Shown: positions 1 to 40,818 of the stretch, piece after piece | Layout: every line of letters begins with the position of its first letter | Numbering within the stretch: position 1 is the first letter of the stretch | From: an uncultured Paracoccaceae bacterium | GTDB lineage: Bacteria > Pseudomonadota > Alphaproteobacteria > Rhodobacterales > Rhodobacteraceae | Reading direction: 5' to 3' | DNA length: 40,818 bases | NCBI GenBank assembly: GCA_937863185.1 | Contig: CALMEG010000117.1 | Location: forward strand, 1 to 40,818 | The notes under the pieces: model-generated | Seen by the model: only the letters and a program-made list of their open reading frames with translations | The model's database searches: none | Told to the model about the DNA's origin: nothing | Program-made: the position numbers and the translations under genes

Positions 1-1872
<1,872 letters not shown>

Positions 1873-1892
1873 TTCCCTGTCCTTTCAGGCGC

Positions 1893-3421
<1,529 letters not shown>

Positions 3422-3422
<1 letters not shown>

Positions 3423-3982
3423 TATCCGACCTCTTTCATGGCATTCTGGAGAGATGCGAGTTTCGATTTGACCGACGTGTCGATCATTTTCGAGCCCAGC
3501 TTGACGATCATCCCGCCGATAAGGCTTTCATCGACGGACATGGCGAGTTTGACGGTTTTTCCCGTCTGCGCCTTGAGGGCAGCGGCCAGCTTGTCGGCCT
3601 GTGCCTTGCTCAGCGCGGTGGCGGCGGTGACGACGGCCGTCACCTCGCCCTTTTCTTCTGCGATCTGCGCGGCAAGCGCATTCAGCAGTTGCGGCAACGC
3701 AAACAGCCGGCGCTTCTGCGCCATCAGCGCCAGGCCATTGGCCACCGGCGCCGACAGGCCCATCTTGGCCGCAAGGGCCCCGATCGCCTTTTCCTGCGCC
3801 TCACGCGGATAGATCGGAGAGCCGATCAGATCGCGCAGGTCGGCCGAGGCGTCGATGGCGGCGCCAAGCGCCTCCACATCGGCCTCGAGCGCCTTGAGGC
3901 CCTTGGCTTCGCGTGCGAGTTCAAAAACAGCCGTAGCATAACGCTCGGCGATGGCTGCGGAAATCGAAGCTGGTTCGGACAC
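3422..3982 (-). CDS. atpH: ATP synthase F1 subunit delta (OSCP)
   Basis: This is the peripheral-stalk subunit connecting F1 to the b subunits. The frame stays open upstream to 4126, but the start is placed at GTG 3982 ([23 protein letters not shown]). A GGAAGG ribosome site lies a few bases before this codon, and the resulting 186 residues equal the usual family length. The upstream extension ([16 protein letters not shown]...) has no family resemblance. It is the first gene of the operon in the window. The conserved C-terminal [24 protein letters not shown] block is present. Confidence 0.95.
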
Positions 3983-4085
3983 GTCCACCCTTCCGATGAC
4001 TTCGCCCCATGCTCCCGGCCCGGATGGCGCCGGGCCAGAGGCCCCCAGTGGCGTGCAGTGCTCCGCACGCCTCAATCGGCCTCGC

Positions 4086-4114
4086 ATGTAGCAGAGCAAT
4101 CCCCCCCTCGCAAC
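4086..4114 (-). promoter_or_regulatory. Candidate promoter of the atpHAGD operon
   Basis: Reading the minus strand, TTGCGA (4109-4114) and TACATG (4086-4091) are separated by 17 bp, which resembles a sigma-70 promoter. It would give a leader of about 100 nt before the atpH GTG. The match is moderate and was made by eye. The rest of the 285-bp gap 3983-4267 shows no other gene. Confidence 0.35.
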
Positions 4115-4267
4115 CGTCTTGGACAACAGAATGTGAATGCGAGATGCGCTTATTTGGGGCGGATCCCGGCCCGTTCCGGTTTCGTCCGAAAGGTTGCGGC
4201 GCTAACGGCGGCAAGCGGCCGCCCGATGCACGCAAAAGTGGCGCCGCCCGAGTCGCCTCGCGCCCGC

Positions 4268-5026
4268 TCAGACCGGGTCCGCGGCGGGTTTTGCGGCCCC
4301 TTCGAGAATCGACAGCGGCTTGCGAACGGCGGCGGGAAGACCGGGGCGGCGCGGCGCATGCACCTGCTTGGAAACCTCGAGCATGATGACGCCCGCCGCC
4401 AGGAAGCCCGACACCTTCTGCCCCATCCGTTCCCACATCGGGGCCGAGCGCAGCCAGAAGCGGCGGTCCGAGGGCGGAATGTAAAGCGCCGCCGCGTGGC
4501 GTTCGGGCACGAACCCGGCGCGGCGCGCCTGTGCATCCAGCTGCCCCGGCGTATAAGGGCGGCCAAAGCCGAAGGGCGTCGTTTCGCGCGGGGCCCACAG
4601 GCCCGCCCGGTTCGGCACGATGAAAAGCGCGCGCCCTCCGGGGCCGAGGACGCGCCAGCATTCCTCCATCAGCGCGCCCGGATGATCCGAGGTCTCAAGC
4701 CCGTGCAGAAGCACCAGGCGGTCCACCATGCCGGTTTCGATCGGCCAGCGAATCTCGTCGCACAGGACCGAGACATTGGGCATGCCGGCCGGCCAGGGCA
4801 TCACCCCCTGTTCGCCCGGCATCAGCCCGATCACCCGGCGCGCATGTTCCAGATAGGGCCGCAGCAGCGGCACCGCGAATCCGTAGCCGACATAGGTCTG
4901 GCCCGCGCTTTCCGAAGCCGAGGCCGGCCAGAGGCCAAGCATCCGGTCGCGCACCGCCTTTTGCGCGGCACGGCCGAGTTGCGTGCGATAGTAGAAATTA
5001 CGCAGGTCAAGTACATCAAGATGCAT
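4268..5026 (-). CDS. Class I SAM-dependent methyltransferase
   Basis: This is probably a cytosolic S-adenosylmethionine-dependent methyltransferase of the class I (UbiE/COQ5-like, Methyltransf_11) fold, with unknown substrate. The start at ATG 5026 ([21 protein letters not shown]) gives 252 residues; the longer frame to 5128 would run into the gloB promoter region. The central segment around [45 protein letters not shown] is the typical strand 4/strand 5 region with the post-motif LGPGGR. It is divergent from gloB with a 61-bp gap. The pairing suggests a shared control region, not a known shared pathway. Confidence 0.85.
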
Positions 5027-5087
5027 TGCACGCGGCCGTCCCTTGGGCGAAGCTGTGCCCAGAATACGGAAACGGACACGAAACACC

Positions 5088-5855
5088 ATGCCCCTTGACC
5101 TGGCCATCGTCCCCTGTCTTGCGGACAACTACTGCTATATCGTGCATGACCCCGCCACCGACACCACGACCGCCGTCGACGTGCCCGATGCCGTCCCGGT
5201 GCTCCGTGAATTGTCGGAGCGTGGCTGGAAACTGAGCCATATCCTGCTGACCCACCACCATCATGACCATATCGACGGCGTCCGGGCCCTTGCCGCCGCA
5301 ACCGGGGCACGGGTGATCGGGGCCGCGGCGGATGCGCCGCGCCTGCCGCGCCTGACCGAAGACGCAGAGCCCGGTAAAGATCTTCATATCGGCATGGAGG
5401 CCGTGCGCGTGATCGAGGCCTCGGGTCATACCGTCGGGCATCTGGCCTATTATTTCCCCAATGCGGGGCTGGCCTTCACCGGTGACAGCCTGATGAGCTG
5501 GGGCTGCGGGCGCCTGTTCGAGGGCAGCCCCGCGCAGATGTTCGATACGCTCTCGCGCCTGGCCGCGCTGCCCGACGACACGCTGATCTGTTCGGGCCAT
5601 GAATATACCGAGGCGAACGGCCGCTTCGCCCTCAGCCTGGAGCCCGACAACCCCGCCCTTCAGGCGCGCATGGCCGACACGCGCGCCCGCCGCGCGCGCA
5701 ACGCGCCGACGGTTCCGGTGCCGCTTGCACTGGAAAAGGCGACGAACCCCTTCCTGCGCGCCGCCGATCCCGGCCTGCGCCGCGCCCTGGGGATGGAGAC
5801 CGCCACCGACCTCGCGGTCTTTACCGAGGCCCGCGCCCGCAAGGACCGTTTCTGA
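5088..5855 (+). CDS. gloB: Hydroxyacylglutathione hydrolase (glyoxalase II)
   Basis: This hydrolyses S-D-lactoylglutathione to D-lactate and glutathione, the second step of methylglyoxal detoxification in the cytosol. Starting at ATG 5088 ([21 protein letters not shown]) it is 255 residues, the usual GloB size. The metallo-beta-lactamase metal motif THHHHDH is at residues 55-61, followed by [11 protein letters not shown] and the FTGDSL aspartate. The C-terminal HAGH domain with GHEYTEAN and the ending [16 protein letters not shown] are complete. The in-frame extension up to 5043 is unlikely to be translated. Confidence 0.96.
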
Positions 5856-5974
5856 CCCCCGGTCCGAAGACCGCCCCCCCAAAGGCCAATCCGCAACGGA
5901 GCGCCCCGCAGATCGCCCATCGCCGCCAAATCCTTGCCCGTCTTGCGCGCCTTTCCCGCGGCTTCGCCCCCGCG

Positions 5975-7099
5975 ATGGGGCGCCGGCCGATGGTGGACAT
6001 CCTGCGCACCGCGGCGGGCACCGGGCTGGGGCTGCTGGCCGCCGCGGTTCTGGTCTATGCGATGCCCGGATCGCGGGTGACGGGGATCTACCTCGTGTCG
6101 TCGCTGGCCTCGACGGCGGTGCTGATCTTCGTGCTGCCAAACAGCCCTCTGTCGCAGCCCTGGTCGGCGCTTGTCGGGAATACCGTCTCGGCGCTGGTCT
6201 CGGTGGCGGTGCTATATGTCGTGCCCCCGCCCTATGCCGACGGGCTGGCCGTCGCGCTTGCGATCGTGGCCATGATGGCGTTGCGCGCGCTGCACCCGCC
6301 GGCGGCGGGGATCGCGCTGCTGGCCGTGCTGGAATTCGAGGCCGGCCGGCAACTGGGCTTCGGCTTTGCCTTCACCCCCGTGGCCGCCATCACGGTATTT
6401 CTCGTGCTGCTCGGGACGCTGTGGCATGCGGCAACGGGCCGGGTCTATCCGCTGCGGCGGCTGAAGGCGGCGGCCCCCGACGCCCCCAGGACCAGCCCCG
6501 GCACGCGCGCAAGGGCAAGCGCGCTGCCGCGCGATACGCTTGAAGCGCTGCTACTGGAATTCAACCAGTCCGCAAACCTCGGCCCGGCCGATCTTGCGCG
6601 CCTGCTCGAAGCCGCCGAAGCGCGCGCTGAGGCGATCCTGTTCACCGGCACCCTGGTCGAAGAGGTGATGACCCCCGCCCCCGTGGCCATCGGCCCGGAC
6701 ACCCCCATCTCGGAGATCGTGCGCAGGCTGGCCGATCTTGGCACGAAAAGCCTGCCCGTGACCGACAGCGAGGGCACCTATCTGGGCCTTGTCGACCAGG
6801 AGGCGGTAATGGTCCGCCTTGCGCAGGACCTTACCGCGCAACGGCGCCGCTTTGCCGGCCTGCGCGCCTCCCCGACCGAGGCCGAGGCGGCCTCCATCAT
6901 GGTGTCCGGCATCGCGCCGGTCGAACGGGGAACCACGGTGGGCGCGCTTCTGGAACGCCTTGCGATGCGCCGCGCGCGCGTCGTTCCCGTGACCGAAGCG
7001 GGCCGGCTGATCGGCATCATTACCCGCACCGATCTGATCCGGCTTCTGCTTGATCGGGGTGGGGCGCCCATTGAAAGTTCCGGGGACGCACCTATCTGA
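5975..7099 (+). CDS. HPP family integral membrane protein with tandem CBS domains
   Basis: This is an inner-membrane protein of unknown role. Residues of about 5-160 form the HPP domain: several hydrophobic helices and the signature ALRALHPPAAGIALLAV that names the family. A linker follows, then two CBS motifs (VMTPAPVAIGPDTPISEIVRRLADLGTKSLPVTD and SIMVSGIAPVERGTTVGALLERLAMRRARVVPVTEAGRLIGIITRTDLI), which usually sense adenine nucleotides. The start is uncertain. ATG 5975 has no evident ribosome site, and the frame is open back to 5855 with plausible coding character but no ATG, GTG or TTG. Some HPP proteins have been linked to nitrite transport, but that is not shown here. Confidence 0.85.
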   Translation: MGRRPMVDILRTAAGTGLGLLAAAVLVYAMPGSRVTGIYLVSSLASTAVLIFVLPNSPLSQPWSALVGNTVSALVSVAVLYVVPPPYADGLAVALAIVAMMALRALHPPAAGIALLAVLEFEAGRQLGFGFAFTPVAAITVFLVLLGTLWHAATGRVYPLRRLKAAAPDAPRTSPGTRARASALPRDTLEALLLEFNQSANLGPADLARLLEAAEARAEAILFTGTLVEEVMTPAPVAIGPDTPISEIVRRLADLGTKSLPVTDSEGTYLGLVDQEAVMVRLAQDLTAQRRRFAGLRASPTEAEAASIMVSGIAPVERGTTVGALLERLAMRRARVVPVTEAGRLIGIITRTDLIRLLLDRGGAPIESSGDAPI

Positions 7100-7297
7100 A
7101 TGGCGCAAACCCGACCCAATCCGCCCGCATTTCCCGGCCCGATTGTTCACTTTTCACGCAACAACCTGTTCGAACCCGAATTTTGCGTGAGAAAGGACTT
7201 GAAGCCCGGCAATTTCCACCGAAGTTTAACTGTATGAGGCCAGGAAAAACCCGGGGCTTCCCCGGATCGCACCTGCCCCGAAGGAAAGGAGCACCAG

Positions 7298-9613
7298 ATG
7301 CCTTCGTTCTCGACCACACTCGAACAAGCCATTCATGGTGCACTCGCGCTTGCAAATGCACGCCGCCATGAACTTGCCACGCTGGAACACCTGCTTCTGG
7401 CCCTGATCGACGAGCCCGACGCCGCGCGCGTCATGCAGGCCTGCTCGGTCGATCTTGAGGAATTGCGCCAGACGCTGACCGAATTCATCGACGACGATCT
7501 CTCGACGCTCATCACCGAGGTCGAGGGTTCGGAAGCCGTACCCACCGCCGCCTTCCAGCGCGTAATCCAACGCGCGGCGATCCATGTCCAAAGCTCGGGG
7601 CGCAGCGAGGTGACGGGCGCGAACGTCCTTGTGGCAATCTTCGCCGAACGCGAATCGAATGCCGCCTTCTTCCTGCAAGAACAGGACATGACGCGCTATG
7701 ACGCGGTGAATTTCATCGCCCATGGCGTGGCCAAGGACCCCGAGTTCGGCGATTTCCGGCAGGTCAGCGGCACCGAAGAGGAAACCAAGGCCGAAACCCC
7801 GCCGGGCGAAGCCAAGGAATCCGCGCTTGCCAAGTATTGCGTGGATCTGAACGCAAAATCCATGAAAGGCGATGTCGATCCGCTGATCGGCCGCGGGGAC
7901 GAGGTAGAGCGCTGCATCCAGGTGCTGTGCCGCCGGCGCAAGAACAACCCGCTTCTGGTGGGCGATCCCGGCGTGGGCAAGACCGCCATCGCCGAGGGGC
8001 TCGCGCTCAAGATCACGCGCGGCGAAACGCCCGAGATCCTGAAGGATGCCACGATCTACTCGCTCGACATGGGCGCGCTTCTGGCCGGCACCCGCTATCG
8101 CGGCGATTTCGAGGAACGCCTTAAGGCCGTGGTCAAGGAGCTGGAAGACCATCCCGACGCGATCCTCTTCATCGACGAGATCCACACCGTGATCGGTGCG
8201 GGCGCGACCTCGGGCGGGGCGATGGATGCCTCGAACCTGCTCAAGCCCGCGTTGCAGGGCGGCAAGCTGCGTTGCATGGGCTCTACCACCTACAAGGAGT
8301 TCCGCCAGCATTTCGAGAAGGACCGCGCGCTCAGCCGCCGGTTCCAGAAGATCGACGTGAACGAGCCGTCGACGGCGGATTCGATCAAGATCCTGATGGG
8401 GCTGAAGCCCTATTTCGAACAGCATCACGACATCCGCTATACCAATGACGCGATCAAGACGGCGGTCGAGCTGTCGGCGCGCTACATCCATGACCGCAAG
8501 CTGCCGGACAAGGCGATCGACGTGATCGACGAGGCCGGCGCGGCGCAGCACCTGCTGCCCGAAAGCAAGCGGCGCAAGACCCTTGGCGCCAAAGAGATCG
8601 AGGCCGTGGTGGCCAAGATCGCCCGCATTCCGCCCAAGAACGTCTCGAAGGACGATGCCGAGGTGCTGCGCGATCTGGAAAAGACGCTCAAGCGCGTGGT
8701 CTTCGGCCAGGACAAGGCGATCGAGGCGCTGTCCTCGGCGATCAAGCTGGCCCGCGCGGGCCTGCGCGAACCCGAAAAGCCGATCGGAAACTACCTCTTT
8801 GCAGGCCCCACCGGCGTCGGCAAGACCGAGGTCGCCAAGCAACTGGCCGATACGCTGGGGGTGGAGCTTCTGCGCTTCGACATGTCGGAATACATGGAGA
8901 AACACGCGGTCAGCCGCCTGATCGGCGCGCCTCCGGGCTATGTCGGTTTCGATCAAGGCGGCATGCTGACCGATGGCGTCGACCAGCACCCCCATTGCGT
9001 GCTGCTTCTGGACGAGATCGAGAAGGCGCACCCGGATGTCTACAACATCCTGTTGCAGGTGATGGATCACGGCAAGCTGACCGACCATAACGGCCGGCAG
9101 GTGGATTTCCGCAACGTGATCCTGATCATGACCACCAACGCGGGCGCCTCGGACATGCAGAAGGCCGCGATCGGCTTTGGCCGCGACCGGCGCGAGGGCG
9201 AGGATACGGCCGCGATCGAGCGCACCTTCACGCCCGAATTCCGCAACCGTCTGGATGCGGTGGTCAGCTTCGCGCCCCTGTCGCGTGAGGTCATCCTTCA
9301 GGTGGTCGACAAATTCGTCCTTCAGCTCGAGGCGCAGCTGATCGACCGCAACGTGCATATCGAACTGACCCCGGAAGCCGCCGACTGGCTGGCCGAAAAG
9401 GGCTATGACGACAAGATGGGCGCCCGCCCCCTTGGCCGCGTCATCCAGGAGCACATCAAGAAGCCGCTGGCCGAAGAGCTTCTGTTCGGCCAGCTGACCA
9501 AGGGCGGCGTGGTGAAGGTGGCGGTGAAGGACGGCGCGATCGTTCTGAACGTGGAAGAGCCTCAAAAACCGCGCCTGACCGGATCGAAGCCACCCCTTCT
9601 GACGGCCGAGTAA
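7298..9613 (+). CDS. clpA: ATP-dependent Clp protease ATP-binding subunit ClpA
   Basis: This is an AAA+ unfoldase that feeds substrates to the ClpP peptidase in the cytosol. It has 771 residues. The ClpN repeat domain is at about 1-145, the first AAA+ domain has Walker A GDPGVGKT at 222-229, and the second has GPTGVGKT at 503-510. An IGFG tripeptide-type loop, probably the ClpP-docking loop, lies at about residue 625. The start at ATG 7298 is preceded by an AAGGAG ribosome site. The adaptor gene clpS, often just upstream of clpA, is absent: only 198 bp separate it from the HPP/CBS gene, and I see nothing convincing there. Confidence 0.97.
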
Positions 9614-9624
9614 GCGCAGACACG

Positions 9625-9653
9625 AAAGGCCCGCCATTCCGGCGGGCCTTTTT
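9625..9653 (+). terminator. Rho-independent terminator of clpA
   Basis: A perfect 11-bp stem (9625-9635 with 9641-9651) closes a 5-nt ATTCC loop, and its 3' arm runs into five T residues. It lies 12 nt after the clpA stop. It sits between convergent genes, so it could also act on transcripts arriving from the minus strand, where the U-tract is shorter. Confidence 0.93.
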
Positions 9654-9682
9654 CATCGTGCCGCAACGTGCGCCCGGCGCGC

Positions 9683-11077
9683 CTATCGTTCGGTCAGTTT
9701 GAGTTCGATCCGTCGGTTCGCCGCGCGCGCGGCGGCCGAGGTGCCCTCGACCGCAGGGCGGAATTCGCCGAACCCGGTCGCGGCAAGGCGCTGCGGCGCA
9801 AAGCCAAGCTGGCCGATCATGTAGCGCACCACCGACAGCGCGCGCGCCTGGCTCAGCTCCCAGTTATCCGCGAACGCGCCGGCGCCCGACAGGGGCACAT
9901 CGTCGGTATGGCCATCGACGCGGATGATCCAGTCGATCTCGGGCGGGATCTGGTCGGCCAGATCCTGAAGCATCGCGGTCACCTGCGCGATCTGGGCGCG
10001 CCCCTCGGGGGCAAGATCGGCCGAGCCGGGCTCGAACAGCACCTCCGAGGAAAAGACGAAACGGTCGCCCACCACGCGCACGCCCTCGCGCCCCTCCAGA
10101 AGCGCCGAGAGCCGGCCGAAGAACTCGGAACGGTAGCGCGCCAGATCGCGGGCCTCTTCCTCGGCCTTGAGGCGGGCGGCCTCTTCCAGCGCCGCGCGGC
10201 GTTTTTGTTCGGCCGCCACCTGTGCAAGTGCCGCGTTCAGTTGCGTTCCCAGGGCCTCGACCTGAACCTGCGCTTCGGAATCGCGCGCCTCGGCGGCATC
10301 CAGAATGCCCTGCAACTCGGCCAGCTGGCCGCGCAGCGCGGCGATCTGTTCGTTCAGAAGCGCCACCCGGCGCGCGGCTTCGGCAGAGATTTCCTGCTCG
10401 TTCGCAAGCGCCCGTTCCGCCACGGCGCGCAGGGCGGCTTCGCGTTCGGCCTCGGAAGTGCCGCTTTCCAGATCAAGCTGCAACTTGTCGCGCGCGGCTT
10501 CGGCGGCGGCCAGAAGGGTCAGCGTCTCTTCGGCCTTGCGGCGGCTTTCCTCCAGCGCAAGCGTCATCGCCGCCAGCTCGTCGCCCGAGGATTGCAGCTT
10601 GGCGCGCAGCTCGGCAATGGTTTCGCGGTCCAGCCGCAATTCCTCGGCGGTGCTGCGGGCCGCGTCCTCAGCGGCGGCGCGCGCGGCCAGAAGCGTGGCG
10701 ACCTGCGCCTCGAAGGCGGTGATCTTCTGCCCCGCCTCGGCCAGCTCGGCCTCGCGCGTTTCCAGCTGCGAACTCAGGGTTGCGATCAGCGCGGTCTGGG
10801 CCGCGGCCTCGGTGCGCATGTTCGCCAGATCGCCTTGGAGATCGGACACCCGTGTCTGTTCCAGCGCAAGCGCCTGCGCCAGCCCCGCCACCTGCGCCGA
10901 CAGCGCGGAAAGTTCGTCCTCTTTCGACGAAATCGTCTCGCGCAGCACCGATTGCACGACCATGAAGATGGTCAGCACGAACATCAGCACCAGCAGAAGC
11001 GCCGTCATCGCATCGACGAAGCCCGGCCAGATCGTGGCCGAGAAGCGTTGCTGCCCGCCGCGCCGTGCAAGGGCCAT
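9683..11077 (-). CDS. MotB/OmpA-like peptidoglycan-anchored stator protein with long coiled coil
   Basis: This is probably the wall-anchored half of a proton-driven stator. Residues of about 17-42 form one transmembrane helix with the MotB-like sequence WPGFVDAMTALLLVLMF; Asp22 is at the position of the proton-binding aspartate. Residues of about 50-310 are an uninterrupted Ala/Glu/Leu-rich coiled coil. The C-terminus is an OmpA-like domain (IRVDGHTDDVP, LSQARALSVVRYMI, GFGEFRPAV, NRRIELKLTER) that should bind peptidoglycan. It begins 4 nt after its MotA/TolQ-like partner ends. No flagellar, Tol or Ton genes are adjacent, so the driven process is unknown. Confidence 0.85.
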   Translation of the reverse strand: MALARRGGQQRFSATIWPGFVDAMTALLLVLMFVLTIFMVVQSVLRETISSKEDELSALSAQVAGLAQALALEQTRVSDLQGDLANMRTEAAAQTALIATLSSQLETREAELAEAGQKITAFEAQVATLLAARAAAEDAARSTAEELRLDRETIAELRAKLQSSGDELAAMTLALEESRRKAEETLTLLAAAEAARDKLQLDLESGTSEAEREAALRAVAERALANEQEISAEAARRVALLNEQIAALRGQLAELQGILDAAEARDSEAQVQVEALGTQLNAALAQVAAEQKRRAALEEAARLKAEEEARDLARYRSEFFGRLSALLEGREGVRVVGDRFVFSSEVLFEPGSADLAPEGRAQIAQVTAMLQDLADQIPPEIDWIIRVDGHTDDVPLSGAGAFADNWELSQARALSVVRYMIGQLGFAPQRLAATGFGEFRPAVEGTSAAARAANRRIELKLTER

Positions 11078-11081
11078 CGCC

Positions 11082-12263
11082 TCAGCCCTCCTGGCCCGGG
11101 TCGTTGCGCCGCGACAGGATCGCGCGGGTCAGCCCGGCGAAGTCATGGCGCAGCTCGGCCATGCTTTCCTGCCGCCCGGCCGAGACCTCTTCCAGAAGGC
11201 GCAGAAGCTGCACGTCGATCGACCGCAGGCGCATGCGCATCTCTGCCTCGGTCTCGGAACTTGTATCAAGCCGCTCGGCCAGCACGCCGAAGGCGGCGAT
11301 CAGGCGCTCCTGCCCGTCGGCCAGCCGCGTCATCTGCTCGCCAAGGCCGGTATCGGCCTCGAGGCGGTGGGTCAGGCGTTCGACCCCCGTCATCAGATGG
11401 CCGACCCGTTCGCCAAGCGCCCGGTTGCCGGCATCGGAATGGGCGAACATGTCGCGCAGCCCCTCCATCTGCTCGGACATGTGGTCCAGGACGGCCACGG
11501 CCATGTTCGCCTCGCCCTCGGCATCGCCGGCGGCAAAGGACAGCCGCGTGATCGAAGAGATCCATTCCTCCAGCTCACGGTAGAAGCGGTTCTGGCCGTG
11601 GCTTGCGAACAGCTCCAGCAGCCCCACCACCAGCGAGCCCGCAAGCCCCAGCAGCGATGAGGAAAACGCCGTGCCCATGCCGCCAAGCTGTGCCTCCAGC
11701 CCCGTCATCAGCTTGTCGAACACCGCGATGCCGCTGTCGCCTTCCTGCGGGGCAAGCGCGCGGATCGTTTCGACCACCGCCGGGACGGTCGTCGCAAGCC
11801 CGTAGAACGTGCCCAGAAGGCCAAGGAAAATCAGCAGGTTGGAGACATAGCGCGTGATGTCGCGCCCCTCGTCGATCCGGGTTGCGACGGATTCGAGGAT
11901 CGAGCGCGCGGACGAGTTGGCGATCTGGTGGCGCGCGCCCCGGCTGCCCAGAAGGGCCGCCAGCGGCGCCAGCAGCGAGGGCGCGGCGATCTGCGGCCGG
12001 CCCGGCCGGTCAGCGGCGAAGCTTTCGATCCAGCTGACCGACTTGACCAGTTGCACCACCTGCCAGAAACACGACAGCACCCCCAGAACGAAGACCGCAA
12101 GGATCAGCCCGTTCAGATAGGGATTTGCCAGAAAGATCGGATAGATGCGGGCATAGGCGAACCAGCCCCCCATGCCGACCAGCCCCAAGACCACCATCAT
12201 CAGCGTAACCTGACGGACGGGCTGAGAAAATTGCGGCTCTGCTTGCCGGACCGGCGCACGCAT
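11082..12263 (-). CDS. MotA/TolQ/ExbB-like proton channel protein
   Basis: This is the inner-membrane partner of the MotB/OmpA-like gene that follows it. The start is set at ATG 12263 (MRAPVRQAEPQFSQP), giving 393 residues; the longer frame to 12323 enters the space next to chaC. Four hydrophobic segments are visible: VTLMMVVLGLVGMGGWF, LNGLILAVFVLGVLSCFWQVV, SNLLIFLGLLGTFYGLA and TAFSSSLLGLAGSLVVGLLELF. The last two form the conserved MotA/TolQ/ExbB channel core. About 150 mostly helical residues follow, presumably cytoplasmic. The family and pairing are clear; the physiological role is not. Confidence 0.85.
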   Translation of the reverse strand: MRAPVRQAEPQFSQPVRQVTLMMVVLGLVGMGGWFAYARIYPIFLANPYLNGLILAVFVLGVLSCFWQVVQLVKSVSWIESFAADRPGRPQIAAPSLLAPLAALLGSRGARHQIANSSARSILESVATRIDEGRDITRYVSNLLIFLGLLGTFYGLATTVPAVVETIRALAPQEGDSGIAVFDKLMTGLEAQLGGMGTAFSSSLLGLAGSLVVGLLELFASHGQNRFYRELEEWISSITRLSFAAGDAEGEANMAVAVLDHMSEQMEGLRDMFAHSDAGNRALGERVGHLMTGVERLTHRLEADTGLGEQMTRLADGQERLIAAFGVLAERLDTSSETEAEMRMRLRSIDVQLLRLLEEVSAGRQESMAELRHDFAGLTRAILSRRNDPGQEG

Positions 12264-12326
12264 GACTGCCCCTTCACATGCCTGTTTGGTTGCGAGGATA
12301 GGCGGGGCCGAAGCCCGTGCCAAGAG

Positions 12327-12863
12327 CTAAGCGCGCAAGGCCCGCACCCTTTCGGCCAGCCAGTCGATATCGGGATCGGCGATGCCGAGCGCGTGCAGAT
12401 GCTCGGCCGTGTTGAACAGGTATTCGGCGTTCGGGCCGCGCCCTCCATGGGCCGCGGCGATCATCCGGGCCTGCCGTTCAAGATCGAGCCCGCCGCAATA
12501 TTGCGCATGCGCGGGGTCGATCACATAGGTCACCGCCGTCACCCGCCGCCCGTCAGCAAGCTGCAAGGGCAGGGTCTGTTCCAGATAGGCCGACGAGATC
12601 AGCTCGCGCGCGCGCAGATCTTCCAGCACCCGCGCCTCTTCGCCGTGGCGCACGGCGAAGGCCACCCCCGCGCAGGCCGCCGCCTCGGCCGCATCCAGCG
12701 CAAGCACAAGGCCCGGCCGCTCGGACGTTCCGCGGTAATGCACCGACAGCATGCAGAACGAACGGTGCCAGCCCTCGGCCCGCGCAAGCACGCGTTCGGC
12801 CGGCTCGAACCCCGGATGCCAGATCAGCGAGCCGTAGCCGAATACCCATAATGTGTCCGCCAT
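12327..12863 (-). CDS. chaC: Glutathione-specific gamma-glutamylcyclotransferase ChaC
   Basis: This is a cytosolic enzyme that cleaves glutathione to 5-oxoproline and Cys-Gly. With ATG 12863 (MADTLWVFGYGSLIW) it has 178 residues, the typical ChaC size; the frame upstream of this codon has no family resemblance. The substrate loop YGSL is at residues 10-13. YRGTSERPGLVLAL, AQYCGGLDLERQA and GPNAEYLFNTAEHLHALGI are also characteristic. The gene is divergent from the DUF2125 gene over 63 bp. Confidence 0.93.
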   Translation of the reverse strand: MADTLWVFGYGSLIWHPGFEPAERVLARAEGWHRSFCMLSVHYRGTSERPGLVLALDAAEAAACAGVAFAVRHGEEARVLEDLRARELISSAYLEQTLPLQLADGRRVTAVTYVIDPAHAQYCGGLDLERQARMIAAAHGGRGPNAEYLFNTAEHLHALGIADPDIDWLAERVRALRA

Positions 12864-12926
12864 GGCACTGGCCCTCCTGTCCGGGTCAAGATAAACACGC
12901 AATCCGGATGGATGGAAAGGGAAGCC

Positions 12927-13925
12927 ATGCGGCGTCTGATCTGGTTGGTGATTGCCCTGATGGCGCTTTACAGCGGCTACTGGTTCGTGGGCGCGCGGGC
13001 GGTGGAGCGCGGCGCGGAAGGGGCGCTGGAGCTGGCGCGCGGCGATGGGCGGGCCGATGCGGCGGGGGTATCGCTTGCGGGTTTCCCCTCGCGCTTCGAC
13101 CTGACATTCGAGGCCCCGCGCCTGCAATCGGGCGATGGCGCGATCGCCTGGTCCGCCCCTTTCGCGCAGGTCTTCGCGCTGTCCTACCGGCCGAACGAGG
13201 TGATCCTTTATGCCCCGGCCGAGCAGAGCCTGCGCATCGGCGCGGGGGAGTTCCGGCTGCTGAACGAGGACATGCGCGCCTCGGCCGCGCTGCGCATCGG
13301 CGGCGATCTGCCCCTGGACCGCGCCACCGCCATCGTCACCGCCCCGCGCCTTGCGCCCGCGGATGGCGGCGATCCCGCCCAGACCCTTGCCGCGCGCGAG
13401 TTGCGCGCCGCGATCCGCGCCGTCGAGACCCCGAACGCGTATGAGATCGGCCTAGAGGTTCTTGACCTCGACCTGCCGCCCGCCGTCCTTGCCGCCCTTG
13501 GCCGGGAGACCGGCCTGTCGGGGCGGATCGCGCGGCTGCATCTGGACGGGCGCATGCGCCTTTCGGCCCCGCTTGACCGTCATGTGCAATGGGCCGCCCT
13601 GCCCCGCATGACCGCCTTCGATCTGGCCGAGGCGCGGCTGGACTGGGCCGGCCTGTCGGTTCTGGCCCATGGCCAGGTCGAGATCGCCGCCACCGGCCAG
13701 CCCGAGGGCCGGATCATGCTGCGCACCCATGACTGGCAGAAGATGCTGCAACTGGCCTTGCAGGCGGGCCTCGTGCCGCCCGAGCGGATGATCATGTTCG
13801 GGGCGATCGCCGGGCAGATGGCCGCGCAGACCGATGACGGGGCGGTCGAACTGCCGCTGAGCTTTCACAACGGGATGACGTCGCTTGGCCCCCTTCCCCT
13901 GGGGCCCGCGCCCTATCTGCAATAG
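12927..13925 (+). CDS. DUF2125 domain-containing exported/anchored protein
   Basis: This is a protein of unknown function that resembles the alphaproteobacterial DUF2125 family. ATG 12927 (MRRLIWLVIALMALYSGYWFVGARAVER) follows an AAAGGGA ribosome site and gives 332 residues; a second ATG 15 nt upstream is possible. The N-terminal hydrophobic helix is a signal anchor or uncleaved signal peptide, so most of the chain should be periplasmic. The rest looks like beta-rich repeats ending in LGPLPLGPAPYLQ. Its 3' end overlaps the convergent extensin-like gene by 13 bp. Confidence 0.8.
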   Translation: MRRLIWLVIALMALYSGYWFVGARAVERGAEGALELARGDGRADAAGVSLAGFPSRFDLTFEAPRLQSGDGAIAWSAPFAQVFALSYRPNEVILYAPAEQSLRIGAGEFRLLNEDMRASAALRIGGDLPLDRATAIVTAPRLAPADGGDPAQTLAARELRAAIRAVETPNAYEIGLEVLDLDLPPAVLAALGRETGLSGRIARLHLDGRMRLSAPLDRHVQWAALPRMTAFDLAEARLDWAGLSVLAHGQVEIAATGQPEGRIMLRTHDWQKMLQLALQAGLVPPERMIMFGAIAGQMAAQTDDGAVELPLSFHNGMTSLGPLPLGPAPYLQ

Positions 13926-14677
13926 GAGCCGCTGCGATAGCGCGCGGTGTCGACGTGGATGTGGTCCTTGTGGAAGCGGTCTGAATTGGGGCCCAGGACC
14001 GTGCCGAAGGTGCCGCAGGCCGAACGGTGGATCGCCTTCACGATCTTGGGGCGCGCGCTCCAGCCCTTAATGACCGAGATCACCTCGCCATTGGCCAACC
14101 GCACGCCCGACAGATCGACCGCGCGGCCCCGGCCATGCTCCGAGATCTTGGCGCCTTTCTGGTTGTTGCGCGGCCGGCAGTTGTAGCTGGCCGCGATCTC
14201 AAGGCCCGCCAGCCCGCCGCCGGTCTTGCCGATGGCGGGGCGGATCCCCTTCTCGACCCAGTCATGCAACGCGCGCGCCGTGGTGCAATCGATCGTGGCG
14301 GGTTGCGAAAGCGGCACGCCCGCGACCGAGGTGATCTTGACGCCGTCCTGCAATCCGCAGCCCTTCGCCTTGCCCGGAATGGCCGCGACCGGCACCCCGA
14401 CAATGCCCGGCACGCCGCACACCGCGCCCTTGCGGCCCGGCTTGCCGGGCTTGGCCGCCACCGCGGCGGCGGCAAGCCTGACGGCCCCGCCGCGCGGCTT
14501 GGCAAGCGGGCGCAACACCGGGATCGTGGCGGCCGGCGCCGTTTCCTGCACCGCATCCGCGACCACCGCGCCGTGCGGGCGCGGGACGGGGCGGGGCGAA
14601 TCCGCCGGCGCGAACGCCATCGCCCCCGAGCCCAGCATGGCCGCAAGCGCGGCCCCGCGCAGGGCGGCGGCGATCAC
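13913..14677 (-). CDS. Extensin-like C-terminal domain protein (periplasmic)
   Basis: This is an exported protein with the bacterial extensin-like_C domain, a probable wall-associated fold. The start is GTG 14677, which overlaps the tyrC stop as GTGA, so it is probably coupled. The 254 residues begin with a signal peptide (about 1-22). An Ala/Pro/Lys-rich linker follows, then the domain with KISEHGRGRAVDLSG and KDHIHVD. These His/Asp clusters resemble the metal-site pattern of LAS/M15 peptidases, but catalytic activity has not been established for the family to my knowledge. The upstream in-frame extension to 15115 is antisense-type noise inside tyrC. Confidence 0.85.
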   Translation of the reverse strand: MIAAALRGAALAAMLGSGAMAFAPADSPRPVPRPHGAVVADAVQETAPAATIPVLRPLAKPRGGAVRLAAAAVAAKPGKPGRKGAVCGVPGIVGVPVAAIPGKAKGCGLQDGVKITSVAGVPLSQPATIDCTTARALHDWVEKGIRPAIGKTGGGLAGLEIAASYNCRPRNNQKGAKISEHGRGRAVDLSGVRLANGEVISVIKGWSARPKIVKAIHRSACGTFGTVLGPNSDRFHKDHIHVDTARYRSGSYCR

Positions 14678-15612
14678 GGCGTTTCCCCGGCGGAGATCGG
14701 AGCACCACGGCCGAAATCCGGGGCGGCCGTGTCCTGGCCCGCCTCGATGATACCGCGGCGGATCGCGCGGGTGCGCGTGAAATAGTCGTGCAGCAAGGGC
14801 CCGTCGCCCATGCGGATCGCGCGTTGCAGCACGAACAGCTCTTCGGTGAAGCGGCCCAGGATATCCAGCGTCGCCTCGCGGTTGGTCAGGAACACGTCGC
14901 GCCACATCGTCGGGTCCGAGGCCGCGATCCGGGTGAAATCCCGAAAGCCCGCTGCGGAATACTTGATGACTTCGGATTGCGTCACGCGGCGCAGGTGATC
15001 GGCCACGCCGACCATCGTATAGGCGATCAGGTGCGGCGTGTGCGATGTGACGGCCAGCACCAGATCGTGATGCCCGGCCTCCATCGTCTCGACATTGGCG
15101 CCCATGCCCTGACACAGCGCGATCAGGCGCGACAGCGCCGCATCGTCACAGCCCTCGGGCGGGGTCAGAAGCCACCAGCGGTTCACGAAGAGCGTGGCAA
15201 AGCCCGAGCGCGGGCCCGAATGCTCGGTCCCCGCAAGCGGGTGGCCGGGGATGAAATGCACGCCTTCGGGGATATGCGGGGCAACCGCCTCGATCACCGC
15301 CTGCTTGACCGAGCCGACATCGGTCACCGTCGCCCCCGCGGCCAGATGCGGCGCGATCTCGGCCGCGATGTCGCCCATCGCGCCCACCGGAACCGCAAGC
15401 ACCACAAGATCGGCGCCCTTCACGGCCTCGGCCGCGGTGTCGCAGACACGGTCGCACAGCCCGATTTCCAGCGCCGTGGCGCGGCTTTCGGGCGATTTGG
15501 CATGGCCCACGATTTCGGCCGCCAGCCCTTTCCAGCGGATGGCATGGGCCATGGACGAGGCGATCAGCCCAAGCCCGACCAGCGCCACCCGGTTGTAGAC
15601 CGGCGCGCTCAT
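14674..15612 (-). CDS. tyrC: Prephenate/arogenate dehydrogenase
   Basis: This cytosolic NAD(P)-dependent enzyme of tyrosine biosynthesis oxidatively decarboxylates prephenate or arogenate. ATG 15612 overlaps the hisC stop as ATGA and gives 312 residues ([20 protein letters not shown]). The GLGLIASS nucleotide-binding turn, [25 protein letters not shown] and [12 protein letters not shown] motifs are characteristic. It sits in the middle of a coupled hisC-tyrC-extensin operon. Confidence 0.93.
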
Positions 15613-16703
15613 GATTGCGCGCCTGCGGCCTTGAACTGACCGATCGCATAGGCAACGCGGCGGCACGACGCCTCGTCGCCCACCGTGATGCGCAGGCAGT
15701 TGGGCAGCCCATAGCCCGCAACCCGGCGCACGATCAGCCCCTCGGATTTGAGAAATTCGTCGCAGGCCCCGGCCTCGGCTTCCGAGGCGAAGCGCGCAAG
15801 GATGAAGTTTGCCGTCGACGTGTCGGACGGCACGCCCTTCTCCGCCAGGGCCTCGGCCAGCCACGCGCGCAGCCGCGTATTGTCATCGCGGCAGCGGGTG
15901 ACCCAGTCCTGATCGCGCACCGCGGCCTCGGCGGCGTCAAGCTGCGCGTTCGACAGGTTGAAAGGCCCGCGGATACGGTTGAGCACGTCGATGATCTGGC
16001 GCGGACCATAGCCCCAGCCGATCCGCAACCCGCCCAGCCCGTAGATCTTGGAGAAGGTCCGCGTCATGAAGACATTGGGCAGGTGCGTGGCAAGTTCGGC
16101 GCCGCCATCATAGCCCTCGACATATTCGGCATAGGCCCCGTCAAGCACCAGGATCGCCTGTTTCGGCAGGCCACGCGCCAGCCGCTCCAGCTCGGCCAGG
16201 CCGATCATCGTGCCGGTGGGATTGTTGGGGTTGGCCACGAAGACCAGCCGCGTGCGCTTGGTGCAGGCGGCAAGGATCGCGTCGACATCGGTCGTCCGCT
16301 CGCGCTCGCGGACCTGAACGGGGCTCGCGCCCGCCGCATGGGCCGAGATGCGATACATCAGGAAGCCGTGCTCGGTGAACACGACCTCGTCGCGCGGGCC
16401 GGCATAGGCCTGGCACATGAAATGGATGATCTCGTCCGAGCCGACGCCGCAGATGATGCGGTCCGGGTCCAGCCCGTGCACCTCTGCGATCGCCTGGCGC
16501 AGCGCGGCATGGTCGGTATTGGGATAGCGGTGCAGCTTGTGCGCGGCGCGCTGGAACGCCTCTTTCGCCTTGTCTGAAGGGCCGAACGGGTTTTCGTTGG
16601 ACGACAGCTTGACCGCATCCGACAGCCCCGAGACATGGGCGGCCCCGCCTTCGTAAAGCGCGATTTCCATGATGCCGGGCTGCGGGCGGATGTGATCGTT
16701 CAT
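15609..16703 (-). CDS. hisC: Histidinol-phosphate aminotransferase
   Basis: This PLP-dependent class II aminotransferase converts imidazole acetol-phosphate and glutamate to histidinol-phosphate; in this context it may also serve aromatic amino acid synthesis. ATG 16703 ([20 protein letters not shown]) has GGAG upstream and gives 364 residues. [11 protein letters not shown], the NPNNPTG motif and [15 protein letters not shown] with the PLP lysine are present. Its stop overlaps tyrC. Coupling to tyrC is a common arrangement in Rhodobacterales, as far as I recall. Confidence 0.93.
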
Positions 16704-16793
16704 GGCGGTCTCCAGGATGTGAGGGCTTTCTAGCGGGCGGGCGGTCACATTTCCAGCGGCATATTCCAAACCGCAGCCGGAAAGGCGCAAAGC

Positions 16794-16819
16794 AAAAGGG
16801 CCGGGAAAACCCGACCCTT
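16794..16819 (-). terminator. Rho-independent terminator of rpsD
   Basis: On the minus strand an inverted repeat (16796-16805 with 16810-16819, one internal mismatch) closes a four-base loop. Its 3' arm ends in TTTT (16797-16794). It lies 27 nt after the rpsD stop and before hisC. Confidence 0.8.
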
Positions 16820-16845
16820 CTCGAATTTCGGTGAACTGTAAGGGA

Positions 16846-17466
16846 TCAGTTCTTCGCGTAGAATTCGACGACCAGGTTCGGTTCCATCACGACCGGATAG
16901 GGCACGTCCGACAGTGCCGGGGTGCGCACGAAGGTCACGGTCATTTTCGAATGGTCGACTTCCAGGTAATCGGGCACGTCACGCTCGGCCAGCTGCACGG
17001 CCTCGAGCACGATGGCAAGCTGCTTGGAGCGGTCGCGCACGGCGATCACGTCGCCTTCCTTGACACGGTAGGACGCGATGTTGACGCGCTTGCCGTTCAC
17101 GGTGACATGGCCATGGTTCACGAATTGGCGCGCGGCGAAGATGGTCGGCACGAACTTGGCGCGGTAGACAACCGCGTCCAGGCGGCGCTCCAGCAGACCC
17201 ACGAGGTTCTCGCCGGTGTCGCCCTTCACACGCTCGGCTTCGCCATAGATGCGGCGGAACTGCTTTTCGGTCAGGTCGCCGTAATAGCCCTTGAGTTTCT
17301 GCTTGGCGCGCAGCTGGGTGCCGAAGTCCGACAGCTTGTTCTTGCGGCGCTGACCGTGCTGGCCGGGGCCGTATTCGCGCTTGTTGACCGGCGACTTGGC
17401 GCGGCCCCAGATGTTTTCGCCCATGCGGCGGTCGATCTTGTACTTGGCAGACGTGCGTTTGGTCAC
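16846..17466 (-). CDS. rpsD: 30S ribosomal protein S4
   Basis: This is a primary assembly protein of the 30S subunit that binds 16S rRNA. Its 206 residues begin [21 protein letters not shown]. The S4 RNA-binding domain is seen as [53 protein letters not shown], and the end [15 protein letters not shown] is typical. A GGAGA ribosome site precedes the ATG. It stands alone here, not in an alpha operon, with its own strong promoter and terminator. Confidence 0.98.
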
Positions 17467-17580
17467 GGCTGATCTCCTTCTTCAGTCTTCAGAAGGGCGT
17501 TGTCCTTTCCCGCACCCCCATCCGCGAGGGTTTTGGGCGACAGGCTTCCCCTTGCGGGGTCCACCAACACCAATGAAAGC

Positions 17581-17604
17581 CCCGGGACGCGGCTGCGGCC
17601 CGGG
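17581..17604 (-). other. GC-rich hairpin at the 5' end of the rpsD leader
   Basis: CCCGGG at both ends pairs, with an inner CGC/GCG pairing and a short loop. With the predicted start near 17606 this hairpin would be the first element of the rpsD mRNA. A second small stem (CCCC...GGGG near 17548-17559) lies further into the roughly 140-nt leader. Whether S4 binds here is unknown. Confidence 0.5.
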
Positions 17605-17612
17605 ATGGCGGG

Positions 17613-17640
17613 CTTATACAGGCACGGACGGGGGTGTCAA
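17613..17640 (-). promoter_or_regulatory. Sigma-70 promoter of rpsD
   Basis: On the minus strand a consensus TTGACA (17635-17640) and TATAAG (17613-17618) are 16 bp apart. Transcription should start near 17606, giving a leader of about 140 nt. It lies between the Hint-domain gene stop and rpsD, so rpsD is transcribed independently. Confidence 0.85.
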
Positions 17641-17656
17641 CAGCCTCGGCGGCCGG

Positions 17657-18718
17657 TCATGCCACCAGATCGTGGCGCAGGATCGCGGCTTCGGCCGGTT
17701 GCAGCGCGCGCCGGGCGAATGCGCCGTAGGACAGCGGGTCGCGCGCCAGATCGGGGAAGATCGACAAAAGGCCCGCGCGCTGATCCTCGGCCACCATCCC
17801 AAGCGCGGTACCGGCCGGGTGAAAGCTCTCCGAATCGAGCCCGTTGGCGCAAAGCACCTGATGGCGCGCGAACAGAAGGTGGATATAGGTCACCTCGGGC
17901 AGGCCCTGCTCGATGCGGACCGAGGCGCCGTTCACCAGGTCCATGGCCTGAACCAGAACCTCGGGCTCGTTAAACAATGCGCGGGCGGCGGGGCCCCGGA
18001 TCAGCATGCGGTGCTGCGGCGACACCAGCAGGTCGCCCTCGGGGCGGCCAAGGCCAAGCGCGCCCGAGCGGATGCGAACGGGCCGCAGATGCGGCAGCGC
18101 GTAAAGCCGCGCGCCGGTCATGCGCCGCGATCCGACCCACAGGATGTCCTGCGCGCCGTCGTCACGGGTCTGCACCCGGTCGCCGGGCCGCAGCGCCTCG
18201 ACCGGGCGGCGCCCCTCGGGCGTGTCGATCAGCGTGCCGGGGGTGAAGCAGATGACGCCGGCCCCTTCGGGCCCCGCCGGGGCGGGGCGCAGCTCGACCA
18301 TCCGGTCAACGACCCACAGATCGGCGTTCACCGGCGGCACCTGACCGGTAAAGACCAGAAGCCGCGCGGCAAGATCGGGCGTTTCCACCACCCCCACCAC
18401 CCAGGCCTGATGGCCGTCGGTCACGGTAAAGCCCTGTTCGGGAAGACCGGGATCATCCTCGAGGTCTGAAAAGGCGCGACCCTCCATCGCGGCCCCCAGA
18501 AGCCGACGCACGGTTCTGGCCGCGCGGCGGCGCATCTCGGCCTCGCCCTCGGCCCCGGTCAGGATCAGAACGTCTTGCGGTCCGTCGACACGCACCGCTT
18601 CGCCCGTCCAGCGCCAGGAGGCACCAATCGTCAATGCCTCGATCGGCGGCGCCAAGACACCGTCAAGATCGGTCTGCCCCCAAGATATGACAAACGTGCC
18701 TTGATAGCCCGTTCTCAT
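17657..18718 (-). CDS. Hint (hedgehog/intein) domain-containing protein
   Basis: This belongs to the Hint-domain proteins common in Rhodobacteraceae, whose function is not established. ATG 18718 (MRTGYQGTFVISWGQTDLDG) gives 353 residues. The N-terminal half of about 170 residues is not recognised. The Hint domain starts at about residue 185 with the candidate nucleophile in ICFTPGTLIDTPEG, followed by VEALRPGDRVQTRDDG, LWVGSRRM and the SPQHRML block. There is no signal peptide. The 120 bp upstream (18719-18838) contain AT-rich promoter-like sequence, but I cannot assign boxes with confidence. Confidence 0.8.
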   Translation of the reverse strand: MRTGYQGTFVISWGQTDLDGVLAPPIEALTIGASWRWTGEAVRVDGPQDVLILTGAEGEAEMRRRAARTVRRLLGAAMEGRAFSDLEDDPGLPEQGFTVTDGHQAWVVGVVETPDLAARLLVFTGQVPPVNADLWVVDRMVELRPAPAGPEGAGVICFTPGTLIDTPEGRRPVEALRPGDRVQTRDDGAQDILWVGSRRMTGARLYALPHLRPVRIRSGALGLGRPEGDLLVSPQHRMLIRGPAARALFNEPEVLVQAMDLVNGASVRIEQGLPEVTYIHLLFARHQVLCANGLDSESFHPAGTALGMVAEDQRAGLLSIFPDLARDPLSYGAFARRALQPAEAAILRHDLVA

Positions 18719-18838
18719 GCCGCCTGTCCCGCCGCTTCTTGTATATTTCGAACCTTTTCGGCCCGTTCCACGCAATATCTAGCATGCCCGAATCGGCTTG
18801 ACCAGCATTCTGTTAACCTTTGTGACAGGCTTCGGGCG

Positions 18839-20875
18839 CTAAAGACCACGCACCAGCCGCAGGGCATCATAGATCGCCGCGTGGGTGTTGCGGGCGGCGA
18901 CGGCATCCCCGATCCGGAACAGCCGATACCGGCCCGCAGGATTGCGGCAAACCGTCTGCGGATGCCCGGCGATCAGGGCGTCGTAATCCACCTCGCCCAG
19001 GTTGACCGAGGCCGCACGCAGATCGAAATACAGGTCATCCAGCGGCCGCGTGCCGTGATTGATCACCACCTGATCGACCCGCCTTTCCTGAGCGACGCCG
19101 CCATAGTCGCTGCCAAGGGTGGCGATCAGCCCGTTCCCCTCGCGCCGCACCGCATCAAGGCGCCATGTCACGGTGAAGGTCACATCATGCTTTTGCAGCG
19201 CGCGCATCGCCGGGGTCAGCGACATCGCCATGACCTCGGGCGCGAAGATGCGGTCCCGCGCCACGATTTCAAGCCGCGCGCCGGTCGCCGCGATCTTCTC
19301 GGCGGCCTGAAGGGCGGCGTAATCGCCCGCATCGTCATAGATCAGCACATTGGCCCCCGGCGCCACATCGCCTGCCAGGATGTCCCAGGCCGATGCGACC
19401 AGATCGTTGCCCTCGGCCAGCACTTCGGTATGCGGCAGCCCGCCGGTGGCCACGATCACCACATCGGGCGCCTCGGCCTGGACGGTTTCGGCATCGGCAA
19501 AGCTGTTGAAACGGAAGGGCACGCCCATCCGCCGGCATTCCTCGAAGCGCCACTGGATCAGCTGGATCATCTCGGCCCGGCGCGGCGTCTGCGCGGTCAG
19601 GCGGACCTGCCCGCCGGGATCGTTCGCGGCCTCGTGGACGATGACCTCATGCCCGCGCAGGGCGGCCACGCGCGCCGCCTCAAGGCCCGCGGGACCGGCG
19701 CCCACGATCACGACGCGGGCGGCACGGCCCGCCGGGGCAACCTCATGCGGCTGTTCCAGTTCACGCCCGGTCGAGGGGTTGTGCAGGCACAGCGCCATGC
19801 CGCCCTGATAGATCCGGTCGAGACAGTAATTCGCGCCGACGCAGGGGCGGATGCGGTCCTCTTGGCCGCGCAGGATCTTGGCGACGATATGCGGATCGGC
19901 CATATGCGCGCGGGTCATGCCCACCATGTCCAGCTTGCCGCTGGCGATGGCGTGGCGCGCGGTGGCCACGTCCTGGATCTTGGCGGCGTGAAAGGTGGGA
20001 AAGGCGGTCGCCGCGCGGATCTCGGCGGCAAAGTCCAGATGCGGCGCGCTGCGCATGCCCTGCACCGGGATCACATCGGTCAGCCCCGCATCGGTGTCGA
20101 TATGCCCCTTCACCACATTGAGGAAATCGACCATCCCGCAGGCCTTCAGCCGGCGCGAGATTTCAAGCCCGTCCGCGCGCGTCAGCCCGCCGGGCAGATC
20201 CTCGTCCCCGGTATAGCGCACGCCCACGATGAAATCCGGCCCGACCCGTTCGCGGATCGCGCGCAGCACATCGAAGGTAAAGCGCAGCCGGTTGTCCAGC
20301 GGGCCGCCATAAGGTCCGTCAAGATCGTTGGTCAGCGGCGACCAGAACTGATCCATCAGGTGGCCATAGGCCTGAAGCTCGATCCCGTCGAGACCGGCTT
20401 CCTTCATCCGCTCGGCCGCGTCGGCATAGTCGCGGATGATGCGCGCGATGTCCCAGTCCTCGGCCTTCTTGGGGAAGGCGCGATGCGCGACCTCGCGCGC
20501 GTGGCTGGCCGAGACGACGGGCAACCAGTCGGCCTTGTCCCAGCGGGTGCGGCGGCCCAGATGGGTCAACTGGATCATCACGGCGCAGCCGTGATCGTGG
20601 CATTCGTCGGTCAGTTGCCGCATCCAGCCCACCACCTCGTCCTTCCAGGCCAGGATGTTGTTGAAGACCGGCGGACTATCGCGCGAGACCGAGGCCGACC
20701 CCGCCGTCATCGTCAGCGCAACCCCCGCCCGCGCACGCTCGGCATGATAGGCGCGGTAGCGTTCCTTCGGCATGCCGTCTTCGGGATAGGCGGGTTCGTG
20801 GCTGGTGATCATCAGCCGGTTCTTCAGCGTCAGGTGCTTCAGCGCATAGGGCTGGAAAAGCGGATCGGCGGACAT
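18839..20875 (-). CDS. FMN/FAD oxidoreductase, N-methylproline demethylase (StcD)/trimethylamine dehydrogenase-like
   Basis: This is probably a cytosolic N-demethylating or NADH:flavin oxidoreductase. ATG 20875 (MSADPLFQPYALKHLTLKNRLMITSHEP) gives 678 residues; the frame upstream crosses the promoter. An OYE-type TIM barrel occupies about 1-370. A cluster-binding region follows at C345...C351...C363, and a Rossmann FAD/NAD(P) part starts at VVIVGAGPAGLEAARVAALRG. At position 348, where trimethylamine dehydrogenase-type proteins have the second FeS cysteine, there is Ala. Similarity and length recall StcD of stachydrine degradation, but 2,4-dienoyl-CoA reductase-like roles remain possible. It is divergent from a TetR regulator. 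Confidence 0.75.
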   Translation of the reverse strand: MSADPLFQPYALKHLTLKNRLMITSHEPAYPEDGMPKERYRAYHAERARAGVALTMTAGSASVSRDSPPVFNNILAWKDEVVGWMRQLTDECHDHGCAVMIQLTHLGRRTRWDKADWLPVVSASHAREVAHRAFPKKAEDWDIARIIRDYADAAERMKEAGLDGIELQAYGHLMDQFWSPLTNDLDGPYGGPLDNRLRFTFDVLRAIRERVGPDFIVGVRYTGDEDLPGGLTRADGLEISRRLKACGMVDFLNVVKGHIDTDAGLTDVIPVQGMRSAPHLDFAAEIRAATAFPTFHAAKIQDVATARHAIASGKLDMVGMTRAHMADPHIVAKILRGQEDRIRPCVGANYCLDRIYQGGMALCLHNPSTGRELEQPHEVAPAGRAARVVIVGAGPAGLEAARVAALRGHEVIVHEAANDPGGQVRLTAQTPRRAEMIQLIQWRFEECRRMGVPFRFNSFADAETVQAEAPDVVIVATGGLPHTEVLAEGNDLVASAWDILAGDVAPGANVLIYDDAGDYAALQAAEKIAATGARLEIVARDRIFAPEVMAMSLTPAMRALQKHDVTFTVTWRLDAVRREGNGLIATLGSDYGGVAQERRVDQVVINHGTRPLDDLYFDLRAASVNLGEVDYDALIAGHPQTVCRNPAGRYRLFRIGDAVAARNTHAAIYDALRLVRGL

Positions 20876-20900
20876 GGGGCTCTCCGTGCGGTTCCAGCGG

Positions 20901-20940
20901 AGATTTGCAAAACTGTTCACATACGTCAAGTTTTTGTTCA
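20901..20940 (-). promoter_or_regulatory. Promoter and candidate TetR operator, oxidoreductase/tetR intergenic region
   Basis: On the minus strand TTGACG (20924-20929) and AAATCT (20901-20906) are 17 bp apart, a plausible promoter for the oxidoreductase with a poor -10 box. Two direct repeats of TGTTCA (20914-20919 and 20935-20940) are 21 bp apart, about two helical turns, and flank the -35 box. They are candidate operator half-sites for the divergent TetR protein. All of this was judged by eye. Confidence 0.35.
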
Positions 20941-20991
20941 GTGATGACCATTTTCCTTGAGCCCACCGCGCCGCGGCCCTAGAGTGCCCCC

Positions 20992-21663
20992 ATGGACAAG
21001 CAGAAAACCGATGATGAGGCGGCAAGGCCCTCGGGCTGGCGCGGCTCGCGCGAGGGGTGGCTGGCGGCGGCGCGCGCGGCGCTTCTGGAAAGCGGGATCG
21101 ACGCGGTGAAGATCCAGCCCCTGGCCAGCCGGCTGAACCTGTCGCGCACCAGTTTCTATTGGTTCTTCAAGGATCGGGCGGCCATTCTCGATGCGCTTCT
21201 CGAGGATTGGGAGGCCACCAATACCCGCGCGCTGATCGCCGCCTGCGAGGCCTATGCCGACACGATCGCCGAGGCCGTCCTGAACGTGATCGGGGTGTTT
21301 CTGGACGAAACCCGCTTCGAGCCGCGCTTCGATTTCGCGGTGCGCGGATGGGCGCATCGGTCCGATGCCGTCATGGCCCGTGTCACCGCCGCCGACGAGG
21401 CGCGGCTGGATGCGATCCGCGCCATGTTCCAACGTTTCGGCTTTGACCCGGACGAGGCCGATGTGCGCGCCCGCACCGTCTATCTGGTGCAGATCGGCTA
21501 TATCGCGCTGCAAACCCGCGAAAGCCTTGCCACGCGCATGGCGCGCATCCCCGCCTATGTGAAAACCTATTCCGGCCAGCCGCCGGACGCGCGCGAACTG
21601 GCCCGTTTTCACGCCCGTTTCGGTTTCGATGCGAAGGCCGCCGAAGACCGGGCGAGGGCCTGA
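20992..21663 (+). CDS. TetR/AcrR family transcriptional regulator
   Basis: This is a DNA-binding repressor of 223 residues. The N-terminal helix-turn-helix is visible at about residues 20-65 (WLAAARAALLESGIDAVKIQPLASRLNLSRTSFYWFFKDRAAILDALL). The C-terminal ligand domain is specific to its subfamily and gives no hint of ligand. It is divergent from the 678-residue flavin oxidoreductase with a 116-bp shared region, so that gene is its most likely target. It ends one base before the convergent GntR gene. Confidence 0.88.
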   Translation: MDKQKTDDEAARPSGWRGSREGWLAAARAALLESGIDAVKIQPLASRLNLSRTSFYWFFKDRAAILDALLEDWEATNTRALIAACEAYADTIAEAVLNVIGVFLDETRFEPRFDFAVRGWAHRSDAVMARVTAADEARLDAIRAMFQRFGFDPDEADVRARTVYLVQIGYIALQTRESLATRMARIPAYVKTYSGQPPDARELARFHARFGFDAKAAEDRARA

Positions 21664-21664
21664 G

Positions 21665-22390
21665 TCAGTAGCCCCGCGGTGCGGCCGTCCCTCCGGCCGC
21701 GGCCATGACATCCGCCTGCCGCAGATGCCCGTCCCTGAGCGCCTGGAGATAGACCTCGCCCGTGCGCTGGACATGGACCGCAAGCGCCGCATCGAACTGC
21801 TCAAGACGCCCGTCGACAAGCATCCCGTGCAACGCGTGATGCTCGCGCAGAGATTCCGCGCGCCGTTCGGCATAGGGCGCGGTGACGTTGGCCCGCAATG
21901 CCGAAATACGCCCCGAAATCAGGCTGAAGGCGTCGCGCAGGTAGCTATTTCCGCAATGTTCGAAGGCAAGCGCATGAAAGCGGTCATCCAGCAGGCTATA
22001 GCCGCAATCGTCACCGCGCCCGAGGGCTTCGTCCATTTTCGTCAGAACCCCGGACATGTCGTCGAGATAGGCTGTGCGTGCATGGCACAGCGCGGCGCGC
22101 ACGGCCTGGGCCTCAAGCATCTGGCGATAGTCGCAGATCTGCGCGATATCCTCGGGCGAGGTCTGGAACACGAAGCTGCCGCGCTTGGGCAGCACCACGA
22201 CCAGCCCTTCTTTCGACAGCGCCGCCATCGCATCCCGGATGGGCGTGCGCGAAACGCCGAACTGCGCCACCAGACGGTCCTCCGAGATGTTCTCGCCCAT
22301 ATGCAACGCGCCGGTGATGATCGCCTCGCGGACCTGCGAGGCGACGATCTGGGCCAGAGACGGCTGGGGTTCGATACGTTTGAGCGGCAT
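21665..22390 (-). CDS. GntR family regulator, FCD (FadR) subfamily
   Basis: The N-terminal winged helix contains VREAIITGALHMGENISEDRLVAQFGVSRTPIRDAMAALSKEGLV. The C-terminal FCD helical domain carries acidic/His residues typical of metal or carboxylate ligand binding (D..H pattern in LLDDRFHALAFEHCGN, LREHHALHGML). ATG 22390 gives 241 residues. An in-frame ATG at 22441 would add 17 residues but lacks a ribosome site. It lies at the 3' end of the catabolic/TRAP operon on the same strand and is its probable regulator, sensing a carboxylate intermediate. Confidence 0.87.
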   Translation of the reverse strand: MPLKRIEPQPSLAQIVASQVREAIITGALHMGENISEDRLVAQFGVSRTPIRDAMAALSKEGLVVVLPKRGSFVFQTSPEDIAQICDYRQMLEAQAVRAALCHARTAYLDDMSGVLTKMDEALGRGDDCGYSLLDDRFHALAFEHCGNSYLRDAFSLISGRISALRANVTAPYAERRAESLREHHALHGMLVDGRLEQFDAALAVHVQRTGEVYLQALRDGHLRQADVMAAAGGTAAPRGY

Positions 22391-22509
22391 GGTGGTCTCG
22401 TGGCGAAGCCTCGGCTTTCGCAGCTCTCCCTTGTTATTCATGACACGACGCGCAGCGGGGCCGACGTCAATTATGCAAAACTCGCGCGACGCACTTTACA
22501 AGGGCCCGC

Positions 22510-23301
22510 TCAGTAGCTCCGCAGCGCGACCTTGGGGCTTTGGCCCGTCAACTCGTCATGCGCGCGGCGCGCACCTTCGATCAGCAGCGAAACCTCGTTG
22601 ATCCCGGCAACCAGCCGATAGCCCAGACGCTCCAGATCGGCCCAGTCGCGCCCCGCCCCGCGCACGGTCGCCAGCGGCATGTCGTGACGTGCGGCGATCT
22701 CTTCGATCCGCGCCAGAAGCGCCTGCACTTCGAGATGCTCCATCCGCTCCAGATGACCGGCCGATGCGGCAAGATCGTTCGGGCCGATGAAGATCGCGTC
22801 GATGCCCGGCACCGTGACGATCTCTTCGAGGTTGCGGACCGCCTCGACATGCTCGCATTGCAACATCAGCACCAGTTCGTCATGCGCCTGATCGCGCGCA
22901 TATTCCGGCCGCGCCCCCCAGTCCGAGCCGCGCACGATCGGCGCGGCATAGCCGCGATGGCCGCGCGGCGGATAGCGGAAGGCCGAGATGATATGTTCGG
23001 CCTGCGTGCGGGTATTGACCATCGGCACGATGAAGGACCGGAATCCCCGGTCGAGTGCGCGCTTGATCAGCGTATCCGACCCATCGGGCAGGCGCAGCAC
23101 GACTTCGCCCCCGGCGGCCTCGATGGCGCGGGCACAGGCGACCCAGTCTTCCAGCTCTCCGCGGCCATGCTCGCCGTCGATCACCATCACGTCCCAGCCG
23201 TGGCGGACCAGAATCTCGGCCACGTCCGGGTTGATCAGTTCGATCCAGCAGGCGGGAATCATCCCTCCTGCCTGCATGCGGGATTTAAGACGGTTTCTCA
23301 T
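22510..23301 (-). CDS. HpcH/HpaI family aldolase
   Basis: This is a metal-dependent class II aldolase of the HpcH/HpaI/citrate lyase beta fold, which usually cleaves 4-hydroxy-2-oxo acids to pyruvate and an aldehyde. It has 263 residues. The VMVIDGEHGRGELEDW segment holds the conserved D-x-E-H. VLRLPDGSDTLIKRALDRGFRSFIVPMVNT, the LMLQCEHVEAVRNLEEI metal glutamate and IDAIFIGPNDLAAS are family motifs. Its ATG overlaps the stop of the FAD dehydrogenase gene as ATGA, so the two are coupled. The exact substrate cannot be read from the sequence. Confidence 0.9.
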   Translation of the reverse strand: MRNRLKSRMQAGGMIPACWIELINPDVAEILVRHGWDVMVIDGEHGRGELEDWVACARAIEAAGGEVVLRLPDGSDTLIKRALDRGFRSFIVPMVNTRTQAEHIISAFRYPPRGHRGYAAPIVRGSDWGARPEYARDQAHDELVLMLQCEHVEAVRNLEEIVTVPGIDAIFIGPNDLAASAGHLERMEHLEVQALLARIEEIAARHDMPLATVRGAGRDWADLERLGYRLVAGINEVSLLIEGARRAHDELTGQSPKVALRSY

Positions 23302-24746
23302 ACGTCACCTGTTGTCATGTCAAAAACCTTGCCCGGATTGAGCACCCCCGCGGGATCCAGCGCAGCCTTGAGGCGGCGCATCAGGGCAAGCTCCTCGGAA
23401 GATCGGGTATAGCCCAGATAAGGCTTCTTGAGCAGTCCAATTCCATGCTCGGCTGAAACGGTGCCGCCGAATTCGCGCACGGTGCTGTAGACGATGCCCG
23501 CAATCGCAGCCATCGGCTGTTGTGCAGCACCGCGCGACAACGCCACGATATGCAGGTTGCCGTCGCCGATATGCCCGTAATAAACCGACAGCGCCTGCGG
23601 GATCTCCGCCGCAAGCCGTGCACGGCAAGCCCGGGCAAAGGCGTCCATGGCGGTGACCGGCAAGCCGATGTCGAAGGCGCAATGCGGCCCAAGTACGGTG
23701 CCGAATTCCGCGGCCGCATCACGGGTGCGCCAAAATGCGGCCACATCGGCCACGCTTTGCGAAATCGCGGCATCGGCAATCACGCCCTGCTCGAACAGCC
23801 CCTCGATCCAGCCCATGAAGCGGTGCGCGTCCACCTCGCCGCCCAACCCCTGCATCTCCACCAGCACATAGAACGCATGCGCCCCCTCGACCGGGCGGCG
23901 AACGCCCTTCACGGTGACCGTGGCCTCGTGCCAGTAATCGGGCCACATCACCTCGAAGGCCGACAGCATCGGGCCAAGGCCGCGCCGGGCCGCCGCAAGC
24001 AGCGCCATGACATCGTCATAGCTTTCCACCCCGCACAGCGCCGCATGGGTCGAGCCGGGCTTCGGATGCAGCCGCAGCACCGCGCGCGTGATGATGCCAA
24101 GCGTGCCTTCGGATCCCAGCATCAGCTGCTTGAGATCATAGCCCGCGTTGTTCTTGAGCATCTTGTTGAGACTGGTGACCAGCGTGCCATCTGCCAGCAC
24201 ATATTGCAGCCCGAGCACCATCTCGCGGGCCATGCCATAGCGGATAACGCGGTTGCCGCCGGCATTGGTCGACAGATTCCCCCCGATCTGGCACGAACCG
24301 CGCGCGCCCAGATCGAGCGCGATGAAAAACCCGGCCTCGTCCGCCGCCTTCTGGATCACCTCAAGCGGCGTGCCGGCTCGCACCGTGATCGTGGCCGAAG
24401 CCGGGTCGATCTCTTCCACGCCGGCAAAACGTTCGAGCGAGAGCATGACCGCACCGGCGATCGGATGCCCGCCGCCGGCCAGACCGGTCAGCCCGCCCTG
24501 CGGCACCACGACCACACCGTGCGCGGCGCAGATACGCATGGCTTCGGCCACACCCTCGGCGCTGTCGGGGCGCACCACCGCAAGCGGACGCACCGGCGCC
24601 AGGTAGCTGGTGTCCTGAAGGTTGCGCGCCGGGATCGCATCGCCGCACAGCAGCGCGCGCGCGTCGAACGTGGCACGCAATGCGGCCAGGCAGGCGTCGC
24701 CGCGCGAAGAAGACAGAGGGGGCATCTGGGTCATCCGGAGATCCAT
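23298..24746 (-). CDS. FAD-linked D-2-hydroxyacid dehydrogenase (GlcD/D-lactate dehydrogenase type)
   Basis: This is a PCMH-type flavoenzyme that probably oxidises a D-2-hydroxy acid to the 2-keto acid and passes electrons to quinone or ETF. Using ATG 24746 (MDLRMTQMPPLSSS) it has 482 residues; ATG 24734 is an alternative, and neither has a good ribosome site. Family signs are VVVVPQGGLTGLAGG, CQIGGNLSTNAGGNRVIRYG, LKQLMLGSEGTLGIITRAVLRL and the C-terminal YYGHIGDGNLHI and SAEHGIGLLKKPYLG. It lies between the TRAP genes and the aldolase and would generate the aldolase substrate. Confidence 0.9.
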   Translation of the reverse strand: MDLRMTQMPPLSSSRGDACLAALRATFDARALLCGDAIPARNLQDTSYLAPVRPLAVVRPDSAEGVAEAMRICAAHGVVVVPQGGLTGLAGGGHPIAGAVMLSLERFAGVEEIDPASATITVRAGTPLEVIQKAADEAGFFIALDLGARGSCQIGGNLSTNAGGNRVIRYGMAREMVLGLQYVLADGTLVTSLNKMLKNNAGYDLKQLMLGSEGTLGIITRAVLRLHPKPGSTHAALCGVESYDDVMALLAAARRGLGPMLSAFEVMWPDYWHEATVTVKGVRRPVEGAHAFYVLVEMQGLGGEVDAHRFMGWIEGLFEQGVIADAAISQSVADVAAFWRTRDAAAEFGTVLGPHCAFDIGLPVTAMDAFARACRARLAAEIPQALSVYYGHIGDGNLHIVALSRGAAQQPMAAIAGIVYSTVREFGGTVSAEHGIGLLKKPYLGYTRSSEELALMRRLKAALDPAGVLNPGKVFDMTTGDV

Positions 24747-24799
24747 CAAAGAATGGTCCGGCGCCGCATCGGAAGGCGGCGCCGGACATGTGATCGGGT

Positions 24800-25810
24800 T
24801 TACTGCCCGCGCAGCTTGGCAAGCTCTGCCATCAGCAGGTCGAAGTTCTCCTTGCCGACACTTTCGAGGCTGGCTTCATAGACCGGGGCGACCAGTTCGC
24901 GCAGCTTCGTCATTTCCTCGGCCGACAGCTCGGACACTTCCATGCCATGCGCCTTGAGTTCCTCGAGCGCCTCGCCCGTGGCCGCACGCGATCGGGCGAT
25001 CTGCGCATCGCGCCCTTCGTCGGCGCATTGCTGCACCAGCGCCTGCTCGTCGGCATTCAGCCCTTCCCAGACTTGCCGGGACATCAGTACCGGTGTCGGA
25101 GAATAGGCATGACGGGTCAGCGTCAGATATTTCTGAACCTCGAAGAACTTGGTCGCGAGGATGAGGGGCAGCGGGTTTTCCTGCCCGTCCACGGCGCCCG
25201 TTTCCAGCGCGGTGAAGACCTCGCCAAAGGCCATCGGCACCGGGTTTGCGCCAAGCCGGCGGAAGGTATCCAGGAAGATCGGGTTTTGCATCACGCGGAA
25301 GTTCAGCCCGCTGAACCCCCCGACCTCGTCAATCGGATGCTTGGAGTTGGTGGCATTGCGGAAGCCGTTTTCCCAGATCGACAGCAAGATCAGGTCATGC
25401 GCCGGCATCTTGGCGGCGACATGGTCGTAATATGGGCCGGTCATGATCGCATCGACCTCTTCGTCCGAGGCGAACATGAAAGGCAACTCGAAGGCTGACA
25501 TCGCAGGCTCGATCCCGCCGATCGCCGCCGCGCCCGTCACCACCATCTCGATCGAGCCCGAGCGCACGGACTGCGTCGCCTCGGCATCGTCGCCAAGCTG
25601 GCCGTTATAGAAACCCTTGAGCTTCATCTTGCCCTCGGAGCCCGCCTCAAGGCAGGCCGACATGCCATCGATCCCGGCCGAAACCGGATGATCCTCGGAC
25701 GCGCCGTTAGAGACCTTGAACGTATGGCTGCCAATCTCAGCCGAGGCCGGGAACGCAACCGAACAGGTCAGGGCAACGGCCAGAAGCCCTTTGGTGATCT
25801 TGGTGTTCAT
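24800..25810 (-). CDS. TRAP transporter solute-binding protein (DctP family)
   Basis: This is a periplasmic binding protein of a tripartite ATP-independent transporter. ATG 25810 is preceded by GGAGGAAA and gives 336 residues. The signal peptide MNTKITKGLLAVALTCSVAFPASA ends at ASA/E. The DctP pattern is clear: GQLGDDAEATQSVRSGSIEMVV, WENGFRNATNSKHPI, and LNFRVMQNPIFLDTFRRLGANPVPMAFGEVFTALETGAVDGQENP, where the Arg that usually binds the ligand carboxylate lies in FRVMQNP. A carboxylate ligand is therefore likely. Confidence 0.95.
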   Translation of the reverse strand: MNTKITKGLLAVALTCSVAFPASAEIGSHTFKVSNGASEDHPVSAGIDGMSACLEAGSEGKMKLKGFYNGQLGDDAEATQSVRSGSIEMVVTGAAAIGGIEPAMSAFELPFMFASDEEVDAIMTGPYYDHVAAKMPAHDLILLSIWENGFRNATNSKHPIDEVGGFSGLNFRVMQNPIFLDTFRRLGANPVPMAFGEVFTALETGAVDGQENPLPLILATKFFEVQKYLTLTRHAYSPTPVLMSRQVWEGLNADEQALVQQCADEGRDAQIARSRAATGEALEELKAHGMEVSELSAEEMTKLRELVAPVYEASLESVGKENFDLLMAELAKLRGQ

Positions 25811-25860
25811 CGACTTTCCTCCCATGGATATGTCGTGTGAAAGGCCGCGGGAAGCGGCAG

Positions 25861-27138
25861 TTATCGCAGCCACCCAAGCGGGGTGAGCACGAGTTGCGGA
25901 AACATGACCAGAAGCAGAAGCACACCGACCTGCGCGGCAAGAAACGGCAGCGAGCCATGCGCAACCTTGTGCATCGGCACACCCGAAACTCCGGCGGAAA
26001 CTGAAAGCACGATGCCGACGGGCGGCGTCACAAGGCCGATGGCCGTGTTGATCACGAAGATCACCCCAAAGTAGATCGGGTCGATCCCGGCTTCCTCCAC
26101 CACCGGCAAAAGTACCGGCGCCAGGATCAGGATCGTCGGCCCCATGTCGAGCATGGTCCCGATGACAAGGATCAGCGCCATGATCGCCAGCAGCAGAATC
26201 CGGGGGTGATCGACCAGCGGCGCGACCAGATCGAGAACGATCCCCGACAGATCCGCAATGGCGATGAACCACGATGTCGCCAGGGCCGCCGCCGCAAGCA
26301 TCATCACCACCGAAGTGGTCAGCGCGGCATTGCGGAACACCATGAACAATTCGGCGATCTTCAGCTCGCGGTGGATCACGAGGCCGACGAACAGCGCATA
26401 GACTGCCGCGATGACCGCCGCTTCGGTCGGGGTCACGATACCAAAGCGAATACCGCCAAGAATGATCGCAGGCAGGCCAAGCGCCCAGACCGCCTCTCGC
26501 GTGGCCCTGAGGCGCGCGGACCAGGGCTGGCGCGGCAGCGGTTTCACATTCTCGCGCCGGGCGACGAAAATCCACACCGCAAGCGCCGAGATCCCCATCA
26601 TCGCGCCGGGCACGATCCCTGCCATGAACAGCTGGCTGATCGACAGGTTGGTGGCCACACCGAAGATGATATAGGCGATGGACGGCGGAATGATCGGGGC
26701 GATGATACCCCCCGAAGCCATCAGGCCGACCGAGCGCGCCTCGTCATGACCTGCGGCGCGCATCATCGGCACCAGAATCGAGATCAGCGCCGCCGTATCG
26801 GCCGCGGCCGAGCCCGACAGCGAGGCCAGGATAATCGCGGCAAAGATCGCCACCACGCCAAGCCCACCTCGCAGATGGCCCACGAAGGCCATGGCAAAGG
26901 CGATGATGCGCTTGGACATGCCGCCTGCATTCATCAACTCGCCCGCCAGCAGGAAGAAGGGAATTGCCAGCAGCGAGAAGTTGTTGGCCCCCACGACAAG
27001 CCGCTGCGTGATGATCTGCGGATCGAACAGATCCAGCTCAAGCCCCATCGTGACCGCGCAGATCACCAGCGCGAAGGCGACCGGCACACCCGTCGCAAGC
27101 GTCGCCCCGAGGGTTGCGATGAAGATAATCAGGCTCAT
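25861..27138 (-). CDS. TRAP transporter large permease (DctM family)
   Basis: This is the large inner-membrane subunit that moves solute by Na+ or H+ symport. ATG 27138 (MSLIIFIATLGATLATGVPVAFAL) gives 425 residues with about 12 hydrophobic helices. Signatures include NNFSLLAIPFFLLAGELMNAGGMSKRI, SGSAAADTAALISILVPMM and the ILGGIRFGIVTPTEAAVIA region. Its start overlaps the DctQ stop (ATGA), and the binding-protein gene follows after 50 nt. Confidence 0.95.
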   Translation of the reverse strand: MSLIIFIATLGATLATGVPVAFALVICAVTMGLELDLFDPQIITQRLVVGANNFSLLAIPFFLLAGELMNAGGMSKRIIAFAMAFVGHLRGGLGVVAIFAAIILASLSGSAAADTAALISILVPMMRAAGHDEARSVGLMASGGIIAPIIPPSIAYIIFGVATNLSISQLFMAGIVPGAMMGISALAVWIFVARRENVKPLPRQPWSARLRATREAVWALGLPAIILGGIRFGIVTPTEAAVIAAVYALFVGLVIHRELKIAELFMVFRNAALTTSVVMMLAAAALATSWFIAIADLSGIVLDLVAPLVDHPRILLLAIMALILVIGTMLDMGPTILILAPVLLPVVEEAGIDPIYFGVIFVINTAIGLVTPPVGIVLSVSAGVSGVPMHKVAHGSLPFLAAQVGVLLLLVMFPQLVLTPLGWLR

Positions 27139-27638
27139 TGGTGCAACTCTCCCAGGGGGCGCGGCGGATCGACCAGCCGTCCGGTCGCATAGCCCAGCAT
27201 CCGCGCTGCCGCGATCAGCCCGATCACGAAGCTCATGGGAAGCGCCACGCCAAAGACCCAGATCATCGGAAGCTTGGTAACAGGCGCGGTGTTGGTGGCG
27301 TTGACATGCCATTGCTGGATCGTGCCGACCAGGATCAGCAGGCAAACCCCAAGCACCAGCGCATTCGCGATGGTCAGAAGCACCCGCCGCATCCCCGGCG
27401 AGGCGGTGGTGACAAGCAGGTCAAACCCCATGTGCAGGTTGCGCCTGCTGGCCGTCATCGCCCCCAGGAAGATTAGCCAGACGAAGCAAAAGCGCGACAT
27501 CTCTTCCGAGATATCGATGCCTGAACCGAAGCCGTAGCGCAGCACGACATTGACGAAGACCATCACGGTCATCGCCGCCAAGAGCCCCACCAGCGCAATG
27601 TCGACAAGGCGAAAGAACAGGATCTCGATCTGTTTCAT
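27135..27638 (-). CDS. TRAP transporter small permease (DctQ family)
   Basis: This is the small four-helix membrane subunit of the TRAP transporter. ATG 27638 (MKQIEILFFRLVDIALVGLLAAMTVMVFVNVVLRYGFG) gives 167 residues. The NVVLRYGFG, SEEMSRFCFVWLIFLGAMTASRRNLHMGFD and LPMSFVIGLI segments are typical. It overlaps the SDR stop upstream and the DctM start downstream, both as ATGA. Confidence 0.93.
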   Translation of the reverse strand: MKQIEILFFRLVDIALVGLLAAMTVMVFVNVVLRYGFGSGIDISEEMSRFCFVWLIFLGAMTASRRNLHMGFDLLVTTASPGMRRVLLTIANALVLGVCLLILVGTIQQWHVNATNTAPVTKLPMIWVFGVALPMSFVIGLIAAARMLGYATGRLVDPPRPLGELHQ

Positions 27639-28357
27639 TTGCGGCCTCCTGCAACGCGGATCACCTCGCCCGAGACGTAGGCCGCGCCGAACAGCAGCCA
27701 TTCGGCCGCCTCGGCCACCTCTTGCACAGTGCCAAGCCGTGCGGCAGGAATGCCCGCGGTTGTCGCCTCGAGCGCGGTGCGGCTGGCAAAAAGCTGAGTC
27801 TGGATCTCGGTATCTATGATGCCCGGCGCCAGGGCATTGACACGCAGACCAGGCGCCAGATCGCGCGCCATGGCCGCCGTTAGCGCCAGAAGCGCGCCCT
27901 TGGTCGCCCCGTAGATCGCGTGGCCGGGCGCGCCGCCGTTCATCCCTGCGATCGAGGCCATATTGACGATGCCGGCAGCCGGATGTGCGCTGCGGGCCCG
28001 CAGAAACGCCGCCGTCGCCAGAAGCGTGCCGCGCAGATTGATGCCGAGCACCCGGTCGACCTCGGCCACATCCAGTGCGGCAAGATCCATCTTCCGTCCG
28101 ATGATGCCGGCATTGTTCACCAGATGCGTGGGAGCGACAGTCAGGGCGAGTTCGGCACGCGAAACCGCCTCGGGGTCGGAAATATCGACCTGCTGGACAA
28201 GCGCGCGCGCGCCAAGATGCCCCGCCGCATGGTCCAGGGCCGCAGGGTCGACATCCCAAAGGATTGCCCGCGCCCCCCGCGCGATCACGCGCTCGGCAAT
28301 CGCCAGGCCGATCCCCTTTGCTCCGCCAGTAATCAGAACGACCGCATCCTGCATCAT
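27635..28357 (-). CDS. Short-chain dehydrogenase/reductase
   Basis: This is an NAD(P)-dependent classical SDR, probably oxidising a hydroxy group on the imported compound or an intermediate. ATG 28357 overlaps the lyase stop as TGATG and gives 240 residues; a second ATG lies 3 nt on. The TGGAKGIG cofactor turn is at about 10-17. NNAG, the catalytic Ser in NMASIAG and YGATK (Tyr/Lys) are all present, as is the C-terminal AYVSGEVIRVAGG. The substrate is unknown. Confidence 0.92.
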   Translation of the reverse strand: MMQDAVVLITGGAKGIGLAIAERVIARGARAILWDVDPAALDHAAGHLGARALVQQVDISDPEAVSRAELALTVAPTHLVNNAGIIGRKMDLAALDVAEVDRVLGINLRGTLLATAAFLRARSAHPAAGIVNMASIAGMNGGAPGHAIYGATKGALLALTAAMARDLAPGLRVNALAPGIIDTEIQTQLFASRTALEATTAGIPAARLGTVQEVAEAAEWLLFGAAYVSGEVIRVAGGRK

Positions 28358-29238
28358 CAAGCCCCCCCGACTTCCTCATCCACCTCGAAGCGGTGGGCAA
28401 AGTCCTGATGGGGGCCAAGACCGATCAGGTCGCAGAAGCGGGCATAGTCATAACCCGTTTGCGGCAGGCGGCCACTGCCGGGCAGTTCGGCAAGGCTTGC
28501 GGCTTGCGCGCCAAACGATGCAAAAAGCCCGTGCACCGCCATGAGGCAAATAGAAAACCCCATCTCCTCAAGGCCTTGCAGAGACAGTTGTGCCGCATCG
28601 GTGCCATCGACAATGCTGATGACCTTGCGCCCGGCAAGGCCGCGCGCGATGCCTTCTACCTCGGCTCGGGTTTTCACCCCGTCGACAAAAACCAGATCGA
28701 CGCCCAGGCCTGCATAGCGCTTCGCCCGTTCGAGCGCGGCGTCAAGCCCCTGCCCGGGCAGTGCATCGGTGCGCGCGATCACGACGATGTCGCCAAACTC
28801 TTCGCGCGCGGCCAACGCGGCCTTAAGCCGGGCCTCGGCCTCAGAGACGGGCACCACCCTCACGCCGGCCAGCTGGCCGCAGCGTTTGGGCGAGACTTGG
28901 TCTTCGAGATGCAGGGCAGCAACCCCGGCCTGGATGTAATCGGCCACGGCACGGCGAATGTTAAGTGGCCCGCCATAGCCGGTATCGGCATCGGCAATCA
29001 CCGGAACCCCGGCCACACGGCACATCGCGCGGGCATGCTCGGCCATTTCGGTCTGGGTCATGAGGCCAAGATCGGGCATGCCGATCCGGCTTGCCGTCGC
29101 GCCAAGCCCGGTCATGTAGACCGCCTCGAACCCTGCCTGCGCGACCAGCCGTGCTCCAAGCGCGTCAATCGCGCCAGGCGCCGCAAGAATACGCGGATCA
29201 GACAGCCGCTGCCGGAATCGTTTTGCCGACATCGTCAT
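28357..29238 (-). CDS. Isocitrate lyase/PEP mutase superfamily lyase
   Basis: This cytosolic Mg-dependent lyase belongs to the PrpB/oxaloacetate decarboxylase/dimethylmalate lyase group. ATG 29238 (MTMSAKRFRQRLSDPRIL) gives 293 residues; TTG 29253 is an alternative. The metal motif DADTGYG is at 83-89 and HLEDQVSPKRCGQLAG contains the active-site loop Cys120. The residue after KRCG is Gln122 where PrpB-type enzymes usually have His, which may point to a different substrate. It is the first enzyme of the operon and has no good ribosome site of its own, because its ATG overlaps the stop of a 12-codon leader ORF. Confidence 0.87.
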   Translation of the reverse strand: MTMSAKRFRQRLSDPRILAAPGAIDALGARLVAQAGFEAVYMTGLGATASRIGMPDLGLMTQTEMAEHARAMCRVAGVPVIADADTGYGGPLNIRRAVADYIQAGVAALHLEDQVSPKRCGQLAGVRVVPVSEAEARLKAALAAREEFGDIVVIARTDALPGQGLDAALERAKRYAGLGVDLVFVDGVKTRAEVEGIARGLAGRKVISIVDGTDAAQLSLQGLEEMGFSICLMAVHGLFASFGAQAASLAELPGSGRLPQTGYDYARFCDLIGLGPHQDFAHRFEVDEEVGGA

Positions 29239-29273
29239 CCGATCGCCCCGCAATCCGGTGCTGCATCATACAT
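29235..29273 (-). CDS. Short leader ORF (12 aa) coupled to the lyase gene
   Basis: ATG 29273 is preceded by GGGAGGA with a 7-nt spacer, the strongest ribosome site of this transcript. It opens MYDAAPDCGAIG and stops at TGA 29237-29235, which overlaps the lyase ATG (29238) as ATGA. Every base is visible in the sequence, but whether the peptide matters or only delivers ribosomes to the lyase gene is inference. It is too short for family comparison. Confidence 0.55.
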   Translation of the reverse strand: MYDAAPDCGAIG

Positions 29274-29294
29274 GCCATCTCCTCCCGCAAAACA

Positions 29295-29324
29295 TGTAAC
29301 ATGTTATGTATAAGATACGTCAAG
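29295..29324 (-). promoter_or_regulatory. Promoter of the catabolic operon with overlapping palindromic operator
   Basis: On the minus strand TTGACG (29319-29324) and TTACAT (29295-29300) are 18 bp apart. A perfect 10-bp palindrome TAACATGTTA (29298-29307) overlaps the -10 box and spacer. This is where a repressor would act, and the operon's GntR/FCD protein is the obvious candidate. The promoter call is moderate; the palindrome is directly seen. Confidence 0.5.
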
Positions 29325-29485
29325 CATCATTTTCCCCCTACAGATACGGTACAACTACCGTTGAAAATCAGCACTTTGCGCCTTCGAGACCCACATCCGG
29401 CCCCGTGGATCGGTGACGGCGGCCCGACGAAACGTGGCGGAACGGACGCAATCCCCGCTTGAGAACGGGGATCCGGCGCCGGGCA

Positions 29486-29513
29486 TTGATTCTCGGACGC
29501 ACCGGCATATGAT
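29486..29513 (+). promoter_or_regulatory. Sigma-70 promoter of the topAI-yjhQ operon
   Basis: TTGATT (29486-29491) and TATGAT (29508-29513) are separated by 16 bp, each one or two bases from consensus. Transcription would start near 29520, leaving a leader of about 140 nt before topAI. The remaining 29325-29485 part of this 388-bp gap has one GC-rich inverted repeat (29451-29457 with 29466-29472) and no recognisable gene. Confidence 0.7.
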
Positions 29514-29549
29514 GTCCCCGCGCCCTTGTTGCGCAATGATGGAGACTGG

Positions 29550-29567
29550 ATGTCAGAGCTTGTGTGA
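29550..29567 (+). CDS. Candidate five-codon regulatory leader ORF (MSELV)
   Basis: ATG 29550 has GGAG 5 nt upstream (29541-29544) and encodes MSELV, then TGA at 29565-29567. An overlapping frame from ATG 29536 (MMETGCQSLCDRVL, stop 29578-29580) has no ribosome site. The last codon and stop of MSELV lie within the segment that can pair with the topAI ribosome-site region. In E. coli, topAI is controlled by a translated upstream leader ORF (toiL); the peptide here is not recognisably the same, so the parallel is positional. Confidence 0.45.
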   Translation: MSELV

Positions 29568-29655
29568 TCGGGTTCTCTGAAGATCAGAGAGCCAGGTGAT
29601 CCGGAAACGGCGGGCCGCACGGCGGCTGGCCTTGTTTTTCATACAATCACACGAG
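29559..29655 (+). promoter_or_regulatory. Structured leader able to mask the topAI ribosome site
   Basis: Bases 29559-29568 can pair with 29646-29655 over 10 bp with one U-G pair. The 3' side reaches into the weak ribosome-site region (ACGAGA) just before the topAI ATG. Inside this long stem sits a hairpin, 29571-29580 with 29584-29593, with a 10-bp stem (one U-G) and AGA loop. The 5' strand of the long stem contains the stop codon of the MSELV leader ORF, so a ribosome there would open it. The pairings were found by eye. Confidence 0.5.
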
Positions 29656-29661
29656 ACTTCC

Positions 29662-29934
29662 ATGAATATTTCCCGAAGCGAACAACGTGCGCTGCACGTT
29701 CTGGCCCTGGGGGGCCGCATCCTGCATGAACGCGGCGCAGGCCGCAAAATCGTCGATGTCACCTGCGTGACGCGCGAAGGGATGATCCTTGACGATTGCG
29801 ACCTGAGGACATTTCAAAGCCTTCGCCGAAAACGGCTGATCGAATCCCGCAACGGCGCGCCTTACACGATTTCCTATCGCGGGCGGCGCTCGGTCCGGGC
29901 ACAGCTTGACAATCAAGGGGGAACGAAATGCTGA
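29662..29934 (+). CDS. topAI: TopAI/YjhX family toxin
   Basis: The 90 residues (MNISRSEQRALHVLALGGRILHERG...REGMILDDC...LRRKRLIESRNGAPYTISYRG) closely follow the YjhX (UPF0386) family. E. coli TopAI binds and inhibits DNA topoisomerase I. ATG 29662 was chosen because the family begins here; the frame runs upstream only from a GTG. The ribosome site is weak. The end overlaps the next gene (ATGCTGA), a GNAT protein in the position of YjhQ, the E. coli antitoxin. Family assignment is strong by sequence; toxicity in this organism is untested. Confidence 0.88.
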   Translation: MNISRSEQRALHVLALGGRILHERGAGRKIVDVTCVTREGMILDDCDLRTFQSLRRKRLIESRNGAPYTISYRGRRSVRAQLDNQGGTKC

Positions 29935-30425
29935 CGATCCGACCTGAAACCGCGGCCGACCATGGCGCGATCGCCGATGTCGTCGACACGGCATTCCGCA
30001 CCGCACCCCATTCCGGCGGGAACGAGGCGCGCATCGTTGCGGCGTTGCGCGCCGCCGATGCGCTGACGCTGTCGCTGGTGGCGCAGGGGGAAGGGCGGAT
30101 CCTCGGCCATGTCGCCGCCTCATCGGCCGAGGTGGGCGGAGAGGCGGGCTGGGCACTGATCGGCCCGCTTGCGGTTCTGCCCGACAGGCAACGCCAGGGG
30201 GTCGGCTCGGCGCTGATGCGGGCAGCACTCGGGCAGTTGCGCGGGGCGTTTCGCGGCGTGGTTCTGGTGGGCGACCCGGCCTATTACGGCCGCTTCGGGT
30301 TCCGCGCCCTGCCCGGCCTGACCCTTTCGGGCGTGCCCGATGAGGCCGTGCAGGCCCTTGTCTTTCACGGCCGCCCGCCACAGGGCGAGATCGCGCATCA
30401 CGCGGCATTCGGCATCGCCCCCTGA
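29928..30425 (+). CDS. yjhQ: GNAT N-acetyltransferase, YjhQ-like (probable antitoxin)
   Basis: This is a GNAT-fold protein of 165 residues (MLTIRPETAADHGAIADVVDTAFRT). The acetyl-CoA loop lies in LAVLPDRQRQGVGSALMRAAL, and GDPAYYGRFGFRAL is the YhbS/YjhQ-type signature. Its ATG lies inside the end of topAI, with AAGGGGGAA upstream, so the two are coupled. In E. coli, YjhQ neutralises TopAI; pairing and order here are the same. A free-standing acetyltransferase role cannot be excluded. Confidence 0.82.
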   Translation: MLTIRPETAADHGAIADVVDTAFRTAPHSGGNEARIVAALRAADALTLSLVAQGEGRILGHVAASSAEVGGEAGWALIGPLAVLPDRQRQGVGSALMRAALGQLRGAFRGVVLVGDPAYYGRFGFRALPGLTLSGVPDEAVQALVFHGRPPQGEIAHHAAFGIAP

Positions 30426-30470
30426 CATCGACACCCCTGCCCCGCATGCCCGTACCATGAAGGTGCGACC

Positions 30471-30517
30471 TTGCGGGACAGGGAACGGTGCGGTAACAAT
30501 GAGAACATTTCATGAAC
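30471..30517 (+). promoter_or_regulatory. imuA promoter with LexA (SOS) box
   Basis: TTGCGG (30471-30476) and TAACAA (30494-30499) are 17 bp apart. GAAC-N7-GAAC (30503-30517) reads GTTC-N7-GTTC on the other strand, the established alphaproteobacterial LexA site, and covers the predicted start near 30506. LexA binding here would block transcription of the mutasome until DNA damage. Confidence 0.8.
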
Positions 30518-30542
30518 ATGCGAGTCGGAGATTCTGTGCCCC

Positions 30543-31217
30543 ATGCCCCGGATATACCGCCTTCGAAACGTCGCCCTGCCCGCCAGGGCTGGCCGTTACG
30601 CGGTAATGCCCGGGCGCGCGATGCTTTCAGAGGTCTTTGCGCTCACGCCCGGCGACGGGGCCGCCTCGGGCTTTGTTCTGGCACAACTTCCACGCGGTCC
30701 CGCGCCGCTTTTATGGGTGCAGGACCGCGTGTCGCGGCAGGAGGCAGGGCGGCCCTATCTGCCCGGCCTCGGTCTGCCGGGCCCCATCCTGCGGGTGGAT
30801 GTGGCGCGCGCGGCCGATGTACTCAGCGCGGCCGAAGACGGGCTGCACTGCACCGCGCTTTCGGCCGTGGTGGCCGAAATCTGGGGCGATCCCCCGGCAC
30901 TGAGCTTCACCGCCAGCAAGCGCCTGGCGCTGCGCGCCGAGGCATCCGGCCTGCCCTGCTGGCTGATCCGGCGCGGCGCCAGCCCCGATCTCAGCGCGGC
31001 GCGCGAACGCTGGCGCGTGGTCTCCCTGCCATCGGCGCCCCATCCCGACGATCCGGCCGCACCGGGCGCACCACGCTGGCGGGCGGAACTGTTCCGCGCC
31101 CGCGACAGGCGTCCCGGAACATGGGTAATGTGTTATGACCCGGCGACGGATCGTGTCGATCTTTCTGCCCCATTTGCCGATGGAGCTTTGGCAAAAGCAG
31201 GCCACGCAGGCGGGTGA
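30543..31217 (+). CDS. imuA: ImuA, mutasome protein
   Basis: This is a RecA/SulA-like accessory protein of damage-induced mutagenesis that works with ImuB and DnaE2. It has 224 residues from ATG 30543 (MPRIYRLRNVALPARAGRYAVMPGRAMLSEVFALTPGDGAASGFVLAQL). The VLWVQDR-like block (PLLWVQDRVSRQEAGRPYLPGL) and the WRVVSLPSAPHP region are typical of alphaproteobacterial ImuA. It has a LexA box upstream. Its 3' end overlaps imuB by 83 nt, unusually long for this pair, with both frames carrying family sequence. Confidence 0.87.
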   Translation: MPRIYRLRNVALPARAGRYAVMPGRAMLSEVFALTPGDGAASGFVLAQLPRGPAPLLWVQDRVSRQEAGRPYLPGLGLPGPILRVDVARAADVLSAAEDGLHCTALSAVVAEIWGDPPALSFTASKRLALRAEASGLPCWLIRRGASPDLSAARERWRVVSLPSAPHPDDPAAPGAPRWRAELFRARDRRPGTWVMCYDPATDRVDLSAPFADGALAKAGHAGG

Positions 31218-32652
31218 TCCGCCCCCCCAAGAGGTGCCCGTGGCGCTGCGTACCGAAGGCCCGCACGGCCCCGTCATCCATGCCACGAACAGGGCCGCCC
31301 GGCTGGCGGGCGTGCGCGAAGGCGCGCGCGTGACGGACATGCAGGCGCTTTGCCCCGGATTGCGGGTCGAACACGCCGACCCAGAGGGCGATTCCCGGCT
31401 GCTTGCGCGGCTGAACCTGTGGATGCGGCGCTGGTGCCCCTGGAGCGCGGTCGACGGCACGAACGGGCTGGTTCTGGACACGACCGGCGCCGACCATCTG
31501 TGGGGGGGCGAGGCCGCGATGCTGGTGGATATGGAAACCCGCCTGTCCCGCCTTGGATTTTCGGCGCAGCTTGCCCTCGCGCCCACTTGGGGCGCAGCAT
31601 GGGCGCTCGCGCGGTTTGGTCCGGTGCGCGCCATCTGCCATGACACGGCCGACCTGGCCCCCCTGCCCGTCGCCGCGCTGCGCCTGCACGGGGACACCGC
31701 GTTGCTGCTGCACCGGTTGGGCCTGAAATGCGTGGGCGACCTGGCCGCGATGCCGCGCCTGTCGCTGGCGCGACGGTTCTCGCGCGCGAAGCTGGACGCA
31801 AATCCGCTGCTGCGTCTCGATCAGGCGACGGGACGCATGGGCGAACCGCTGGCCCCGCCCGATGCGCCCCCCTCGTTTCGCGCCATTGCCCGGCTGGCCG
31901 AGCCGATCATGGACCCCGCGCACCACCTGCCCGCCCTGTGCCACGACCTCTGCGCCCGGCTTGAAGCCGCCGGACAGGGCGCAAGGCGCCTGTCACTTTG
32001 CGTCTACCGCACAGACGGAGAACGGCGCCGGATCGAGGTCTCGACCGCCGCACCAAGCCGTGACCCCGCACATTTGCACAGCCTTTTCCGCGACCGGCTG
32101 GAACGGATCGACCCCGGCTTTGGCTTCGACCTGATCACGCTCGAGGCGCCGGGGGCAGAGCTACTGGACCGGACGCAGCCCATGCTGGGTGGACGGAAGG
32201 ATGCCGCGCTGGAACTGCCGCGCCTGATCGACCGGCTGACCGCCCGTTTCGGCGCACGCGCACTTTCGCGCCCTGCAGCCCGGCAAAGCCACATCCCCGA
32301 ACGGGCAGAGGTCACGGCCCCGCTGCTGGCCCCCCCCCAGGATAGCCCGCCCCTACCGAACCGCCCCGCACGGCTGCTGGATCATCCCGAGGAAATCCGC
32401 GTGCTATACGCGGTTCCCGAAGGGCCGCCGGCGCAATTCGTCTGGCGCAGACAGACCCACCGGGTGGCGCGCTATCAGGGCCCCGAACGGATCGCACCGG
32501 AATGGTGGCAGGACCGCCCCGGCACCCGCCTGCGCGATTACTTCATGGTCGAGGATCATGACGGTCGGCGGCTGTGGCTTTACCGAGAGGGGTTGCCTGC
32601 CGACGGGCGCGGCGGCCCTCCGCGCTGGTTCCTGCACGGGATGTTCTTCTGA
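31135..32652 (+). CDS. imuB: ImuB, catalytically inactive Y-family polymerase
   Basis: This is the mutasome hub, which binds the beta clamp, ImuA and DnaE2. It has 505 residues. The Y-family fold is recognisable (HATNRAARLAGVREGARVTDMQALCPGL, WCPWSAVDGTNGLVLDTTGADHLWGGEAAML, LKCVGDLAAMPRLSLARRFS). The N-terminal motif reads SIFLPHLPMELW instead of the metal-binding DxDxFF, and the second acidic motif is replaced, as known for ImuB. It therefore should not polymerise DNA. The TGA shares a base with the dnaE2 ATG. Confidence 0.93.
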   Translation: MTRRRIVSIFLPHLPMELWQKQATQAGDPPPQEVPVALRTEGPHGPVIHATNRAARLAGVREGARVTDMQALCPGLRVEHADPEGDSRLLARLNLWMRRWCPWSAVDGTNGLVLDTTGADHLWGGEAAMLVDMETRLSRLGFSAQLALAPTWGAAWALARFGPVRAICHDTADLAPLPVAALRLHGDTALLLHRLGLKCVGDLAAMPRLSLARRFSRAKLDANPLLRLDQATGRMGEPLAPPDAPPSFRAIARLAEPIMDPAHHLPALCHDLCARLEAAGQGARRLSLCVYRTDGERRRIEVSTAAPSRDPAHLHSLFRDRLERIDPGFGFDLITLEAPGAELLDRTQPMLGGRKDAALELPRLIDRLTARFGARALSRPAARQSHIPERAEVTAPLLAPPQDSPPLPNRPARLLDHPEEIRVLYAVPEGPPAQFVWRRQTHRVARYQGPERIAPEWWQDRPGTRLRDYFMVEDHDGRRLWLYREGLPADGRGGPPRWFLHGMFF

Positions 32653-35600
32653 TGCCCGAGATGGACAACCACCGCCCCCGCCGCAGCCTGACCGAAACGC
32701 TGCCCCCCAATCCGCGCGCGCCTTTCGTAGAGCTGGGCGTCAGCAGTTGCTTTTCCTTTCTGCGGGGGGCCTCGGATGCCGTGGATCTGGCATCCGAGGC
32801 CCACGCCCACGGGTATGACACGCTCGGCATTGCCGACCTGAACACGATGGCGGGCGTCGTGCGGCTGCATTGCGAAGCCCTGAAGGCCGGGTTGCGCCCG
32901 GTGATCGGCTGCCGCCTGCAATTGCAAAGCGGCGAGGAGTTCCTGGCCTATCCGCGCGACCGGGCGGCCTATGGCCGGCTTTGCGCGCTGCTGACCAAGG
33001 GTAAGATGCATGACGCGCAGGGCACATGGCAAGCCAAGGGGCGCTGCGACATCTCGCTGGAGGATCTGGCCGCCCATGCCGAGGGGGTGGAGCTGATCGT
33101 GCTACCCGGCGATGATCTGCCCCACCGCCTGCCCGGCCTGCTGCGCCGCCTGCCCACGCTGCGCCATATCGCGGCAAGTTATCTCTATCGGGGGGACGAC
33201 CGGGCGCGGATCAACCGGCTGGACCGGCTGGCGCGCACCCACGGGATCGGCATCCTCGCCACGAACGACGTGCATTACCATGCCCCCGAACGTCGCCCCT
33301 TGCAGGATGTGATGACCTGCATCCGCCAAAAGACAACCATCGCCAAGGCCGGGTTCCTGCTGCATGCCAATGCCGAACGGCACCTGAAATCGCCCGAAGA
33401 GATGTGCCGCCTGTTCGCGGACTGGCCCCATGCGATCACCGCCACCCGCGCGGTGGCCGACATGTGCCGCTTTGACCTGCGCGAACTGGCCTATCACTAC
33501 CCGAACGAGACCATCCCGCCGGGCGAAACCCCGCAAAGCCAGCTGGAAAAGTTGACATGGGCCGGCGCGGCCACGCGCTATCCCGAAGGCCTGCCCGAAA
33601 AGGTGCGCGCCACGCTTGTCAAAGAGCTTGCGATGATCGCGCAGAAGAAGATCCCGCAATATTTCCTGACCATCCACGAAATCGTCCAGTTCGCACGCGG
33701 CGCGGGCATCCTGTGTCAGGGGCGCGGCTCGGCCGCCAATTCGGCGGTGTGCTATGTGCTGGGGATCACCTCGGTCGACCCCGCGCAACACGAGCTTTTG
33801 TTCGAACGGTTCATCAGCGAAGAACGCGATGAACCGCCCGATATCGACGTGGATTTCGAGCACGAACGGCGCGAAGAGGTGATCCAGCACATCTATCGCA
33901 AATACGGCCGCCATCGCGCGGGCCTGTGTGCCACCGTGATCCATTACCGCCCCCGCTCGGCCATCCGCGAGGTCGGAAAGGCCATGGGCCTGTCCGAGGA
34001 CGTGACCTCGGCCCTGGCCAGGACCGTCTGGGGAAGCCATGGCCGCGAGATGGGGCAGGCCAATGTGAACGAGGCCGGGCTGGACCTGTCCGATCCGGTG
34101 CTGAAACGCGCGATCGTGTTGGCCGAACAGATGATCGGCATGCCGCGGCACCTGTCCCAGCATGTCGGCGGCTTCATTCTGACCGAAGGGCATCTGAGCG
34201 AAAGCGTGCCGATCGGCAACGGCGCCATGCCCGAGCGCAGCTTCATCGAATGGGACAAGGACGACATAGACGAGCTGCGCATCCTCAAGGTCGATGTGCT
34301 GGCGCTTGGTATGCTGACCTGCATCCGAAAATGCCTTGCACTCTTGCGCGTGCATCACGGGATCAAGCACGATCTGGCCTCGATCCCGCAGGGGGATGAG
34401 GCGGTCTACGACATGCTTTGCCGGGGCGATAGCGTGGGGGTCTTTCAGGTGGAAAGCCGCGCACAGATGAACATGCTGCCGCGCCTGAAGCCGCGCGTGT
34501 TCTACGATCTGGTGATCGAGGTCGCCATCGTCCGGCCCGGCCCGATCCAGGGCGACATGGTCCACCCCTATCTGCGCCGCCGCAACGGGCAGGAACCCGA
34601 GGATTATCCCGCCCCTGCGCCCCCGCATGATCCGGACGAGTTGCGCAACATCCTTGGCCGCACCAAGGGCGTTCCGATCTTTCAGGAACAGGCCATGAAG
34701 ATCGCGATCGAGGCCGCCCGCTTCAGTCCCGCCGAAGCCAACGAGTTGCGCAAGGCGATGGCCACCTTCCGCTCGCGCGGCACGATCCACAAGCTGGAGG
34801 AGAAGATGGTCGGGCGCATGGTCGAGCGCGGCTACGACCCCGAATTCGCGGCACGCTGCTTCAACCAGATCAAGGGTTTCGGGGAATACGGGTTTCCCGA
34901 AAGCCACGCCGCCAGCTTTGCGCTTCTGGTCTATGTCTCAAGCTGGCTAAAATGCCATTATCCGGCGGCCTTCGCCGCGGCGCTTCTGAATTCCCAGCCG
35001 ATGGGGTTCTATGCGCCCGCCCAGATCGTGCGCGATGCGCGCGAACATGGGGTCGAGGTGCGCGCGCCCGATGTGAACTTCAGCGAATGGGACAATACGC
35101 TTGAACCGGCAGGCACCGGATGGGCGCTGCGGTTGGGGCTGCGTCAGGTCGACGGGATGCAGGCCGCGCGTGCCCATGCCATCATCGCCGCGCGGGATCG
35201 GCCCTACCGCGACCTTCAGGATATCCGGACACGGGCCGGGGTGGATGCGGGTTCTCTTCACCGGCTTGCCGCGGCAGATGCCTGCCGTTCGCTATCGCTC
35301 GATCGGCGCGCCGCGCTGTGGCAGGCGCATGCGCTCAGGGACACGCCCGACCTGCCGCTGTTCCGCAAAACGCAGGACGAGGGCGACGAACCGCCGGCCC
35401 TCCTGCCCGCCATGCCGGTCTGCGAGCAGGTGGTGGCCGATTACCAGACGCTCCGCCTGTCGCTGAAGGCACATCCGATATCCTTCCTGCGTGCCAGCAT
35501 GACACGGCAGGGCTACCGCCCGGCCCGTGATCTGGTCAGCCTGCGCAACCACGCGCATGTGCGGCTGGCCGGGATTGTGCTGATCCGCCAGCGTCCCGGC

Positions 35601-35930
35601 AGCGCCAAGGGCGTGTGCTTCATCACACTCGAGGACGAAACCGGCATCGCCAATCTGGTGGTCTGGCCCAAGGTGATGGCACGGTTTCGCAAGACGATCA
35701 TGACCGCACGGCTGATGGATGTGCGGGGCTATGTCCAGCGTGACGGCGATGTGATCCATGTGGTGGTGCGCGCGCTTTGCGATCGCAGCGATGCGCTGTG
35801 GCGGCTGGCCGATGATCCGTTGCCCGTCCAGACCGCCCGCGCCGACCACCTTGCCCGTTCGGCACAGCCCCCCGCGCATCGCCATCCCCGCAATGTTCGG
35901 ATCATCCCGAAATCGCGCGACTTCCACTGA
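32652..35930 (+). CDS. dnaE2: Error-prone DNA polymerase DnaE2
   Basis: This C-family polymerase is used for translesion synthesis in the SOS response. ATG 32652 (MPEMDNHRPRRSL) overlaps the imuB stop (TGATG) and gives 1092 residues, the normal length; the extra 26 codons upstream lie inside imuB. An N-terminal PHP domain (FVELGVSSCFSFLRGASDAVDLASEA) is followed by the polymerase core with PDIDVDF at 396-402 (catalytic Asp399 and Asp401). A helix-hairpin-helix region and a C-terminal OB fold (VRLAGIVLIRQRPGSAKGVCFITLEDETGIANLVVWP) complete it. Confidence 0.96.
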   Translation: MPEMDNHRPRRSLTETLPPNPRAPFVELGVSSCFSFLRGASDAVDLASEAHAHGYDTLGIADLNTMAGVVRLHCEALKAGLRPVIGCRLQLQSGEEFLAYPRDRAAYGRLCALLTKGKMHDAQGTWQAKGRCDISLEDLAAHAEGVELIVLPGDDLPHRLPGLLRRLPTLRHIAASYLYRGDDRARINRLDRLARTHGIGILATNDVHYHAPERRPLQDVMTCIRQKTTIAKAGFLLHANAERHLKSPEEMCRLFADWPHAITATRAVADMCRFDLRELAYHYPNETIPPGETPQSQLEKLTWAGAATRYPEGLPEKVRATLVKELAMIAQKKIPQYFLTIHEIVQFARGAGILCQGRGSAANSAVCYVLGITSVDPAQHELLFERFISEERDEPPDIDVDFEHERREEVIQHIYRKYGRHRAGLCATVIHYRPRSAIREVGKAMGLSEDVTSALARTVWGSHGREMGQANVNEAGLDLSDPVLKRAIVLAEQMIGMPRHLSQHVGGFILTEGHLSESVPIGNGAMPERSFIEWDKDDIDELRILKVDVLALGMLTCIRKCLALLRVHHGIKHDLASIPQGDEAVYDMLCRGDSVGVFQVESRAQMNMLPRLKPRVFYDLVIEVAIVRPGPIQGDMVHPYLRRRNGQEPEDYPAPAPPHDPDELRNILGRTKGVPIFQEQAMKIAIEAARFSPAEANELRKAMATFRSRGTIHKLEEKMVGRMVERGYDPEFAARCFNQIKGFGEYGFPESHAASFALLVYVSSWLKCHYPAAFAAALLNSQPMGFYAPAQIVRDAREHGVEVRAPDVNFSEWDNTLEPAGTGWALRLGLRQVDGMQAARAHAIIAARDRPYRDLQDIRTRAGVDAGSLHRLAAADACRSLSLDRRAALWQAHALRDTPDLPLFRKTQDEGDEPPALLPAMPVCEQVVADYQTLRLSLKAHPISFLRASMTRQGYRPARDLVSLRNHAHVRLAGIVLIRQRPGSAKGVCFITLEDETGIANLVVWPKVMARFRKTIMTARLMDVRGYVQRDGDVIHVVVRALCDRSDALWRLADDPLPVQTARADHLARSAQPPAHRHPRNVRIIPKSRDFH

Positions 35931-36049
35931 AGCTTCGGGGCAGCGATTCCCCCCTCCCGCGCGGCCCTCTGGTCCGCGCAGGACGCGATTTCCCGCATCC
36001 GCAAAGGATATGCGGCGGTTTGTCGCATGCCGGTTTCCTGACTCACCGA

Positions 36050-36144
36050 CTGCCAATTTGGCAGCCGGCGACATGTCGACGGAAAGGATTTTTCCGCTTG
36101 CCGCATCGCGGCGTGCCAATTTGGCAGGTTGAAATCCTGCCAAA
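36050..36144 (+). promoter_or_regulatory. Repeated TGCCAA-N-TTGGCA palindromes upstream of the Met-rich/cytochrome/molybdoenzyme genes
   Basis: Two identical 13-mers, TGCCAATTTGGCA, lie at 36051-36063 and 36114-36126; the first extends to a 15-bp palindrome. Their centres are 63 bp apart, six turns of B-DNA. A fifth half-site TGCCAA (36138-36143) forms a 9-bp inverted repeat with the second palindrome (36120-36128 with 36136-36144). AT-rich sequence typical of a start region follows at 36160-36182. I do not recognise the regulator. The 325-bp gap 35931-36255 holds these sites, and I see no gene in it. Confidence 0.65.
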
Positions 36145-36255
36145 ATACCCAGCAACATACTGTTATTAAATAATTTTTTAACATCGTCGCACATCGGATG
36201 CTATTGTTTGCTTGCTCCGCCTCCACATCGGAGCCGATCAAAGAGGGGGCCGAAC

Positions 36256-36564
36256 GTGATCCGTGAATTCGCTTTGAAAGGGACCGCCGCAGTAATTGCG
36301 ATGGCACTTTGCGTAACGAGCGCCGCGGCGGAAAAGACGAGCTTCATTGCCGGGACGGCCCCCTCGGCCCGCCCCGCAGAGGCGCCGCAGATCACGGTTT
36401 TCACGCCCGCGCCGGAATGGCGCGCGCAGGCGCTGCACGGCGTCGCGCAGCCCTATCCGCCCAGCCTGTCCTGGCTGGACGATCAGGGGGCCTGGTTCAC
36501 CCCGTTCATCCATCCCGGCATGACCGGGCCTTACGACATTCGCGGCTGGCACAGCCCGCAATAG
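36256..36564 (+). CDS. Small exported protein of unknown function
   Basis: The 102 residues start at GTG 36256, which follows AGAGGGGG with good spacing; an in-frame ATG at 36208 lies in sequence without a ribosome site. Residues 1-25 (MIREFALKGTAAVIAMALCVTSAAA) are a signal peptide. The mature part of about 77 residues is rich in Pro, Trp and aromatics (PEWRAQALHG, PPSLSWLDDQGAWFTPFIHPGMTGPYDIRGWH) and has no Cys. I recognise no family. It is the first gene after the palindromic control region and precedes the Met-rich gene, so it probably belongs to the same system. Confidence 0.65.
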   Translation: MIREFALKGTAAVIAMALCVTSAAAEKTSFIAGTAPSARPAEAPQITVFTPAPEWRAQALHGVAQPYPPSLSWLDDQGAWFTPFIHPGMTGPYDIRGWHSPQ

Positions 36565-36595
36565 GCGGGGCCGTGCCTCGCCGCACCCCCCCGCG

Positions 36596-36735
36596 GCAGA
36601 AATCCGGGGAGAGCCGGGGAACAAGCGTGTGACCGAGGCCCGGCCCCCCCGCAGCCACCAAAGGAGCAGAGATCCGGAGAGACCCGGGAAACAGGCGTGG
36701 GCCGGAGCCCCGGCCACGCAACATCAACAAGGAGT
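36596..36735 (+). repeat. Tandem duplication of a 70-bp unit carrying a ribosome-site-like segment
   Basis: Bases 36596-36645 and 36666-36715 agree at 41 of 50 positions and are offset by exactly 70 bp. The last 20 bp of each unit are more diverged but both end in an AAGGAG-like sequence (about 36660 and 36730). The second unit supplies the ribosome site of the Met-rich gene. The first is followed by no start codon. This looks like an old duplication of the leader, possibly a remnant of a lost gene copy. Confidence 0.75.
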
Positions 36736-36743
36736 CGAGAGAC

Positions 36744-37274
36744 ATGATGAAAGCGATCAAGGGAGCCGTTGCCGTCGCCGTGAGCGCCGCTGCTCTGGCC
36801 ACGGCCGGCCATGCCGACAGCATGTCCGGGATGTCGGGCATGGATGGCATGTCGGGCATGGGCGGTATGTCGGGAATGTCCGGCATGGCCGGCATGTCGG
36901 GTATGGGCGGCATGTCGGGGATGTCCGGCAGCGGCACCTGCGTGCAATGGACCTACGCCCCCGCCATGCAAGGCATGAGCGGCATGTCGGGAATGTCCGG
37001 TATGGGTGGCATGTCCGGCATGGGCGGCATGTCGGGGATGTCCGGCATGGGCGGTATGTCCGGCATGGGCGGCATGTCGGGGATGTCCGGCATGGACGGC
37101 ATGTCGGGCATGTCCGGCATGGGCGGCATGTCGGGAATGTCCGGCATGGGTGGCATGTCCGGCATGGGCGGTATGTCGGGGATGTCCGGCATGGGCGGTA
37201 TATCCGGCATGGGCGGCATGTCGGGGATGTCCGGTATGGGCGATGGCTGGGTCTGCACCAGCTGGGCGCAGTAA
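36744..37274 (+). CDS. Exported methionine-rich M-x-G tripeptide repeat protein
   Basis: The 176 residues start at ATG 36744 (or 36747), with AGGAG upstream. Residues 1-24 are a signal peptide ending AGHA. The mature chain is 12 M-x-G triplets, a short spacer with C-x-x-W (CVQWTYAPA), 31 more triplets (one with Ile for Met), and a tail GWVCTSWAQ. That makes 42 Met in about 152 mature residues, with only two Cys, one in each non-repeat segment, and no His. Met-rich exported proteins are known as Cu(I)/Ag(I) binders or as oxidant scavengers repaired by methionine sulfoxide reductases. The lack of His argues somewhat against classical copper proteins. Neighbouring cytochrome and DmsA-like genes suggest a redox role. 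The function is inferred. Confidence 0.85.
   Translation: MMKAIKGAVAVAVSAAALATAGHADSMSGMSGMDGMSGMGGMSGMSGMAGMSGMGGMSGMSGSGTCVQWTYAPAMQGMSGMSGMSGMGGMSGMGGMSGMSGMGGMSGMGGMSGMSGMDGMSGMSGMGGMSGMSGMGGMSGMGGMSGMSGMGGISGMGGMSGMSGMGDGWVCTSWAQ
36822..37244 (+). repeat. 9-bp minisatellite encoding M-x-G
   Basis: The repeat is a run of 9-bp units, mostly ATG-TCC/TCG-GGC or ATG-GGC-GGC, in two blocks (36822-36929 and 36966-37244). A higher-order unit of five triplets (MSG MSG MGG MSG MGG) recurs in the second block, pointing to growth by duplication of 45-bp segments. Synonymous codon choice varies (TCC/TCG, GGC/GGT/GGG/GGA), so it is not a fresh expansion. The other frames are free of stops for long distances only because of this period. 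Confidence 0.9.
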
Positions 37275-37298
37275 GCCCCGGATCGCCCGTCAAAAACA

Positions 37299-37324
37299 GC
37301 CAGAGGCGGCTTGCCGCCTCTGGC
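37299..37324 (+). terminator. Strong hairpin between the Met-rich gene and the cytochrome gene
   Basis: An 11-bp perfect stem (37299-37309 with 37314-37324) closes a CTTG loop, 24 nt after the Met-rich stop and 24 nt before the cytochrome ATG. On the plus strand no U-run follows, so it more likely attenuates or protects the 3' end of the upstream mRNA. On the minus strand the same hairpin is followed by GTTTTTG and would terminate antisense transcription. Confidence 0.6.
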
Positions 37325-37347
37325 ACCCCCCTGTCTGGAATCTCGCC

Positions 37348-38847
37348 ATGAAAAAGCTAGAACACCTTCTCGGACTTCTTGCCGGTATCGGCTTCGCCGG
37401 AACGGTCCTTCTTTCGCTCAACGCGGCCGCGAACCTGATCTACCGGGTCTCGACCGGCGATGGACCAAAGGCGGAACTGGCGCAACCGGCCGGGCAAGAC
37501 GCGCAAGACCAGGGCGCAGAAGAAACAGGGGAACCCGCCCCGGGAACGGTCGCCGCGGCCGAACCCCCGGCACCCTCTGCGGCCGGGATCGACCTTGCCG
37601 CAGGCGAGAAGGTCTTCAAGAAATGCGCGGCATGCCACACTGCCGGAAAGGACGGCGCGAACCGCACCGGCCCCAATCTCTGGGGGATCCTGAACCGCCC
37701 CGTGGCCGCGCATGCGGGCTTTGCCTATTCCGAGGCGATGGCCGCCCAATCCGGCGAAAGCTGGAGCGCCGAGCGTCTGGACATCTACCTGAGCAAACCC
37801 AAGGATATCGTGCCCGGCACCAGCATGGCCTTTGCGGGCCTGCCCAAATCCGCCGACCGGCACAACCTGATCGCCTGGCTCGGCGCGCAATCCGACACGC
37901 CGGTAGCCCCCGACGCCCTGCCCTTCGGCGGGGCAACGCAGGTTGCGGACAACGCCGAAGCCCCCACCGAACCCGAGGAAGACCCGATCGCCCAGATCGC
38001 CTATGCGAACCCGCCCGACCCGACCGCCGAAGAGCTGGCCGCGATTGCCGCGAAGGTCGCCGCGCTGACCGGGGAACTGCCCGGCCTCGACTATGAGCGC
38101 GCGCGCCATCACCCGCTGCATTTCCCGCCCGCGATCGACAGCGCCTCGAACGCGGAATGCCTTGTCTGCCACCAGGAGATCATGACCGCGAAGCCCCGCG
38201 ACGAAAGCCCCGCGGGCGTGAAGGCCGCCGACAGCCTGGCCTGGTATCAGACGCTCGATACCTACATGGGCGATCAGGAAAGCTTTCACTTCCGCCACCT
38301 GCAAAGCGACTTCGCGCAAGAGGTGATGGATCTGAAATGCAACTTCTGCCACCGCGGCAATGACCCGCGCGAGGAAAGCCCCGACATGATGCCCTTGCGC
38401 GCGGCCTTCTCGGCCGGGCCGCAGCCCGAATTTACCAACCGCAAGATGGTGAACCCCGAAACCACCTGCCTGCGCTGCCATGGCGCGATGCCCGATCCGG
38501 TCGGGATCATGGGCCTGCCGGGTCCCTGGCACGAGGCGCGGCGGGCCGGGGGGAACCCCGAAGCCCCCAACATGACGAAGGGCGCCGGGCGTTCCCAGGC
38601 CGACCTGTCCCGAGCCATCCGCCACAACGTCACCTATCTCAGGGCCGCCAATATCGAGGCGCTTGCGAAAGAGGTCTCCTCGGACACCTGCCACGGCTGC
38701 CACGGCGGGCGGCAATGGTATCGCACGGCCTATCCCTATCCGCGCCACGCCTGGCCCGGCATGGACCCCGAGCCGCCCGAATGGGTCGCCGGCCGCCCCA
38801 CCCAATCCGACGAAGCCTATCGCCTGCCTACCGCAGCCGGCCAGTAA
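37348..38847 (+). CDS. Membrane-anchored five-haem cytochrome c (class I domain fused to tetrahaem domain)
   Basis: This is probably a periplasmic electron-transfer protein. ATG 37348 gives 499 residues. Residues of about 7-31 form an N-terminal membrane anchor, and 40-80 an Ala/Pro/Glu-rich linker. Residues 81-180 form a class I cytochrome c domain (CAACH at 93-97, probable axial Met160 in PGTSMAF). A second part (about 250-499) has four CxxCH sites at 271-275, 331-335, 374-378 and 448-452. I do not recognise the tetrahaem part as a named family. It lies 12 nt before the molybdoenzyme gene and is its likely electron partner, passing electrons between the enzyme and the respiratory chain in a direction that cannot be read. 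Confidence 0.85.
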   Translation: MKKLEHLLGLLAGIGFAGTVLLSLNAAANLIYRVSTGDGPKAELAQPAGQDAQDQGAEETGEPAPGTVAAAEPPAPSAAGIDLAAGEKVFKKCAACHTAGKDGANRTGPNLWGILNRPVAAHAGFAYSEAMAAQSGESWSAERLDIYLSKPKDIVPGTSMAFAGLPKSADRHNLIAWLGAQSDTPVAPDALPFGGATQVADNAEAPTEPEEDPIAQIAYANPPDPTAEELAAIAAKVAALTGELPGLDYERARHHPLHFPPAIDSASNAECLVCHQEIMTAKPRDESPAGVKAADSLAWYQTLDTYMGDQESFHFRHLQSDFAQEVMDLKCNFCHRGNDPREESPDMMPLRAAFSAGPQPEFTNRKMVNPETTCLRCHGAMPDPVGIMGLPGPWHEARRAGGNPEAPNMTKGAGRSQADLSRAIRHNVTYLRAANIEALAKEVSSDTCHGCHGGRQWYRTAYPYPRHAWPGMDPEPPEWVAGRPTQSDEAYRLPTAAGQ

Positions 38848-38859
38848 CAGGAGAGCGCC

Positions 38860-40818
38860 ATGAACAGCTTCAACCCCTCGGCCTGGGCGCGGCTCTTTAC
38901 CCCCACGCGGCGCGAGTTCCTGCGCAGCTCGGCCGCCGTGGCGGCCACGACGCTGGTGCTGCCCGCCACCGCGCGCCGGGCCGGGGCCTTCGCCTACGAG
39001 CCCTATCCCCGCGACGACGATCTCGAGACGGTCGTCACCTCTTGCGCGCATAACTGCGGCTCGCGGCACATGCTGGTCGCGCACAAGAAGGGCGACGTGA
39101 TCGTGCGCCTGTCCACCGATAACGGCAGCTATCAGGGCGATGCCTATGGCACCGATACCGAGGAAAAGCCGCAGCTACGGGCCTGCCTGCGCGGACGCAG
39201 CTACCGCTCGCGTCTCTACAGCCCCGAGCGGCTGCTGTATCCGATGAAGCGCGTCGGCCGGCGCGGCGAGGGCAAGTTCAAGCGCATCGGCTGGGATCAG
39301 GCCCTGACCGAGATCGCCGAGCGGATGGTCTATCTGCGCGACAAATACGGCCCCCAGGCCCTGCTCGATCAAAGCTATGCCGGCGCCTCCTATGGCGTCT
39401 TGCACAAGTCCGACCAGATCGAGGGGCTTCTGGGCCGCTTTCTGGGCATGTTCGGCTGCCGCACCTCAAGCTGGTCGGTGCCCTCGTATCAGGCCACGAC
39501 ATTCTCCAGCCGCATGACCTTCGGCACGATCGAGGACGGCAACGAAGACGATGCCTATGCCCATTCCAGACTGATGATCATGTGGGGCTGGAACCCGGCC
39601 TACACCTTCCACGGCGGCAATACTTTCTATTACCTGCGCATGGCCAAGCAGCGCGGCTGCAAATTCGTGCTGGTCGATCCGCAATATACCGACTCGGCCG
39701 CCGCCTACGATGCCTGGTGGATCCCGATCAAACCCAACACCGATGCCGCCATGATGGCGGGCATGGCCCATCACATCTGGGCCAACGGCTGGCACGACCA
39801 GGGCTTCATCGACCGCTTCGTGCAGGGCATGGACCCCGGCACCACGCCCGACTGGGCCTATCAGCGCGGGCACGAAAGCTTCCGAGAATATATCGAGGGG
39901 ACCAATGACGGGGTGCCCAAGACCCCCGACTGGGCCGCCGCGATCTGCGGCGTTCCCGCCGATGACATCCGCAAGCTGGCCGAGATGTATGCCACCACCA
40001 AGCCCGCCGCGCTGAAGGCAAGCTGGGCGCCCGGCCGCAACGCCTATGGCGAGCAATACAACCGCATGGCCGCCGCCCTTCAGGCGATGACCGGCAATAT
40101 CGGCATCCTGGGCGGCTGCGCCGAGGGCGTGGGCAAGGGCTGGCATGCCGAGGCGGTGGCCTATCCCTACGACCAGTTCGCCAATGTCTGGTTCGCCTCG
40201 ATCAAGTCGGACCGTTGGGCGCATGCGGTGCTCAACTATCCCGATGTGAGGCGCGAGGAGATCGGCCTCTGGCCCCGCTCGGACCAGTGGGACGGGGTGG
40301 TGCCGAATATCCGCGGCATCTTCTGGCAGGGCTCGGACTGGTTCAACCAGCTCACCAACATCAACAAGGAGATCGAGGCGATCCGCAAGCTCGATGCCGA
40401 GGGCGAGAGCGAAAGCCTGTTCGTCTGTTCCGACAGCACCATCACGCCCACCGGCATCTGGGCCGATTACCTGCTGCCCGTCGCCACCCATTTCGAGCGC
40501 CACGACGTGGCCCTGCCCTGGTACAAGGGGCATTACTACATCCACCGCCCGAAGGTGATCGAGCCCCTGGGCGAAAGCAAGACCGACTTCCAGATCTATA
40601 CCGCGCTTGCCTGGCGGCTGGGGTTCGGGCCGGGATACAATCCCAAGGCCGATGCCTCGTATTTCGACAATCCCGACGCGGTGGACGAGGCCTATCTGGT
40701 CGACTGGTGGCACCGTGTGCAGGACCACCAGCATGTCGAGATAAGCTGGGAAGAGTTCAAGCGCCGCGGCGTCTACAAGTTCGTCCTGCCGCAGCCCCAT
40801 GTCGCCTTCCGCGAGCAA
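38860..40818 (+). CDS. Tat-exported DmsA-like molybdopterin oxidoreductase, 3' end cut by window
   Basis: This is a DMSO-reductase-family catalytic subunit with bis-MGD and one FeS cluster, exported folded. The first 653 residues are present. A Tat signal (TRREFLRSSAAV, Arg17-Arg18) runs to about residue 43 (AGA/F). The FeS motif is C62-x3-C66-x3-H70-x38-C109 followed by LRGRSYRSRLYSPERLLYPMKRVGRRGEGKF, very like E. coli DmsA except for His70 where DmsA has Cys. Ser209 (VPSYQ) aligns with the Mo-ligand serine of DmsA. ATG 38860 follows AGGAGA. FeS and membrane subunits are expected downstream, outside the window. The substrate (sulfoxide, N-oxide, or an oxidation such as sulfide/sulfur) is unknown. 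Confidence 0.9.
   Translation, partial: MNSFNPSAWARLFTPTRREFLRSSAAVAATTLVLPATARRAGAFAYEPYPRDDDLETVVTSCAHNCGSRHMLVAHKKGDVIVRLSTDNGSYQGDAYGTDTEEKPQLRACLRGRSYRSRLYSPERLLYPMKRVGRRGEGKFKRIGWDQALTEIAERMVYLRDKYGPQALLDQSYAGASYGVLHKSDQIEGLLGRFLGMFGCRTSSWSVPSYQATTFSSRMTFGTIEDGNEDDAYAHSRLMIMWGWNPAYTFHGGNTFYYLRMAKQRGCKFVLVDPQYTDSAAAYDAWWIPIKPNTDAAMMAGMAHHIWANGWHDQGFIDRFVQGMDPGTTPDWAYQRGHESFREYIEGTNDGVPKTPDWAAAICGVPADDIRKLAEMYATTKPAALKASWAPGRNAYGEQYNRMAAALQAMTGNIGILGGCAEGVGKGWHAEAVAYPYDQFANVWFASIKSDRWAHAVLNYPDVRREEIGLWPRSDQWDGVVPNIRGIFWQGSDWFNQLTNINKEIEAIRKLDAEGESESLFVCSDSTITPTGIWADYLLPVATHFERHDVALPWYKGHYYIHRPKVIEPLGESKTDFQIYTALAWRLGFGPGYNPKADASYFDNPDAVDEAYLVDWWHRVQDHQHVEISWEEFKRRGVYKFVLPQPHVAFREQ

Follow-up and report, generated by a model that had tools for sequence, protein, structure and literature searches.

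The end of the window, i.e. of the whole stretch of 40,818 nucleotides analysed, carries four linked genes of a cassette that appears to be undescribed so far and in which the gene of an exported methionine-repeat protein precedes those of a membrane-anchored multihaem cytochrome c and a DmsA-like molybdoenzyme with conserved active-site motifs. The cassette has its own regulatory genes, and a description of it was not found in the open-access literature. We consider the chances to be about even that it provides a self-contained, oxidant-buffering pool of methionine and methionine sulfoxide which is reduced by the DmsA-like enzyme via the cytochrome. Methionine sulfoxide is thereby the presumed substrate, reduction the presumed direction and oxidant defence the presumed role.

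All four genes are located on the forward strand at the positions given in the initial annotation. The gene of a small exported protein (36256..36564; 102 codons, GTG start) is followed by that of the repeat protein (36744..37274; 176 amino acids), which consists of a signal peptide and subsequent (MSG/MGG)n arrays. The cytochrome gene (37348..38847) encodes five CxxCH motifs in a cytochrome c-y/c552-like N-terminal domain and a multihaem domain, and the molybdoenzyme gene (38860..40818) encodes a Tat signal and a Fe4S4 motif. The contig stops inside the latter gene, dmsA, at residue 653 (position 40818). Its continuation is most likely contig C8, which begins approximately 27 residues beyond the break and comprises the last 175 dmsA codons, dmsB, torD, a ferredoxin gene and the genes of a sensor kinase and an NtrC-type regulator. 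Since the second copy of the cassette in the same genome (contig C37) is complete, C8 was assigned to the window by elimination. The order of genes downstream of the cytochrome is dmsA, dmsB, torD, ferredoxin, histidine kinase and response regulator, and no DmsC gene was detected in the operon.

The linked system proposed in the initial annotation is strongly supported by its conservation. We compiled 80 loci from Alpha-, Beta- and Gammaproteobacteria and one planctomycete metagenome-assembled genome (MAG), of which 76 were testable for the repeat gene, and in 72 of these it was detected directly upstream of the cytochrome gene. This count includes array remnants at contig edges (L116, where the contig opens with the end of a MYGMGMGGM array, and L134) as well as Met-rich variants (L123-L125, L133). 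Two of the four exceptions, L110 (genome G1118) and L145 (G1120), possess the small gene, the array and the histidine kinase and response regulator genes on another contig. In the genome of L136 the only candidate is a short run in an unrelated gene, which is no real array, and in the MAG G1119 (L144) the enzyme locus is present and no array was found in the genome.

The genome-wide co-occurrence search proposed earlier revealed the molybdoenzyme clade in eight of 395 Rhodobacteraceae genomes and the repeat gene in the same eight (hypergeometric P ~7e-16). Arrays occurred in one further genome of this set, the contig of which ends inside the array. Long M-x-G arrays lacking a cassette locus were not found in 395 + 398 genomes, i.e. 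nearly 800. Neither of the two findings that would have refuted the initial annotation was made: the Met-rich gene is not missing from most homologous loci, and long Met repeats were not found elsewhere in association with copper genes. The cassette is scattered among sulfur-oxidising and related bacteria, and many of its hosts oxidise sulfur (Thiothrix, Thiobacillus, Thioploca, Thiomargarita). Further copies are present in Defluviimonas denitrificans DSM 18921 and, on plasmid pEJ01, in Rhodobacter xanthinilyticus.

The control region upstream of the small gene contains a paired palindromic operator (36051..36126), the two copies of which (36051-36063 and 36114-36126) are identical and read TGCCAATTTGGCA. 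This pair occurs only once in the whole window genome. The pattern TGNCA-N3-TGNCA was found as a pair upstream of the small gene in 35 of 45 loci, compared to 0.2 in shuffled sequences. The palindromes are probably bound by the NtrC-type regulator of the cassette, which carries its own haem-c sensor kinase and sigma-54 regulator.

The repeat protein contains 44 methionines in total, and the count of 42 within the 152 mature residues following residue 24 was confirmed, whereas nucleotide shuffles of its gene (n=5000) yielded ten at most. Among the arrays there are two Cys/Trp islands, TCVQWTY and WVCTSW. Since 98.5% of the methionines are in the M-x-G phase while the third positions of the glycine codons vary, the protein sequence is under selection. 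Chance or a repeat artefact was excluded by the linkage in 72/76 loci and by conservation at the amino acid level with synonymous variation. Short M-x-G runs were also encountered in a GroEL tail, CopA, an EF-hand-like protein and a c-type cytochrome, all of which are unrelated proteins.

The nearest solved relatives of the molybdoenzyme are DMSO reductases. Its Fe4S4 cysteines (SCAHNCG...C) are conserved in 75 of 76 sequences, as are a Tyr and a Ser that align with active-site positions of DMSO reductase; based on this alignment the Ser is presumed to be the molybdenum ligand. Profiles of the Tat signal and the Fe4S4 domain matched slightly below the Pfam cut-offs. The best family for the full-length relative L034 was TIGR02166 (DmsA/YnfE), with a score of 625.2 bits that is below the cut-off of 777.7, and the DmsB-like subunit likewise scored 188.8 bits against TIGR02951 (cut-off 214.1). 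The enzyme falls into the branch of the S/N-oxide reductases and not into that of the perchlorate, chlorate or iodate reductases, and YnfE-type selenate reductases are among its nearest named families. In the HMMER alignment the DorA motif SYGW is replaced by SYAG. No MsrP-type gene (PF00174) is present in the cassette; such genes are located elsewhere in the cassette-bearing genomes, so that another periplasmic methionine sulfoxide reductase is probably available. The SYAG replacement, this likely second reductase and the loci L144 and L136 without a real array were counted against the methionine pool.

The five haems of the initial annotation were found in the window cytochrome but do not define the family, as one CxxCH has been lost locally relative to relatives with six. 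Most full-length cytochromes of the Rhodobacteraceae have six haems (one in the cytochrome c-y/c552-like domain plus five), and most other copies have five, consisting of the pentahaem domain only. A PDB profile search with the multihaem domain revealed no convincing relative, and none of the cytochromes in the flanks of 38 loci was convincing as an additional electron donor. Cytochromes c-y/c552 are normally high-potential carriers fed by the bc1 complex. Reduction via such a carrier would be thermodynamically tight because the DMSO/DMS couple lies near +0.16 V; the high-potential domain, with which a reverse electron direction is conceivable, was also counted against the methionine pool. The cytochrome is probably assisted by the small exported protein, the conserved domain of which (approximately 75 residues) belongs to no known family and is fused to a cytochrome c-y-like domain in L108. 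The predicted structure of this small protein (pLDDT 68, pTM 0.46) was too weak for a fold search.

A pool of this kind reduced through the cytochrome fits the enzyme family and, by analogy, published precedents. The DorA of R. sphaeroides reduces protein-bound methionine sulfoxide (PMC7402097). According to two further reports (PMC4623255, PMC8315932), a Met-rich protein together with a molybdoenzyme constitutes an established defence against HOCl, namely MrpX-YedYZ (MsrPQ) in Azospira suillum and BcrXQP in Brucella melitensis, where, as in the cassette, an exported Met-rich repeat protein is encoded beside the molybdoenzyme. In these systems a periplasmic molybdenum methionine sulfoxide reductase is fed by the respiratory chain, and the same arrangement may apply to the cassette. 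Their repeat is MXKDX instead of M-x-G, and they are controlled by an ECF sigma factor instead of a haem sensor and sigma-54; the deviation from this ECF/HOCl logic was likewise counted against the methionine pool. Furthermore, MsrP belongs to the sulfite oxidase family, whereas the cassette encodes a DmsA-like enzyme of the Fe4S4 bis-MGD type with a DmsB-like subunit and a multihaem cytochrome.

In common with DmsABC of E. coli and YnfEFGH, the cassette has an A subunit that carries a Tat signal and an Fe4S4 motif, a DmsB-like four-cluster ferredoxin and a TorD/DmsD-type chaperone, but the identity is only about 36%, the scores are below the family cut-offs, and the multihaem cytochrome and Met-repeat protein are present instead of a DmsC-type membrane subunit. 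It resembles Rhodobacter DorA/DorC and TorA/TorC in combining an S/N-oxide reductase type with a pentahaem-type membrane cytochrome. In contrast to DorA/TorA, the catalytic subunit has the Fe4S4 motif, a DmsB partner and SYAG for SYGW, and the cytochrome is of a CxxCH-array type that is not clearly NapC/TorC. In the proposed mechanism, dozens of flexible, solvent-accessible methionines of the M-x-G protein would react with oxidants to form methionine sulfoxide, and the Tat-exported enzyme with its DmsB-like ferredoxin subunit would convert the sulfoxides back. Electrons would be delivered by the membrane-anchored cytochrome in place of the DmsC quinol subunit, and the haem-c sensor kinase and sigma-54 regulator would turn on the whole set.

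Alternatively, the enzyme might turn over an external compound in respiration or lithotrophy (a sulfoxide, selenate or another oxyanion, or an organic sulfur donor), with the Met-repeat protein only mopping up reactive by-products or leaked oxidants like MrpX beside the perchlorate reductase. The location of MrpX in a perchlorate reduction island (PMC4623255), the many sulfur-oxidising hosts and the related selenate reductases are consistent with such a bodyguard, and the cytochrome c-y-like domain would suit an acceptor of high potential or the oxidation of a donor. However, the core cassette revealed no further reductase and no peroxidase or Msr gene by which the sink could be recycled, the repeat gene occurs as regularly as that of the enzyme, and the enzyme lies in the S/N-oxide reductase branch. 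We consider this explanation unlikely. We regard it as rather improbable that the arrays bind Cu(I)/Ag(I) through MxxM-type motifs or coat elemental sulfur, selenium or tellurium produced by the enzyme, similar to SefA in selenate reducers. The MxxM spacing is a classical Cu(I) motif, shared with Met-rich copper proteins (CopA/PcoA tails, Ctr1 Mets motifs), and short M-x-G runs occur in multicopper oxidases of the genomes G1090 and G943. Yet the tails of those oxidases are of a Met/His type, while the cassette arrays are about ten times longer, contain virtually no His (0.5%) and, as long arrays, were not found outside the cassette in nearly 800 genomes. A copper operon was rejected for want of His and because the inspected loci showed no copper genes within the cassette or next to it.

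The strict period of three with Gly could also point to a structural role, the repeat serving as a tether or scaffold, either flexible or collagen/polyglycine-II-like, by which cytochrome and molybdoenzyme are joined, with Met being incidental. In line with this, the Pfam Collagen profile (PF01391) matched just above its cut-off (30 versus 27.2 bits), lipoprotein copies of the repeat gene sit between the cytochrome gene and dmsA in Hyphomicrobiaceae, and Betaproteobacteria have Gln at some Met positions while keeping the period. On the other hand, Met is held at about 25% across large divergence although the x position varies freely, the protein has no proline, in which the G-x-y triplets of triple-helical collagen-like proteins are usually rich, and AlphaFold, run with a shallow alignment, predicted no helix bundle but disordered repeats in which pairing is confined to the two Cys islands. 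We consider a purely structural function very unlikely.

If the cassette does form a methionine pool, the principle of MrpX/MsrP may have arisen a second time from components that are not related. We are doubtful about the more far-reaching possibility of a protein-bound, rechargeable redox store on the respiratory chain, which oxidants would charge and the DmsA-like enzyme would discharge through the cytochrome. Encoded by a mobile, self-regulated cassette passed from class to class, it would represent a second, independently evolved methionine cycling and possibly serve as electron acceptor; the repeat protein as an energy-yielding internal electron acceptor is speculation. The tight linkage across three proteobacterial classes offers an experimental way to ask whether bacteria employ the methionine of a protein as a redox buffer that can be recharged, and the cassette should be simple to test because the genes of the enzyme and its putative substrate lie side by side. 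The repeat protein is furthermore a candidate physiological partner for a clade of the DMSO reductase family that has so far been annotated generically: in R. xanthinilyticus the gene products are recorded as hypothetical protein, cytochrome c family protein and molybdopterin-dependent oxidoreductase.

All four genes named in the initial annotation were found, on the plus strand, in the terminal part of the window. The first (36256-36564) encodes a small exported protein and the second (36744-37274) a repeat protein of 176 residues, with 42 Met among the 152 residues of its mature form. The third (37348-38847) specifies a cytochrome containing five CxxCH motifs, and the fourth (38860-40818), cut by the contig end, a DmsA-like molybdoenzyme with Tat-dependent export. 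The window contig, C117, is part of a 315-contig, 3.08-Mb assembly. Another contig, C8, starts within the final 175 codons of a dmsA gene and also contains dmsB, torD and genes for a ferredoxin, a sensor kinase and a sigma-54 regulator. The operon of C117 most likely carries on in C8, an assignment made by elimination: the locus has just one further copy, on contig C37, and that copy is complete. The genome contains two copies of the cassette, one split over C117 and C8 (the C8 part being L217) and that on C37 (L032), in which the cytochrome retains six haems. Their cytochromes share 57% identity and thus do not stem from a recent duplication. A DnaE2-like (error-prone polymerase) gene at 32574-35930, identified by eye only, immediately precedes the control region and looks unrelated to the cassette.

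Full-length or nearly full-length relatives of the cytochrome were detected in five of 195 related genomes searched, each with an M-x-G gene in front or a contig end inside the repeat. When 84,980 species genomes were scanned for the pentahaem domain, 80 loci emerged, which belong to Alpha-, Beta- and Gammaproteobacteria and to one planctomycete MAG, the hosts including Paracoccus, Defluviimonas, Rhodovulum, Azospirillum, Hyphomicrobium, Thiobacillus, Thiothrix, Thioploca and Thiomargarita. The initial annotation had proposed a linked system, and indeed a Met-repeat gene is located immediately 5' of the cytochrome gene in 72 of the 76 loci with sufficient upstream DNA. This count includes L116 and L134, scored from an array end at the edge of the contig, and four loci of Betaproteobacteria scored from a Met-rich variant. 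Two of the four exceptions have the array on a different contig of their genome, adjacent to the genes of the small protein, the kinase and the regulator; among the 76 loci it is missing only from L144 and L136, both from MAGs. Linkage was tested independently in 395 Rhodobacteraceae genomes, a single one for each genus: the enzyme clade occurs in eight, and all eight have the MSGM-type array, as has G380, whose contig ends inside the array (P about 7e-16 for the overlap, phylogeny ignored). One more single match, in G433, was judged stray. In a sample of 398 Pseudomonadota every long array is part of this cassette, and short M-x-G runs occur in multicopper oxidases and unrelated proteins. The proposal of a linked system thus withstood both refutation tests set out in the initial annotation, which concerned loci mostly devoid of the Met-rich gene and a Met-rich gene regularly residing elsewhere among copper genes.

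Downstream, nearly all loci encode a DmsA-like protein (about 70-97% identity to the reference) together with proteins similar to DmsB and TorD, and about 55 of the 80 locus fragments also encode a kinase and an NtrC-type regulator. The cassette is mobile; in R. xanthinilyticus it is carried by a conjugative plasmid amid insertion sequences, annotated under generic names only. A full-text search of the open-access literature revealed no description of it.

The repeat protein consists almost entirely of M-x-G triplets, which hold 98.5% of the Mets located behind the signal peptide; position x is taken by Ser, Gly, Asn, Asp, Gln and other residues. All four Gly codons are in use, which indicates selection on the protein level. 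Islands such as W-x-C-T-Q-W, YFRISPTGEIFFYP in Thiobacillus and WVWVP in some Thiothrix break up the arrays. AlphaFold assigned the arrays of the window protein a pLDDT near 40 and paired its two islands as strands; as the alignment was shallow, the disorder of the arrays is a prediction only. Betaproteobacterial arrays have Gln in place of some Met and retain the three-residue period, as in MSGMSGQEGMAGQKG of the Azonexus/Zoogloeaceae loci L123, L124, L125 and L133. In Hyphomicrobiaceae a second M-x-G gene, whose product has a lipoprotein signal, stands between the cytochrome gene and dmsA (L096:10782-11237; L104:10808-11215; also L100). Outside the cassette, at L191 (G948:C26), a different Met-rich protein was observed, in which a cytochrome c domain is joined to (MKG)n and CCxGG repeats.

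The pentahaem domain is present in the cytochrome of all lineages. Many Rhodobacteraceae possess an additional membrane-anchored cyt c-y/c552-like domain, giving six haems, of which the window cytochrome has lost one CxxCH. The small protein contains a conserved 75-residue domain matching no known family. In L108, on the minus strand about 5.3 kb 3' of the cytochrome, this domain occurs in natural fusion with a membrane-anchored cyt c-y-like domain, which suggests that the small protein works together with the cytochrome and hints at docking to the cytochrome chain.

The solved structures closest to the DmsA-like enzyme are Rhodobacter DMSO reductases. The closest curated families are DmsA/YnfE for the A subunit (625 bits, cut-off 778) and DmsB for the B subunit (189, cut-off 214); identity to E. 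coli DmsA is about 36%. The Fe4S4 motif, the Ser aligned to the Mo-ligand Ser and the Tyr aligned to that of DorA SYGW are kept in 75 of 76 sequences, whereas the Trp of SYGW is not conserved. In contrast to DmsABC, the cassette lacks a DmsC-type subunit and has the cytochrome in its place. Based on these scores and this subunit composition, the enzyme represents a separate, tightly conserved clade beside DmsA/YnfE, outside DmsABC as those models define it.

For this cassette, whose genes, linkage and regulation are established, a function may be proposed by analogy. DMSO reductases reduce protein-bound MetO, as DorA of R. sphaeroides does in oxidised beta-casein, TakP and PCuAC (PMC7402097), and Met-rich repeat proteins encoded next to MsrP in Azospira and Brucella form a hypochlorite sink (PMC4623255, PMC8315932). 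Similarly, the M-x-G protein would provide a pool of oxidisable Met, the DmsA-like enzyme would be its dedicated reductase, and the multihaem cytochrome would pass electrons to the enzyme. The main objection to MetO reduction concerns energetics, since domains of the cyt c-y type are as a rule high-potential carriers and the DMSO/DMS couple lies near +0.16 V. It is therefore conceivable that the acceptor is a high-potential one, or that the enzyme runs in the donor-oxidising direction. Taking furthermore into account that MsrP-family genes occur elsewhere in cassette-bearing genomes, we give reduction of the Met pool via the cytochrome, its substrate and direction being drawn from analogy, about an even chance. 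The cassette resembles MrpX-MsrP in principle, but its parts are unrelated, and it has real potential to prove more than a variant of that principle.

The cassette looks self-regulated, judging from its own kinase, sigma-54-activator-type regulator and palindrome pairs. Having a CxxCH in the extracytoplasmic sensor part (56 of 57), the kinases probably bind haem c; weak Pfam matches of this part are to haem-sensor domains. The palindrome TGNCA-N3-TGNCA precedes the small gene in 35 of 45 loci (0.2 loci in shuffles), mostly paired at a spacing of 63 bp (alpha) or 22 bp (gamma), and many loci also have a -24/-12-like element there. The pair in the window (36051-36126) is the only one in the whole genome. 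At the Azospirillum loci L111 and L130 the usual kinase/regulator pair and the palindromes are absent from the stretch covered, so their control may differ; the order small gene-array-cytochrome-dmsA is preserved.

Follow-up and report, generated by a model that had tools for sequence, protein, structure and literature searches.

Exported M-x-G repeat proteins encoded with a multihaem cytochrome and a DmsA-like molybdoenzyme in Proteobacteria: a candidate regenerable methionine sink

Proteins that consist largely of M-x-G tripeptides (about 5-97 triplets) are encoded just 5' of a pentahaem cytochrome and a DmsA-like molybdenum reductase in alpha-, beta- and gammaproteobacteria. The case analysed here comes from an uncultured Paracoccaceae bacterium, where the gene lies near the end of a 40,818-nucleotide contig (CALMEG010000117.1, here C117; this whole stretch is the window). 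The protein may be a regenerable periplasmic methionine sink for oxidants that would be re-reduced by the neighbouring DmsA-like enzyme, an interpretation suggested by gene content and conservation that stands, in our estimate, about midway between doubtful and likely. The first-pass annotation of the window, made from the letters of the DNA, singled out the repeat protein and missed its strict link to the cytochrome and molybdoenzyme operon.

The repeat protein and its operon

The relevant features of the window are as follows.

36256-36564, plus strand: conserved small exported companion (102 aa, GTG start), with relatives in 46 GTDB loci
36744-36815, plus strand: Sec-type signal peptide (aa 1-24, MMKAIKGAVAVAVSAAALATAGHA), assigned by eye
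36822-36929, plus strand: M-x-G block 1, 12 triplets (aa 27-62)
36930-36965, plus strand: cap 1, non-repeat segment SGTCVQWTYAPA (aa 63-74; Cys66, Trp69), predicted strand 65-72
36966-37235, plus strand: M-x-G block 2, 30 triplets including one Ile (aa 75-164)
37236-37274, plus strand: cap 2, non-repeat segment MGDGWVCTSWAQ (aa 165-176; Cys171, Trp169, Trp174) and stop, predicted strand 168-175
37348-38847, plus strand: membrane-anchored cytochrome, class-I cytochrome c plus multihaem domain (Pfam PF00034, PF22113, PF14522)
38860-40818, plus strand: Tat-exported molybdopterin oxidoreductase, DmsA/YnfE-like catalytic subunit, cut by the contig end

The ORF at 36744-37274 (plus strand) starts with ATG, has no internal stop and encodes 176 amino acids. 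Counted at the codon level, it contains 42 in-register triplets in two blocks, 41 with Met and one with Ile (MSG 26, MGG 11, MDG 2, MAG 1, MQG 1, ISG 1), that is, one fewer than the 43 initially reported; the accompanying description of an unusual exported repeat protein with Cys/Trp segments and no His in the mature chain is confirmed by the ORF and the codon count. The mature chain, which starts at D25 if the cleavage site is placed by eye, is 28% Met and contains no His, Lys or Arg, two Cys and three Trp, and the protein's sole His belongs to the signal peptide. In the homologues, typical AxA sites are found at the place equivalent to the predicted cleavage site. At the DNA level, TRF detects a 9-bp tandem array at 36820-37238. 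The Collagen model of Pfam (PF01391) matches with 30.0 bits, against a cut-off of 27.2, and Pro is found in none of the triplets of the window copy; a collagen-like protein was rejected given the lack of Pro and the weakness of the matches to Gly-x-x models. Beyond such models, the Pfam and NCBIfam scans found no known-family match for the M-x-G protein, and the NCBIfam scans of several family members returned collagen-like adhesin noise only. A tblastn search of plasmids with the repeat, run under a low-complexity filter, produced no matches.

The two Cys/Trp segments, which the first-pass annotation took to bracket the repeat block, are real, but 12 triplets precede the first of them and 30 lie between the two. 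In the AlphaFold2 model, the caps are the sole strands (aa 65-72 and 168-175; pLDDT about 70-75), and this pair of predicted strands is weakly suggestive of a clasp; the repeats are unstructured (pLDDT 45, a weak test of disorder). The window segments belong to a WxCTQW/Y motif that is usual in the alphaproteobacterial copies, but the copies from beta- and gammaproteobacteria and Azospirillum mostly have no caps, or have other spacers without Cys, so that the caps are mainly an alphaproteobacterial trait and not a defining feature of the proteins. A cap that acts as an essential clasp was rejected because caps are not universal among the M-x-G proteins; where caps exist, a disulfide clasp is plausible, and the general function does not need one.

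The companion gene encodes a protein with the invariant residues G32, R38-P39, G77-x-W79 and Y92-D93-x-R95 (numbered from codon 2), which has no Pfam, NCBIfam or PHROGs match and a predicted fold of short helices only (pLDDT 74, pTM 0.36). Between this gene and the M-x-G gene, a non-coding 70-bp sequence is present in two tandem copies (36596-36734; 76% alike). Homologues of the cytochrome carry 4-6 CxxCH haem motifs; at 38560-38630, the window cytochrome has one CxxCH fewer than its paralogue and the Rhodobacter xanthinilyticus copy, the motif being missing via substitutions, with no net frameshift.

The window ends inside the molybdoenzyme gene, and another contig of the same genome, C8, begins with the matching C-terminal part, followed by genes for an Fe-S subunit, a TorD-type chaperone, a 4Fe-4S protein, a haem sensor kinase and a sigma-54 response regulator; we infer from this match that the operon of C117 probably continues on C8. 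The source genome has a second such operon on contig C37, with its M-x-G gene cut by the contig start. In the paralogous operon, a further gene between those for the M-x-G protein and the cytochrome (L005, 351-647) encodes a second Met-rich protein of 98 aa, which has a membrane anchor at its N-terminus and 8 M-x-G triplets. On plasmid pEJ01 of Rhodobacter xanthinilyticus, the gene order is identical and the M-x-G protein is 244 aa long. The sensor kinase of the operon carries CxxCH in 51 of the 52 loci, and a near-consensus sigma-54 (-24/-12) site is found 5' of the companion gene, within about 120 bp (about 30-115), in about 16 of 42 loci; there is no such site upstream of the companion in the window. 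Directly upstream of the operon (31135-35930), the window encodes an ImuB-like Y-family polymerase and an error-prone DnaE2, the usual SOS mutagenesis pair.

Distribution and selection on methionine

When GTDB contigs were scanned with an alignment of the enzyme, 409 relatives came up, of which the best 80 were analysed; these come from alpha-, beta- and gammaproteobacteria, and the few deviating record labels among them (e.g. Exiguobacterium, Desulfobulbus) are probably mislabelled bins. An M-x-G gene lies within 4 kb in 35 of the 42 GTDB loci with at least 3.5 kb of upstream sequence. Among the seven enzyme loci without an M-x-G gene at this distance, two belong to genomes that encode M-x-G proteins elsewhere (G295, and G298, where a pair lies in tandem), in a third there is a short Met-rich lipoprotein, and about four have no clear full-length M-x-G protein elsewhere either, some of these being incomplete MAGs. 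Contigs often break inside the M-x-G gene, as expected because of the repeat.

The same coupling is seen in whole genomes. In Rhodobacteraceae (n=295), the cytochrome gene occurs in seven genomes, and a genuine M-x-G protein is encoded in the same seven and in none of the 288 that lack the cytochrome; in the phylum-wide sample (n=349), the molybdoenzyme occurs in five genomes, with a genuine M-x-G protein in all five and in 0 of the 344 others. By simple counting, the odds of such co-occurrence are <1e-10, for genomes that are related and of which two are common to both samples. The other high-identity matches to the M-x-G query are Met-free LSG, TSG or similar repeats; the low-identity matches that were read singly are the best 30, and Met-rich proteins with fewer than about 10 triplets can miss the threshold. 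The first-pass annotation would have taken a lack of homologues, or frameshifts within the repeat, as the mark of a non-functional minisatellite; numerous homologues exist in dozens of genomes at the equivalent operon position, and clear or possible breaks affect about two of the 44 uncut copies (L026 and L060).

In L168 (1-2004; genome G023, contig C18), a PQQ-dependent dehydrogenase of the methanol/ethanol family ends, at its C-terminus, in an M-x-G tail of about 25 triplets, and its gene adjoins that of a c-type cytochrome. The repeat has, to judge from this gene, been recruited there as an added module of a different periplasmic redox enzyme.

Within the repeats, the methionine is kept and the remaining positions drift. 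In the window copy, the triplets open with ATG in 41 cases and with ATA in one, Gly is encoded with all four wobble bases (GGC 26, GGT 7, GGG 6, GGA 3), and Ser by TCC, TCG and AGC. In a pool of 74 repeat segments, drawn from the window copy and from related loci, the 2295 internal Met-register positions comprise 2189 Met, 104 Gln and 2 Ile, and the Gly register 2189 Gly and 2 others; these counts are non-independent, given that repeats copy one another and that some segments are second genes or pieces of one locus. Gln at the Met register belongs to distinct units, such as MEGQKG, and the spacer residue varies by lineage (Ser, Gly, Asn, Ala, Asp, Glu, Lys or Gln). The drift of spacers and silent sites indicates that there was time for the Met register to vary, and yet Leu, Val, Thr, Lys and Arg, which like Ile are one base change away from ATG, are not seen at any of the 2295 positions, hence it is the thioether itself that is kept. 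Codon usage and conservation thus support the window ORF as a real, selected protein.

The molybdoenzyme and competing explanations

The catalytic subunit matches PF00384 (E 8.5e-41), and its best family match is TIGR02166 (DmsA/YnfE), with 419.6 bits against a cut-off of 777.7 for a window copy that lacks the last fifth. At the position of the Mo-ligand Ser of DMSO reductase (PDB 1eu1), the alignment places Ser209, which is shared by all of the best 80 of the 409 relatives; in the same 80, the Tat RR motif is present in 79, and the SYGW motif keeps its Tyr and has Gly in place of Trp throughout. The Fe-S site (C62, C66, H70, C109) is kept as well. These best 80 relatives are at least 74% identical to the query across classes, and the nearest other molybdoenzymes show 30-42% identity. 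By its alignment, the catalytic subunit is a member of the Ser-ligated DMSO reductase superfamily (DorA/DmsA type). In the operon enzyme, Gly instead of Trp may give a peptide access to the pocket.

Methionine sulfoxide (MetO) is the chemistry that a chain of pure thioethers and an S-oxide reductase of the Ser type would most naturally have in common. Under the sink interpretation, the M-x-G protein would be a periplasmic, mostly unfolded Met reservoir in which, we infer, roughly 40 exposed thioethers are oxidized in vivo to MetO by periplasmic oxidants, the natural ones possibly being hypohalous acids, peroxides or similar. Electrons from the respiratory chain would pass through the multihaem cytochrome and the Fe-S subunit to the DmsA-like molybdoenzyme, which would turn the sulfoxides back into Met and so render the chain a rechargeable oxidant sink, and the haem-bearing periplasmic sensor kinase and the sigma-54 activator encoded in the operon would switch the system on in response to a presumed signal. 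That this amounts to a widespread respiratory system with a dedicated protein polymer as its substrate, in which electrons run from cytochrome through Fe-S subunit and molybdoenzyme to the MetO of the M-x-G chain, is a more tentative proposition, possible rather than probable; the molybdoenzyme could instead respire an unrelated small substrate.

DorA of Rhodobacter sphaeroides can reduce MetO within proteins, with a preference for GAGM(O)QA over GYM(O)EEW (PMC7402097), and the preferred context is close to SGM(O)SG. Exported, membrane-anchored MsrA-MsrB fusions are encoded tail to tail with the gene for the sigma-54 regulator of the operon in two loci (L041, 18237-19373; L049, 9973-11160), and an exported MsrA about 6 kb from the operon in L016/L083, when about 0.5 MsrA genes would be expected in the 1.5 Mb of loci searched (on the basis of 20 in about 61 Mb). 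This presence of MsrA or MsrAB at three places near the operon is suggestive, with the qualification that L041 and L049 may share one event. MsrP has no match in the same 1.5 Mb around the operon and is encoded elsewhere in 18 of 25 genomes with the operon, including the source genome (contig C74), so that there is no obvious need for a dedicated reductase, or MsrP could do the job. The operon as a replacement for MsrP was rejected, MsrP being present in most of these genomes.

The main rival to the methionine sink is Cu(I) binding: a Cu(I)/Ag(I) sponge or chaperone that buffers metals or protects the cytochrome and molybdoenzyme through the thioethers of M-x-x-M-x-x-M. Sites built of Met alone at i, i+3 are a recognized arrangement for soft metals, this spacing suits such metals with almost no need for Cys or His, and the constraint falls on the thioether. 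The tight link, however, is to an S-oxide-type molybdoenzyme, exported Msr genes lie nearby, and no copper genes recur among the neighbours common to at least 8 of 80 loci (clusters judged from sequence). Swaps from Met to His or Cys number 0 among the 2295 register positions, and His is limited to 0-2 residues in nearly all M-x-G copies, as anticipated by the initial remark that the protein is unlike the mixed Met/His copper proteins; neither the mixed Met/His motifs nor the recurrent copper gene cluster of copper resistance is found. On balance, we consider metal binding unlikely.

Quite unlikely, too, is a passive scavenger of by-products of the molybdoenzyme, formed in the respiration of an oxyanion or other oxidant and repaired by MsrP or MsrA/B. 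MrpX has such a role in perchlorate reducers (PMC4623255), YnfE-like enzymes reduce selenate, going by family names, and most of these genomes encode MsrP and MsrA. Against this, no other detoxification gene recurs among the operon neighbours, and chlorite dismutase (PF06778) is absent in 15 of 15 genomes, for which reason a standard (per)chlorate system was rejected.

A structural, elastic or assembly role, in which a chain with Gly at every third position and polyproline-II segments would scaffold, tether or chaperone the complex of cytochrome and molybdoenzyme, appears distinctly improbable. Such a role accords with the G-x-x periodicity, the above-threshold Collagen match and the tail fused to the PQQ dehydrogenase in one genome, and structural roles have been proposed for the GGM tail of GroEL and for abductin, the Gly/Met tails of GroEL adopting isolated PPII conformations (PMC12571646). 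Nevertheless, the AlphaFold2 prediction is one of disorder, a weak test, and Met is not swapped for Leu, Val or Ile as a hydrophobic role would permit (2 Ile of 2295). Finally, a non-functional minisatellite translated by accident is hardly credible and was already refuted by conservation and codon drift: the 9-bp tandem array varies in copy number and two loci have frame breaks, but the position, signal peptide and Met register are kept over several classes in the face of synonymous drift.

Known systems and implications

The closest parallels are MrpX of Azospira suillum, encoded with YedYZ, for which Met/MetO cycling of an exported Met-rich peptide has been proposed (PMC4623255), and BcrX of Brucella (BcrXQP), an exported Met-rich peptide with MsrPQ and the same proposed cycling (PMC8315932). 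In both, an exported Met-rich protein is encoded with a molybdenum enzyme, and the logic of the sink matches; the components, however, are unrelated, the partner being MsrP (YedYZ/MsrPQ) rather than a DmsA-like protein. BcrX consists of MXKDX repeats, whereas the M-x-G protein has neither such repeats nor the corresponding NCBIfam match, and regulation in MrpX/BcrX relies on an ECF sigma/anti-sigma pair rather than a haem kinase and a sigma-54 activator.

On the enzyme side, the active-site Tyr and the Ser that ligates Mo in DorA align between DorA and the operon enzyme. Nonetheless, DorA is only distantly related: the operon enzyme adds an Fe-S site, an Fe-S subunit and a dedicated Met-rich partner, and has Gly where DorA has the Trp of SYGW. 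DmsA/YnfE systems share the layout of Fe-S subunit and TorD-type chaperone but have a DmsC-type anchor where the M-x-G operon has a multihaem cytochrome. The GGM tail of GroEL/Hsp60 and abductin resemble the M-x-G protein in their Gly/Met-rich repeats (PMC12571646); the former, however, is a four-repeat cytoplasmic appendage and the latter a clam elastomer, and neither combines export, operon linkage and at least 40 Met in a bacterial protein.

The idea of an exported Met-rich sink is thus already known, and what we have not found described is the M-x-G family, its partner enzyme and their strict coupling; the literature search found no paper with M-x-G repeat strings or a description of the family. 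An undescribed family of extreme composition is now tied to a conserved proteobacterial molybdoenzyme, for which it suggests a substrate. Whether enzymes of the DMSO reductase type repair proteins in vivo is a question that Tarrago et al. left open (PMC7402097), and the operon, by pairing such an enzyme with a candidate protein substrate, makes it directly testable. If the polymer-substrate interpretation is true, the M-x-G chain would be a rechargeable redox capacitor or oxidant sink, and the molybdoenzyme would represent a new class of protein-MetO reductase with its own substrate protein.
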